From the IMG/VR virus record IMGVR_UViG_3300029319_008427, positions 1-48,856 of that record: a stretch of 48,856 nucleotides of DNA. One strand, 5' to 3'. Under the pieces are notes generated by a model. The model did not search any database, was not told where the DNA came from, and worked only from the letters and a program-made list of their open reading frames with translations. Each line of letters starts with the position of its first letter. The first letter of the stretch is position 1. This stretch comes from a virus. Positions 1 through 48,856 of this stretch are shown piece after piece. The translations under genes and the position numbers were made by a program.

Positions 1-249
1 GGATTTTGCCGCACAGGGCAAGGGGTAAATATTTTAGCTAGTAATATGGATGGTACTATTGCAGCATTAGTATTTGACGAATACACAGCCGAACATGCAA
101 TGACTCACAACTGCGCTAACTGGTTCTCAGTACCCAGTAAGTATGTTAGCGAGTCTACGTTTGATAGTATGGTGAAACTATGGAAGAATTCATCATTTGA
201 TGGCGGCCGCCACATGACCAGAATGAGTAAGACACTGGGGATGAAGTAA
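1..249 (+). CDS. rpiB: RpiB/LacAB-type sugar-phosphate isomerase, C-terminal part (5' end outside window)
   Basis: The reading frame is open from base 1, so this is the C-terminal 82 residues of a longer protein; the ATG at 46 is internal. The fragment starts with C-R-T-G-Q-G, matching the C-G-T-G-x-G active-site loop of ribose-5-phosphate isomerase B, whose Cys is the catalytic base. It continues with a region matching the RpiB stretch 'GIRAALCHD..SA.MAREHNDAN' (here AALVFDEYTAEHAMTHNCAN) and ends with FDGGRHMTRM, like the phosphate-binding FEGGRH..R of the family. RpiB interconverts ribose-5-P and ribulose-5-P; relatives act on other aldose/ketose phosphates. Its stop overlaps the next start (TAATG). 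With the transketolase halves downstream it suggests pentose or ketose phosphate metabolism feeding a glycan. The exact substrate is unknown. Confidence 0.75.
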   Translation, partial: GFCRTGQGVNILASNMDGTIAALVFDEYTAEHAMTHNCANWFSVPSKYVSESTFDSMVKLWKNSSFDGGRHMTRMSKTLGMK

Positions 250-1256
250 TGCCTGAGTATAGAGACCCAATACGAGGAGGCATCACTACCTTAATACAAG
301 GTCCAATTAATGAGGTATCCTTAAACAATATCCATAACTATCTGCGAAATGGACCTGTTCTAATACATGCATGGGAACTTGATGTGCAAACCATATGGAA
401 CATGGATCGGCGACAAGCTGATATTCATAAAATGAGATTATTGGAAGTAGAAAAAAGGTTTGGAGATAGGGTAAGAGTAATTATTAAACCTGTCCCAAAG
501 GAAGCACAAAATATTGAAGCCATACATGCTCAAAGGTGGGGTGACTGGGGGGAGCAGCTTGCCAGGCAAACATTTCATCTTGCAATGTATGGAATTAGCG
601 ATGCATTGCAGTATGTAAATACAGATCATGTATTAAGAGTAAGAAGTGATGAAGCTTATTCAGACGTTGATTTATTTATAGAAGCCTTATCCAGAGACCC
701 AAAAAGATTTGTTATGGGCAATATGTTTGTAGCCGCCATGAAAGATTCAGAATTTCATATTGGGGATCATATCTACGCTTGTAAATCAGAAGGTTTATAT
801 CATGCAACCAAGCAGCTAGCATCTTTTTATTATGGTTACAACAAAGATCCAAAATGGTTCTACTTTTTACGTCCAATCGGGTTTGAGCAGGTATTAGCAT
901 ATTCTTGGATGGACTGCAATGGTATTGATATGTCATTACCATTGCGACCAGAAAATATTATGGATATACCATTAATGCAAAAACGTCCTACTCTTTTACC
1001 AAGCGAAACAGGTGAAGCAACAATTTCGGTTGAGCACACGAAAGTTCAGGATTTTATTCTAGCTAACAGTGTAGAGTCTAAATTTGAACATAGAGAAATG
1101 AAAAAACAGATAGTGCATGATTATTTTCATGTGATAGATATTAACAAAACAGGTCATTTCACAGCACAATGGAATCACGGCGGAAGGACCTTTAAGAATG
1201 AATTCGTAAATCCACATGGAGTTTATAATACAGGAGATATGTTAGATGGATACTAG
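249..1256 (+). CDS. WavE-like glycan synthesis protein (copy 1)
   Basis: A 335-residue protein of the WavE lipopolysaccharide-synthesis type, a glycosyltransferase-like family named from Vibrio cholerae LPS core genes. Visible family traits are TTLIQGPI near the N terminus, the central VLRVRSDEAYSD segment, GNMF, and HIGDHIYACK. The same marks, and a C-terminal 'F.VIDIN..G...A.W...G.TF' block, recur in the gene at 3118, so the two are paralogs. The start overlaps the previous stop (TAATG). No signal peptide or membrane segment is seen, so it should act in the cytoplasm. Acceptor and donor cannot be read from the sequence. Family membership is likely, exact activity unknown. Confidence 0.65.
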   Translation: MPEYRDPIRGGITTLIQGPINEVSLNNIHNYLRNGPVLIHAWELDVQTIWNMDRRQADIHKMRLLEVEKRFGDRVRVIIKPVPKEAQNIEAIHAQRWGDWGEQLARQTFHLAMYGISDALQYVNTDHVLRVRSDEAYSDVDLFIEALSRDPKRFVMGNMFVAAMKDSEFHIGDHIYACKSEGLYHATKQLASFYYGYNKDPKWFYFLRPIGFEQVLAYSWMDCNGIDMSLPLRPENIMDIPLMQKRPTLLPSETGEATISVEHTKVQDFILANSVESKFEHREMKKQIVHDYFHVIDINKTGHFTAQWNHGGRTFKNEFVNPHGVYNTGDMLDGY

Positions 1257-1899
1257 AGATATAAACTTGCATCAAAGATTACTAAAGCTTTTATATGATC
1301 ACAACGAGGAACATGTTGGAAGCTGTTTCACATGCGTAGACATAATTGATAATATATTCAAAAACAAAAATGAAGATGATATATTTGTGTTATCAAATGG
1401 CCATGCTGCTTATGCTTTGTATGTGGTATTAGAAAAATATTATGATCATATTGATGCAGATGCTCTAGTAGAGAAGCACGGTGGACATCCTAACTGGGAT
1501 GAAAACAACCACATCTATGTATCAACTGGCAGTTTAGGTTCTGGTATTGTCATTGCAGTCGGTAGAGCACTAGCAAACAAAAATCGCAAGGTTCATGTTA
1601 TGGTTAGCGACGGAGAATGTGCAGAAGGATCTGTATGGGAAGCATTGCGGTACATAGAGGAATACAATGTTGACAATATGGAGATTTATGTTAACGCAAA
1701 TGGTTGGGCATGTTATGATCCTGTGGATGTGGAATATTTAGAACGACGTTGTAAAGCATTTTTGCCAAGGATTCATTTCCATAAAACCGATGTCAACTCA
1801 TATTTTCCATTCTTGAAAGACCTAGATGCACATTATTGTAAGCTCACAGCGGAAGATTATAAACTAGGCACGGAGATGTTGAATATTGAGGCTAAATAA
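1246..1899 (+). CDS. Transketolase N-terminal subunit (TPP-binding half), short
   Basis: This 217-residue protein corresponds to the ThDP pyrophosphate-binding half of transketolase. Seen motifs are HVGSC near residue 20 (family GHxGS-like), LSNGHAAYALY, HGGHPN, TGSLGSGI, and the ThDP-Mg motif SDGECAEGSVWEA followed by N-A-N-G-W (family GDGE.EG..WEA...N.N); the first Gly of GDG is Ser here. The half is shorter than usual stand-alone N-terminal subunits (about 270). The partner half is at 2633, separated by an intact methyltransferase-like gene, so this is a true split and not a frameshift. The start overlaps the previous gene by 11 bases and has AGGAG at 1232. It probably transfers a two-carbon ketol unit to make an unusual sugar phosphate (inference). 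Confidence 0.8.
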   Translation: MDTRDINLHQRLLKLLYDHNEEHVGSCFTCVDIIDNIFKNKNEDDIFVLSNGHAAYALYVVLEKYYDHIDADALVEKHGGHPNWDENNHIYVSTGSLGSGIVIAVGRALANKNRKVHVMVSDGECAEGSVWEALRYIEEYNVDNMEIYVNANGWACYDPVDVEYLERRCKAFLPRIHFHKTDVNSYFPFLKDLDAHYCKLTAEDYKLGTEMLNIEAK

Positions 1900-2632
1900 G
1901 GAAAGCATTCTCCAGAGGTGCAAGAAGAATAACGATAAATATGACTTTTTAGACAGTGTAATTCCTAAAGAGGGAATGGTGTTAGCTGGGGAAATACTTT
2001 TGTTCTCTGCTATATGTGACCTCTATAAAGTAGAATGTATTATTGAAAGCGGATTGTATCATGGTATATCAACAAAAATGTTAGCAGATTATTTTACAAA
2101 CAAAAAGATAATATCAATTGATATAGACATCCTACCTGAAACTAGGAAGTTGTTTGAGAACTATGAAAACGTTACCTTAATTGAAGGCGATGGCGCAACT
2201 GAGGTTCCAAATGCTATCTTAGAGGCAAAAGAAAAAGGATTAAACAGGCTCGCTGTATTTATAGATGGACCAAAAGGTAAGAGTCAAATATCGCTAGCTA
2301 AAAACATACTTCAAGATGTTGAATTTGTCGCTATGCATGATTTAGGTAAAACTTTTAGTGCTGGAATGAAGGATATTACAAATTCTAATGAATATGAAGA
2401 ACTTAACAAGCATTTTTTAGGTAACTACATTTTATCCACAGAGTCTTGGTATAAAGATAAATTTTCATTCTTAAATCTGGAGCAAATGAGATGGCTTCAA
2501 AATAGTTCTGATCATAGGTGGGAAAACAGAAACGATGGATACGATCAAGCTTTGTGGAATCCAATATTAGAGAGTATAACACCTGAAGGTTTTGGATTAG
2601 CCGCAGTATCAAAATATGGAGTGGATATTTAA
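1886..2632 (+). CDS. Class I SAM methyltransferase-like protein
   Basis: A 248-residue protein with a Rossmann-like beginning: IIESGLYHGIST (motif I position), then IISIDIDI (acidic end of strand 2) and LIEGDGA (motif II position), then AVFIDGPKG. This layout is that of small-molecule class I methyltransferases of the Methyltransf_24 or cephalosporin-hydroxylase-like type. Motif I lacks the canonical GxGxG, so SAM binding is inferred. The proposed start is TTG at 1886 with GGAG at 1872; no upstream ATG in frame is available and the next ATG would remove the first 30 residues. It lies between the two halves of a transketolase, so it is likely part of the same sugar pathway, perhaps methylating a sugar hydroxyl. 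Function is uncertain. Confidence 0.55.
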   Translation: MRLNKESILQRCKKNNDKYDFLDSVIPKEGMVLAGEILLFSAICDLYKVECIIESGLYHGISTKMLADYFTNKKIISIDIDILPETRKLFENYENVTLIEGDGATEVPNAILEAKEKGLNRLAVFIDGPKGKSQISLAKNILQDVEFVAMHDLGKTFSAGMKDITNSNEYEELNKHFLGNYILSTESWYKDKFSFLNLEQMRWLQNSSDHRWENRNDGYDQALWNPILESITPEGFGLAAVSKYGVDI

Positions 2633-3115
2633 ATGAGCGTTAGAAAAACATTTGTTAGCCTGTTGCACGAAGAGATGAGAGAGAACAACAATATTATATT
2701 TGTTGTCGGTGACTTGGGATATGGTCACTTTGATCAAATTCGTGAAGAGTTTCCAGATAGGGTCATCAACCCAGGTGCAGCAGAACAGTTAATGATGGGA
2801 ATGAGTATTGGATTAGCTCAGGAGGGTAAGCTTGTGGTATGTTATTCCATGACGCCATTCACACTGTATCGCCCATTTGAGTTCATTAGAAACTACGTTG
2901 ACTACGAAAAGATTCCAGTCAAACTTATTGGTGCTGGTCGAGATAAAGACTATCTTTGGTTAGGTTGGTCGCATTGGGCGACTGATGACAAAGAGCACCT
3001 TAGTGGTTTCAAAAACATAGAGAAGCATTGGCCAGAAGACCCTGAAGACATGAGACGCTTATTCAGGCACATCATGTATAATGGAAAGCCGACTTACGTT
3101 AATTTGTCGAGGTAA
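2633..3115 (+). CDS. Transketolase pyrimidine-binding half, lacking the C-terminal domain
   Basis: A 160-residue protein matching only the pyrimidine-binding (Pyr) domain of transketolase. It has VVGDLGYG near the start and NPGAAEQLMMGMSIGLA, where the Glu aligns with the catalytic Glu of the family 'GIAEQ.M.G.A.GLA' that activates the thiamine ring. A later segment DYLWLGWSHWATDD corresponds to the family region with G...GxTH. Ordinary C-terminal subunits are about 300 residues and carry a third domain; that domain is absent here. The Pyr domain pairs with the PP domain at 1246 in known enzymes, so the two proteins should form one active site. The start directly follows the previous TAA. Confidence 0.8.
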   Translation: MSVRKTFVSLLHEEMRENNNIIFVVGDLGYGHFDQIREEFPDRVINPGAAEQLMMGMSIGLAQEGKLVVCYSMTPFTLYRPFEFIRNYVDYEKIPVKLIGAGRDKDYLWLGWSHWATDDKEHLSGFKNIEKHWPEDPEDMRRLFRHIMYNGKPTYVNLSR

Positions 3116-3117
3116 AC

Positions 3118-3900
3118 ATGGACATTGATCTGATCATACAAGGACCTGTTGATGGAGATAATTTATTTTTAAAAAAGATGGATATCCTTTGCGAACAGTT
3201 TAACAAAGTAATTATCTCTACTTGGAGCGGGGAAAATAAAGACTGGCAAGATCAACTTAAAAAATATCCTAACGTAGAAGTAACTTCTGTTGATCTGCCC
3301 CCACGCCCAAGCGAAAAAAATCCACGCCCTGGCATTGTTAATGATTCAACATTTTATTGGGCATGTTTATCGACTTATAATGGATTAATAAAATCGACAG
3401 CAGAATATATTATAAAGATGAGAAGTGATGAATATTATGAAAGCTTTTCACTAATCAAAAAAGAGCTTAATAAAGGCAGAGGTAGGTCAGTTGAAAAATT
3501 TGCTTTTGGTAATATATTCTACAGAAAGCACTTTGAGGGTGGACCTTATCATATAGGAGACCATGTATATGGTTGCAAGAGAGAATATATCCTTAATGGA
3601 TTAAAAGAAGCCCTAGATTATTATGATGAAAAGAATACAGGTGAATATATTGAATTCAAGCAGGACGTAGATCAGCACTACCACTGTGCAGAGGTTGTTT
3701 TAGCACATATGTTTTTGCTTGGGGCAGGAATACCTAGAAATGAGTGGTATGAACATACCCACTATGGCTTTACAATTTTTAATAAACATTTTAAAGTTAT
3801 TGACATAAATCGGCTTGGGGACTATCAAGCATCTTGGGCCGCCGCTGGGAAAACTTTTGACCCCAGGAACAACATTTTTATCGCTGGCTCAGAGTTATAA
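3118..3900 (+). CDS. WavE-like glycan synthesis protein (copy 2)
   Basis: A 260-residue WavE-like protein: LIIQGPVDGD at the N terminus, VIISTWSGE, the central IIKMRSDEYYES, FGNIF, and YHIGDHVYGCKRE. The C terminus HFKVIDINRLGDYQASW aligns with the end of the gene at 249, which confirms paralogy. It is nearer in length to typical WavE members than copy 1. The start ATG follows GAGGT at about 3108. It is followed directly by the sulfotransferase gene, which suggests the glycan it builds is the one that is sulfated (inference). No membrane segment is seen. Confidence 0.7.
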   Translation: MDIDLIIQGPVDGDNLFLKKMDILCEQFNKVIISTWSGENKDWQDQLKKYPNVEVTSVDLPPRPSEKNPRPGIVNDSTFYWACLSTYNGLIKSTAEYIIKMRSDEYYESFSLIKKELNKGRGRSVEKFAFGNIFYRKHFEGGPYHIGDHVYGCKREYILNGLKEALDYYDEKNTGEYIEFKQDVDQHYHCAEVVLAHMFLLGAGIPRNEWYEHTHYGFTIFNKHFKVIDINRLGDYQASWAAAGKTFDPRNNIFIAGSEL

Positions 3901-4536
3901 ATGTTCATTGACGAAAAGAAAAAAATAATATTTGTACATAACCCTAAAGCAGCGGGGTCTACAATTCATGTGGCCCTTAAGGACTTATATAACTTCAAGC
4001 CAGACTCGCCCGAAAGAAAAGACCCAGAACCTCATATACATCACAGCAGTTATCAGCAGATTTTAGATATGAAAGAAGAATATGAAGAATATTACTCATT
4101 CGCTGCCGTGCGTAACCCTTGGGAGAGATTATTGTCAGGATACATGGATTTCATACAAAACAGAAAATACAAATATTCTGGATTAATAACATACGATAAG
4201 CCACTATTGTCCGAGTATAAGAACTTCAAGGATTTTGTTATGAGGATCGACGAGGGTAAGTGGGTGGATGACGTACATTTTCTTCCTCAGCATATTTACA
4301 CACACGCCAGTAATAGGGTTGTTGACACGATTTTAAGAGTAGAAAATCTTGTGATGGACATAAAGCCTGTTATGCGTCGATTGGGTGCTAAATATTATCA
4401 GCATTTGTTTACCCAGAAACATAGACCATCTAAACATGGTCATTATGCCGAATATTATGACCATGAGTCTGCCGCTAAAGTTGCCTCGCTATATGCTAAA
4501 GATATAGAACTGTTTGGATATAAATATGGAAAATAA
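3901..4536 (+). CDS. PAPS-dependent sulfotransferase (Sulfotransfer_2-like)
   Basis: A 211-residue cytosolic sulfotransferase. The 5'-phosphosulfate binding loop is HNPKAAGST at residues 13-21 and the 3'-phosphate binding motif is AVRNPWERLLSGY at residues 69-81, both in the expected order and spacing for the carbohydrate sulfotransferase 2 family. HFLPQ and the late RVENL segment also fit. The enzyme moves a sulfuryl group from PAPS to a sugar hydroxyl and releases PAP. Its sulfate donor could be supplied by the APS kinase gene at 6983. The start ATG abuts the previous TAA, with no strong Shine-Dalgarno. The acceptor is unknown but is probably the glycan made by the flanking WavE-like proteins. 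Confidence 0.85.
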   Translation: MFIDEKKKIIFVHNPKAAGSTIHVALKDLYNFKPDSPERKDPEPHIHHSSYQQILDMKEEYEEYYSFAAVRNPWERLLSGYMDFIQNRKYKYSGLITYDKPLLSEYKNFKDFVMRIDEGKWVDDVHFLPQHIYTHASNRVVDTILRVENLVMDIKPVMRRLGAKYYQHLFTQKHRPSKHGHYAEYYDHESAAKVASLYAKDIELFGYKYGK

Positions 4537-5401
4537 GTGTATAGTATCGCAAATACATATCCCTGATCATGACCCGCAAGGAAATTTAAGTATAGAGGCT
4601 AAAAAAGAAATTGTAGATACAAGTGTTCAAAGTCTCAGAAACCTTAATCCAGACGCATATATTGTTCTTGTTGGTCATGGACACGAGCCTTATGACTCTA
4701 CTAAAGGTATTTGTGATAAGGTTATCTGGGAAGATCTACACCCAATTGACAGTGGCGGCACAGTGATAAACATGCCAGCCCAATATAAATCAGTATCATT
4801 AGGGATTCAACACGCAAAAGAAAAAGGTTTTGATTATTGTTTGAAAACTAGAGGTGATTCTATAATAGCAAAACAAGACATTATATCATATTGTCACGAC
4901 ATAATAGAATCAGAAGATAAGATGATTCTCCTAACCCAGCAAACTGGCAAGGAGTTGTACAAATTTGGTGATTGTTTTATGTACGGAGAGATTGACCTAC
5001 TAAGTTCTATATGGGATACAAGCAACCCTCCGTTTCATGCTGATGGCTTAAGGCACACAGGTATGTCTTTTGTAAAACACTTCTCTGGTAAAGTTCCACC
5101 TATACCATATGATCCACAGGCAATACTCTACGAAGATAAGAACTGGCCAGAATTACTAAAAGAGTATAGTTCGTTTAGAGATATCGGCGAGATAGCATTT
5201 TGTGATCTTAGGTGGAACTATAATCAAATGCAGCAAAATTGGGAGAACAGCAAACAACAGATATTAGACTTTGAGTATGACTTTGAAGAGATATACTGGG
5301 GTAGAATTAATGGTTGGCATAATTTTAATAGTATGGGGCAAGTAGTAAATCACGGTGATATGTGTAACTGGGCCTATACGCAAGCGGAGTTTTATAAATA
5401 A
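4526..5401 (+). CDS. WavE-related glycan synthesis protein (copy 3, divergent)
   Basis: I start this gene at the ATG at 4526; the frame also has a TTG at 4514, but ATG gives an ordinary 11-base overlap with the sulfotransferase. The protein is 291 residues. It contains YCLKTRGDS, which matches the RSDE-type core of the two WavE-like proteins, and KFGDCFMYGEID, which matches the GN.F / GDH.Y block in the same order. Similarity to the other two copies is weaker, with no shared C-terminal block. A role as a third glycosyltransferase-like protein of this cassette is plausible; other sugar-active families cannot be excluded. Confidence 0.5.
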   Translation: MENKCIVSQIHIPDHDPQGNLSIEAKKEIVDTSVQSLRNLNPDAYIVLVGHGHEPYDSTKGICDKVIWEDLHPIDSGGTVINMPAQYKSVSLGIQHAKEKGFDYCLKTRGDSIIAKQDIISYCHDIIESEDKMILLTQQTGKELYKFGDCFMYGEIDLLSSIWDTSNPPFHADGLRHTGMSFVKHFSGKVPPIPYDPQAILYEDKNWPELLKEYSSFRDIGEIAFCDLRWNYNQMQQNWENSKQQILDFEYDFEEIYWGRINGWHNFNSMGQVVNHGDMCNWAYTQAEFYK

Positions 5402-5836
5402 ATGTTGTTAGTTTCACATAGGGGTAACCTTTTTGGACCAGATGATGTGGGAGAGAATCATCCTACTAAAATAGCTGATGTTATTAATCAGGGGTTTGAT
5501 GTAGAAGTGGATGTGTGGTCTATTGACAACAAGCTTTATCTAGGTCATAATAAACCAACACACTTTATTACTACGGATTTTTTATTGCACTCAAATATTT
5601 GGTGTCATGCAAAAAACATAGAAGCTTTAGAACATATGTTGAATGTGGGGATACATTGCTTTTGGCACGAGTCTGACAACTATACACTAACAAATAATGG
5701 GTTTATTTGGACTTACCCAGGTAAACAACTTACTCCTAAGTCTGTTATAGTGTGTCACACTAAAGAGGAAACAGGAAAAGTAACAACTACTAACGCTTAT
5801 GGTGTCTGTAGTGATTATGTGGGGTATTATAAATGA
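5402..5836 (+). CDS. GDPD/PI-PLC-fold phosphodiesterase-like protein
   Basis: A 144-residue protein starting LLVSHRGN, with G.NHP at residues 17-21 and a FDVEVDVW strand at 32-39, then LYLGHN and WCHAKN. These match the beginning of glycerophosphodiester phosphodiesterase-like TIM-barrel proteins (HRG, then E-V-D metal ligands, then GHD). It is much shorter than a full GDPD (about 240) and ends after the WTYPGK segment, a length I associate with a compact phage and environmental subfamily (from memory). It may cleave or transfer glycerol-phosphate groups on a lipid or glycan, but activity is unproven. The stop overlaps the next start (ATGA). Confidence 0.55.
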   Translation: MLLVSHRGNLFGPDDVGENHPTKIADVINQGFDVEVDVWSIDNKLYLGHNKPTHFITTDFLLHSNIWCHAKNIEALEHMLNVGIHCFWHESDNYTLTNNGFIWTYPGKQLTPKSVIVCHTKEETGKVTTTNAYGVCSDYVGYYK

Positions 5837-6786
5837 AGATAGTAGCAGTGACAGGATGTATGGGGCTGATAGGCTCACACGTTACAAGTGAGTTGCTCCA
5901 GCGGGGTTATCTAGTGCTCGGTATTGATAAGCTAACTTATGCTGCCAACAGTGAAGCAATGCAAACCTTCAATGGTTTACCAGGGTTTACTTTTTTGCAA
6001 AAAGATATTTGTGAGTTAGAATCTATCCCTGATTGCGACTACGTTATCAACCTAGCAGCAGAGTCTCATGTTGGTAACAGTATCATTGACGGTACAGATT
6101 TTATCAACACGAATATTAGTGGTGTGCAAAATTTGCTTAAGATTATTCAAAATAAACCAAGCAATGTTTGCGAAAGACCTGTGCTCCTTCATTTTAGCAC
6201 AGACGAGGTATATGGGGATCTAGAAGAGGGTTCGTTTACAGAAGATAGTTCCTTAAATCCTAGTAACCCTTATTCGGCCACCAAAGCAGCCGCAGATCAC
6301 TTGATAAAGTCTTGGAGTAGGACATATGGAACAGAATATATTATTGTCCGTCCAACAAACAACTACGGGATATTCCAATACCCAGAAAAACTTATCCCCT
6401 TATCAGTAAAATTATTACAAAGAGGAAAGAAGATTAGACTCCATAACAAAGGCGAGCCCACAAGAAACTGGCTGCACGCTGCTGATACTGCAAATGCGAT
6501 TATCACTATTATGGAGTCGGGTGTAAAAAATGAAATTTTCAACATATCTGGTGGTTTTGAGCAAAAAAACATCGATACAGTAAAGAAGGTAATAGACTGT
6601 TACTTTGAAGAAAAAATAGAAGATTATGATCAATACCTTGACTTTTCTTATGAGCGTGAAGGGCAAGATGTCAGATACTCAGTAGATGACAGTAAGTTGA
6701 GAAAACTAGGCTGGAAACCAAAGTTTAATTTTGATGAAGAGATAAAGCATATTGTAAAGCATTATAGGAAAACATTCGTATGGTAG
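5833..6786 (+). CDS. rfbB: dTDP-glucose 4,6-dehydratase-like NAD-dependent sugar epimerase/dehydratase
   Basis: A 317-residue extended short-chain dehydrogenase. The NAD-binding GCMGLIG is at residues 8-14, STDEVYG at 122-128, and the catalytic YSATK at 147-151. DEVYG (Asp-Glu used for dehydration) and RPTNNYG.FQYPEKLIPL are typical of RfbB-type dTDP-D-glucose 4,6-dehydratases, which make the 4-keto-6-deoxy sugar that leads to rhamnose and other deoxysugars. Length fits (about 320-350). The gene overlaps both neighbours by a few bases. No partner epimerase or reductase for rhamnose is visible nearby, so the final sugar is unclear; another nucleotide sugar as substrate is possible. Confidence 0.8.
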   Translation: MKIVAVTGCMGLIGSHVTSELLQRGYLVLGIDKLTYAANSEAMQTFNGLPGFTFLQKDICELESIPDCDYVINLAAESHVGNSIIDGTDFINTNISGVQNLLKIIQNKPSNVCERPVLLHFSTDEVYGDLEEGSFTEDSSLNPSNPYSATKAAADHLIKSWSRTYGTEYIIVRPTNNYGIFQYPEKLIPLSVKLLQRGKKIRLHNKGEPTRNWLHAADTANAIITIMESGVKNEIFNISGGFEQKNIDTVKKVIDCYFEEKIEDYDQYLDFSYEREGQDVRYSVDDSKLRKLGWKPKFNFDEEIKHIVKHYRKTFVW

Positions 6787-6986
6787 CAAAGAAAAGACAC
6801 TTAGCCAAAGCAATAAGTTGGAGAGTGATAGGCACCCTTGATACAATGTTATTGGGTTGGATTATCTCAGGTGATCCAATGGTAGGAGTAAAGATTGGCG
6901 CAGTTGAATTAGTAACAAAGATAATTTTGTATTATGGTCACGAACGAGCATGGTATAGATTCTCTAGATTTGGAGTAAAAAAATGA
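6780..6986 (+). CDS. DUF2061 small membrane protein
   Basis: A 68-residue protein with the DUF2061 pattern: basic start (AKKRHLAKAISWRVIGTLDT), one hydrophobic segment around residues 20-35 (TMLLGWIISG), then VGVKIGAVELVTKIILYYGHERAW. DUF2061 proteins often sit next to or are fused with sulfate-assimilation genes such as APS kinase, and here the APS kinase gene follows with a four-base ATGA overlap. It is presumably in the inner membrane, but its molecular role is unknown. The start overlaps the end of the dehydratase gene by 7 bases. Confidence 0.8.
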   Translation: MVAKKRHLAKAISWRVIGTLDTMLLGWIISGDPMVGVKIGAVELVTKIILYYGHERAWYRFSRFGVKK

Positions 6987-7930
6987 CAAGCAATTTACAC
7001 TTTCATGGTGCGACGGTATCGACGGAAGAAAAAACACTAAAAAATAAACATAAACCCGCAGTACTATGGTTTACAGGATTATCTGGGTCGGGCAAGTCTA
7101 CATTAGCAAATGCGGTAGAGACGCTGCTGTTCCGAAAAGGATATCAAACCCACACCCTTGATGGGGATAATGTGAGGATGGGACTTAATAGTGATCTTGG
7201 CTTTTCTCCCGATGACAGGGCAGAAAACATTAGGAGAATTTCTGAGGTGGCTAACCTGATGCGCCAGTCAGGTACAATAGTTTGTACTGCATTCATTTCA
7301 CCTTATCGTAAAAGCAGAAAATTTGCAAGAGAAATTATTGGCAAAGATTTTATTGAGGTGTATGTCAAAGCCCCGCTCAAAACTTGTGAAGCTAGAGATC
7401 CAAAGGGTTTATATAAAAAAGCAAGGAGCGGAGAGATACCAAACTTTACTGGTATTAGTGCGCCGTATGAAAAGCCAAGAAGACCAGAGATCACGGTTGA
7501 TACGGCAGAGCACAGTGTAGAAGAATGTGCTAGTCATATCGTTGAGTACCTAGAGACGAATGGATATTTCTCCACCGTAAATGAGGTCAATGTATTGGAT
7601 AAGAAAAGAACAATCGCCATTGATTTTGACGGGGTAATTCACAAATACAGTGAGGGTTTTAAAGGCTTGATGAATGCATATGACGATCCTATGGATGGTG
7701 CGGAGGCAGCATTCAATGTGCTGAAGGACGCTGGTAAAAGACTTGTTATCCTTTCATCCCGACCATCGTCTGTGATTGAGGGCTGGCTGGAAGAAAGAGG
7801 ACTAAAAAAATACTTTGATGAAGTCTCTAATTTTAAGATACCTGCTAGCATCTATATTGATGATCGAGCTTACAAATTTAGAAACTGGAAAGATACTGTT
7901 AAAGACTTACTAGAAGGAGAAGATCGATGA
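6983..7930 (+). CDS. cysC: APS kinase (CysC) fused to a HAD-family phosphatase
   Basis: A 315-residue two-domain protein. Residues about 20-195 are adenylylsulfate kinase: Walker A GLSGSGKST at 32-40, DGDNVR at 60-65, ENIRR at 81-85, FISPYR at 104-109 and the lid region KGLYKKAR. This domain phosphorylates APS to PAPS. Residues about 205-315 are a small HAD phosphatase: nucleophile motif DFDGVIH at 214-220, ILSSR at 256-260 (motif II Ser), K285, and YIDDRA at 291-296 (motif IV acids). Neither half is truncated. CysC is normally fused, if at all, to ATP sulfurylase, so a HAD partner is unusual. The gene sits between DUF2061 and a nucleotidyltransferase with ATGA overlaps on both sides and would feed the sulfotransferase at 3901. 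Confidence 0.9.
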   Translation: MTSNLHFHGATVSTEEKTLKNKHKPAVLWFTGLSGSGKSTLANAVETLLFRKGYQTHTLDGDNVRMGLNSDLGFSPDDRAENIRRISEVANLMRQSGTIVCTAFISPYRKSRKFAREIIGKDFIEVYVKAPLKTCEARDPKGLYKKARSGEIPNFTGISAPYEKPRRPEITVDTAEHSVEECASHIVEYLETNGYFSTVNEVNVLDKKRTIAIDFDGVIHKYSEGFKGLMNAYDDPMDGAEAAFNVLKDAGKRLVILSSRPSSVIEGWLEERGLKKYFDEVSNFKIPASIYIDDRAYKFRNWKDTVKDLLEGEDR

Positions 7931-8325
7931 GCAGAAGAGCTATGTTTATTGGACGATGGCAACCATTCCACAACGGACATAAATGGTTAATGTCTCAAAA
8001 GCTAGATGAGGGTTTGCCAATTTTGATCTGTGTTAGGGACATCCCACCAGATGAAAAGAATCCATTCACTACTGAGCAGACAGTGAAAATGCTAGAAAAA
8101 GCATATGAAGACGATGATGTTATTGTTATGGCCATTCCAGATATTGACTCTGTAAACTATGGTCGAGGTGTTGGGTACGGTATCATTGAGCATGTCCCGC
8201 CTAAAGACATTGGGTTTATATCGGCAACTGATATCAGAAACAAGATCAAAGATGGTGATAATTCATGGAAGCAGAACGTTGATGAAAAAATCCACGACCT
8301 TGTAGTGAAATATCTTAGCGAGTAA
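7927..8325 (+). CDS. Short HxGH nucleotidyltransferase (NMNAT / cytidylyltransferase-like)
   Basis: A 132-residue protein with GRWQPFHNGH at residues 9-18 (the HxGH nucleotide-binding motif) and ISATDIR at 98-104 (the ISxTxxR motif), the two signatures of the nucleotidyltransferase superfamily that includes NMN adenylyltransferase, phosphopantetheine adenylyltransferase and ATP sulfurylase. At 132 residues it is close to the minimum for the fold. ATGA overlap with the APS kinase suggests a linked step. It might be an NMN adenylyltransferase for NAD, a cytidylyltransferase for a sugar, or a minimal enzyme making APS; the last is speculation from context only. The fold assignment is strong, the substrate is open. 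Confidence 0.8.
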   Translation: MSRRAMFIGRWQPFHNGHKWLMSQKLDEGLPILICVRDIPPDEKNPFTTEQTVKMLEKAYEDDDVIVMAIPDIDSVNYGRGVGYGIIEHVPPKDIGFISATDIRNKIKDGDNSWKQNVDEKIHDLVVKYLSE

Positions 8326-8327
8326 GA

Positions 8328-9314
8328 ATGTTATTAATAACATACGGCACAAGACCAGAGTACATTAAAGTGCTTCCTGTGATTAATGAAATGAAAAAAC
8401 GGCAAATGCCGTATAAGACTTTCTTTACGGGGCAGCATACTGACTTACTTAGCAAGGCAGAAAAACCAGACCACATCTTATCAATTGAAGATGGACCTAA
8501 CAGGCTAGACTCTATTGTGCAATCAATATTAAACAAAGAAGAAATATTTGACGATATAAGGTGTGTGATGGTACAAGGTGATACGTCATCTGCTTTTGCT
8601 ACAGCCTTGGCAGCCTTTCATAGAAAGATACCAGTAGCACACTTAGAGGCAGGACTTAGGACATATGATAAATACAGTCCTTACCCAGAGGAGTTTAATA
8701 GGTGTGCTATTTCAGCATTAGCTGAGATACACCTTTGCCCAACAACTACATCAGCATCTAACCTTGAAAAGGAAGGACGCAAGAATGTTCATGTAGTTGG
8801 TAATACGGTGTTGGATAATTTACTTGATGTTGAAACCACTGAAACTAATAAAGTTATTGTAACTCTTCATCGGCGAGAAAAACATGATAAAATAAAAGAT
8901 TGGTTCCTTACAGTCAACCAACTAGCAACCAGATATAATGATTTAGAATTTGTGTTGCCAATACACCCTAACCCTGCGGTCAAAAAACATCAGCACTTAT
9001 TATCTAACGTTACAGTTGTAGATCCTATGGAGCATAATCAATTCATATCAGAGTTGGCAGCATGTAAATATATTATTACAGACAGCGGTGGTGTACAGGA
9101 AGAGGCAGCCTTCCTTAAGAAGCCCTGTATTGTGTGTCGAGATTTTACGGAAAGAGTAGAAGGACTAGGGACCTTCTCAGTATTATGTGCGTCGCCAAAA
9201 GAACTGTTTGGCTTAGTAGATTGGGCCACGGGGATTAACCTAGATTATAAACAATGTCCCTATGGTGATGGAAGATCATCACAATATATTTGTGATTTAC
9301 TAAACAATATTTAA
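8328..9314 (+). CDS. wecB: UDP-N-acetylglucosamine 2-epimerase (non-hydrolysing type)
   Basis: A 328-residue GT-B-fold protein with TYGTRPE near the N terminus, MVQGDTSSAFA, HLEAGLRT, PEEFNR, TLHRREKHD and ITDSGGVQEEA, all family motifs of WecB, which converts UDP-GlcNAc to UDP-ManNAc. It is somewhat shorter than bacterial WecB (about 375), mostly through loops and a short C terminus. It begins three bases after the previous stop and is the last gene of the glycan cassette. UDP-ManNAc would be a precursor for surface polysaccharides. Confidence in family is high, and in the exact product moderate. Confidence 0.88.
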   Translation: MLLITYGTRPEYIKVLPVINEMKKRQMPYKTFFTGQHTDLLSKAEKPDHILSIEDGPNRLDSIVQSILNKEEIFDDIRCVMVQGDTSSAFATALAAFHRKIPVAHLEAGLRTYDKYSPYPEEFNRCAISALAEIHLCPTTTSASNLEKEGRKNVHVVGNTVLDNLLDVETTETNKVIVTLHRREKHDKIKDWFLTVNQLATRYNDLEFVLPIHPNPAVKKHQHLLSNVTVVDPMEHNQFISELAACKYIITDSGGVQEEAAFLKKPCIVCRDFTERVEGLGTFSVLCASPKELFGLVDWATGINLDYKQCPYGDGRSSQYICDLLNNI

Positions 9315-9318
9315 CAAC

Positions 9319-9347
9319 TTGACAAAAGTATTATATTATCTTATAGT
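9319..9347 (+). promoter_or_regulatory. Sigma70-like promoter before the small-gene / gp55 block
   Basis: TTGACA at 9319-9324 and TATAGT at 9342-9347 are separated by exactly 17 bases, a near-consensus host sigma70 promoter. It lies in one of the only two gaps of about 66 bases in the window. Transcription would start near 9354 and run into the gene at 9381, which has a strong GGGAGGAG Shine-Dalgarno ending at about 9374. It probably gives host-polymerase (early or middle) expression of the block containing the gp55 sigma factor. No terminator hairpin is visible upstream. Confidence 0.6.
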
Positions 9348-9380
9348 TGAAATAAAACCCTATTATGGGAGGAGAATAAA

Positions 9381-9596
9381 ATGAAACTAAGTAATCAAGC
9401 AATGGGTGCCATTATGATGGCTCTACAAAATAGTCTAATGGAACAAACAGATATTGTTCCTGTTTTGCAATCTTTTGAATTTGTAAAATCACCCGACACA
9501 AAACGATGGGGAACTAAGAGTGGCGAATTGGTTGTAGAGAATCCACCTACAGTCAAAGCTGCTGAGACAAACACAAGAGTATTTGAAACTGAATAA
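9381..9596 (+). CDS. Small conserved phage protein of unknown function
   Basis: A 71-residue protein beginning with a helical stretch (MKLSNQAMGAIMMALQNSLM) and containing DIVPVLQSFEF, then GELVVENPP. It resembles short proteins that I recall from marine T4-like phages next to gp55, with the 'ALQNSLMEQTDIVPVL' pattern, but no function is known to me. There is no membrane segment or cysteine. The start has a very strong Shine-Dalgarno (GGGAGGAG) and a sigma70-like promoter just upstream, so it should be well expressed. It overlaps the next gene by one base (TAATG). Confidence 0.7.
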   Translation: MKLSNQAMGAIMMALQNSLMEQTDIVPVLQSFEFVKSPDTKRWGTKSGELVVENPPTVKAAETNTRVFETE

Positions 9597-9850
9597 TGCC
9601 AAGGTATTCTTACGAGTGTCACTCTTGCAATCAAAGTTTTGATGCTATGCATCACCACGAAGAGACGCTAACAGAGTGCAGAATATGTAAGGATACTAAT
9701 ATTGAAAGAGTCATTAGTAAGGTGTTTATTCACAAAAAAACAAATGCAAAGCAAAAAGCTGGAACTACAATAAAAGAAACAATTTCTGAAACTATAGAAG
9801 AAATGAAAAGATACAAAAAACAATCCACTGAAGAGAGAGATGTAAAATGA
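9596..9850 (+). CDS. FmdB-type zinc-ribbon protein
   Basis: An 84-residue protein starting MPRYSYECHSCNQSF with a second pair of cysteines at 28 and 31 (C8-x2-C11 ... C28-x2-C31), the zinc-ribbon pattern of the FmdB/CxxC_CxxC_SSSS family. The C-terminal half is a Lys/Glu-rich helix (residues about 55-84). Such proteins are frequent in phages and usually called regulatory, but the role is not established. It starts at TAATG and ends at ATGA, so it is translationally coupled on both sides. Confidence 0.75.
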   Translation: MPRYSYECHSCNQSFDAMHHHEETLTECRICKDTNIERVISKVFIHKKTNAKQKAGTTIKETISETIEEMKRYKKQSTEERDVK

Positions 9851-10146
9851 TTGGCTGGACTTTGCTAATACTACATCTTTTATTAGACATAGCTGTGGTT
9901 TGGTACATACGGGAAATGCTAATCAGATTCAATTTACTGTCGCAAGGATTTACTGATATAAATGAAGTATTAGACGAATACACTGATCACGTTAAAAGGG
10001 TTAGTGAAATGGAAGCATATTTTGGTGATGAGGTAATTCTTAATCTTCTTCGACACTCCGTTGACACGAGAGAGTATTTGGACGAGTTTAGGGTATTGTT
10101 TTCCTTAGACGAAGAAGGGGTACAGGATGCGGAAGCCGAGGAGTAA
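9847..10146 (+). CDS. Small single-pass membrane protein, unknown function
   Basis: A 99-residue protein with one N-terminal hydrophobic segment (about residues 3-20, IGWTLLILHLLLDIAVVW), then a soluble, acidic part with a coiled-coil-like stretch. A signal anchor topology, N terminus in or near the cytoplasm, is likely. I recall similar proteins upstream of gp55 in marine T4-like phages but know of no function. The start shares ATGA with the upstream gene, and its last 20 bases overlap the sigma factor gene. Confidence 0.65.
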   Translation: MIGWTLLILHLLLDIAVVWYIREMLIRFNLLSQGFTDINEVLDEYTDHVKRVSEMEAYFGDEVILNLLRHSVDTREYLDEFRVLFSLDEEGVQDAEAEE

Positions 10147-10819
10147 GAGTAAGAAAAATCATTATTTTACCAAAGACACAGAAATGGCAATTGTAGAATA
10201 TGCCAGAACTGATGATATAAACCTAAGAACCAAGTTATATATTGAACACATTCAACCAGCTTTTAATGAGTTGGTAGACAAAATTGTATACACATATAAA
10301 TTTACATCTTTACAAAATGTAGACCATCACAAAGAAGACTGCAAGGTATGGCTCACCACTATTCTGGATAAATACAATCCAGACCGTGGGACAAAAGCCT
10401 TTTCTTATTTTTCGGTAGTAACAAAAAACTGGTTTACACACAAAGCTAAAAAACAGACAAAGAAAAACAAAAGAGAAATTGAGTTTGGCTCTGTAATAAA
10501 AGAGATTGATATAATCAATAACAAAGATGAAGATTCAATCGAGAGCAGCCTGGAAGATCAACAATTTTGGGCCTTTTTGTTGACGGAAGTTAGTAAGTGG
10601 GGAGAGGAAGATCTAAGAGAGAATGAAAGAAAAGTGCTTGATGCCATACAGACCCTGATGAACAACATCGAGCAAATCGAGATTTTTAATAAAAAAGCTA
10701 TTTACTTATACATGAGAGAAATCACTGGACTGAACACAAAACAGATAGTGAGTAGTTTGAAAAGGTTGCGACAAAAGTACGCTGACTTTAGAAAACGGTG
10801 GATCGAAGGTGAGGTATAA
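10127..10819 (+). CDS. 55: Late-transcription sigma factor, gp55-like
   Basis: A 230-residue protein. After a basic N terminus comes HYFTKDTEMAIVEYARTDD, then LRTKLYIEHIQPAFNELVDKIVYTYKF and GTKAFSYFSVVTKNWF, the sigma-2-like core seen in gp55 of marine T4-like phages. A C-terminal helical part follows (ITGLNTKQIVSSLKRLRQK), possibly a minimal DNA-binding region. gp55 replaces host sigma on RNA polymerase and recognises an 8-base -10 element (TATAAATA in T4, NATAAATA in cyanophages). The end lacks the T4 gp55 sliding-clamp epitope (LDFLY). The start overlaps the previous gene by 20 bases with weak ribosome binding, so coupling is likely. Confidence 0.8.
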   Translation: MRKPRSKSKKNHYFTKDTEMAIVEYARTDDINLRTKLYIEHIQPAFNELVDKIVYTYKFTSLQNVDHHKEDCKVWLTTILDKYNPDRGTKAFSYFSVVTKNWFTHKAKKQTKKNKREIEFGSVIKEIDIINNKDEDSIESSLEDQQFWAFLLTEVSKWGEEDLRENERKVLDAIQTLMNNIEQIEIFNKKAIYLYMREITGLNTKQIVSSLKRLRQKYADFRKRWIEGEV

Positions 10820-10823
10820 ATGA

Positions 10824-11117
10824 ATGGCACAAGAATTAGACGTATTAATAACTAAAGCTCTTCTTAATATTGAGCAAGATAGAAGTACAACAGAAGAACT
10901 CCTAGAAGAGTTGAAAGATTATCTTTCTACCTCGAAAGAAAGATATGCAGAATCTGGCACAGTTGCAGCCAAATTGGTAGAAACCCTGCAAAGGTCAAAC
11001 GAACAACTGGTTAAGCTTGCAGCAATAGTTCATAAAAAAGAATCAGCCAACAAGAGTCAGTCTCTTACAGAGGCAGATAAGGACGATCTATTTGATCTGA
11101 TCCAAGGGCAAAAATAA
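10824..11117 (+). CDS. Small helical protein after gp55, unknown function
   Basis: A 97-residue, almost fully helical, charged protein with coiled-coil character (residues about 20-75) and an acidic-hydrophobic end, ADKDDLFDLIQGQK. It starts five bases after gp55 stops; GAGGT at 10811 is its Shine-Dalgarno. The DDLFDLI end recalls the clamp-binding C termini of T4 gp55 and gp33 (LDFLY, LDFLL), so a role as a late-transcription co-activator is possible, but that is only an inference from position and a short motif. A baseplate-assembly role is also possible because the hub gene begins directly at its stop. Confidence 0.6.
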   Translation: MAQELDVLITKALLNIEQDRSTTEELLEELKDYLSTSKERYAESGTVAAKLVETLQRSNEQLVKLAAIVHKKESANKSQSLTEADKDDLFDLIQGQK

Positions 11118-13571
11118 ATGTCCATTGAAAATAAGACTGAGAAACCAACAATATTAGAACTCTTCCAGAAAATGCATGAAGAGAAGAGTCACTCAACAGA
11201 GTCGTATAGTCTTACCCAGCCCAAAAACCCAACTGAGACCATCAAGGAGATGACGCAAGAGAGATTTTCAAATGATGTACATGCGGGTAAGACGTGGTTT
11301 CCAGCGATGGTAGTACATAATCTTGAATCTAAGGTCAGAGAAGCAAGTATAGGAGATCGAACTCTAGTTGGCGGACATGCATTGGCATATTCAGCAACAG
11401 GAAACAAAGCCATAACAGTTCGCTGTTTAGTGCCCGAAAACACTTTACGTCACCCAACTACTTATGACGATCCAATCCTTAGAAGTTATCCCAAATTTAC
11501 TTGTGATCTAAACACGCTTAAATCTATTCCACCTGTAGGTTCTATTTTGATGGTGATGTGGAATAATAAAAACATTAGAAAAGGCGGTATCATATTAGGC
11601 TATGCTCTTGGTGGCCAAAAGCAGCAAGATGATTTTACAATTTTTGCAGCACCAGATGGCTGCGGCGACGTTGTACCTAACAAAATGAAAACCACTCACG
11701 CAGTAGGAGAAAGCCTGCCAGCGGAAAACAGAGCAACAGCTACAGAGATAAAAGTTGATAATGTAGTTACTGACGAAAAAGAAGTAGAGGATGTATTTGG
11801 GTTTGCTGCACCTAATTCAACGTGGGTTGTTACGGGTTCTGCCCCACCAGGCTCTGTTGTGCCCCCCGTGGCAGAGACAAAGAAAAACCCTGAAACACCC
11901 GCCGAGGTTCCAAACATAGTAACTCCGCCCGAGGAGCCACCACCAGAGAAGATAGTCTGTAATACAAGTTATACATTGGGCGAGACAACAGAGGGAACCA
12001 ATGGACAAACTGAACCAGCAGCAGTCCCGCCTAAATCTGTATCACCTCCTGAAGACGTAGCGGATAAAGATTGTAATATTTATCGCATAGCAGAAGAAAC
12101 TAAGATGCCACCAAGATTAGTAAAAGCTTTTACAATGATAGAGAGCGGCAGATTAGGAGCCCGTGCTATGCGATTTGAAGCACACATATTTTTAGGCGTC
12201 GCATCCCTAAGCAACATAGTATACCCTAAAAGAAGAAAAGGGAGACCAGACCTTAGAGGTAAAATATCGTATACCCCCAGGGGACCAAGAGGAACTCCTA
12301 GTTGGTTTATTTCTAGGCTTCACAAAGAATCCAATAGGGCAGCTTTCCGCAAAGCTTATAAGCTCGATAAAAAAATAGCGATACAATCTACCTCATTTGG
12401 AGTATTTCAGGTTATGGGTCATGTACTTCTTAGGATATATGGGAACCGTGGACGAGATCCTGACAGAGCTTTGCAGGCATACAATAGCGATCCACAAAAA
12501 GTCTCTGACGATTTATTTATTGCCTGGTATAGTAAAAAGGTAGATTTCAAACGTGCTGTTGAGGCGTCGGTAAAGACGGGAAAATATGATTGGCAGCGCC
12601 TTGCAAAAACATATAACGGCTCTACTACACCACTTTCAAACAAAAGAAGTTACGCTGCTAAATTAAAAAGAGCTTATGAAAGCCTTGAGGGAGTAGAGAC
12701 ATTTTGCAGCGATGGGGTGCCAAGTAACAACCCTAGGCCGCCAAAAGAACCAGAACAGGAGCCAATAACACTTACTTCATGGGTTAGGGGCAGAAACAAA
12801 GGAGAGATACCAGCCTATGAGGTAATAAAAGATGGACCAACCAAGGGAGCCCGAGGTAAAAAAGGCTTGCTAGCAAAAAAACTTGAAGAACCAATTAATA
12901 AAATGAAAGAAGCTTATAAAAAAGAAGTACCAGGCGGACCACCTTTGCAGATCAACTCTGTGTATCGTTCTTATAATGCACAACTTAATGAAAGAAGAGC
13001 CGCACTTCGTCCAGAGCATAGAGCAGAATACGCTCGCCTTGGTGGGCGAGGTAATCCAGATGCTGAGAAATGGCTAGCTACCAGAAGTCCGCAGTTGAAA
13101 TATTTTAGGATAAATGTTGCTGCGCCTGGATACTCAAATCACAATTCGGGCATCGCCGTTGACTTCAATACTAATGCTGGTGGTGGACTCCCTTCTACCA
13201 AAAAAGCTCCCCTCCCTTATGATCAGGACCGATTTTACGATAAGCGCACAAAAAATCCTCGATATAGAGGCAAGCCTGCTCATAATATACCTGGCTTACC
13301 AAACTCAACAGTTCAGCCGCACAAATGGTTACACGACAACGCACATAGGTTTGGCTTCATAAGAACCGTTAAGGGCGAAAGATGGCATTATGTTTATGTT
13401 GGTTCTAGTGCGACAAGAAGAAGATACTCAAGAGTTAAAAAAACTCACGGCAGTAATGATGGGTTAGCAGGGCACATACCAGCAAAAGAAGCCGCCCGAA
13501 GAAGGCGAGCTACGCAAGCAGCGAGGAGAGGTGCATCCGTCGGCGGAGGCCCTGTGATGACGGAAGGATAA
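11118..13571 (+). CDS. 5: gp5-like baseplate hub with muramidase and VanY-type peptidase domains
   Basis: An 817-residue protein with three parts. Residues about 50-175 form an OB-like domain (WFPAMVVHN ... PPVGSILMVMWNN ... GGIILGYALGG), as in T4 gp5. After a Pro-rich linker (about 215-315), residues about 318-527 match an N-acetylmuramidase domain: IESG with E342, MRFEAHIF with E354, SFGVFQVMG, and AYNS..K. Residues about 550-760 match D-alanyl-D-alanine carboxypeptidase (VanY type): NSVYRSY, HNSGIAVDFN, and ERWHYVY (zinc ligands and catalytic acid). It would sit at the central spike and cut both glycan and peptide links during entry. The C terminus is Arg-rich. The start abuts the previous stop. 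Confidence 0.8.
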   Translation: MSIENKTEKPTILELFQKMHEEKSHSTESYSLTQPKNPTETIKEMTQERFSNDVHAGKTWFPAMVVHNLESKVREASIGDRTLVGGHALAYSATGNKAITVRCLVPENTLRHPTTYDDPILRSYPKFTCDLNTLKSIPPVGSILMVMWNNKNIRKGGIILGYALGGQKQQDDFTIFAAPDGCGDVVPNKMKTTHAVGESLPAENRATATEIKVDNVVTDEKEVEDVFGFAAPNSTWVVTGSAPPGSVVPPVAETKKNPETPAEVPNIVTPPEEPPPEKIVCNTSYTLGETTEGTNGQTEPAAVPPKSVSPPEDVADKDCNIYRIAEETKMPPRLVKAFTMIESGRLGARAMRFEAHIFLGVASLSNIVYPKRRKGRPDLRGKISYTPRGPRGTPSWFISRLHKESNRAAFRKAYKLDKKIAIQSTSFGVFQVMGHVLLRIYGNRGRDPDRALQAYNSDPQKVSDDLFIAWYSKKVDFKRAVEASVKTGKYDWQRLAKTYNGSTTPLSNKRSYAAKLKRAYESLEGVETFCSDGVPSNNPRPPKEPEQEPITLTSWVRGRNKGEIPAYEVIKDGPTKGARGKKGLLAKKLEEPINKMKEAYKKEVPGGPPLQINSVYRSYNAQLNERRAALRPEHRAEYARLGGRGNPDAEKWLATRSPQLKYFRINVAAPGYSNHNSGIAVDFNTNAGGGLPSTKKAPLPYDQDRFYDKRTKNPRYRGKPAHNIPGLPNSTVQPHKWLHDNAHRFGFIRTVKGERWHYVYVGSSATRRRYSRVKKTHGSNDGLAGHIPAKEAARRRRATQAARRGASVGGGPVMTEG

Positions 13572-13574
13572 AAT

Positions 13575-14492
13575 ATGAGTGGTGGCACAAAAATAAAAGC
13601 AGTTGACCAAAGTGGGGTATCCCGCAACCGTATGCGTGTTAAAGAAGGCCCAGGTGATAAATCTACGGGCGCTTCAAACGGCAGAATTGTTGAGCCGCAT
13701 GGAAATTACAAACAAGCACCGTCTGAAGTGATTCTCCAAGGAGAGAATAATAACTTTATAATATTAGGTAGAGATAGACCATCTGACTTTAATAGTGGCT
13801 ATGGCGGCAAAGGTCACACTCACACATCAACTATTAGATTCATTGCAGGACTGCATGGCAGAAAAGTAAAAGAAGAGAAATTAATAAAAGAAAAGCCTAA
13901 TCTTCAGGTCGAGCAGTTATTCCTAAATCCTGATCCTATCCTAGACGCTGCCACGATATACTTGTCACAAAAGACAGATATTGACAAAAACTTTCATATT
14001 AATCAAGGTGGTCGTTATGGCGCACCTAAAGGTAGGTCAGCGTTCTTAGCTAAGGCAGATTGTATTAGGCTTGTTGGGCGTGAGGGTGTTAAGATTGTCA
14101 CAGGAATCGACAAAAAGAATTCATTACTTAAACCATTAACACGACCCGTTGGTATTGAATTGATAGCTAACAATGATACATCTGACATGCAACCTATAGC
14201 AAAAGGTAAAAGCGTTGTCAAGGCATTTGAAGAAGTTGCGGAAATGTTGCAACAACTTAGTATGATTGTAGAAAAACAAGGTATTGCCATTAACGCTTTG
14301 GCTGCTTCTGCTGTGGTACCATGGCCAGCCAATATTGGCACTCTACCTGTGGGCGCTGCAACTGCTATAACCTTTAACACACTGTCTTTGTCTTTTATTG
14401 CAACCTATCAGGCTAATTTAGCTAACTTCAAAGAGTTGAGACTAAAATACGATAAAAACAGATTATACAGTAGATATAATATGACCAACTAG
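13575..14492 (+). CDS. Baseplate/spike-associated structural protein
   Basis: A 305-residue protein right after the hub gene. It has ATIYLSQKTDIDKNF and a repeated-strand section AFLAKADCIRLVGREGVKIVTG, the sort of short beta pattern found in spike and gp5-associated proteins of T4-like phages, and the tract GHTHTSTIRF. The C-terminal third is Ala-rich and hydrophobic (residues about 240-285), which might be a helical bundle. No enzymatic motif is seen. Context (hub upstream, wedge genes downstream) supports a virion role; a more exact name is not possible. Confidence 0.55.
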   Translation: MSGGTKIKAVDQSGVSRNRMRVKEGPGDKSTGASNGRIVEPHGNYKQAPSEVILQGENNNFIILGRDRPSDFNSGYGGKGHTHTSTIRFIAGLHGRKVKEEKLIKEKPNLQVEQLFLNPDPILDAATIYLSQKTDIDKNFHINQGGRYGAPKGRSAFLAKADCIRLVGREGVKIVTGIDKKNSLLKPLTRPVGIELIANNDTSDMQPIAKGKSVVKAFEEVAEMLQQLSMIVEKQGIAINALAASAVVPWPANIGTLPVGAATAITFNTLSLSFIATYQANLANFKELRLKYDKNRLYSRYNMTN

Positions 14493-14502
14493 GAAAACAA
14501 GC

Positions 14503-17500
14503 ATGTCGCACAGTTTTGATGATCTATACAATTTATACAATAACCAGCCAGAAGGTGCCGATGCTGAAATTCAGTATTTCCGAGATAATGGGATTAGGCA
14601 AATAAATTTTCAACGAGTTGGTGATCGTGGCACCATTGTAATGGAAGATGCTCAAGGAGTAGTACATCAAGCTGAAGGGCAAATCCCTCAATCTGAAGAA
14701 GCCCAACCAATCCCCGAGGACGACTTAGGGTATGACCCCAGGATTACTTCTGAGCCGTTATCTAAAGAAGAGAGATCGCTTATAGATCCTAACCCTGATA
14801 CATCTTTCTTTGTAAGCATTAGTGCATTTCATGGTAGCGGCATCCCACAGAATTTATTTAATGAATTGGAAATAGATAATCAAGGTAATTGGTTTAACAC
14901 ATATCGAGAAAGCTTGAGGTTTCGGTATAATCCTCCAAGCGAGAGCATAAATGACCCGACCTCCCCCGAAGATCTCCGACGCATAATAGAGACATCAAAA
15001 ATAAAGTTTAAATATAGATTTATTAAACAAAATGCTATAAAGCTAAAAAAGCTAGAGTTTCCATTTAATGTTAAAACCAGAGCAGCAAATGCAAATCCTA
15101 GAAACTTTAGACAGCCAGCAGTTCAAGTTGGCTTTACTATATTGGATGCAATTTATTTTGCAACCTTGCACCCGCACATAATAGCTGGACTTAGACTTAC
15201 TGGAGGATCTGCTAGGTTTCCCAGATATAGTTTTTTGTATTTGGAAAACATGGCTAATGATGATGCCCCTGGTACAGCTATGGCTCGTGAAGTTATGGTC
15301 AATCGAGGCATGTTTGTGCAAACAGCAACAGCGCCAACAAGAAAACCGATTGTACCCACTACTGCACAGACAACACTAACTAAGCCCGAAGAAAAAGAAA
15401 TAAAGGCTATTAGTGATGCAATTATATCAAAGAAAAGAGACGAAGATAGAGCCGCAGCAGAAAGGGAAACAGGGACAACAAGAAATGCCATTGCCCAACT
15501 CGACCAGACAAAACCTCTTGGAAGAGAAATATTGTTTAGAGGGGATCTCCAAGCAAACCCACGAGTATGGGTGTCACAGCTTCCAACAGCCACATCGCAA
15601 GAAGATATTTCACAAGTAGGGAATATCGTTGCTAGTCATCTTAATAGGATCACACAAGAAGCAGGTGATGATGGGTTGATTGATGAGGCTCGTCAAAACA
15701 TCTGGGCTAACGTTGATGAGTATATGGGAGATTTTTATGATACTACATCAGATCCAGAAAAAAACAAACTTGACTACGAAATAAAAAGATCTGGTCGTTA
15801 TGTTTTTATACAGAAATTATTAAAGACGCCATCTCCGTCGGTATCGGCAGAGGACCAGCAATCAGATGAAGCAGCTATAGCATCGGCCAATAGGTCTTCT
15901 GAATCTTACAACTTTGATGATTGGACCACTAATGCTCCTCCTGATAGAGGCTCTGTGGTGTGTTATTTAAACACTAGGTACCCTGAGAGTCTATCTCCCG
16001 AGGGTCAGTCATCATATTTTGCAGTGATGCGTGCACCAGTAGGAGTAGATACTCAGGAACAATACTCGACACAGGCTGCCACCCTTCGTAACCTAATGTA
16101 CCAGGCATTGTGTAAAAATTATGGAAAACCAGTAACAGATATACCATCAGAAATTAGGTATGAGCAGAAACCATTCTTTTACCCTCGTCCTAACGCAGCG
16201 CCTCTCGTTGTTCTTATTATTAGGAAAGAAGAATTTGATGACATAGCTGCCTTTGGGAATATTAAGTCTGACTTAGACGATCTTACTTTGCAGAAAACCA
16301 TTTTAGCTAGTCAACTAAGATCAATAAAAAACATTTCTTTTGATTTGCAAACCATGGACGTTTTGTATAAAAGGGTTGCCAAAACAGTCGATAGATACGC
16401 CAGGATAGTCAGAAGACAGGGGCTAAGACAGTCGGACATTGGCGTTAACTTGAAAAAGGTAAAGAACCTTTTAGAACAATTCCCAGACAGGATTAGGAGA
16501 GCATTAACATATAATGGTGTTTTTCCTGAACCTTCGGATCAGATAGAGATGGGGTTTACAAATGAATTTGAGCCACTTCACATAATTCATAAATCAAAAA
16601 TGTATTTTGGTGGCTTTAAAAGAGCAACCATTCCAAACGAATTAGCAAAACTGAACAATATGCCTGATGGTCCTATGTTGACAGACGAGGAAGTTGCAGG
16701 GCTACAAAATCAACCTGATGTAATGCAATTCCCCAGTCAGCTAAGGTCAGAAGAAAACTTTTTTGGACCATACGGAAAAACTCATTTTGGTTATGTTTTT
16801 TATGTTTTAGATATTGATAAGCCAGAGTATGCGAGCCAGGAAGTTCCATGGGTTGACTTTGTGAGAGAATTCACATACCCGCCACCACAAATTAAACCAA
16901 CCACTGTCAACAATAAACCAAAATTATCTGATGACGAAGATGACGATTTACCAACCCTTGACCTCACAGCCGATGCTACTGAAATTGAAGGCGATGATCT
17001 TATTTCTGGAACTGAGGTAGCATATGTTGACAAAGCACAAACACCAGACACTAAGCAAAGAGTTACAACAGCAAGTCAAGAAGCTATTAGCGCAGCACGT
17101 CAGCCATCCTTTTTAGAAAAAAAGAAAAAGCTTGAAACAAAAGCAAAGAACTTTGAACCTTTAGTGGAAGATGCAATTATGAATTGCGGTAATCTTCCAA
17201 ATTTATTAGATCAAATAAAAGAGTTAAATGATTTGTTTGATTTAGTTCTAGATGGTATATCATTAGACGAATTGTTTGCTGCGCTAAGAGATTCATTATT
17301 ACAAGATCTGCAAAAACTTTTTGCAATGAAAGATTTAGCAGAGGGGTATACCCCTGATATCATATCTGGCGCTACTGCACCAGGCGGACCAGGCGTTGGG
17401 CCAGGAGCAGGTGCTGGCGGCTTATCAGAGGATGTTCTGACCGCAAGAGCCGCTAAGTTAGTTTGCTCTCCTTCATCGCAATTTAATGATTTCCTACAAA

Positions 17501-19947
17501 ATGATCTTGCCTGTGCATTGGACCAAATTGGAGACTCTCTGAAAAACAGAATGCTTGGGAATAACCTTAATAATATCCCACTTAATCAACTAGTCTCAGA
17601 CCAAGATAAACGTAGGAATTTGTTTGGTATAAGTATTCCGTTTATTCCTATTGATGGTATATTCTCTTTCCTATTAAAATTAGTAATTGAATTATTAAAA
17701 CAAGTTCTTAGAGATATTTTAGTAGCTTTAGTTCAAGAGGCGCTAGAAAAATACTTAGACTGTGAGAATATACCTCTTTTATCGGAAGACTTGTCTAAGC
17801 TGGGAGATATTAAAAATCCTGCACAACTATTAGAATATGGTAAATCCCAACTGGCAGACCTAACAGCAGGGATAGATATGGACAAATTACTTAGTAAAAT
17901 AGGTATTGAGATTCCTAAAAATTTATTAGATGAAATATTCAAAAATATATCCAATGCTCTTAATTCTATGGAGATGCTTGCACTTTTGTCTGGTAACGCA
18001 GGTCCCCTAATCATGAGAATAGTTAGTGATCAATTTGGTGATGAACTATCGGATGATATGGTAGAGTTGCTATTTGAGAAGATAGGTGACAACATACCAA
18101 ATGAAATAAAAAATGATATTGTGCCTCAAGAGTATTATGTTGATTATTGTAACAGAGGTGATTTTGTTAGGGCCGCAGTTAAAGGCTTGCAATTGTTAAG
18201 AGACAAAGGACTTAGTGACGACGATATTAAAAATCAGGCTGATGACGAGATTCAGCGAGCCGCAGACAAGATAAAATCAATGTGTGATTTTGAAGACCTT
18301 GCTAACAATGCTTTGGTAAATGCACTCAATAACATCCCAGCCCCCGACGCTGTGGTTTCCGCACAAAATAGTGCAACATCAGCGATGAACGCTGGTACTC
18401 AAGCTATGATTGCGTCAGAAGTTAAACCATTTATACTAGGACGCACACCACCAGCTTACGGAGGATTTAAGATTCCTATCGCTGGTTACGGCACCAAAAA
18501 AATTATTAGAAATGGACCCCGTAATCAAGAAGATCCTGATGCTGGCGGCAATTTAGTTCTTAAAGGATCTGGTGGTCTTGGGGCAGAAAAAGTGAATATA
18601 AGTTATGATCGTGATAACGATCAATTTAGAGTTGGAGACATAAAAATTACTATCTCTAATCCAACAAAAGAAAACTCACAGATGTTGCCTAACGCACAGA
18701 TAAACGAAGTTAATGAAGTGGCTGACAACCAGATAACTATCATAGTTCACAAAACCAGTCTGAACACAGACAACCTGTTAGATGAGCAAGGTCAATTTAG
18801 GGAAGGACTGAAAGAACGATTAAAAAACAATAGAAATGTTCTAGTTTTCTTGCAAACACAGCCTGACAGAAATTATAACCTAATGAAAAGAACACGACGA
18901 GTGTCGAGAGGTCGTGAGGTGATCGAGCAAGACATCCCCGCACCTCGGACACAATATGGATTTCTTATTGATTTTCTCCTTTGGTTCCACCAAAGATCAA
19001 CATATGGTTTTGGCATTACAAGTGATCAAATTGTTAATGCCCATAGCGATGAAAGCGACGGCGAAGCAGCGTTTATACGACCACCCCAGCGTCATGAAGA
19101 GGGTAAATATCCATACCCATTTATGCAAAACCTTGTTATAGATCGAGGTAATAATATGGAAATATTTAATGCTTACTTTAGGAAAGATGATATTGACGCA
19201 AAAAAGAATTCAAGGCAAGAATATTTTGAGTCTGGGCTGTTCGATGCAGGCAAAGCATACACAAAATTGTTTGTTGAGGAGCCACCCTCATTAGTAAGGG
19301 CAGGACCACAATACGAAAAAAAGATTAAAAGAACAAAAGTTACCAAAGGAATATGTACTCGCATTATGCCGTTCCTAATTTCTATTTGGCCTGTGTTGGC
19401 TAGGTCAACAGGGAATAGGATAAGGTTCGCCGCCAGTGACCAAGGGGTTACAACAGATAGAGTTTTTAGAGAGATATTTGCTGACTACCTTACACGAAAA
19501 GTAACATTTATGTTAGAAGATGATGGTATATTAAACTTGTATCAAGAAATTTTATCCGAAGAGGATATAGGGATAGTTGATGTGGTACAAGCATTTTTAG
19601 ACGGCATTTTCGTGGATAACCCAGACACCAACAATTACTACCAATACGATCAAATAGATTGGAGAAGAATCGGTTTCGATGCAACTCAACCCGACGCAAA
19701 CTCAGATGATAGGTCCCGAGCAGGTCTAGCATTTACTCAGATCCAAAATTTATTTGGTTCAAGGCGCTTCGCAGGACTAAACGGTGGGCTGACTCGGAAC
19801 ATGTATCCTGTTGAGGTACTTCTAGCGGTGTCAACTATTTACTTAGACGCATCTTGCAACACGACTGATTTGCTTGGGATAACGTTCAAGCAGGCGACCG
19901 CAGCGGCAGATGAGGTAATAAAAAGACTGTATAGTCCAATCATATAG
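14503..19947 (+). CDS. Very large structural protein (1814 residues), unknown function
   Basis: This protein has no domain I can name. Residues 1-330 and about 460-860 are mixed alpha/beta; about 300-350 is charged coiled-coil-like (IISKKRDEDRAAAERE). Residues about 905-955 hold amphipathic helices (LLDQIKELNDLFDLV), then a Gly/Pro-rich hinge (about 957-975). A strongly hydrophobic helix pair follows at about 1040-1086 (IDGIFSFLLKLVIELLKQVL and on). An Ala/Asn-rich stretch lies at about 1280-1300. ATG at 14503 has AGGAAAA upstream. Placement between hub and gp25 suggests a baseplate component or a tape-measure-like protein; the hydrophobic block would fit one that contacts the membrane. This is inference only. 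Confidence 0.6.
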   Translation: MSHSFDDLYNLYNNQPEGADAEIQYFRDNGIRQINFQRVGDRGTIVMEDAQGVVHQAEGQIPQSEEAQPIPEDDLGYDPRITSEPLSKEERSLIDPNPDTSFFVSISAFHGSGIPQNLFNELEIDNQGNWFNTYRESLRFRYNPPSESINDPTSPEDLRRIIETSKIKFKYRFIKQNAIKLKKLEFPFNVKTRAANANPRNFRQPAVQVGFTILDAIYFATLHPHIIAGLRLTGGSARFPRYSFLYLENMANDDAPGTAMAREVMVNRGMFVQTATAPTRKPIVPTTAQTTLTKPEEKEIKAISDAIISKKRDEDRAAAERETGTTRNAIAQLDQTKPLGREILFRGDLQANPRVWVSQLPTATSQEDISQVGNIVASHLNRITQEAGDDGLIDEARQNIWANVDEYMGDFYDTTSDPEKNKLDYEIKRSGRYVFIQKLLKTPSPSVSAEDQQSDEAAIASANRSSESYNFDDWTTNAPPDRGSVVCYLNTRYPESLSPEGQSSYFAVMRAPVGVDTQEQYSTQAATLRNLMYQALCKNYGKPVTDIPSEIRYEQKPFFYPRPNAAPLVVLIIRKEEFDDIAAFGNIKSDLDDLTLQKTILASQLRSIKNISFDLQTMDVLYKRVAKTVDRYARIVRRQGLRQSDIGVNLKKVKNLLEQFPDRIRRALTYNGVFPEPSDQIEMGFTNEFEPLHIIHKSKMYFGGFKRATIPNELAKLNNMPDGPMLTDEEVAGLQNQPDVMQFPSQLRSEENFFGPYGKTHFGYVFYVLDIDKPEYASQEVPWVDFVREFTYPPPQIKPTTVNNKPKLSDDEDDDLPTLDLTADATEIEGDDLISGTEVAYVDKAQTPDTKQRVTTASQEAISAARQPSFLEKKKKLETKAKNFEPLVEDAIMNCGNLPNLLDQIKELNDLFDLVLDGISLDELFAALRDSLLQDLQKLFAMKDLAEGYTPDIISGATAPGGPGVGPGAGAGGLSEDVLTARAAKLVCSPSSQFNDFLQNDLACALDQIGDSLKNRMLGNNLNNIPLNQLVSDQDKRRNLFGISIPFIPIDGIFSFLLKLVIELLKQVLRDILVALVQEALEKYLDCENIPLLSEDLSKLGDIKNPAQLLEYGKSQLADLTAGIDMDKLLSKIGIEIPKNLLDEIFKNISNALNSMEMLALLSGNAGPLIMRIVSDQFGDELSDDMVELLFEKIGDNIPNEIKNDIVPQEYYVDYCNRGDFVRAAVKGLQLLRDKGLSDDDIKNQADDEIQRAADKIKSMCDFEDLANNALVNALNNIPAPDAVVSAQNSATSAMNAGTQAMIASEVKPFILGRTPPAYGGFKIPIAGYGTKKIIRNGPRNQEDPDAGGNLVLKGSGGLGAEKVNISYDRDNDQFRVGDIKITISNPTKENSQMLPNAQINEVNEVADNQITIIVHKTSLNTDNLLDEQGQFREGLKERLKNNRNVLVFLQTQPDRNYNLMKRTRRVSRGREVIEQDIPAPRTQYGFLIDFLLWFHQRSTYGFGITSDQIVNAHSDESDGEAAFIRPPQRHEEGKYPYPFMQNLVIDRGNNMEIFNAYFRKDDIDAKKNSRQEYFESGLFDAGKAYTKLFVEEPPSLVRAGPQYEKKIKRTKVTKGICTRIMPFLISIWPVLARSTGNRIRFAASDQGVTTDRVFREIFADYLTRKVTFMLEDDGILNLYQEILSEEDIGIVDVVQAFLDGIFVDNPDTNNYYQYDQIDWRRIGFDATQPDANSDDRSRAGLAFTQIQNLFGSRRFAGLNGGLTRNMYPVEVLLAVSTIYLDASCNTTDLLGITFKQATAAADEVIKRLYSPII

Positions 19948-19958
19948 GAGCCTAAAAA

Positions 19959-20360
19959 TTGCCAAAAGTAGGAATTTCCCCAGCATTACCGTTAGCATAT
20001 ACTAAAGAGGATGGACCCTACGGGTTGAATAAAACTATTAGAGATTCGATTCAGCAGAATTTTAAAAACCTTCTCTTAACCACAAAGGGGGAAAGAGTTA
20101 TGATACCAGAATTTGGCGTAGGGCTTCGTTCATTCTTATTTAGGAATTTTACAACTTCCCTTCTAGAAGAAATTAGAGCGGAGATTAATAGACAAGTGGC
20201 GATATATCTTCCGTTTATCGAAATTACAGAATTAGATTTTCTAACCTCAGACGAGCAACCAGACGATATAGGGCTAAATCAGATCAATCTAAGAATAAGG
20301 TATGAAATTCTACCAATAAACGAGGCGGATACGCTTACTATATTTGAATCGGCAAACTAA
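19959..20360 (+). CDS. 25: gp25-like baseplate wedge protein
   Basis: A 133-residue GPW/gp25-family protein with LPLAYTKEDGPYGLNKTI, then TTKGERVMIPEFGVGLRSFLF and a helix of Arg/Glu, all family traits (G.R...PEFG..L). Length equals that of T4 gp25 (132). The start is TTG at 19959: it has an AGGAG Shine-Dalgarno at 19946-19950 and there is no upstream ATG, so TTG is probably genuine. gp25 is part of the wedge and touches the sheath initiator in T4. It is followed by gp6, as in other T4-like phages. Confidence 0.88.
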   Translation: MPKVGISPALPLAYTKEDGPYGLNKTIRDSIQQNFKNLLLTTKGERVMIPEFGVGLRSFLFRNFTTSLLEEIRAEINRQVAIYLPFIEITELDFLTSDEQPDDIGLNQINLRIRYEILPINEADTLTIFESAN

Positions 20361-20386
20361 ATATATTTTAGTAGGAGTTTGTTTTA

Positions 20387-22174
20387 ATGGCTAAAAGACC
20401 AGTGAATTATGTCAGTCGTGACTTTGAAAGTATAAAACAATCATTAATCGACCATGCAAAACGTTATTATCCCGACACTTTTAAAGATTTTAACGAGGCT
20501 TCATTTGGTGCTTTAATGCTGGATGCTGTGTCATATATTGGCGACAACTTATCATTCTATGTTGACTACCAGGCAAATGAAAGCTTCTTAGATAGTGCGC
20601 TGGAAACAGATAATATAAATAGAATTGCTCGTCAAATGGGCTATAAGCAGACAGGCACAACTGCCACAGAAGGCATATTAACAATATACATTCTTGTCCC
20701 TGCCGCAACAACGGCCAGAGGACCAGATCCTGAGTATATGCCGATAATGAAAAAAGGAAGCACTTTTAATTCTGACGCTTCGGGTGTTTTTACGTTGCAG
20801 GAAGACGTAGATTTTTCAGATCCCTCTAACGAAGTGGTGGTGGGTCGTGTTGACGAGAATACTGGCGATCCGACGTATTATGCAATTAAGGCTAAAGGCA
20901 GAGTTATTTCAGGAGAACTAAACCAAGAAACATTTTCCGTTGAGGAATATACAAAGTTTTTGCGCTTGCAGATGGAAGGATTAAACATTAGCGAAGTACT
21001 CTCGGTAACAGACTCCGAAGGAAACGAATATTTTGAAGTACCTTATTTGTCACAAAACGTTATTTATGAACAAATCGTAAATAATGCCTCAGACAAAAGC
21101 GTTGTGCCCTATAACTTAAGAATCAAGCCTGTGCCAAGAAGGTTTATGACAGATTTTATAGATGGCGAAGTCTTTTTACAATTCGGTTTTGGATCAGAGG
21201 GGAATCTTACTGGTGACTTGATAGCGGACCCTGCTGATGTAGTGTTGAATGTGCATGGTAGAAATTATGTAACCGATGATAGTTTTGATCCAAGTAATCT
21301 AATAAAAAGTGATAAGTTTGGTGTTGTTCCCACGGACACAATTCTAACAGTAATATATCGATCAAACAGCACTGATACTGCAAATGCAGGAGTTAATACA
21401 ATAACAACTCCTGGGTCGATAAATCTAGTTTTTAAAAATACAAATTCTTTAGACATCAACATCACCAACTTTATAGAGTCATCGATAGAAAGCACTAATG
21501 AGTCAGCAATAATTGGTGACGTCTCAGCCCCAACACAAGAAGAGATAAGAATGAGAGCTTTTGATTCGTTTGCTTCACAGAACAGAGCGGTAACAAAGCA
21601 GGATTACATTGCGTTGTGTTATCGTATGCCTGGAAACTTTGGATCTATTAAACGAGCCGCTATAGCACAAGACAGAGATTCATTCAAGAGAAACTTAAAT
21701 TTGTACGTTATTTCTGAGGATCAAGACGGAAATTTTATAAATCCTCCAACTTCTTTATTAAATAATTTAAAAACTTGGCTAAATCGGTATAAAATGATAA
21801 ATGATACGATTGATATATTGCCAGGCAGAATTGTCAATCTACAAATTGATTTTGAGGTATTGACAGATTTGGAATCAAATAGATTTGATGTTATAAGTTT
21901 ATGCATTGAGCGTCTAAAAGAAGATATGGCCGTCAAAAAGAACATTGGCGAGCCATTCTATATAACTGATATATTCAAGACATTAAATAATGTCCCAGGC
22001 GTAGTTGACACTATCAGTGTTAACGTAGATACAAAGACAGCGGCTGGATATAGCCAGTTTCCATTTGATATAGAACTTAATACGAGTCCTGATGGTAGAA
22101 TTTTATATGCTCCATCTACTGTGGTGTTTGAGATTAAGGATTTTGACCAAGACGTTCAGGGGGTTGCACGATAA
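20387..22174 (+). CDS. 6: gp6-like baseplate wedge protein (Baseplate_J)
   Basis: A 595-residue protein starting NYVSRDFESIKQSLIDHAK, then FNEASFGALMLDAVSYIGDNLSFYVDYQANE, a signature of gp6 in T4-like phages. The later RMRAFDSFASQNRAVTKQDY and the C-terminal NNVPGVVDT block fit the Baseplate_J domain. T4 gp6 is 660 residues. It forms the (gp6)2-gp7 wedge heart in T4 and is therefore a core virion protein. The start has TAGGAG at 20371. It ends at 22174 in a TAATG junction with the next gene. Confidence 0.85.
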   Translation: MAKRPVNYVSRDFESIKQSLIDHAKRYYPDTFKDFNEASFGALMLDAVSYIGDNLSFYVDYQANESFLDSALETDNINRIARQMGYKQTGTTATEGILTIYILVPAATTARGPDPEYMPIMKKGSTFNSDASGVFTLQEDVDFSDPSNEVVVGRVDENTGDPTYYAIKAKGRVISGELNQETFSVEEYTKFLRLQMEGLNISEVLSVTDSEGNEYFEVPYLSQNVIYEQIVNNASDKSVVPYNLRIKPVPRRFMTDFIDGEVFLQFGFGSEGNLTGDLIADPADVVLNVHGRNYVTDDSFDPSNLIKSDKFGVVPTDTILTVIYRSNSTDTANAGVNTITTPGSINLVFKNTNSLDINITNFIESSIESTNESAIIGDVSAPTQEEIRMRAFDSFASQNRAVTKQDYIALCYRMPGNFGSIKRAAIAQDRDSFKRNLNLYVISEDQDGNFINPPTSLLNNLKTWLNRYKMINDTIDILPGRIVNLQIDFEVLTDLESNRFDVISLCIERLKEDMAVKKNIGEPFYITDIFKTLNNVPGVVDTISVNVDTKTAAGYSQFPFDIELNTSPDGRILYAPSTVVFEIKDFDQDVQGVAR

Positions 22175-23655
22175 TGGCTATCAAATTGTACGATGCGACT
22201 CAAGATAATACTATAACAAATGCGTTTAAGGCAGACCTTTTGACAAGAGCAACAGGCTCTAATATGGGTGCTGCTGATATATTAGAAACTTTTGTCATTC
22301 ATGGACAAACCTCAGCAAGTATTAATTCTCAGAATGCTGAAGAAGCAAGAATATTGTTGCAATTTGATATAGATAAAATTTCAACCGACAGAAATAACGG
22401 AGTTATCCCAACTTCTGGTAACGTTGACTTTATTTTAAAAGTTAAGAACGCTGCTCATGCTGACACTTTGCCCGACAATCTTACATTAGACGTTAAAATT
22501 ATTTCGTCTAGCTGGGATGAGGGTCGTGGTTTAGATATGGATGGCTACAAAGACATAGGACAGTGTAGCTGGACTAAAAGAACATCGGGCGCAGACTGGA
22601 ATGGGACAGGGAGTGATTATTTTACAGATGTGAATGTAAATAACTTTTCAGCATCTGTGTTGTTCCCAAACGGTGATGAAGATTTAGAGCTAGATGTAAC
22701 ACCAGCAGTAGAAGACTGGATTGCTGGCACTCGTAACAACTATGGCTTTCTAATTAAAAACACAGATTCAGCCATCTCTGGCAATATCGGATCACTTTTT
22801 ACAAAAAGATTTCATGCTAGAAGCACAGAATTTTTTGTTAAAAGACCAGTGATTGAGGCTCGGTGGGATGACTCTTCCAAAGATCATCGGGCAAGCTTCT
22901 TTCTTAGTAGTTCTATTTTGTCTGCGGCAGATAATTTAAATACTTTGTTTTTGTATAACAGATTCCGAGGGAACCTAACTAATATTAGTGGCTTGTCAGA
23001 GGATGCGCTCAGTGTTTCTTTTTATACAGCTTCGTCTGGCGGTACTCCAATTGGAAGTCCAGCTATTGTAACGGATGCTACGGGTGCCGCAGTTACAGCC
23101 GTTGAGTGTGGCAGGCAAATACTAAACGGGGTTAGAGCAACTGGTATATACACTGCATCTTTTGCAGCCACTAGTTCAGAAGCAACATTGTTTGATGTTT
23201 GGTTTAGTGGGTCAACACAATTCTTTACGGGGTCGTTTAAACCTAACTCTACTGCGCCAAATCTAGAGGATAGAACTGAGCCGTACTTTAATAAATTGAC
23301 AAACTTAAAACCAGTGTATCACAAACTAGAAAAGCCACGCCTACGTCTTTTCGCCAGGCCCAAGAGGTGGCAACCAACCATATACACTGTTGCGTCTGTT
23401 GACCAAGAGAATACGATTATAGAGGATGCTTATTATAAGGTCTTCCGCCTAGAGGACAACGAAGAGATTGTTTCTTATGGCACTGGAACCATGAAATATA
23501 GTAGGCTCTCATATGATGTTAGCGGTAATTACTTTGACTTGGACATGACTCCATTTGAAGAGGGGTATTCTTACGGAATACAGCTAGCGTACTATTTACA
23601 AGGACAGTACAAAGAACAAGAAGAGATATTCAAATTCAGAGTTGAAGAGCCCTAA
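22174..23655 (+). CDS. Structural protein with DNRLRE-like domain
   Basis: A 493-residue protein. Residues about 1-215 resemble a DNRLRE (CBM96-like) beta domain: LYDATQDNTI at the start, ILLQFDID, the region around SSSWDEGRGLDMDGYKDIG, then W.....G.DWNG and TPAVEDWIAG..NNYGFLI. This fold is common in surface-exposed and carbohydrate-contacting proteins. The C-terminal half is beta-rich with Ser/Thr-rich turns (residues about 240-360) and ends in another beta domain (PVYHKLEKPRLRLFARP). It starts at the gp6 stop (TAATG) and precedes the giant gene. It is likely a peripheral baseplate or fibre-attached protein. Confidence 0.65.
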   Translation: MAIKLYDATQDNTITNAFKADLLTRATGSNMGAADILETFVIHGQTSASINSQNAEEARILLQFDIDKISTDRNNGVIPTSGNVDFILKVKNAAHADTLPDNLTLDVKIISSSWDEGRGLDMDGYKDIGQCSWTKRTSGADWNGTGSDYFTDVNVNNFSASVLFPNGDEDLELDVTPAVEDWIAGTRNNYGFLIKNTDSAISGNIGSLFTKRFHARSTEFFVKRPVIEARWDDSSKDHRASFFLSSSILSAADNLNTLFLYNRFRGNLTNISGLSEDALSVSFYTASSGGTPIGSPAIVTDATGAAVTAVECGRQILNGVRATGIYTASFAATSSEATLFDVWFSGSTQFFTGSFKPNSTAPNLEDRTEPYFNKLTNLKPVYHKLEKPRLRLFARPKRWQPTIYTVASVDQENTIIEDAYYKVFRLEDNEEIVSYGTGTMKYSRLSYDVSGNYFDLDMTPFEEGYSYGIQLAYYLQGQYKEQEEIFKFRVEEP

Positions 23656-23657
23656 GT

Positions 23658-26600
23658 ATGAGCATAAAAAAGTTATTTGACGCAAAAAAAGCAGGTACAC
23701 TCGGCGGCAACACCGCAACAACACTGAAAAAGCTTGGGGACAATGTAGAATCCCCAGAGCAGGTTAAAGCTGCGCTTGCTAGAGCTAGCAACTTTACACC
23801 AAAAATCGATTTTTCTGACCCAATTAATTTTGTAAAATACGGATCAGCGTATCGCTACTATTATGATACATTTGTATATATCAAGGATTTTTATCCTTAT
23901 GATGGCAGTTCAAGAGAAAAGATAGAATTTTATAATAGTCTTTCGCCGTTTGAACAACACATCATAAATAACGAGTACCCAAGGACAACTGGATATGTAA
24001 CCATCGGAGCCACTTATGGCACAGATGGATCAGCAACTGCTGGCTATACAACACCTACAACTGCCGAGTACATACAGTTCAAAGGCGGACCTCATAGCGG
24101 AACATTTTTTGCCACAGGTTCAGGGTTAAGTAATAATTTAGAGTTTGGCGGAGTCAGTGGGTCAACAGTTGAATTTTATTACAACAAGACAGAGTTTGAT
24201 AGCTCCACTTCGTCTCCAACAGAGGTAATCCTAGATGTTTGGAATGGTGTGGCAAGCGGATCACATGATTATGGACGCTTAACCATTGAGACAGTTTCGG
24301 GCTCAGCGGACAGATTTTATGTTTCGTATCAATCAGGGTCAAGTGGTGTATTCAAGGCAGCAGTTCCAACCGCAGGCGGACTAACACTAGGAAGTGGTTC
24401 TTGGGATCATTACGCATTTGTGTTTTCTAATAGTGGCGCTTCCACCTCCATTGATTTATATGAAAACGGAACATGTAAACAAAGCAATATCCTAACTGGA
24501 TCTTCTATTAATTTGGTAACAGGAAGCCTGATAGGACGCATCGGCGCATTACGCACAACCCCTGGACCAATACAGCCAGGATCATATTCTGGTGTCTCCG
24601 CAGGTGACGGCAAATTATCTGCATCTCTAGATGAATTTAGGTTTTGGAAAGAGCCAAGAACAGCGGAAGAAATCGGTCGCAACTGGTATATGGCCGTTAA
24701 TGGTGGCGCTAATACCACTCTCAATAACTCTGGGCTAGGTGTTTACTTTAAATTTAATGAAGGAATTACGGGTGACTCAACAACTGATAATGTTGTTTTA
24801 GATTACTCTGGCAGGCTTTCAAACGGCGAATGGACAGGGTATTCAACTTCTGGAACTAGAAATACAGGGTCTGCAATAGTATCTTCCAGTGCCGCAGGAT
24901 TTGAAGAGGCAGATCCAATTATATATGGGAATCACCCAACGTATTTGTCCAGACGAGAAAATCTGTCTAATCTTGGTCTTACATATGATTACAATAATAA
25001 CTCAAGTTTGTATTACACTATGCCTGGGTGGATTATCGACCAAGACGAGCAAAACGGCGAGGATCTAGCCAAACTAACACAAATAATGGGAAGTTATTTA
25101 GATACCTTATATGCACAAATTGGCGGGGTTCTGTCGGTAAAGGATGTTGTCTACCCAACGGGAAGCGTACAGGAGTCACCCAATAATGACAGATTGTTAT
25201 CTTCATTGGGCTTTGAGGCACCAGATTTATTTGATTCTGTAGGGGAGATAGTAAGATTTTTAGACAAAGATGACAAGAGACCATTAGAATCATCTATACA
25301 TCAGATAAAGAATATAATCTACAGAAACATATACAATAATCTATCTTATATCTTAAAGTCCAAAGGGACCAGAAAATCTTTTGGTAACACTCTCCGATGC
25401 ATGGGGATAGACGAAAAAATAGTTAAGATTAGTACATATGCAGATAATGTAGAGCAGCTTTTAACTAGCAGTTACAAAGCAATTCCCACAGAAAAGAGAT
25501 TTGTTGATTTTACTGGTCTTAGACGCTTTGATGATTCAGCAGCGACCGTGTATCAATATTATTATGCAGATGGGTATGACGGCGGCTCAAGCGGCTTATT
25601 ATCAGGAAATCTTGACTTAGGTGACAATGCTTTCACTTTGCAAGCGGATATGATATTCCCTCTTAGGCCAAAACCAAATGATAAATCATATATTGAGCCA
25701 ACCTCACCTAGTGCATCTTTGTTTGGGTTTCACACACCAAACATAACAACCACCACATCAACTGATACAACGTGGGCATCTAACACAATAGATTTTGGCT
25801 TGCAGGTTTATGCAATCCATGCAGTCACCGATTATTCAGAAATTACTAGTCCAGTTGCTGCTTCCAGAGATGCGTATTTTTTAGTTGCTGATAGGCTTGG
25901 AAATATACTTTTACAGTCTAGCACACAAAAAGAAGTTTATAATAATACTCGTTGGAACATTGCCCTTTCGGTACGCCCTAAGACATATCCATTTTCGCAA
26001 GAGGTGGATGGTACAGATAATGAGGACCAGTCTTACGTTGTAGAGCTATATGGTACAAGTTATGATTTAGAAGAAAAAAGATCGTCATTTGATGTCAGCA
26101 CAACAGTTAATTTTACAACAGGATCTTCTACCCTTACCTCTGCTAAGAGAATTTACGCTGGTGCACATAGAGAAAACTTTAGCGGCTCGCTACTAACAAG
26201 ATCAGATATTAGACTTAACTCTTGTCGTTTTTGGAATAGTTTTCTAACTTCTTCTGTGGTTGATCAACAAGCTAAGGATGCCGATGCATATGGCTTGATA
26301 CATCCCTATAGAAATGTTAAAACATTCCAAACAAGTGGATCAAGTGTTTATATACCAGCAATAGAATCCCTAGCTCTAAACTGGGATTTTGAAACTGTCA
26401 CAGGAAGTGATGCACAGGGTCAGTTTAGAGTTGATGACTTTTCTTCGGGATCAAATTCAATCGCCTATGAAAATAATTATCAAGTAGAGTACGCAGGGAC
26501 GGTGCAACGTCACCACTCTGCTCGTGGTGATTTCTTTAAAGCAAATGACACCCCAGCCAGAAAAGAATACTTCCCATCATTAAGGTTGCAGGCTCCAGAG

Positions 26601-29600
26601 GAAATGTCATCTGATGATATGGTGACAGTCATTATAGAAGGTTCAGATGATGATGTATATGGTCACTCACCTAGACCGATAAGATATTTCTTTGCCGTTG
26701 AAAAAAGCATGTATGATTCCGTATCCAACGATATGCTCGAAATGTTTGGTTCAATAGACGAATTTAACAATCTTATTGGCGAACCAGTAAACAGATACAG
26801 ATCAGACTACAAAGATTTAAAAAAGCTTCGAGAAATATTCTTCCGCCGTGTCGTTGGTAAACAGGTAGATCTTGATAAATATCTTGATTATTATAAGTGG
26901 TTTGATGGAGCACTTACAAACCTAGTAGAACAACTGTTCCCAGCTAGTGCGCCAATGGCAGAAAACACTAGGAATATGGTTGAAAGTCACGTTCTAGAAA
27001 GAAGTAAATATCAACACAAATATCCTATTATAGAGATGCACCCCTTTGAGCCATCGGGATCAGTGAAAGGTGGGTACGAGCAACAATATAGTTGGCGCTT
27101 TAATCACCACCCAGTAACCTCAACTCGCACCGCTGCTACAGCGACCATAGTCATAGGAGATTCTGGCGGCATTACAAATGGGGAAACTATTGTTCTAACA
27201 GATTCTGAAGGAACTGCCACAACCTATACAATTAATGGCGGAGTAGCGCCAGCTAGCGGCGGCGGTAGCGGCGGCTCAGCTACGATCGGATTTAGCGGCG
27301 TAGGTGGTGGAGCAGCAGGCAAAGTTGCCGCTGCTAATGCTATTGCCGTAGCCATCAATGCTACAACGGATGCAAACTATACCGCAGCATCGGATGGTGT
27401 AGATACAGTAACAGTCACTCAAGATACCGCAGGCACTGTTGGTAATAGATCGATCACATCAGGACTTAGCTCCACTACAGTGACAGGATTTACAGGTGCC
27501 CGAGATCATGTCCTATCAGAAAATCAAGGAGAAAATTGTAGTTGGTGGGCAAACCGAGCCGAGAGAGATGCCCACCCACTAAATCTAGGACCAAATGCTG
27601 TCGTCGGCGCAGCAACAACATTAGATAGACAAAATCTTTTTACATCTGTGCGGAAAAAAGAACTTGACAATCAGAGAAATAGATTTTATAAGCTTGATGG
27701 TGTTGTAGAAAACTCGATCGCTGGTGGACATAACCAATCACTGAATAAAATAAAAGCTAATGTATTATCATTTGATCAAGTGGCTTCAGTCGATAATTGC
27801 ACCGATGAGGTTGTACCAGCAGGTTCGCCTCACGAGAAGGTAAAACAAAAGTTTAGAGTCCAGATTGCTGGTGAGAGCTACAAAGGCGATCGCCTAGCAC
27901 CGTTTAGTTTATATAAGTCGCTTGTGGCCAGCGAGCACAACAAGCAGTTGACAAACACAGGACTATCTGGTACACACATGACCAACATTCACGAAGATGC
28001 ATATTATGGTGCTGGCTTTGAAGTGCCTATGCAAGGTCCATTTACCAACCAACACGTTGGTGGTCTTTTGTCAAGGGCACGCACAGGACAAATACAGGGC
28101 ACAGTAAACCTTCGTCGTGAAAACTACAGGCTTACTATTGCTAGTGGTACAGGTAGTTTAAACAGGTTAGATACTGAAACAGGTGCTAACAGTTCTGGCA
28201 AAGGTCATTACTATCGAGGGCTTACAGCTAAGAGCCCTGTCAATATTGCTAACATTGCCCATAAGACTGGTAGTGATGGTGTCATAGTAGGGAACTTTGA
28301 CAAAAACTATCAGGTAGTTCAAACTTCGGGCAGAAGAATAAACAATTTAGATTTTAGGGATGATCCAGACGCATATAATCCAGATCAATTTTTGTCCCCG
28401 TATGTTGGCGGACTAGTGGAAACTCCAGTGCCCTCTCGTCGAAACACTGAGTACACTTTGAAATCTAGAACAAATAATAAGACAATATTTGTTAACAGGT
28501 TCTCATCCCCAGGTAGTGTGGAGACAAGCACGCCTGCATTCTTAGATTTTAACGCACAAGAACTTGCACCTAATAACGCTTTACCATTTAGGAACCAACT
28601 TATTCGTGATGTGCAACAAGCACGATTACAGGTATATCAGTTTAGGGGTGGCTTTTTTGGTGACTTTGCGTCACAATTGTTACTTACTGGGTTTAGTGTG
28701 CAGGATCTTAATACGGGTAGCTTCTCATCAGTCCCTGTATCTCGACACGATGTGCACAGAAATGATAAACCAAAGCCGCTGATTATTCGCCAAGCAGTTG
28801 GAGCTAGTGTTGTAGAAGGCATACAGTCTGGCAGTCTTAAGAACAATGCCTTTATCAGCACACCAATTCCCAGTGGAGATAGTGTTTCTTGGTTTATGGC
28901 TTATTCAGGATCTGATACACAGACTTATAATAGATATTTTCTTAGCGGCGGGCAAATACCAGAATCCGTCGATGTTCCTACACCACCAGAGTTGGCAGAA
29001 GAAGAAAGTATTGTTAATTCTATTACTGTTTCCACTTCTGGTCAGGCCGAAATCAATGATTTCTTTATTGAACCCGTTCCAAGCGGCGGTTCATTTGATA
29101 GGTTTTTGGTCTCTGGGTCTGCATGGATAATATATGATCACACTGCGTCGAGTCACTTTTTTGCTACGAACCTTAGTGGTTCTACTGGTCCAACAGGATT
29201 AGAATCGGCAGCAGGTAGTTTCACTTACTTTCGACAAGTTGATCTTTCTGCTGCTGGAAGCTCCCAGGCAGTGCACACTGCCTTATCCTCAGCGTTTCAT
29301 GCAGCAGGTATAGGACAGGTCAGTTTAGACGGTGGCGCAAACCCGACCGCATCAATCGCTGGTATATCAATCGCTGGATCAACCAACCCAAGCTCTATGA
29401 CAGTTACATTTACAGTAAATGAGTTTGTTGATCCTGACGTGCTTGCAGGACCATTTATGTCAGTAGAGGACAACCCCTCTAACTATGGTGCAGGCAAGGG
29501 ACCACAAATAGGCAATGTAGTTACACAGCAAGGCGTTGCTGATAGTCTTTCTGTAACTCTTAGCAAGCCATTCTCTTTGATGGCAGACTATAGAACAGAC

Positions 29601-32600
29601 GATACGTCAGCAGTGTTTACGGCTTCAAATGGTGCAGTCCAGTATCGATGGGGCACAGGCAACAAGCACACTAGTTGGCAACAAATTCGACAAAGCCAGA
29701 TTAGAGCCCGAGAGTCGATTCTTAAATCGAATCAAGTGAATGTATTTGAGACAACGATAGCTCAGTCGGGAAGAACAGTAGAAACACAAAAAACACTTGA
29801 AGATCCATTTATTTATGGTAGTAGCGCCCCAATCGAAACAGTTGTATCACTAGTAGATGAAAATAGTCCAGAAGATGGAGAATTGAAATTTAGAGATACT
29901 ACATTAAAGCATACATATGGTAATAATCGACAAGGATTTATAAACGGCGACGCAAATACTAAACTCAAATACACCAGCAAGGGTGATAAGTTTATGTATG
30001 ACAGCCTACGAGACTTAAGAACAATATCTTTCAGTAAGAATCTTGCACCAGAAGAGACTGGTATAGGAAGGATCAAAAGTCACAAAATATCTCAACAAAT
30101 CTTCCCGCAAGCTAGGTATATGTTCTTGTCAGAAAGTGTGCTAAGAAACAACTTTGTATACACTCGCTGGCGAGATGATGATGAGGAAATTAATGATAGG
30201 TTCATAGGTAACGAGAAGCATGTCATATCAGATCTACTCGTGACAGACACTGGCGTGCCCCGAACAGATGAGAGGGCAGAGGGCACGATAGAAAAATATC
30301 ATCGTGATTTTAACAGACAGGTAAACAGAATTGTTGTTGGGTATACAAACTGCCAAGGTTATGAACTAGAGCAGCATTATCAGAGACCTCACGACTTGGT
30401 GGATGGTCTATTACCAAAAATGACAGCTAGCGATGGTAGTTCGTTACCAGGGACTGCTTCAATTTGGCCTTTGGATTCTTTTCTGTATTCCGATGCAGTA
30501 TTTTCTGGCTCTCATGTATTGCTCAGTGGCACCAACGTTGGAGCCCCCACAGGCTCATTGCTGGCGCAATTCTCTATAAATGATTCGACTAGATTTTACC
30601 TAAATCATTTGTATAATCGTGGCGCTGGCGAATTAATGTGGTTTAAGGCAGGAGCGCCAGTTAGGACTGGTAGTCTTGGTTACCGAGTAAACCCATGGTA
30701 TACAAGAAGAGGTTGTAATTATATTAACACATTCATAAGACTTGATGTGGATAGCATTGCAAGTCCTACAAATTATACTGCATCTGTATTTGCTCCATCT
30801 ATTGGAGGTCCTTTATTCATGCCACCCTGGACAGCAGGGAGAGATAGGCGAGCGGTTGATGGCGCTAATAAGGGAGATTTAATAGGATCTAGGGGTCCAT
30901 TCTACGATACATATAACGATTTTTCAAATGGCTTAAAATCAATAGGCAAGGGTATGTCGCTCATCCCAGAGTTTAGAATTAGTGAGCATATCGATTTATA
31001 TGAGGTGCAAAATAAAGGCGACTACATGGTTGCTAATACAAGTAGTTACACTCTTACAGGATCATCTATTGTAAGTCATGACCACACAGGGTTAAGCCTG
31101 ACCAGTTCAGCCAACGACGGTTTTATGAGAAGATATCAAAATACTGACTTTATAAAATATATGTCTCAATTTATGGTTGAGGATCAGGATATAAACGGAC
31201 TACCAACAGACCTTAAGCTAGAAACGCAAGCAGCACAAAAATTATTACCTTATGATGGGTTTTACCCTGTGATCAGAACATTGCAGATTGCTACTTTGTT
31301 TTCTCAATCGTATTCTCCTGGCATATACCCTACGGCTGGTGCTTCCTATGCCAGAGGGGTAGGAAGTGTCTCCGAATTCTCAGGGACGGGCTGGCAAAAT
31401 ATTTTAGATTACTTCTATGCCCCTGGTATAGGTTACAATTCGATTAAGTCTGGTATTGCTGTTGACATACCAGCTTGGATATTACCAGAAACAAAAATAC
31501 CTAAAGAGGAAGGACAGATTGGGCACGTTCTAAGTCGATCTATTGATCCTGAAACTATGGCCGACATTGTGAACAACAGTAGGCAATCAGTAACCACAGG
31601 CTTCTCTGACGGTATGTTTACAGATGGACCGCTTCAGCTTGGCGGCGGCGCACGTCCTGAAATAACAGCATATTTTAATCACATACCATTACCAAGAAGA
31701 TTGGGTCGTACCGAAGAAACGCAGCCAACAGGCAGTGAAGAACTGTTGTCGCACTTAATGTATTACCCCGACAGAATTCCGTTTGAAACAATAGTGAATC
31801 CAACAGAATATTTGTTGCAAAACAAATTTCTTTGCCAGCAACATCAAGAGGGGTTTGCAAATGATGTTACTAGTTCTTTACTATATTATGCTGATAATAG
31901 GTACGTGAAGGGCGCTGGTAACTTTTTTGGGGCAGTGCCAGAGGTTTTTCTAGAAAATGAAGGGTTAACAACAATTGCTACGGACCCTAGTTTAGTTGAT
32001 CCCGAAGCAATATCAGTGCAGAGTGGTACTGTTTATGCAATGGAAGTTGCCCTCAGAAAAACAGAAAACTTTAATATGTATTCAAATCCAATGGCATTTG
32101 GACCAGCAACAGCTACAGGATCTTCTTTCCACTCAGGTACTGAAGGATTAGGGATGGTCGGGTTAGATGATACCTTGCACCAAGATGAAGAGGTTGTATC
32201 AATAGGTAAGTTATACGAAAGACATATGACTTCAGATTGGGGAATGGTCACATATGGTCGTCAACCAGCGCCAAAACAACTTTTTACTGGCTACACGCTG
32301 GGTGGTGGGGCTCTGGCGACGGTCACGGGTAGTTTCCCCTCTGGCGCAGCGTTCCCAGCATTGCATGGTAATTTTGCACCATATACACCGCCATATTGGT
32401 ATGGAGAGTCTTTCGCTAGAATATATTATTCACCAACAGCTTCTGGCAAGGTTAGTATAAATGAAATACTAGAAGAAGCAGAGTATGAATATGGAAACAG
32501 CAATGATTATTTGTTTGACTACAGACACACTAGCCTAACCCAATTTGATATTAGTGCTTCTGCGGGTACAACATTCAAGCAGAATTCCTCAGACCAAGAC

Positions 32601-34271
32601 CCGCCTGTCGAGGGCAACGGCGGTATAGGAATTCCACCTTATATGTGGAACAGGGCCTGGCAAAACAAAATGGAAATCAAAGCATCAATTACTGTAAATA
32701 ATAGGCATCCTGGCAATATACAGCCAAGAAACTCTTGGATAATTATGCCTAAATGGGAATGTCCCGTGCTTGACTTCCCAATTAGGGAAGAGCCTTGGGT
32801 TAGCCAAAGTGGTTCATATAATTTTACTGCATCTATCGCTCGCTTTGACGTTTCTGATGTGGGACTTATGCCCTTTGTATCCCCATCATCAGGTTCAGAA
32901 GTTGTGCCACAACAGGGTATGTGGCACCAATATGGTGTTATGCCTGACTCAGGACAAGGAGTCCAAATGGTACTCAGGGATCTTGATGCTTCTGATAAGG
33001 AAAAGAGACTCAAGGCACAGATTATTAAGGCTGGCAGTGGAGGACAACCACCAATTATTGCTGCATCTGAAACTCGGTTATTGCCAAAGATACCAAATTC
33101 TCTTGTTGACTTAGCAGAATTTGGAGACAGAAAAAAGAAAGTTAGATCTTTAGCTAAATTGGTTGGATTCCCAGCAGAAAGGGTTAATAAACCATTACAA
33201 ATTGGAAAGCTTGCAAGTAGTAGAACAATTTATGAAGCTATAGTAGCATTGCCATATTACGAAGATTCTAATGCTGATATACAATTTATACCAATACCAT
33301 TGAAAAATGAATCCAATCAGGTAGTAGAACAATTTGGAAAACAAGTAGCTAAATTAAGAAAATCTCTATCAAGATATGTTCTCCCGCCAGTCATAGAAGA
33401 AAGAATGTCCTACTTGATACCAGAGACATACCCTTTTTCATCTGATGCAGAAGACTTATTCTTTAAGCCAAAAGAGTCATTTTTTGATAATGAAAAGCCG
33501 CCTATAGCAATTTATTTATTTGAATTTGCAACCAAATTAACTAGGCAAGATTTAGCCGACTGGTGGCAAGGCATTATGCCAGAGCCTAGTAAGAAAATCT
33601 TTTCTTCTACGGCTAATGTCTTAACAATTGATCATGCTATGCCTGCTGTTGGCTTGCAGGACTTTGGCGCAAAGCCAGGTCCAGGCGGAGGTAAAATAGA
33701 CAACAGACTGAGGGACTTGATAGATATTTCTCGATCCGTTCGTGGCGGCACAAAGGACGACCCAGGGTTTAGGCCAGACATCAGGTGGATGGTGTTTAAG
33801 GTTAAGCAGCGTGCTGCTGGCAGCTACGAAGAGATGATTAGAAGATCACTTGTAAATGCGGGTGCTAATATACCACAACCTACTGGGCAACAAGGGTATA
33901 TCAAGCGAGAAAAAAGCTATAATTGGCCATACGATTACTTCTCAACTATTGAGTTGGCTAAAATAAGCACAACAGTAACATTTAGACCTGACATAGATGA
34001 AATAGAGTCTGATGAGAAAGAGATTACCAAACCTCTTCGCAGCTTGGACGGACCTAAGCCAGGCTTAGCTCAACTAACGGCGGAGCCGCCTACCCAAAGA
34101 AGAAAAAATAAAAAAGCAAAAACACCTACACCATCGATAGGAAAAATAAATTTAAGTCAAGTTAAATTTAGTGCTGCTCGACCTGCTAAGCGTCCACCAG
34201 TAATGCAACCTAGCGTTAGACGACTAAGCTTACCTAGAATAACACCTATCTTTCGAGGTGGTGGATATTAA
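23658..34271 (+). CDS. Giant (3537-residue) baseplate/tail-fibre-like structural protein with LamG domains
   Basis: The longest gene here (10.6 kb). The N-terminal 120 residues precede a LamG/concanavalin-like domain at about 133-400 (FEYYNK-type strands, GSWDHYAFVF, LDEFRFWKEPRT, GVYFKFNEG). A second LamG-like section spans about 640-890 (FTLQADMIFP ... IRLNSCRFWNSFLTSS). An Ala/Gly/Thr-rich inserted domain lies at about 1155-1275, containing a GGGSGGSATIGF hinge, and another at about 1785-1925. The body (about 900-3400) has no domain I know. The C terminus is Lys/Pro-rich and ends in FRGGGY. Position after gp6 fits T4 gp7, but it is over three times the length of gp7. Its beta-rich inserts suggest receptor or surface contact. 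Confidence 0.7.
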   Translation: MSIKKLFDAKKAGTLGGNTATTLKKLGDNVESPEQVKAALARASNFTPKIDFSDPINFVKYGSAYRYYYDTFVYIKDFYPYDGSSREKIEFYNSLSPFEQHIINNEYPRTTGYVTIGATYGTDGSATAGYTTPTTAEYIQFKGGPHSGTFFATGSGLSNNLEFGGVSGSTVEFYYNKTEFDSSTSSPTEVILDVWNGVASGSHDYGRLTIETVSGSADRFYVSYQSGSSGVFKAAVPTAGGLTLGSGSWDHYAFVFSNSGASTSIDLYENGTCKQSNILTGSSINLVTGSLIGRIGALRTTPGPIQPGSYSGVSAGDGKLSASLDEFRFWKEPRTAEEIGRNWYMAVNGGANTTLNNSGLGVYFKFNEGITGDSTTDNVVLDYSGRLSNGEWTGYSTSGTRNTGSAIVSSSAAGFEEADPIIYGNHPTYLSRRENLSNLGLTYDYNNNSSLYYTMPGWIIDQDEQNGEDLAKLTQIMGSYLDTLYAQIGGVLSVKDVVYPTGSVQESPNNDRLLSSLGFEAPDLFDSVGEIVRFLDKDDKRPLESSIHQIKNIIYRNIYNNLSYILKSKGTRKSFGNTLRCMGIDEKIVKISTYADNVEQLLTSSYKAIPTEKRFVDFTGLRRFDDSAATVYQYYYADGYDGGSSGLLSGNLDLGDNAFTLQADMIFPLRPKPNDKSYIEPTSPSASLFGFHTPNITTTTSTDTTWASNTIDFGLQVYAIHAVTDYSEITSPVAASRDAYFLVADRLGNILLQSSTQKEVYNNTRWNIALSVRPKTYPFSQEVDGTDNEDQSYVVELYGTSYDLEEKRSSFDVSTTVNFTTGSSTLTSAKRIYAGAHRENFSGSLLTRSDIRLNSCRFWNSFLTSSVVDQQAKDADAYGLIHPYRNVKTFQTSGSSVYIPAIESLALNWDFETVTGSDAQGQFRVDDFSSGSNSIAYENNYQVEYAGTVQRHHSARGDFFKANDTPARKEYFPSLRLQAPEEMSSDDMVTVIIEGSDDDVYGHSPRPIRYFFAVEKSMYDSVSNDMLEMFGSIDEFNNLIGEPVNRYRSDYKDLKKLREIFFRRVVGKQVDLDKYLDYYKWFDGALTNLVEQLFPASAPMAENTRNMVESHVLERSKYQHKYPIIEMHPFEPSGSVKGGYEQQYSWRFNHHPVTSTRTAATATIVIGDSGGITNGETIVLTDSEGTATTYTINGGVAPASGGGSGGSATIGFSGVGGGAAGKVAAANAIAVAINATTDANYTAASDGVDTVTVTQDTAGTVGNRSITSGLSSTTVTGFTGARDHVLSENQGENCSWWANRAERDAHPLNLGPNAVVGAATTLDRQNLFTSVRKKELDNQRNRFYKLDGVVENSIAGGHNQSLNKIKANVLSFDQVASVDNCTDEVVPAGSPHEKVKQKFRVQIAGESYKGDRLAPFSLYKSLVASEHNKQLTNTGLSGTHMTNIHEDAYYGAGFEVPMQGPFTNQHVGGLLSRARTGQIQGTVNLRRENYRLTIASGTGSLNRLDTETGANSSGKGHYYRGLTAKSPVNIANIAHKTGSDGVIVGNFDKNYQVVQTSGRRINNLDFRDDPDAYNPDQFLSPYVGGLVETPVPSRRNTEYTLKSRTNNKTIFVNRFSSPGSVETSTPAFLDFNAQELAPNNALPFRNQLIRDVQQARLQVYQFRGGFFGDFASQLLLTGFSVQDLNTGSFSSVPVSRHDVHRNDKPKPLIIRQAVGASVVEGIQSGSLKNNAFISTPIPSGDSVSWFMAYSGSDTQTYNRYFLSGGQIPESVDVPTPPELAEEESIVNSITVSTSGQAEINDFFIEPVPSGGSFDRFLVSGSAWIIYDHTASSHFFATNLSGSTGPTGLESAAGSFTYFRQVDLSAAGSSQAVHTALSSAFHAAGIGQVSLDGGANPTASIAGISIAGSTNPSSMTVTFTVNEFVDPDVLAGPFMSVEDNPSNYGAGKGPQIGNVVTQQGVADSLSVTLSKPFSLMADYRTDDTSAVFTASNGAVQYRWGTGNKHTSWQQIRQSQIRARESILKSNQVNVFETTIAQSGRTVETQKTLEDPFIYGSSAPIETVVSLVDENSPEDGELKFRDTTLKHTYGNNRQGFINGDANTKLKYTSKGDKFMYDSLRDLRTISFSKNLAPEETGIGRIKSHKISQQIFPQARYMFLSESVLRNNFVYTRWRDDDEEINDRFIGNEKHVISDLLVTDTGVPRTDERAEGTIEKYHRDFNRQVNRIVVGYTNCQGYELEQHYQRPHDLVDGLLPKMTASDGSSLPGTASIWPLDSFLYSDAVFSGSHVLLSGTNVGAPTGSLLAQFSINDSTRFYLNHLYNRGAGELMWFKAGAPVRTGSLGYRVNPWYTRRGCNYINTFIRLDVDSIASPTNYTASVFAPSIGGPLFMPPWTAGRDRRAVDGANKGDLIGSRGPFYDTYNDFSNGLKSIGKGMSLIPEFRISEHIDLYEVQNKGDYMVANTSSYTLTGSSIVSHDHTGLSLTSSANDGFMRRYQNTDFIKYMSQFMVEDQDINGLPTDLKLETQAAQKLLPYDGFYPVIRTLQIATLFSQSYSPGIYPTAGASYARGVGSVSEFSGTGWQNILDYFYAPGIGYNSIKSGIAVDIPAWILPETKIPKEEGQIGHVLSRSIDPETMADIVNNSRQSVTTGFSDGMFTDGPLQLGGGARPEITAYFNHIPLPRRLGRTEETQPTGSEELLSHLMYYPDRIPFETIVNPTEYLLQNKFLCQQHQEGFANDVTSSLLYYADNRYVKGAGNFFGAVPEVFLENEGLTTIATDPSLVDPEAISVQSGTVYAMEVALRKTENFNMYSNPMAFGPATATGSSFHSGTEGLGMVGLDDTLHQDEEVVSIGKLYERHMTSDWGMVTYGRQPAPKQLFTGYTLGGGALATVTGSFPSGAAFPALHGNFAPYTPPYWYGESFARIYYSPTASGKVSINEILEEAEYEYGNSNDYLFDYRHTSLTQFDISASAGTTFKQNSSDQDPPVEGNGGIGIPPYMWNRAWQNKMEIKASITVNNRHPGNIQPRNSWIIMPKWECPVLDFPIREEPWVSQSGSYNFTASIARFDVSDVGLMPFVSPSSGSEVVPQQGMWHQYGVMPDSGQGVQMVLRDLDASDKEKRLKAQIIKAGSGGQPPIIAASETRLLPKIPNSLVDLAEFGDRKKKVRSLAKLVGFPAERVNKPLQIGKLASSRTIYEAIVALPYYEDSNADIQFIPIPLKNESNQVVEQFGKQVAKLRKSLSRYVLPPVIEERMSYLIPETYPFSSDAEDLFFKPKESFFDNEKPPIAIYLFEFATKLTRQDLADWWQGIMPEPSKKIFSSTANVLTIDHAMPAVGLQDFGAKPGPGGGKIDNRLRDLIDISRSVRGGTKDDPGFRPDIRWMVFKVKQRAAGSYEEMIRRSLVNAGANIPQPTGQQGYIKREKSYNWPYDYFSTIELAKISTTVTFRPDIDEIESDEKEITKPLRSLDGPKPGLAQLTAEPPTQRRKNKKAKTPTPSIGKINLSQVKFSAARPAKRPPVMQPSVRRLSLPRITPIFRGGGY

Positions 34272-34300
34272 AGTTTAGATAAAAGAATACTTATTGTAAT

Positions 34301-35134
34301 ATGACAACTTATTTTAACAAAAAAGAAGAAGTAATCAACCTAGAACTGACACAGTATGGCAAATACTTGTTGTCGAAAGGTAAACTTCGTCCTGTATATT
34401 ACAGTTTTTATGATGATGATGTTTTATATGACGGTGCACATGGAGGCGTATTAGAAAACCAGAATGATATTGTAACAAGAATAAAAGACACCCCAAACCT
34501 TAAAGTGGTGTATGACTTCTCATCATCAGTTGGTTTCCCAGCGCCTTATACAAAAAACTCTATGGGAGTTGTTGATGCCAATCATGGCTTGAGCAAACCC
34601 ATTGGAACTATCGATTCAGCAAAAAATTTCAAACCTGCGTGGAAAGTAAGAAAAGCAAGAACTACTGCTGTCAACCCAACAACTAGCGAGTTATCAGGTG
34701 CAGGATCACACCAATATTTAGAAACCTACAACAGAGGACAGAGAATACCACAGATGGAATTCACTGGCTCTATTACATATTCTGAGCAACCCTATGGGCT
34801 CATAATAGAACAAGAGAAAGCGATTGTCTTAAATTTAGAAGAAGTTAATGGTATTTTTAAGCCAAAAGGAAATTTTTCTGTAGAGGTTTTTGAGGTTGTG
34901 TCAGGTGCTATATCAAAGCAATTATACTTTATTCCTGAGCAAAACGCACGGGCTGAGGGTGATTTCATTAAAGCATCCGAAGAAGAATTAGCTGACCGAT
35001 ATCCTGATCTAAATAAGGATTTTGTTGAATACTATTTAGATATTAGAGTTGATCGTGAAATAGATGAGCAAGACCGATCTGATGCTGGAATAGATATATA
35101 TACTGGCGATGATGGAACTGGAGATGTTTGCTAA
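34301..35134 (+). CDS. Structural protein with 'LT..G..LLSKG' N-terminal domain
   Basis: A 277-residue protein beginning MTTYFNKKEEVINLELTQYG followed by KYLLSKGKLRPVYYSFYDDD. I recall this N-terminal pattern from proteins of marine myoviruses encoded among structural genes. The same pattern recurs at the start of the gene at 41613. The C terminus is acidic (VDREIDEQDRSDAGIDIYTG). No clear Shine-Dalgarno is visible in the 29-base spacer, which is A/T-rich. A function cannot be given; a virion role is likely from context. Confidence 0.6.
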   Translation: MTTYFNKKEEVINLELTQYGKYLLSKGKLRPVYYSFYDDDVLYDGAHGGVLENQNDIVTRIKDTPNLKVVYDFSSSVGFPAPYTKNSMGVVDANHGLSKPIGTIDSAKNFKPAWKVRKARTTAVNPTTSELSGAGSHQYLETYNRGQRIPQMEFTGSITYSEQPYGLIIEQEKAIVLNLEEVNGIFKPKGNFSVEVFEVVSGAISKQLYFIPEQNARAEGDFIKASEEELADRYPDLNKDFVEYYLDIRVDREIDEQDRSDAGIDIYTGDDGTGDVC

Positions 35135-38100
35135 TGCCACAATTTCGTTTTGATACCTGCGTGGCATTTGAGGGACTAACCCCAGATATCAGCATTCGCA
35201 AAGTAACATTTGAGCCCCCACTTGATGCTGATCAAGCAGAAACTAGCACGGGATATGTTACGATTAATGCAAACTTTACTGAGATGGTTGAGAACAATGC
35301 TCAAGATACTTGGTTTGATGACGTGCAAGGTCAGGCATATACAAGAATTAGGACTTTAGTATCGACTGATGTAACTGTAACAAAAATGATATCAAGGATT
35401 ATTAGAGCTATAACGGAACAGAGGAATGAACTCGTCAGCGATTATAATTTAATGATCAGGGTACTAACTGGAGATCATAGATTTACTGAAAATGAGGCTA
35501 TTGAAGCGGGTGATCTTTTAGGACTTGCGGGCGTACACCGAATGCCAGGACATTTTCATCCTGGCAGAACCCATATGGAATATGAGCAAGCGGTTAGGAG
35601 ATTAGCAGCTTGTGCAAGAGCGTTGACCTCAAATAATATAACCACAGCTACCGCAGAAAGAGGGTTTGGTAGACGGGAAATGATTCAGTATCGAGCCAAC
35701 AATGGATTTTTAATTTCTCGCCCTCTTGGAGTTGGTACAGAGGGTAAATTATATATTCTTGAAAGCAGTATGGCTAGCATAACCAGTGATCCAAATTTTA
35801 CAGGATTAGAAAACACAATTGGTGATGACGGTGAAGAGATAAGGGTAGCTAATTTACCGAGACAAATATTTGATAAAATCCCACTAACAACAGATCACCT
35901 TTCTATTTTTTCGTTTGCATATATTGACATAGATATGTTGCAGCGAGAGTTTAATGAAAGAGTGAACAACTACCCAATTCGATTAGATTTTACATTTTCT
36001 AATGTAACCACTGCCATAGTCCAGTCAAATACATATATCCCGACTTTAGCAGAAACTGCTGAAGATGCGTTATCGCCAGATACAAGTAATACATCACCAC
36101 AAGCAAGTATATTTCAAGATCTACGTGGAGTGTTTGCGGCTAGCAATAGAACTCTTGGTGGCCCTAATTTTGCTACTGACACCGCATCTAGCAGTGGAGT
36201 TAGTTTGGCAGGCTTTGAAGATGAAATAAGCGCAATGTCTGTTGATGAAGATGGCGTCAATGAGGAAATCAGGAATTTTCTAACAAGGCAAGCGACTGTC
36301 TTTTCGGACTTGTGGACTTCAAGAAGGCGCAGTGACGCTGTGGATTTATCGTTTGCGTTTAACGAGAGGCTCTTTTTAAAACAATCTAGCACGTTCCCTA
36401 AGCTATATGACAATCAAAGATTTTCATATCTTGCAGAAGGTCTCGGCGGTGGTGTCTCTAGAATACGAGTTTACAAACAGTTGATTAATCCAAACTTCAT
36501 TGCTAATGAGAACTCCTTAAATACCACTAGTAGGTCAAGCTTGATGTTCGGTAGAAATCAAGATAAACAATATATTTCTGTTGGACCGAGAAACGAGATG
36601 TTAATCAATAACTTCTCAGAACAAATATACTTTGGTGCTAATGGCGAAAAAGGGTCCGTAGCTATGGGTTTAAAGTTTTTGACTTGTACAGATTATGAAA
36701 ATGAAAATGCAAGAAACACAATTGGATCAACTTATCGATATGGGGTTGAAATAGATTATGTTGACCCAACCATAGACATGGTGTTGAAAATGACAAACGG
36801 ACTGCTTGAAAAAGCACAAGTTTTTAATGACATAGCTAATGACTTAGGGACAATGCCCTCCACAACACCCGAAGACAGAAGAAAATTGCACCAGACGACT
36901 GAAGAGCGTTGTAATCGTATTTTACGTATATGGGCACCTTTGTTAGATGACCTGGCCAGTATTAATATCGTTCAGGGTGCGGGGGAGATAAGTGGCTATC
37001 TTAGGCAGTTAAAAGGCAACAGTGAGCAGACAGTATATGAACGAGCCGAAGGTATTCTCAGAATTGCAGATGTATTTGAGTTTTACGGATCAGAATTAGA
37101 AATAGAGCTACGAAAAACTATTCCTGGCGTTGAGGTCTACCCAGGAGACGACAGCCCAGGGGCTGCCAATTATGCTTCTAGCGGGGGCAGTGGTGCAGGT
37201 GGTACATCACGTTCTATTAATACAATCGATCACATATTTAAAAAAACAATACCAGCAGATCAGCAGTCAGGTTACGACTATCTCAGGTACGAACCAATAG
37301 CAACGTCTAACCCAGGTCTTGAGGTTGTAACTCTCAGTAATTTTTTGACCCGCTGTGATATAGAGACGGAAAAATACTATAATGATTCAGAAGGTGTTCG
37401 TGGACTAACAACTGCAAAGGTAAAATATTTTACACCTGCCGTGGTTTTAAACCCACTTGGACAGGCTTTGGTACAAAACAGTGACACAATGTCTGACTAT
37501 AAGAAATATATTAACTTTACTGCTGGTGTCATATCCCATGAATCCCAAAAGTCTAATGGAATATCAGTGAACAACAATAGACTAGGTGCTGATGTAGATC
37601 TTGACATAGAGAAGATGTTTATAGATGAGCTATTAAAACAAGGTGTCTCTGTTGAGTTCGTCACGGATAAAAACAGAAGTAAAGATCCACTTCTTGGGAA
37701 GTCTTCATTTGCAGGCACTGTGCTTGGGCAGACAGAAAAAGAAATTTCTGATAAAAATCAAGAAGATCTTAAAGATCGAGTTTATGCACAAGCTAGTATA
37801 AGGGGCGAAAGTTTAGAGGTACGAGACAACAAAACCAAATCTAAAGATGTAAAAAAAGGCTTAGCCAACTTAGTTGGTTCTTTAGCGCTATCTTCAGATA
37901 AATCTGGTGTAGGAGGAGATAAAGCAAATTCTTTTACAAAGGTGGTGCTTGAGGCTCCTGAAGCAGAGTTTGCTGACTTGACTTTATTTCCTAATCAACT
38001 TAAAGCGATGGTAAATATTGTTATGGCTAGGCATGATCAAGATAAAGATGAGTATGCGAGATATAACTATAATTTTGATGAGATAAGATCTTTGGTTGGA

Positions 38101-39114
38101 CCCAATAATCAGGTGACAGGCTTAACTGATCCAATGAGAGATTACTCTCGTTTTGCTTCTTACTGGCTTAACTATAAACAGATTAAGAAGATCGAGATCT
38201 TAGTAGGCTTTACGGAAACCAACAGTGGCCAAGTGAATATAGCAAACGCTACTTGGAGAGAGATAAGGTTAGAAGATATTAACACTCTACCCCGAAGCTC
38301 TGTATTGTTTTGTCGTTTTTCTCCACTAACTGGTGATCTTGTTGAGATGCTAGGGTTGAATGCGCCTAGTGGACTGGACTTGCCAACATATAATCAGTAC
38401 TTTTTGTTAGCCAGAACTAATGAAGAAAGAGACTTAAGAGTTGTACAAGAGGAAATAGCAGAGGAACCACCACCACAAACCGAACCAGAAGATGAACAAC
38501 AAACCGTGTTAACAGAGGATCAGTATGGTGATGGGTTTCCTAAATATGGCATCATACCAGACCTTGATATAGAAGAAATAACGTTGGACGGAAATACAAC
38601 AACCCAGGGGGTAAGCGTGGCAGCAGGAGTCTCTGATCGGATAAAAGAGTCTAAGTATTATCTCCCCCCAAAAGAAGAAAAATATGAGGACATACCCCCT
38701 AAACAAGAAATTGAAGATATACCTCCTAAGAAAGAATTTGAAGATTTACTTGATAAAACAAATAAAATGCCTGCATCCGACTATGTTGCAGTTACTGCTG
38801 AAAGAGACAGTAGCTCTCAATATTATCAAGCTCAAGCATCATTCCCACAAAATAATGCTTTCCCAACATATGAATCTAAGGCTCAAACCCAAACTAAAAA
38901 ACAGAATAAGCAATATTCTGCAAAACAACAAAAAAAGCAATCTTCTGTCAAAAAAGGACAAACCACCCAGCAGGGAATGAAATACCAGAGTGCTCAATAT
39001 AAATACAATGCTCCGTCAGCAGGTATGGGCAATTTTGGCAAAGGCGTAACAGTTTCCAGTAATGTTGCTGGCAACGTTGGTGGTGGCTATAAAGGTGGAG
39101 GAGGTTACATATGA
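35134..39114 (+). CDS. Large structural protein with Pro/Glu repeats and Gln/Lys-rich tail
   Basis: I start this gene at ATG 35134, which overlaps the previous TAA (TAATG), rather than the in-frame TTG at 35128. The protein has 1326 residues. Residues 1-1150 are a mixed, presumably folded part without a domain I recognise. About residue 1175 three imperfect copies of a PPKxExEDI-like repeat occur, then from about 1205 a Gln/Lys/Ser-rich low-complexity tail ending VGGGYKGGGGYI. A Gly-rich linker lies near residue 690 (SSGGSGAGGTSR). Such a tail could be a flexible or adhesive surface element, or an assembly anchor. Context points to baseplate or tail periphery. Confidence 0.65.
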   Translation: MPQFRFDTCVAFEGLTPDISIRKVTFEPPLDADQAETSTGYVTINANFTEMVENNAQDTWFDDVQGQAYTRIRTLVSTDVTVTKMISRIIRAITEQRNELVSDYNLMIRVLTGDHRFTENEAIEAGDLLGLAGVHRMPGHFHPGRTHMEYEQAVRRLAACARALTSNNITTATAERGFGRREMIQYRANNGFLISRPLGVGTEGKLYILESSMASITSDPNFTGLENTIGDDGEEIRVANLPRQIFDKIPLTTDHLSIFSFAYIDIDMLQREFNERVNNYPIRLDFTFSNVTTAIVQSNTYIPTLAETAEDALSPDTSNTSPQASIFQDLRGVFAASNRTLGGPNFATDTASSSGVSLAGFEDEISAMSVDEDGVNEEIRNFLTRQATVFSDLWTSRRRSDAVDLSFAFNERLFLKQSSTFPKLYDNQRFSYLAEGLGGGVSRIRVYKQLINPNFIANENSLNTTSRSSLMFGRNQDKQYISVGPRNEMLINNFSEQIYFGANGEKGSVAMGLKFLTCTDYENENARNTIGSTYRYGVEIDYVDPTIDMVLKMTNGLLEKAQVFNDIANDLGTMPSTTPEDRRKLHQTTEERCNRILRIWAPLLDDLASINIVQGAGEISGYLRQLKGNSEQTVYERAEGILRIADVFEFYGSELEIELRKTIPGVEVYPGDDSPGAANYASSGGSGAGGTSRSINTIDHIFKKTIPADQQSGYDYLRYEPIATSNPGLEVVTLSNFLTRCDIETEKYYNDSEGVRGLTTAKVKYFTPAVVLNPLGQALVQNSDTMSDYKKYINFTAGVISHESQKSNGISVNNNRLGADVDLDIEKMFIDELLKQGVSVEFVTDKNRSKDPLLGKSSFAGTVLGQTEKEISDKNQEDLKDRVYAQASIRGESLEVRDNKTKSKDVKKGLANLVGSLALSSDKSGVGGDKANSFTKVVLEAPEAEFADLTLFPNQLKAMVNIVMARHDQDKDEYARYNYNFDEIRSLVGPNNQVTGLTDPMRDYSRFASYWLNYKQIKKIEILVGFTETNSGQVNIANATWREIRLEDINTLPRSSVLFCRFSPLTGDLVEMLGLNAPSGLDLPTYNQYFLLARTNEERDLRVVQEEIAEEPPPQTEPEDEQQTVLTEDQYGDGFPKYGIIPDLDIEEITLDGNTTTQGVSVAAGVSDRIKESKYYLPPKEEKYEDIPPKQEIEDIPPKKEFEDLLDKTNKMPASDYVAVTAERDSSSQYYQAQASFPQNNAFPTYESKAQTQTKKQNKQYSAKQQKKQSSVKKGQTTQQGMKYQSAQYKYNAPSAGMGNFGKGVTVSSNVAGNVGGGYKGGGGYI

Positions 39115-41546
39115 GTAGACGAGAAGTAACATTTTTTGGTGTGTTTGGTTTTGACTTTCTTAAGCAGATAGATAAATTAGGTCAAGACAGTACAGTTAGA
39201 CGCTTACAAAATACTAACCATGTGCAACTCATAACCCAACCAATCGGTGGTGATTTTCCAAACAGAAAAAGCATTCGGATAGATATAGCAACTATTGAGC
39301 AAGAGTATGAAGAATATCCCTTGAAACAATTTATGAATGATCGAAAATTCCAAAGAATAGAGCAGGTAGCGACAGACCTGACAAACATATTCAGCGGAGC
39401 AGTTCAAGAAGAGCGACCTTATAGATCTATTTTTATTGATATGGACCCACTTCCATGGGTGCGTGATACAAAAATAACCAACGATTATCTAAAGTCAGTA
39501 GATGCATCTGGACAAGTTATGGAAATAACGCCAGTATATAACTACTACGCAGGCGCATATCAAAATACAATAGCAACTCCTTTTATAGATGAAAGATTAC
39601 TACCCAGCATATATGATAATGAAATATGCAGAATCTTAAATGAAAGTGACAACGATAATTTCCTTGGGTCAGAATTGAGTTTAAATAGTGCAAGGAGCAG
39701 GTGTGGAGACTTATTACCTCAAACACCAGAAGACTGGGACGATTTCGGACGCCTGCTTGAGCAAAACCCAGCCAATCAAAACATGAGTGCAAATGTTACT
39801 CTATTCCCACAATCAGAAATAAGAGAGATATTAGATCTTCACAAAAAGAAAAACTTGTATCCAATGTATGTGGACATAACGTTTCCGACTGCTCCTACTG
39901 GGCCATTCATGAAAGCTATGGGTCAAGCAAAACTAAGCACAACTCTATTTAATGAAATTGTGAGACGAGGGTCTTTCTCACACATAACAGTTGGATCGAT
40001 TAATACCCTACATCGAGTTGATGCCGAAAGTATAGAGAACAGAAGAATATTAATTAATTCTATATTCCCAAGCGGATATAATCAAGAAAGTGCAGTCGAA
40101 GTTCAAGATATAGAGGAAATTGTACAAAACATAGTCCAGCAAGCTCGGTCTGGCATCAATGAAGACGCTGGGAATATAGATCTTATGTTCTTGAGAGGCA
40201 GTGAAAGAAACCTAAACCAAGAACGTGGTGGATGTATGAGTTTATTAGACAGGGTGTACCTGAAGGCTGTGACAGATCGTATCGAATCTATCAAAGAACG
40301 TTCGGATAAGCCTGATTTGATTGATCGAGCGTTTAATAATAGGGATATACATCGGAAAAAAATAACAGGCCCTGCTGCACAAGATCTAAGGGAAAAATTT
40401 GGACAAGAAGTGATAGCATACTCAATTGAAAAATCAAACCAAAGAATGGGATTATTATCAACACACATATTTCCAAATAGCGGTGATTTGAACGTTCTTA
40501 AATTTGTTGATACACAGGTAAAATACAACGAGGAATATCAATATGAAGTTTTTGCTCATGTGTTAACAACTGGTGAAGAAGGAAGGATATCTCTTAGATC
40601 AATTGACCCAGGGTCATTTGAAATTGAAACAAAATCCAGAAAAAGATTAGTTCTGGCAAAAGTGCCAATAGCGTCAAATAGGCTGACAGGACCTACCTAT
40701 CGCCCAACCCAAGCCAGCCAAGAAACAAGACCTATAAATGGTTCTTTTTTTCCAATAGTTAAAATATTAGATCGCCCACCAATAGCACCTAACTTTACGT
40801 TTATACCTTACAAGGGCGTAAAAAACAAGATGTTGATAAAATTAGAACGCCAAACTGATGAACTCACAGGACAAAGAACAGTTCCATATATCCCTATTTT
40901 AGAAGGCGATACTGAGCGATTTGAAGAGCGTGCAGTTCATCAAAGAATAGAAAATTTTGACCTACCACAGGGTCATGTTGAGTTTAAGGCAGAGGGCGAA
41001 GATACAGTTGCAGTCCAAATATTCAGAACAACTGAGGAACCTGAGTATACAATTGATCCCGAAGAGGGAACAATAACAGACGTAAAGAAAGAGGCATACC
41101 TTAATTTTGCAGACAACTTGTATAGAGAAGTAACTGCGGAAGAAGGTATGGCTTTTACGGATACCCTTATACCAAATACAAAATATTATTACACATTCAG
41201 ATCTGTTGATATAAATGGTAATTTTTCTAACCCAACAGCGATTATGCAGGTCGAAATTGTGGAAACAGAGGGAGTGACCTATCCTCTCATAAAAGAGTAT
41301 GTACCCCAGCGCACAGAACCAAATAAACAAGACTCTAGGAAAATGACTAGATTTCTACAAATTAAACCGTCTTTCTTGGCATCCGAACCGTTGCCTAATG
41401 ATGAACAAACATTAGTTGTTGGAGAGCAGATAGACGATACGGTATTTGGCAAACATTATAAGATTAGAATTACGTCACTAGATACAGGCAGGCAGTTTGA
41501 TGTGAACTGCAAGTTTGACAAAGTAGTTCTTACAGAGGAAGAGTGA
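39111..41546 (+). CDS. Structural protein with fibronectin III-like C-terminal domain
   Basis: An 811-residue protein starting with ATGA overlap. The first 600 residues include FLKQIDKLGQDSTVRRL and DMDPLPWVRDTKITNDY but match no family that I know. Residues about 619-720 look like a fibronectin type III domain (GHVEFKAEGED, then IPNTKYYYTFRSVDINGNFS, a typical G/F strand region). FN3 domains are common on phage tails and baseplates and may bind glycans. The Gly-rich end of the preceding gene provides the Shine-Dalgarno (GGAGGAGG at about 39095-39104). Confidence 0.6.
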   Translation: MSRREVTFFGVFGFDFLKQIDKLGQDSTVRRLQNTNHVQLITQPIGGDFPNRKSIRIDIATIEQEYEEYPLKQFMNDRKFQRIEQVATDLTNIFSGAVQEERPYRSIFIDMDPLPWVRDTKITNDYLKSVDASGQVMEITPVYNYYAGAYQNTIATPFIDERLLPSIYDNEICRILNESDNDNFLGSELSLNSARSRCGDLLPQTPEDWDDFGRLLEQNPANQNMSANVTLFPQSEIREILDLHKKKNLYPMYVDITFPTAPTGPFMKAMGQAKLSTTLFNEIVRRGSFSHITVGSINTLHRVDAESIENRRILINSIFPSGYNQESAVEVQDIEEIVQNIVQQARSGINEDAGNIDLMFLRGSERNLNQERGGCMSLLDRVYLKAVTDRIESIKERSDKPDLIDRAFNNRDIHRKKITGPAAQDLREKFGQEVIAYSIEKSNQRMGLLSTHIFPNSGDLNVLKFVDTQVKYNEEYQYEVFAHVLTTGEEGRISLRSIDPGSFEIETKSRKRLVLAKVPIASNRLTGPTYRPTQASQETRPINGSFFPIVKILDRPPIAPNFTFIPYKGVKNKMLIKLERQTDELTGQRTVPYIPILEGDTERFEERAVHQRIENFDLPQGHVEFKAEGEDTVAVQIFRTTEEPEYTIDPEEGTITDVKKEAYLNFADNLYREVTAEEGMAFTDTLIPNTKYYYTFRSVDINGNFSNPTAIMQVEIVETEGVTYPLIKEYVPQRTEPNKQDSRKMTRFLQIKPSFLASEPLPNDEQTLVVGEQIDDTVFGKHYKIRITSLDTGRQFDVNCKFDKVVLTEEE

Positions 41547-41556
41547 TCAAAATGGC

Positions 41557-41564
41557 GATAAATA
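41557..41564 (+). promoter_or_regulatory. Candidate gp55-type late promoter (NATAAATA)
   Basis: GATAAATA lies in the 66-base gap between 41546 and 41613 and matches the NATAAATA late -10 element reported for cyanophage gp55 (T4 TATAAATA, 7 of 8). Transcription would begin a few bases downstream, leaving a leader of about 40 bases and a GGGAGAG Shine-Dalgarno at 41598. The octamer also occurs by chance inside genes (for example 1933 and 45855), so the position in a gap is the main support. Confidence 0.4.
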
Positions 41565-41612
41565 AAAATAAACACTACTTATTATTGACGACCTGTCCAT
41601 GGGAGAGTTATA

Positions 41613-42590
41613 ATGGCATTTCTTGACAACAGCGGCGATATTATACTTGACGCCGTGCTTACTGACACTGGTAGAAAAAGATTAGCAAAAGGCGACGGCA
41701 GTTTTAGAATTACTAAGTTCGCTTTCGGTGATGATGAAATTAACTATGAGCTTTACAATTACAATCATTCAAGCGGCTCAGCATATTACGATTTAAATAT
41801 CTTACAATCACCAATATTTGAAGCATTCACAAATAATACAAGCGTAATGAAGTCAAAACTTCTAACGATTGCCAGGACAGATTTATTATACCTTCCAGTT
41901 GTCCAACTAAACACTAAGCTTAGTACAGGTGCTGGTGTTACAACTGACCCCACAACAGGCGGAACGCTTACAGACCTAACCACTAGTGGCTCCTATGTGC
42001 TGACTGTCAACGACTCCACCACAGAGGTGTTTGATGGTGACGAGACAAAAGGCCTTGTGAGAGCGGCAAGAACAGATTTAGCATTGCAGAAGCCAATTAC
42101 GTTTGATCAAGGCATTGATAACAACGCACTTGGGCTAATACCATTAGGCGCTTCAAATACCCTAACAGAGACAGCTTATGTTGTCGAGGTAGACAATAGA
42201 CTAGCAACAATCGTTTCTCCAGAAGGCGATGCAGAAGACGCTCGTGTATCATTTGTTGATGACGATCAAATTGCTAGTTACTACTTTTCTTTACAAGGAA
42301 ACTTGGATGAAAGTGCATACTTTGATGAGATAACACAAAACGATGCTGGCACTGCAAACCTACAGTCACCAATCGCAGGTCGGGCTGGCTTAAGATTTAA
42401 ATTTAAGATTCGTGCAACAGACAATTTGGCAGCCAGTGATTATTTGTTTGATACGCTTGGTGGCTCAACAATGACCCTAACAGCACCATCATCAAAAACA
42501 TATAAGTTTATTGATAGCACAATTAGGGTCACAGGATTCACAACAGGGTATCGTGTAGATATACCTGTTAGATTCATTAAGGTACAATAA
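41613..42590 (+). CDS. Structural protein with 'VLTDTGRKRLAKG' N-terminal domain
   Basis: A 325-residue protein beginning MAFLDNSGDIILDAVLTDTG then RKRLAKGDGSFRITKFAFGD and DEINY. The start pattern matches the N-terminal segment of the gene at 34301 and is one I recall from structural genes of marine T4-like phages. After it come beta-rich, Ser/Thr-rich parts and a C-terminal strand region ending VDIPVRFIKVQ. It is first in a set of three genes (41613, 42601, 43749) of similar size behind a possible late promoter. It is probably a tail or fibre-attached virion protein; the exact role is unknown. Confidence 0.6.
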   Translation: MAFLDNSGDIILDAVLTDTGRKRLAKGDGSFRITKFAFGDDEINYELYNYNHSSGSAYYDLNILQSPIFEAFTNNTSVMKSKLLTIARTDLLYLPVVQLNTKLSTGAGVTTDPTTGGTLTDLTTSGSYVLTVNDSTTEVFDGDETKGLVRAARTDLALQKPITFDQGIDNNALGLIPLGASNTLTETAYVVEVDNRLATIVSPEGDAEDARVSFVDDDQIASYYFSLQGNLDESAYFDEITQNDAGTANLQSPIAGRAGLRFKFKIRATDNLAASDYLFDTLGGSTMTLTAPSSKTYKFIDSTIRVTGFTTGYRVDIPVRFIKVQ

Positions 42591-42600
42591 GGGATAAGTT

Positions 42601-43737
42601 ATGGCCACTACATTTAAAACACTCTTACCAAGCGACGTTGTAGATACTAGAACAAAGTTACATGAGAATATTCCAATCACAGGAACAATTGTTTCGGGAA
42701 CGTACAACAACGAAAATATCCAAACTCATACACACGCTATGTTTACAGCAGTATATGATTATCCATATCTTAGCTCATCAGCAAACCACATCTATGATGT
42801 GACTGCTGGATACTCATCCAATTCTGCACTTAGTGGCACGCACGCAGTTGGTGGTTCATTGAGCACACAAAAAATAAACCTCTATAATCAAATGGCACAG
42901 GTTCTTGTTGGGCACGACGCCACAGGATCTATTCGTGATTTTGATGAGGACGGAAACCTAACTGGTGGCACAAAACTTAAAGAGGTTTTCTTTCTTAACT
43001 TTGCTCGCCTCCTCACAAAAGACGAAATAAAGAAAGGCACATTCCAGATAGACATGTTTGTCAGTGGAAACGCCCTTGTAGGATCACAGCCCGATGGTGG
43101 CGATGACGCTGGTACAGGCGCAGCCCGTGCCCAAAAAGTAACTATTAAAGATGTTGGAGCAGCAACAAACTATTTTGTTAACTCCCCCGCTGGCGAGTAT
43201 GGTATACTTTACCAAAACGAAGGAACGTTTACCAATACATCAAATTCCGTTGGTCTTGTGTATTACCAAGCAGGCGTAGCTGTTATCACAGCCTCCCTGT
43301 TTGATTCAGGTAGCGGTGGTACAGGCACTTTTCCTTATAGACAAAATTCTATTTTAACCAAGAACACCCACTTGCTTGCAACAGGCAATATTACAGGGTC
43401 AACTGCTCTGCTGGTTACAGCAAGTTTAGATAATATTGCTAAGGTGATTAATCATAGAATTTCAAACATCTCATTCAATAATACAACTGAATTAAATTCA
43501 TCAGTGTATTTCTGCCGTGCAAACGCCAACGAGTTTAACTATAGCTCAAACCCAACATACCTAAGTGCTAGCCAGTTGCGTGTTAAGAGCACTGCTGATG
43601 ACGAACCAGTGTCGTACATTACAACAGTTGGTCTTTATGGTGCTAACAACGAACTGCTGGCAGTAGCAAAACTTAGCGAGCCAATCAAAAAGACGCCTGC
43701 TAATGAGCTAACGGTGAGGGTCAGGCTAGATTACTAA
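42601..43737 (+). CDS. Virion structural protein, paralog A of a tandem pair
   Basis: A 378-residue beta-rich protein. It shares with the next gene a middle block (KGTFQIDMFVSG ... GEYGILYQNEGTF) and a C-terminal block (TTVGLYGANNELLAVAKLSEPIKK ... VRVRLDY), in the same order. It is rich in Ser, Thr, Asn and Gly, as expected for fibre or baseplate proteins. The start has AGGGATAAG upstream. No enzymatic motif is present, and function beyond a virion role cannot be deduced. Confidence 0.6.
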   Translation: MATTFKTLLPSDVVDTRTKLHENIPITGTIVSGTYNNENIQTHTHAMFTAVYDYPYLSSSANHIYDVTAGYSSNSALSGTHAVGGSLSTQKINLYNQMAQVLVGHDATGSIRDFDEDGNLTGGTKLKEVFFLNFARLLTKDEIKKGTFQIDMFVSGNALVGSQPDGGDDAGTGAARAQKVTIKDVGAATNYFVNSPAGEYGILYQNEGTFTNTSNSVGLVYYQAGVAVITASLFDSGSGGTGTFPYRQNSILTKNTHLLATGNITGSTALLVTASLDNIAKVINHRISNISFNNTTELNSSVYFCRANANEFNYSSNPTYLSASQLRVKSTADDEPVSYITTVGLYGANNELLAVAKLSEPIKKTPANELTVRVRLDY

Positions 43738-43748
43738 CGGAGGTAAAC

Positions 43749-44843
43749 ATGTCTTATCTCCACCAATTTGGCCCAGATGACGTATTTCACAATCAGTTAA
43801 AGACTCACCCGCAATTTAAAGTTACACTTTACAGCGGGTCAGCTTATATTAATGATCGTCGAAATGAAAATGTTAGTAATGGTGTAATAGATTTATACGA
43901 GACGGTGAGCGGTGCGTTTCCGTTTGCTGTTAAAGATGGTACAACGACTGTTCTCAACACTACGAATCAAGATTCATTTAATACCTCTGACTATGGCGAC
44001 ACCCTAAATGGAACATATCCACTGTCGGCATCCGTAGATAGGGAGTTCATACAAACAATAAACGATCGAAAAAGAATGGCGGCGTTACAAAACACTATAA
44101 ACTATTATCAATACCAGAACAAGCACTTTGACTTTGCAACATACTTTACAGGCAGTGACGTAAACCTAGTAAGCATCCCCAGTATTATGTTTGGCTCCTC
44201 AATCAAGAAGGGCAGCGTAAAACTAAATTACTACTTCACTGGCACGCTTATGGCAACGGCTGAAGACACTAAGCGAAATGGAGAGTTAATAGAAACTAAG
44301 GGACCAAATGTCGGTAGCACAGTTGGTGTTGTCTTATACAACGAAGGCTTTATGCTTTTGACCTCCAGTTACCACATATCCAGTGTAAACACAGATTGTT
44401 ATTCTGGTTCATCGGGGGCACAATCAGCACCAAATTGGGCTAACTTTGCTTCTTATGATACAGGTAGCTTTTTCCCAAGTTCATCAATATCAGAAATAAA
44501 TTTCCAAGGCACTCACACAATTCCAACAGTGACTATGTTTGCACATGCACCAGAGGGACAATTGAACGCATCGATGAACCCAACGTTTTATACACAAGGT
44601 CAACAGTATGATGCTAACGACTTAAGTGCCTCTGCGTTTGTTGAGCCCGATAAAGTCAGCATAAAAAATACAATGCAATCCGCTTTTTGCTCGTCAAGTG
44701 CAGAGATGGAAAAGCAAGTTTTCATAAGTAAAATAGGTATTTACGATCAGGATAGAAACCTTATTGGCATTGCTAAATTAGCTAATCCTGTAAGGAAGCA
44801 GCAGTCGCAAGGATTTACATTTAAATTAAAGCTTGACATCTGA
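43749..44843 (+). CDS. Virion structural protein, paralog B of a tandem pair
   Basis: A 364-residue protein paralogous to the upstream gene: KGSVKLNYYFTG, then VGVVLYNEGFMLLT, and the C-terminal ISKIGIYDQDRNLIGIAKLANPVRK block ending FKLKLDI. The start is preceded by a near-perfect Shine-Dalgarno (GGAGG at 43740), so it is likely made in high amounts. The two proteins may form a hetero-complex, or each occupy different symmetry positions (inference). The stop codon TGA forms part of the extended -10 element used by the next gene. Confidence 0.6.
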   Translation: MSYLHQFGPDDVFHNQLKTHPQFKVTLYSGSAYINDRRNENVSNGVIDLYETVSGAFPFAVKDGTTTVLNTTNQDSFNTSDYGDTLNGTYPLSASVDREFIQTINDRKRMAALQNTINYYQYQNKHFDFATYFTGSDVNLVSIPSIMFGSSIKKGSVKLNYYFTGTLMATAEDTKRNGELIETKGPNVGSTVGVVLYNEGFMLLTSSYHISSVNTDCYSGSSGAQSAPNWANFASYDTGSFFPSSSISEINFQGTHTIPTVTMFAHAPEGQLNASMNPTFYTQGQQYDANDLSASAFVEPDKVSIKNTMQSAFCSSSAEMEKQVFISKIGIYDQDRNLIGIAKLANPVRKQQSQGFTFKLKLDI

Positions 44844-44849
44844 TATAAT
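44841..44849 (+). promoter_or_regulatory. Extended -10 promoter giving a leaderless transcript
   Basis: TGATATAAT at 44841-44849 is a perfect extended -10 (TGnTATAAT). Transcription would begin about seven bases downstream, at or next to the A of the ATG at 44856, and no Shine-Dalgarno lies before that ATG. A TTGACA at 44833 is only five bases from the -10 and cannot be its -35. Together this suggests a leaderless message for the resolvase gene. Confidence 0.5.
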
Positions 44850-44855
44850 CTCTGT

Positions 44856-45434
44856 ATGATATTAGGTTTAGACATATCTTCAACCATGATAGGCGTTGCT
44901 GTAATTGATGAAGACAGCAAACAACTAGTCCACTCAACAGGGTGGGATTTGTCTAAGATAGAAACAAGTTATGAAAAGTATGAGCTAATCGGCGCAGAGC
45001 TTTGTACTTTGCGTGGGGACTATGGTATAAAGTATGTTTTTGTTGAGACAGCACTAAAAAGGTTTGTCCCAGGCAGATCACGAGCAGATACGATTATAAA
45101 ACTAGCAAAGTTCAACGGAGTCGTTTCCTGGCTTTGTTATGATGTACTGATGCTAGAACCTACATTTATCAATGTCAACACGGCTCGATCACTATATGGC
45201 CTATCGTTCCCTCGAAGCACCAAAGGACCACAAAGAAAGAAGATGGTCATCGAGGCAGTCATAGAAAAAGAGAAGACCGCATTTTCTTATGAGATGGCAC
45301 GGGGCGGAAAGAACTTTAAGCGAGGAACAGATGACCGAGCGGATGCCGTTGTAATCGCACGAGCAGGTGAGTTTTTATTGCGAAACAAGGATAATAAAGG
45401 ATTCCTAACAGAAAAGATAGTTTTGACAGAGTAG
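44856..45434 (+). CDS. RuvC-like Holliday-junction resolvase
   Basis: A 192-residue RNase H-fold nuclease. LGLDISST holds the first catalytic Asp (D6), VFVETAL the Glu (E64), and TDDRADAVV the last acids (D160, D163); the spacing suits RuvC-type resolvases (about 170-190 residues). T4 uses gp49 (endonuclease VII) for junction resolution before packaging; here a RuvC-like protein probably takes this role. The gene stands after the structural module and has its own -10 element, so its expression timing may differ from its neighbours. Confidence 0.8.
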   Translation: MILGLDISSTMIGVAVIDEDSKQLVHSTGWDLSKIETSYEKYELIGAELCTLRGDYGIKYVFVETALKRFVPGRSRADTIIKLAKFNGVVSWLCYDVLMLEPTFINVNTARSLYGLSFPRSTKGPQRKKMVIEAVIEKEKTAFSYEMARGGKNFKRGTDDRADAVVIARAGEFLLRNKDNKGFLTEKIVLTE

Positions 45435-45482
45435 AGACTATTTAATAACAGGCGCTTTGCGTCAAATAATAGGAGAATTATT
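45435..45482. other. 48-base spacer before the internal-protein array
   Basis: This AT-rich spacer carries a weak five-base hairpin (GGCGC-TTT-GCGTC, with one G-U pair) and an AGGAG Shine-Dalgarno at 45471-45475. There is no T-run after the hairpin, so it is not a normal terminator. A TTGACA at 45423-45428, in the end of the resolvase gene, has no convincing -10 at the right distance. Confidence 0.4.
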
Positions 45483-45785
45483 ATGAAACTCACAAAAGGG
45501 ATGATTAGGGACCTAATCAAAGAAGAAATCGAAGCTAGTTTAGAAGAAGCACCAAAGGTACCAGCACAGATTGATAGAGGCTTGGATATGGTGATGGGTG
45601 ATGGCGGCGACGAAAAAGTGCTAGCACAACTCGATAAGATGCTGGATGGTTTAGACCCACAGCGTCAGGCTGCCGCAGCACAAGCATTGCTTGCTCGTCT
45701 AGGTCTACCCGCAGACTTGAATAAGCTCAGATCAGCACTTGGTGCAGCACCAGAAGAGAAGCAAGGCGAGCAATCGGCAGAGTAA
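45483..45785 (+). CDS. Small acidic protein with type-A N-terminal tag (candidate internal head protein)
   Basis: A 100-residue acidic, Ala-rich protein. The first 16 residues (MKLTKGMIRDLIKEEI) are the type-A tag, with I12-x-E14 forming a T4-type prohead protease site (I/L-x-E). Downstream parts are helical: VLAQLDKMLDGLDPQRQAAA and ALLARLGLPADLNKLRSALG. It is the first of the tagged genes and has a strong AGGAG 7 bases before the ATG. An acidic, helical, tagged protein recalls the T4 prohead core proteins (gp67, gp68), so a scaffold or core role is possible. Confidence 0.6.
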   Translation: MKLTKGMIRDLIKEEIEASLEEAPKVPAQIDRGLDMVMGDGGDEKVLAQLDKMLDGLDPQRQAAAAQALLARLGLPADLNKLRSALGAAPEEKQGEQSAE

Positions 45786-45786
45786 A

Positions 45787-46242
45787 ATGCACAAGCTGTT
45801 TTCTACGTGGAAACAATTCCTGAATGAAGAGAAAATGTCTGATTTGGGAGGTGGAGATAAATACGTCGCCAAGGTTGGCGGCTTAAAAGTCGTTATTGAT
45901 TTAGACGATTTGGATCTACAAGCCACCAAGCATAGTAAAGAAAGACAATTTCGCCACGATAGGAAGATTTCCAACCAGGCAATTATAAGCGCAGTTGAGA
46001 TGGCTCTCGGCAAAATTATAAATGATTATGCAAATGGTGAGTTACAGAATGATGAGGCATTTCACATCAAAGCAGTCAGTAAAGCCAAATCAGTTCCTGA
46101 TCTTAATGTGATCGGCGTGCTCAACATGCAAAAGGGACCTGATACACTCAAGGTCATCACAGTTATGAGAAAAGATGACTTTAAGACTGACAATTTTGGC
46201 GGCGGACAGCAGAAGACGTATACAGTAAATCCGAGGCAGTAA
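45787..46242 (+). CDS. Protein with type-B N-terminal tag (candidate internal head protein)
   Basis: I start at ATG 45787 (151 residues), one base after the previous stop, not at the upstream in-frame GTG at 45739. The first 16 residues are MHKLFSTWKQFLNEEK: W8, K9, F11, L12-x-E14. The same positions recur in the gene at 48321. After the tag is a domain with HSKERQFRHDRKISNQAI, then a region ending LNVIGVLN and IKVITVMRKDDF-like strands (here LKVITVMRKDDF). I recall similar 'H..ER ... R.I ... ITVM' proteins in phages, possibly with a compact nuclease or toxin-like fold, but this is not established. Confidence 0.6.
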   Translation: MHKLFSTWKQFLNEEKMSDLGGGDKYVAKVGGLKVVIDLDDLDLQATKHSKERQFRHDRKISNQAIISAVEMALGKIINDYANGELQNDEAFHIKAVSKAKSVPDLNVIGVLNMQKGPDTLKVITVMRKDDFKTDNFGGGQQKTYTVNPRQ

Positions 46243-46246
46243 AACG

Positions 46247-46528
46247 ATGAAAATCACACACGACAGCCTTAGAGAACTTATACGTGAAGCAATCCTAGAC
46301 GAGAAGAAGAAAAAGCGTAAAGCTAAAAGAAAAGCGTCTAGCCGACGTAAAGCAAAGAAGAAAAAGAGACGTGTCAAGCGCAAGGCTAAGAAAGCCAAAA
46401 GAGACGCTTGCTACCACAAGGTTAAGGCACGTTATTCTGTGTGGCCTTCAGCTTACGCTTCGGGCGCTTTAGTAAAGTGTCGTAAAGTTGGCGCAGCGAA
46501 CTGGGGTGAAGGTGGTAAGAAGAAATGA
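46247..46528 (+). CDS. Highly basic histone-like protein with type-A tag
   Basis: A 93-residue, extremely basic protein. Residues 1-16 are the type-A tag (MKITHDSLRELIREAI), followed by LDE and a poly-Lys/Arg section (about 20-50, for example KKKKRKAKRKASSRRKAKK). The C-terminal domain (about 53-93) reads ACYHKVKARYSVWPSAYASG and ALVKCRKVGAANWGEG, a small Cys/aromatic module I recall from phages and giant viruses. Cleavage at I12-x-E14 would release a DNA-condensing protein, comparable with T4 internal proteins IPI-III. ATGA overlap joins it to the next, related gene. Confidence 0.65.
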   Translation: MKITHDSLRELIREAILDEKKKKRKAKRKASSRRKAKKKKRRVKRKAKKAKRDACYHKVKARYSVWPSAYASGALVKCRKVGAANWGEGGKKK

Positions 46529-46896
46529 GAATCACCAAAGACCAGCTACGGGAAATGATCAGAGAAGCACTTCTTGACGAAAAGAAGAAAAAGAAGAAGA
46601 AGAAGCGCAAGAAGAGAAAAGTAAAACGCAAGAAGCGCAAACTCACCAGTAAGCCAGGGTCAGAATCGAATCTTGGCGACTGGTTCAGGCGTAAGGGCGC
46701 ACCAGGCAAAAAAGGTGGCTGGGTTGACTGCAACGCTCCAAAATACAAAAAGGGCAAGAAAGTAGGCTATAAGTCCTGCGGTAGAGCCAAAGGAGAAAAA
46801 CGCTCCAAATATCCAGCTTGCCGTCCTACAGCCGCAGCTTGTAAGAAGCGATCAAAGAGTTGGGGCAAAAAAGCTAGAAAAGGTAAAAAAGGATGA
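46525..46896 (+). CDS. Highly basic protein with type-A tag and Cys-rich domain (DUF5872-like?)
   Basis: A 123-residue basic protein. Tag: MRITKDQLREMIREAL, then LDE and a poly-Lys/Arg stretch like that of the upstream gene, so both derive from one duplication with different C termini. Residues about 50-110 read GDWFRRKGAPGKKGGWVDCN, then YKSCGRAKGEKRSKYPACRP and TAAACKK. The WF..WVD..CGR..YPACRP signature resembles DUF5872, known from phages and giant viruses (from memory, to be confirmed by HMM). It probably binds DNA or cell components after packaging. Confidence 0.65.
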   Translation: MRITKDQLREMIREALLDEKKKKKKKKRKKRKVKRKKRKLTSKPGSESNLGDWFRRKGAPGKKGGWVDCNAPKYKKGKKVGYKSCGRAKGEKRSKYPACRPTAAACKKRSKSWGKKARKGKKG

Positions 46897-47399
46897 AGAT
46901 AAGTAAGGAAGAACTAAGAAAGATTATTAAAGAGGAAATACTCAAAGAGTCAGGACATACAGATGTCCCATCCTCTAGGGCTAATCTGTTTACTATTGTA
47001 GAAGACTGTGATGATATGCTCAAGATTTTATCGCAAGTACCTAAGCACGCCTCATTGCCAAGCTGGTGGACAAACAAGATTGCTGTCGCATCTAGCAAGC
47101 TCAATGCCTGTCGTGATTATTTGCTAACCTCTGTCGGCGGTGTTAGAGAAGAATCTATGGAAGAGTCGGATTCACTAGCCGAGAAGCAGTCAATCAACAT
47201 GAAAGAAGTTGAAATGAAAGAGGCAGTAATTATGAAGCATCTTACAGCGATGTTTGATGAACTAGGCAGAGAAGAACTGCCAAAAAGATTCTCAGAAAAG
47301 TCTTTACTAAAACCAATTATAGATCGTTACCTAGACGCTAGAAGGAATGTACGCATACCTTACTTTGATAAGTTAACAGGGAGAATGAAAAACAAATGA
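46893..47399 (+). CDS. Helical protein with type-A tag, unknown function
   Basis: A 168-residue protein. Tag: MKISKEELRKIIKEEI. The body begins with LFTIVEDCDDMLKILSQ and HASLPSWWTNKIAVASSKLN, a helical pattern ('LP.WW..KI..A...L') I recall from small proteins of phages. A second helical half (about residues 100-160) contains MKHLTAMFDELGREELPKRF. It is linked by ATGA overlaps on both sides. There is no catalytic motif. A packaged internal protein is inferred from the tag and the position in the array. Confidence 0.6.
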   Translation: MKISKEELRKIIKEEILKESGHTDVPSSRANLFTIVEDCDDMLKILSQVPKHASLPSWWTNKIAVASSKLNACRDYLLTSVGGVREESMEESDSLAEKQSINMKEVEMKEAVIMKHLTAMFDELGREELPKRFSEKSLLKPIIDRYLDARRNVRIPYFDKLTGRMKNK

Positions 47400-47710
47400 A
47401 AATATCTCAAGATGAATTAAGAAGTATTATCAAAGAAGAGATCGCCTCAGTGATTGCTGAATTTGACAAAGATAAAATGAAGTGCAATAAAAAGCGATAT
47501 ATTAGAAAAGGCGAGACTGGATACGGTAAGAAACAGAAGGTTGTCAAAGCGTGCGAGAAGGGCAAGGAAAGAATTGTCAAGTTTGGCGATGCTAAAATGA
47601 GAAATAATAGAGACAAAAAGAAAAACAGAAAGAACTTTAGGGTCCGACACAATTGTAAAAACCCTGGATCTAAATTAAAAGCAAGATATTGGGCTTGTAA
47701 GGACTGGTAA
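47396..47710 (+). CDS. Small basic protein with type-A tag and 'RHNC..PG..KARYW.C' domain
   Basis: A 104-residue basic protein. Tag: MKISQDELRSIIKEEI, followed by ASVIAEFDKDK. The body reads RIVKFGDAKMRNNRDKKKNR then KNFRVRHNCKNPGSKLKARY and WACKDW; FGD.xM..+RD...R+.F+.RHNC.NPG.K.KARYW.C is a motif I recall from many phages, some next to or within head genes. The cysteines and His might bind a metal. The start overlaps the previous stop (ATGA) and its end overlaps the next start (TAATG). Function is unknown. Confidence 0.6.
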   Translation: MKISQDELRSIIKEEIASVIAEFDKDKMKCNKKRYIRKGETGYGKKQKVVKACEKGKERIVKFGDAKMRNNRDKKKNRKNFRVRHNCKNPGSKLKARYWACKDW

Positions 47711-48150
47711 TGAAAAAGATAATCGTAAAGTGGAGAAAATTTGTTGATAGTGCTAAAAAGTATGTTTGCCCACCTGCAACACAAGATTTAGAACTCAACA
47801 CCAAGAACCGTGACGCCTCTATAAAAGCAGAACATATTCAGTACGGACCACTTAACGTAGATGAGCCAGGTGATTACTGGAAAGATATTGCCGAGTACTG
47901 GAACACAACCGAAGAGGCAGCTAAGAAATCAAATTGCAGCAACTGTGTTGCGTTTGATATTTCTCCACGAATGAAAGAATGTATGCCAGGCGAGACATCA
48001 GATGAAGATGGTGAACTAGGTTACTGCTGGATGCACCACTTCAAGTGCCACTCGGCCCGCTCGTGTCGAACATGGGCTAAGGGCGGACCAATAGATCAGG
48101 ATAAAGTATCCCACGACTGGCAGGATAGAAATAAGTTCCCAGAGGAGTAA
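47710..48150 (+). CDS. Cys-rich (possibly Fe-S) protein with degenerate type-B tag
   Basis: A 146-residue protein. The N terminus MKKIIVKWRKFVDSAKK has W8, R9, F11 and a hydrophobic residue at 12 as in type B, but position 14 is Ser, so the protease site is lost or not used. Later sections are YGPLNVDEPGDYWKDIAEYW and a Cys module with C76, C79, C91, C106, C113 and C119 (CSNCVAFD ... YCWMHHFKCHSARSC). Six cysteines with aromatic spacers recall high-potential iron-sulfur proteins, but a zinc site fits equally. It is in the tagged array, so it might be a packaged protein. Confidence 0.6.
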   Translation: MKKIIVKWRKFVDSAKKYVCPPATQDLELNTKNRDASIKAEHIQYGPLNVDEPGDYWKDIAEYWNTTEEAAKKSNCSNCVAFDISPRMKECMPGETSDEDGELGYCWMHHFKCHSARSCRTWAKGGPIDQDKVSHDWQDRNKFPEE

Positions 48151-48151
48151 C

Positions 48152-48319
48152 ATGCTAACCAGACACCTCAAAGAACAGAACATGACATATCTACAACACC
48201 TGTTACACGCTGGCAAATATTCTGCCAAGCTAATGTTGTGTGCGGGTGGCTTACTTATTCATGCAATATTTCCATTTATATTGGTAGATTTTGCATCAAA
48301 AAGAGTGGAGCTAAAGTAA
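48152..48319 (+). CDS. DUF6356-like small membrane protein (55 residues)
   Basis: A short gene between 47710-48150 and 48321-48854. It reads ML..HLKEQNMTYLQHLLHA, then GKYSAKLMLCAGGLLIHAIF and PFILVDFASKRVEL. The YLQHL ... HAIFPF pattern and length fit DUF6356, small proteins of bacteria and phages with one hydrophobic helix (about residues 26-46). AGGAG at 48143-48147 precedes the ATG at 48152. It does not have either tag. A holin-like or membrane-modifying role could be suggested, but nothing proves it. Confidence 0.65.
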   Translation: MLTRHLKEQNMTYLQHLLHAGKYSAKLMLCAGGLLIHAIFPFILVDFASKRVELK

Positions 48320-48320
48320 C

Positions 48321-48854
48321 ATGAAGCTTCTTATGGAACAATGGCGACAGTTTATAAATGAGGGCTCAAAGTTCAAGCTCAAGGGTGACTCCGAATACTT
48401 TCGTATTGACCTTCAGGGTATTGGTTATGCGCAAGGGATGCAACACCTAAGATTTAAAGAATGCCAGTCAGATGTTGACGCTCTTATGGAAACACCAGAA
48501 TTCATAAAAGCTAAAGAAAAATACGAAGCCAACAACACCACCAAAGATATGGCACAGGACGAAGACGGCAATTACTTTATGAAGGAAGTACCAGCTAAGT
48601 TCAGACCAAGATTTTATGATATAGAAAACGCATGGATCACAAACCCAGAACAAAGAGGTAAAGGGTACGGCAAAGAATTATACAAAGCATTTATCGCCCA
48701 GGCAGCAGAATACGCCAAGCCTTATGGCGGTGTGTTTGTTGGGGCTCACTACTGCACTATAGGTTCAGGAACCTCGGACGATGCCAAGAGAGTATGGAAA
48801 TCAATTACAAGGGACTACACATCATCAGGTGATGTGATATTTATAGGACTATGA
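48321..48854 (+). CDS. GNAT-type acetyltransferase with type-B N-terminal tag
   Basis: A 177-residue protein. Residues 1-16 are MKLLMEQWRQFINEGS, the type-B tag with I12-x-E14. Residues about 100-140 have the GNAT acetyl-CoA loop: IENAWITNPEQRGKGYG (Q/RxxGxG at 111-117) then KELYKAF helix and GVFVGAHY strand. The N-terminal strands are weaker than in ordinary GNATs, and the substrate is unknown. By analogy with T4 Alt, an ADP-ribosyltransferase packaged in the capsid and injected, this enzyme could be ejected with the DNA to modify a host target (inference). Confidence 0.65.
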   Translation: MKLLMEQWRQFINEGSKFKLKGDSEYFRIDLQGIGYAQGMQHLRFKECQSDVDALMETPEFIKAKEKYEANNTTKDMAQDEDGNYFMKEVPAKFRPRFYDIENAWITNPEQRGKGYGKELYKAFIAQAAEYAKPYGGVFVGAHYCTIGSGTSDDAKRVWKSITRDYTSSGDVIFIGL

Positions 48855-48856
48855 AA
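48851..48856 (+). CDS. Start of a further gene (ATGAAA), cut by the window end
   Basis: The stop of the acetyltransferase overlaps an ATG at 48851 in the same ATGA arrangement seen at most junctions here; the first two codons read Met-Lys, as in most tagged proteins. Nothing more can be read from this window. Confidence 0.35.

Follow-up and report, generated by a model that had tools for sequence, protein, structure and literature searches.

The window, a 48,856-nucleotide stretch of viral DNA analysed as a whole and making up nearly the whole of a virus contig of 49,244 bases, carries an array of genes whose products begin with a common short sequence. This common N-terminus is very probably a propeptide for capsid targeting, of the kind known from phage T4. 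The tag itself, the register in which it is fixed, the swapping of tags between bodies, and a protease with a matching capsid cleavage site in related phages can be seen in the sequences, whereas binding to the prohead core, cleavage, presence in the virion and ejection are inferred from them.

Across the window and eight contigs related to it, the tag takes two forms, class 1 (MKITKxxLKxIIKEE) and class 2 (MKxLxxxWRxFLxE), with a common frame of a hydrophobic residue at position 8, R/K at 9, a hydrophobic residue at 11, [IL] at 12 and E at 14. The first-pass annotation had described class 1 only, as an ungapped N-terminus shared by five consecutive genes ahead of unrelated bodies. The five open reading frames are real, with ATG starts on the plus strand, and the shared tag stands, with M1, R9, I12 and E14 invariant among the five; their strict consecutiveness does not, because a gene with a different tag, MHKLFSTWKQFLNE, sits at 45787-46242 between the first and the second. 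This second flavour, overlooked in the first reading, is present on the genes starting at 45787 and 48321, with a worn copy on the one at 47710.

All tagged genes lie on the plus strand. The first class-1 gene (45483-45785, 100 aa; tag MKLTKGMIRDLIKEEI, codons 1-14 at 45483-45524) encodes an acidic body with a pI of 4.4 after residue 14, and is followed by the class-2 gene at 45787-46242 (151 aa, tag at 45787-45828), which has orthologs with 90-91% identity in the relatives G001 and G002. The next class-1 gene (46247-46528, 93 aa, tag MKITHDSLRELIREAI) contains a CYHKV...WPSAYASGALVKCRK module (phrog_727) in a very basic body (pI 11.2 and 9.0 kDa after residue 14), and the one after it (46525-46896, 123 aa, tag MRITKDQLREMIREAL) is also very basic, with a pI of 11.0 and a Cys-containing GGWVDC...YPACRPT module. 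The class-1 gene at 46893-47399 (168 aa, tag MKISKEELRKIIKEEI) has a body without a family match in Pfam or PHROG, and the last one, at 47396-47710 (104 aa, tag MKISQDELRSIIKEEI, phrog_7595), has a basic, Cys-containing body with a pI of 10.3. Further downstream lies a gene with a degenerate class-2 tag, MKKIIVKWRKFVDS, that has lost E14 (47710-48150), and a class-2 tag, MKLLMEQWRQFINE, opens a 177-aa protein with a weak GNAT acetyltransferase match (48321-48854). From the gene at 45483 to the one ending at 48150 the spacing is 1, 4, -4, -4, -4 and -1 nt, an operon-like packing. Three of the tagged bodies are small and basic (pI 10.3-11.2, 9-12 kDa), in which they resemble the internal proteins of T4; none of the window bodies matched an internal virion protein in Pfam or PHROG.

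An AlphaFold model of the 48321 product, built from only 4 sequences, had a mean pLDDT of 67 and a helix at residues 2-14 that ends at E14; because residues 1-15 scored below 50, the tag cannot be positioned relative to the body. A Foldseek search with this model had no significant hit, so the GNAT assignment is supported by weak profile matches alone.

Other features of the window and of its modules were also noted. A RuvC-like Holliday junction resolvase gene (44856-45434) lies directly upstream of the tagged array, and a nucleotide-sugar cassette (5833-9314) encodes an epimerase, a kinase plus phosphoheptose-isomerase-like protein and a cytidylyltransferase-like protein. The modules of window genes 46247, 46525 and 47396 are joined in one open reading frame in G024 (2303-3427; L142:2303-3427), and those of 46247 and 46525 in Flavobacterium phage immuto (L083:11154-11651). 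In these fused frames several [LI]xE motifs lie between the modules, as if a polyprotein were made and then cut.

Among the window's open reading frames the class-1 core motif occurs only at the five N-termini; a sixth six-frame match falls within a frame of 29 residues. With a pattern covering both flavours, expected counts taken from the internal motif rate, and crude gene calling, 7 E14-anchored tagged genes were found in the window where 0.01 was expected, and the excess was similar in G001 (15 against 0.19), G002 (18 against 0.16), G030 (22 against 0.28), G032 (21 against 0.31) and G027 (15 against 0.30). No E14-anchored tag was found in phage immuto (0.21 expected), Microcystis phage Mel-JY01 (0.19) or pelagiphage HTVC008M (0.26). 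Counted from a Met, offset 14 had 76 occurrences of the joint motif across the window and the eight contigs, compared with a median of 2 at other offsets; most of these gave 1-10 matches, offset 10 gave 11, and offset 7, where the Met is the first residue of the motif itself, gave 20. The selection fixes positions 8, 9, 11, 12 and 14, leaving the other positions, the register and the residues beyond 14 as independent evidence. The class-1 DNA pattern was matched by at least 120 stretches of a viral collection, compared with 6 in all for the reversed pattern. The register, the reversed-pattern control and the control genomes exclude chance or composition as the source of the tags.

A few examples of a third flavour, MKLLREYIRELLxE, likewise end at E14, and arrays of it (MKLLREYIRELLxE or MKHLRQYIRxIL.E, again with E14) lie at L219:600-1672 and L468:3661-7831. 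A tblastn search of the consensus tags against 50,697 phage genomes gave no convincing match and one insignificant one, which is a weak test with such short queries. Six tag strings were not found in the literature that was searched, and this does not prove their absence.

Conservation is confined to the tag. An alignment of 103 class-2 proteins gave the consensus MKLLxENWRxFLxE and hardly anything beyond it, and 84 aligned class-1 proteins showed the same pattern; tag positions outside the selection held 2.4-2.5 bits of information, against 0.38-0.55 bits over residues 15-40. A propeptide-like N-terminal stretch of 10-20 residues common to proteins with unrelated remainders, as seen here, is what characterizes capsid-targeting sequences of the T4 type. 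Moreover, the same body can be found with different tags. The CYHKV...WPSAYASG body of gene 46247 has a class-1 tag in the window, G001 and G002 and a class-2 tag in G017 (90% identity over 41 residues), and a 5'-nucleotidase has a class-2 tag in G025, a related N-terminus in G016 and no tag in G001 and G002. The CPPATQDLEL body of gene 47710 is untagged in G014, and its class-2 tag is intact in G001 and G024 but worn in the window and G002. A 40% identical homolog of the GNAT-like 48321 protein, in L219, bears the third flavour (MNLLREYIRELLTE), and each of the three flavours is found on a small VGDVxLxGRFKNKR protein. A tag-mixed cluster that groups L328 with coiled-coil proteins is probably spurious and was left out of this evidence.

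The T4 prohead protease gp21 cleaves after L/I-X-E (PMC9026906), and the earlier reading of I12-x-E14 as its consensus holds, with [LI]-x-E at the tag end and E14 in both flavours. In the T4 internal proteins IPI, IPII and IPIII the capsid-targeting sequences are known (Mullaney and Black 1996, reviewed in PMC9026906); IPIII relies chiefly on residues 4 and 7 for targeting and on residues 8 and 10 for processing, and IPIII with D at position 10 is reported to be packaged uncut (PMC9026906). Y4, F7, I8 and E10 of IPIII (MKTYQEFIAE) align with W8, [FY]11, [LI]12 and E14 of class 2, and T4 gp24 (MAKINELLRE) aligns with class 1, its aliphatic pattern I..LLRE fitting at each position. Hydrophobic residues of the targeting type thus stand three apart, at positions 8 and 11, as W and [FY] in class 2 and as L and [IL] in class 1. 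The frequency of these residues is not independent evidence, because both positions are in the search pattern, and it is their register and spacing that are independent. Applied to 50 kb of T4 as a positive control, a similar scan picked out E10 in IPII, IPIII and gp24, all of which bear N-terminal propeptides of this kind.

The window was placed among T4-like myophages on the basis of its baseplate wedge genes, gp25-like at 19959-20360 and gp6-like at 20387-22174 on the plus strand. Proteins related to the gp6-like one are found in Mel-JY01, immuto and many uncultivated contigs; in the close relatives G001 (174.6 kb) and G002 (146.7 kb) it is 87% identical. We saw no protease or capsid gene in the window contig, which is a fragment; the relatives encode T4-like gp17, gp20, gp21, gp22-like and gp23 proteins. 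The gp21-like protease that the earlier proposal called for in related phages was found as an S77 protease in G001, G014, G022, G024 and G025; it matches Peptidase_S77 (PF03420; E 2e-27 in G001) and conserves H85 and S140 of T4 gp21, which we take to be the catalytic residues. In large contigs chosen by the tag only, PF03420 was above the cut-off in 22 of 24, and those 22 also had Gp23. Random contigs had S77 in 2 of 15 and tags in none; they were mostly smaller, so there is no size-matched control for the 22 of 24. At the position of the T4 gp23 cleavage, all 28 Gp23 proteins of the relatives have [LIV]-[RKS]-E; the T4 cut lies between FLTE and A, and one example from the relatives is KELLREAS, much like the class-1 core RELIREA.

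A small conserved gene follows gp21 at L084:14521-14889 in G001 and also in G014, G022, G024 and G025. Its product opens with a class-1-like helix (MKKSQLKELIKECVREVVFEEG, KPLIKECIKEVIFEEG) in a different register, and one possibility is a core protein of the T4 gp67/gp68 sort; it could even be a partner of the tag.

The tagged phages seem to be mostly marine, as inferred from their relatives and from metagenome context. The genome_contigs collection also gave at least 118 stretches that match the tag, and most of the single matches look like chance. A bacterial origin of the tags was considered and rejected, as the bins with multi-match contigs (Halobacteriovorax, Methylococcaceae) also contain an S77 protease, and the tag-bearing contigs in these bins are probably phage contigs, since the same assemblies hold the protease. 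GTDB bins with tag arrays and S77, namely L478 and L504 (binned with Halobacteriovorax SP2999) and L468 (Methylococcaceae TMED69), may give a hint of hosts.

Class 1 shows a further [LI]xE beyond the tag. In 157 class-1 proteins whose bodies are not homologous, a residue at 19-23 was E at a rate of 0.46 if L or I stood exactly two residues before it, against 0.11 otherwise, a fourfold difference (OR 6.8, p = 5e-18), and L/I one or three residues before it had no effect in these proteins. The spacing effect was absent at residues 30-60 of the same proteins and in class 2, and was much weaker in other ORFs (OR 1.5). About half of the class-1 proteins, 106 of 213, have another [LI]xE between residues 17 and 26, among them all five in the window, where, in addition to E14, it ends at E22 (LEE before A), E19, E19, E19 (LKE before S) and E22 (IAE before F) in gene order. 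The working cleavage site of class 1 may therefore often be at the second [LI]xE, at residues 19-23, with cleavage itself being inferred. T4 internal protein propeptides are 10 to 19 residues long (PMC9026906). Because of this possible cut, mature N-termini need not begin at residue 15, and the earlier prediction was widened.

Three other explanations of the shared N-terminus can be considered. The tag could be a docking helix for some other assembly, such as the tail, the baseplate or an intracellular complex, with [IL]xE being incidental; the window array lies just downstream of tail and baseplate genes, and similar amphipathic helices start a few other structural genes, for example immuto 81525 beside baseplate genes. 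Against this stand the match with T4 propeptides at the functional positions, the [LIV]xE found in these phages at the position of capsid cleavage, the spacing-specific second [LI]xE, the enzymes among the cargo, and a further array that lies apart from the first in G001 (53 kb) and G002. We regard a docking helix of this kind as unlikely.

Less likely still is a single paralogous family with diverged bodies, whose N-terminus would be the last recognizable remnant and not a working module. Adjacent arrays of short genes do resemble tandem duplication, and class-1 tags are similar to each other, but the bodies belong to many unrelated families, homologous bodies have differing flavours or none in other phages, and conservation drops abruptly past the tag; common descent of the bodies is ruled out by the unrelated bodies together with tag exchange. 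That DNA is what is conserved, as a translation start or regulatory element with the peptide as a by-product, might be suggested by the position of the tags at gene starts in a tightly packed array. Nevertheless, residues shared between window tags are written with differing codons in 44 of 76 pairs and the upstream DNA is not common, so that conservation is at the protein level; the codon divergence rules out a DNA-level element, and hardly any weight is left for this explanation.

We return to the capsid-targeting propeptide. The first ~14 residues would form a short amphipathic helix that docks on the prohead core and carries the attached protein into the prohead, where the cargo is enclosed. 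An S77 (gp21-type) prohead protease would then cut after [LI]-x-E; in class 2 the cut would follow E14, and in class 1 it could fall at E14, at the second site (residues 19-23) or at both. The freed cargo would be packed with the DNA and later ejected into the host. Proteins that retain the targeting positions 8 and 11 and have lost E14 (window 47710-48150 and G001:165247) are predicted to be packaged uncleaved. The modular capsid-targeting tag inferred in the first-pass annotation gains support from the S77, gp20, gp22-like and Gp23 proteins of the relatives, from the cleavage site in 28 of 28 Gp23, from the one-to-one match with IPIII positions, and from the recurrence of tags on hundreds of proteins whose bodies are mostly unrelated, together with their exchange between homologous bodies. 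Two points were amended: there is more than one flavour, and class 1 may be cut at the second [LI]xE.

The tag has a short N-terminal propeptide, hydrophobic or aromatic positions three apart and a terminal [IL]xE in common with the T4 internal protein sequences, along with small basic proteins among its cargo and T4-type head genes in the tagged phages. On the other hand, 14 residues precede the cut site here and 10 in T4, a contig has 15-22 tagged proteins compared with the three internal proteins of T4, and there are at least two flavours, enzyme-rich cargo and, in class 1, the additional downstream [LI]xE. Residue 15 is usually E in class 1, whereas A follows the sites of T4 IPII, IPIII and gp23. 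T4 gp24 is a vertex shell protein, whereas class-1 cargo consists of varied small proteins and enzymes. Head-carried enzymes and anti-restriction proteins are also known from T4 Alt and the Dar-type proteins of phage P1, and tagged cargo has ADP-ribosyltransferase and SAM-lyase matches; sequence homology of the window cargo to Alt or Dar proteins was not shown. In the giant phage SPN3US many head proteins have N-terminal propeptides removed by the prohead protease, and gp53 and gp54 have identical N-termini with diverged bodies, but the propeptides are mostly much longer, some exceeding 100 residues (PMC5694885). The window proteins would thus work like internal proteins bearing a capsid-targeting sequence, whereas descent from those of T4 is not shown. 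In each feature examined the tag behaves as a T4 capsid-targeting sequence, in a greatly expanded variant, as far as can be judged without direct evidence of packaging and cleavage; we found no virion proteomics for tagged phages.

Most of the tagged cargo has no family match. The class-1 and class-2 cargo of the relatives that does have one includes ADP-ribosyltransferase, GNAT, Nudix, SAM lyase, protein kinase, 2H-type phosphodiesterase, nucleotidyltransferase, M23 peptidase and TseH-like families, which suit host takeover and counter-defence. We lean, with some reserve, toward a broader reading, in which a widespread uncultivated T4-like lineage uses an interchangeable 14-residue address code in at least two, and probably three, flavours to load at least 20 effectors per virion, among them ADP-ribosyltransferases, SAM lyases, kinases, Nudix proteins and DNA-binding peptides. 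Because cargo genes would gain, lose and swap tags, the injected repertoire could be read from sequence alone.

In these uncultivated, mostly marine T4-like phages, up to ~20 otherwise unrelated proteins per phage have the same short tag. The function of most phage proteins is unknown, and it has rarely been established which ones accompany the DNA into the host. Should the tag work as inferred, the injected protein set of a large phage group could be recognized by a simple pattern at the N-terminus. Hundreds of hypothetical proteins would become candidate effectors of counter-defence and host takeover, and there would be new packaging tags for loading phage heads with proteins. The T4 capsid-targeting principle would then extend far beyond T4, at a notable scale and with notable modularity.

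Follow-up and report, generated by a model that had tools for sequence, protein, structure and literature searches.

A GNAT-like protein with a predicted capsid-targeting tag in a virus of marine bacteria

Our analysis suggests that the GNAT-like enzyme encoded at the end of the window is a cargo of a variant of the T4 capsid-targeted internal protein system, and the multi-tag cargo system to which it belongs is the interesting part of this result. By the window we mean the whole stretch of DNA analysed (48,856 nucleotides); it comes from the record of a virus of marine bacteria, a 49,244-base fragment, and head genes are absent from the window. We lean towards a reading in which the protein would be an enzyme targeted as cargo to a T4-type head, then injected to acylate a host macromolecule.

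The tagged gene and its neighbours

The first-pass annotation had placed a tagged ORF at the end of the window, with the motif QRGKGYG at residues 111–117 of its product, and this was confirmed: the ORF is intact, with an ATG start and a GGAG ribosome-binding site, and the motif is where it was said to be. Values of dN/dS against three near relatives (0.025–0.066) indicate that the ORF encodes a maintained, real protein. A tblastn search with this protein gave no matches in 50,697 phage records.

The gene closes a tagged run that starts at 45483, immediately behind tail and baseplate genes that share its strand (Table 1). For the second gene of the run, the tagged ATG at 45787 was preferred over a TTG at 45739. 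The three Lys/Arg-rich type-A proteins of the run (46247–46896 and 47396–47710) are probably DNA-binding internal head proteins. The CPPATQDL-family protein has lost its cleavage Glu (FVDS), and its relatives carry intact B tags; in T4, Asp in place of the cleavage Glu stops processing and leaves targeting (PMC9026906). Between the tagged genes lies a 55-aa membrane-like ORF (48152–48319, MLTRHLKEQNMTYLQHLL...), which is kept in the nearest long relative, G001, and in L003.

Table 1. Tagged genes of the run and features of the GNAT-like gene (positions in the window)
Feature	Position	Strand	Basis
Type-A tagged gene (MKLTKGMIRDLIKEE), first of the tagged run	45483..45785	+	Tag pattern
Type-B tagged gene (MHKLFSTWKQFLNEE)	45787..46242	+	Tag pattern; homologues tagged too
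Type-A tagged Lys/Arg-rich protein, 40% K+R	46247..46528	+	Tag pattern, composition
Type-A tagged Lys/Arg-rich protein, 41% K+R	46525..46896	+	Tag pattern, composition
Type-A tagged protein	46893..47399	+	Tag pattern
Type-A tagged Lys/Arg-rich protein, 33% K+R	47396..47710	+	Tag pattern, composition
CPPATQDL-family protein, decayed type-B tag (MKKIIVKWRKFVDS)	47710..48150	+	Tag pattern, relatives
Tagged GNAT-like gene, 177 aa	48321..48854	+	ORF call, homologues, dN/dS
Type-B tag, residues 1–14 MKLLMEQWRQFINE; predicted capsid-targeting propeptide, predicted cut after Glu14 (INE|G)	48321..48362	+	Tag logo, conservation drop after Glu, tag C in homologues, low-confidence model part
GNAT-like body, residues 15–177	48363..48851	+	AF2 model, Foldseek PDB matches
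Motif A RGKGYG, residues 112–117 (R-x-x-G-x-G)	48654..48671	+	14-sequence alignment
S152-x-x-A155-x-R-V-W159, helix alpha-4	48774..48797	+	14-sequence alignment

The tag, its cleavage motif and its exchange

A pattern scan of IMG/VR and of the genomes analysed, whose counts are lower bounds, found the type-B tag on at least 193 non-redundant proteins, which fall into at least 81 body clusters without mutual similarity. The search pattern itself determined M, K, W, [FY] and E, in part or completely, and these positions were excluded as evidence for conservation of the tag. The positions that the search left free (–11, –8, –4 and –1 from Glu) carry 1.2–1.8 bits and all twelve positions after Glu only 0.1–0.6 bits (one protein per cluster, among the matches listed); conservation thus ends at the Glu of the L/I-x-E motif. 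Individual contigs have 1–9 tags, against 0.0005–0.01 expected from shuffled N-termini, and the same patterns gave no match in the control, 177 kb of random viral contigs of small size. The tag named in the earlier annotation is therefore a genuine module. The nearest cultured myovirus, Flavobacterium phage immuto (160 kb), was considered as a tag carrier and rejected, having no canonical tags by the same patterns; one tag-like N-terminus (HKWQAKFLKES) is found just after its protease gene.

The tag of the GNAT-like protein ends in I-N-E|G, with INE at residues 12–14. The x-Glu ending is common to tags B and C, and an L/I-x-E ending is common to three otherwise different tags. In T4, a 10-residue capsid targeting sequence suffices for head loading and delivery of foreign proteins, and the prohead protease gp21 removes the propeptide at L/I-x-E (PMC9026906; PMC10229621). 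The N-terminus of T4 ipII and ipIII reads MKTYQEFIAE|A, and our tag agrees with the T4 sequence only at the MK start and the F-[IL]-x-E end. A gp21-type (Pfam S77) protease is encoded in 27 of the 31 tagged contigs of at least 119 kb, tagged contigs only being counted: 12 of 14 with tag B and 15 of 17 with tag C. It is present in G001. Contigs below 119 kb are fragments and mostly without this protease, and the window's own record, a 49-kb fragment, gave no S77 match. A site of this type (LKE|A and LRE|A) is also seen at residue 59 in the major capsid proteins of G001 and G004, and in G004 type-A tagged genes stand on both sides of the protease gene.

A search of IMG/VR with a pattern for the body only confirmed 24 loci, several of them near-identical copies, and a B- or C-type N-terminal tag is present in 22. 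Six carry tag B, 15 carry tag C (MNLLREYIRELLxE), one has a shifted C tag and the remaining two are one 1519-aa polyprotein. A homologue with tag C is also found on a bacterial MAG contig of phage-like appearance. GNAT bodies are up to 64% identical between tag types; the tags are unlike each other, and the switch falls at the predicted cut. This exchange is the strongest evidence for the proposed role of the tag. Some 18 other body clusters likewise appear under two or more tag types, among them 2H-type, RNase T/DnaQ-type, HAD and zeta-kinase-like bodies, although a few of these clusters may be chained, as they were built by single linkage at E ≤ 1e–6.

Together, the tag logo, the L/I-x-E end, the co-occurrence with S77 and the exchange lead us strongly to infer that the tag is an exchangeable capsid-targeting propeptide, and it is very likely that the GNAT-like protein would be packaged via it. 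The tag could also be a common module of another kind, for example a leader for membrane or translation, or an uncleaved peptide binding tail or scaffold, and the short helix predicted for it with low confidence would suit this. Such a module appears improbable, however, given the L/I-x-E end on three otherwise different tags, the exchange on homologous bodies and the co-occurring S77 protease.

Many S77 proteases themselves (L155–L167; L008:13928–14524) start with an L-L-x-E-[FYW]-like stretch resembling tag B, and a protein of about 140 aa that adjoins the S77 protease starts like tag A (MKKSELKKLIKPLIKE). Such resemblances raise the possibility that the tags imitate the N-terminal ends of prohead core proteins. 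L/I-x-E sites at the fusion junctions of L234, L250 and L245 were dropped as evidence, such motifs being too common.

The GNAT-like body

An AF2 model of the protein built on a 14-sequence alignment has a pLDDT of 86.8, a pTM of 0.81 and a GNAT-like order of elements; it supersedes an earlier model from 4 sequences (pLDDT 40). Its low-confidence part is residues 1–11, that is, the tag. The top PDB matches by Foldseek are mostly acetyl-CoA GNAT domains (the C-terminal domain of M. tuberculosis ICL2, Naa60, AAC(3) and SpeG), with E-values of about 1e–3 to 1e–2 and TM-scores of 0.3–0.4, low and modest values that make the GNAT fold probable, short of shown. Profile searches point the same way: PHROG 1249 (acetyltransferase) matches at E = 5.6e–4, and Pfam Acetyltransf_1 matches the motif-A segment only, at E = 0.0021 and 18.8 bits against a cut-off of 20.7. 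NCBIfam has no matches for this protein. A GNAT profile reaches E ≤ 0.01 in 7 of the 14 relatives. The GNAT assignment of the first annotation thus gains from the 14 aligned relatives and the confident model, while the family scores are weak and Pfam stays below its cut-off.

Residues R112, G115 and G117 of the R-x-x-G-x-G motif are invariant in the 14 divergent sequences, and so are S152, A155, V158 and W159 of alpha-4. Classical GNATs often have the catalytic Tyr at the alpha-4 position taken here by Trp159. It might be supposed from this replacement, from the weak family scores and from profiles that match the motif-A region only, that the body is a degenerate, non-catalytic GNAT fold, packaged as a binding protein, for example a defence inhibitor like T4 IPI. 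We find this rather unlikely, as R-x-x-G-x-G is invariant across such divergent relatives and the related tagged GNAT L331 reaches 29.8 bits, which clears the Pfam cut-off (20.7). The body is likely to be an acyl-CoA enzyme.

Proposed route, substrates and the shared cargo pool

Late in infection, the 14-residue tag, itself observed together with its exchange between bodies, would dock the protein on the scaffold core in the assembling prohead. The S77 (gp21-type) protease seen in relatives would then cut after Glu14, where the cut motif is found, and free a 163-residue GNAT-like enzyme inside the head. DNA would be packaged around the freed enzyme, and the enzyme would enter the next cell with it, as the internal proteins of T4 and Alt do; given packaging, this analogy makes injection very probable. 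The first-pass annotation had proposed a possible injected host-modifying enzyme. Packaging in the head and gp21-type release have good comparative support from the tag logo, L/I-x-E, S77, tag exchange and a tagged ART neighbour, and the injection step is drawn from the T4 parallel.

In the cell, the enzyme would most likely draw on acetyl-CoA of the host and transfer an acyl group to an amino group of a host macromolecule, disarming a defence or redirecting host functions ahead of phage gene expression. It would act within a set of at least 10 individually tagged cargos that includes an ART-PolyVal ADP-ribosyltransferase, an operon of tagged cargos being what we observe. We consider a host macromolecule the somewhat favoured substrate, with a host protein as a plausible target; alternatively, the enzyme could act on an internal protein of the phage, on aminoacyl-tRNA or on a small molecule. 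If the substrate were in the particle or phage-made, the enzyme might, for example, acetylate the upstream lysine-rich tagged proteins and loosen their hold on DNA before or during ejection. The three Lys/Arg-rich type-A tagged genes lie at most 2.1 kb upstream in the window, two Lys/Arg-rich tagged genes are upstream of the GNAT in G001, and Naa60 and polyamine acetyltransferases are among the fold matches. The presence of acetyl-CoA in the prohead is doubtful, however, and both polyproteins and operon pair the GNAT with ART, an enzyme of host-modifying type, so we hold such a substrate to be distinctly unlikely. It is also unlikely that the injected enzyme spares host proteins and modifies either a small molecule or, like GNAT toxins, aminoacyl-tRNA: the amino substrates of GNATs are varied and AAC(3) and SpeG are among the fold matches, but profile searches revealed no specific similarity to such families.

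With a host macromolecule as the favoured target, the proposed enzyme can be compared with known systems. Like T4 IPI–IPIII, it has a short N-terminal propeptide that ends in I-x-E and is common to unrelated bodies, with a gp21-family protease (here in relatives); unlike them, the tag has 14 residues with an invariant Trp, there are two or three alternative tag families, and cargos per genome are many more, many of them enzymes. As with T4 Alt, a packaged, injected host-modifying enzyme is proposed, in our case from sequence alone; Alt is an ADP-ribosyltransferase, whereas here we have a GNAT-like acyltransferase, though G001 has a tagged ART-PolyVal. Host takeover by phiKMV-like phages likewise involves a phage protein predicted to be a GNAT, Rac, which affects host RNA polymerase (alpha) (PMC7552054); it has no tag, is not described there as packaged and, by that account, is made after infection. 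The anti-CRISPR acetyltransferase AcrVA5 is also encoded by a mobile element and disarms a host defence protein, Cas12a (PMC9114340), but has no packaging tag. Packaged and injected GNATs and ARTs were predicted in polyvalent proteins by Iyer et al. 2017 (PMC5512222). Given that prediction and the account of Rac, the injected chemistry, which had been put forward as a different one for early takeover, is not new in kind. In open-access papers we found no account of these tags or their exchange; subscription papers and preprints were outside this scope.

In polyvalent proteins, too, GNAT and ART domains are predicted to be injected with phage DNA, but the enzymes of the present system are encoded singly, each bearing a predicted cleavable tag. 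The GNAT of G001 belongs to a series of tagged genes, ordered GNAT, a second GNAT-like gene and, two genes downstream of the GNAT, the tagged ART-PolyVal (32.9 bits; cut-off 31.2). The window's protein is a single domain, and several domains in one chain, as in polyvalent proteins, occur only in its homologues from L400 and L401. In this 1519-aa polyprotein (which, with the ORF after it, lies in the region L400:2144–8037 and in the same region of L401) the GNAT is matched at 620–675, followed at about 693–803 by a second domain called GNAT-like solely for its G-x-G-x-x-L-Y motif, with no Pfam matches. The ORF after it starts MIKPSASRVASRYAGR and holds the second GNAT-like domain and ART-PolyVal (42.7 bits), so that the separate tagged genes of G001 and the domains of L400/L401 follow the same order. 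Repeated ASRVASR[FY] motifs separate the domains, and the five SRVASR[FY]-like repeats look like a fourth tag type repeated within a polyvalent protein; the ORF downstream opens with this motif as well. No S77 protease was found in the L400 and L401 contigs (150 and 297 kb), an absence consistent with another way of loading. We conclude that the polyvalent-protein strategy (PMC5512222) and the tagged-cargo strategy draw on one cargo pool.

We are slightly inclined to go further and to see tags A, B and C as a general loading code of marine phages with an S77 protease, in which effector bodies would move between lineages and take the tag of the recipient head, polyvalent proteins being the fused counterpart and the GNAT one example. 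The pool of bodies proposed in this reading holds GNAT, ART, 2H-type, HAD, Nudix, HD, zeta-kinase-like, exonuclease and DUF3293 members. If true, the injected protein repertoire of uncultured phages could be read from tags in sequence, giving candidate effectors and enzymes against host defence by the hundred, and the internal proteins of T4, few in T-even phages, would represent a general delivery system. The GNAT would then be an acetyltransferase packaged on its own; until now, cargos of this type have only been predicted, in polyvalent proteins or as solo late genes.

Two further kinds of tagged body were noticed. DUF3293 (L172:3001–3498) is the body of the largest B-tagged cluster, and Flavobacterium phage elemo has it as a domain in a giant structural protein. 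Two tagged proteins with 2H-phosphoesterase-like HxT motifs and no Pfam matches (L036:3006–3455 and L178:7426–7887) are candidate injected anti-signalling enzymes.
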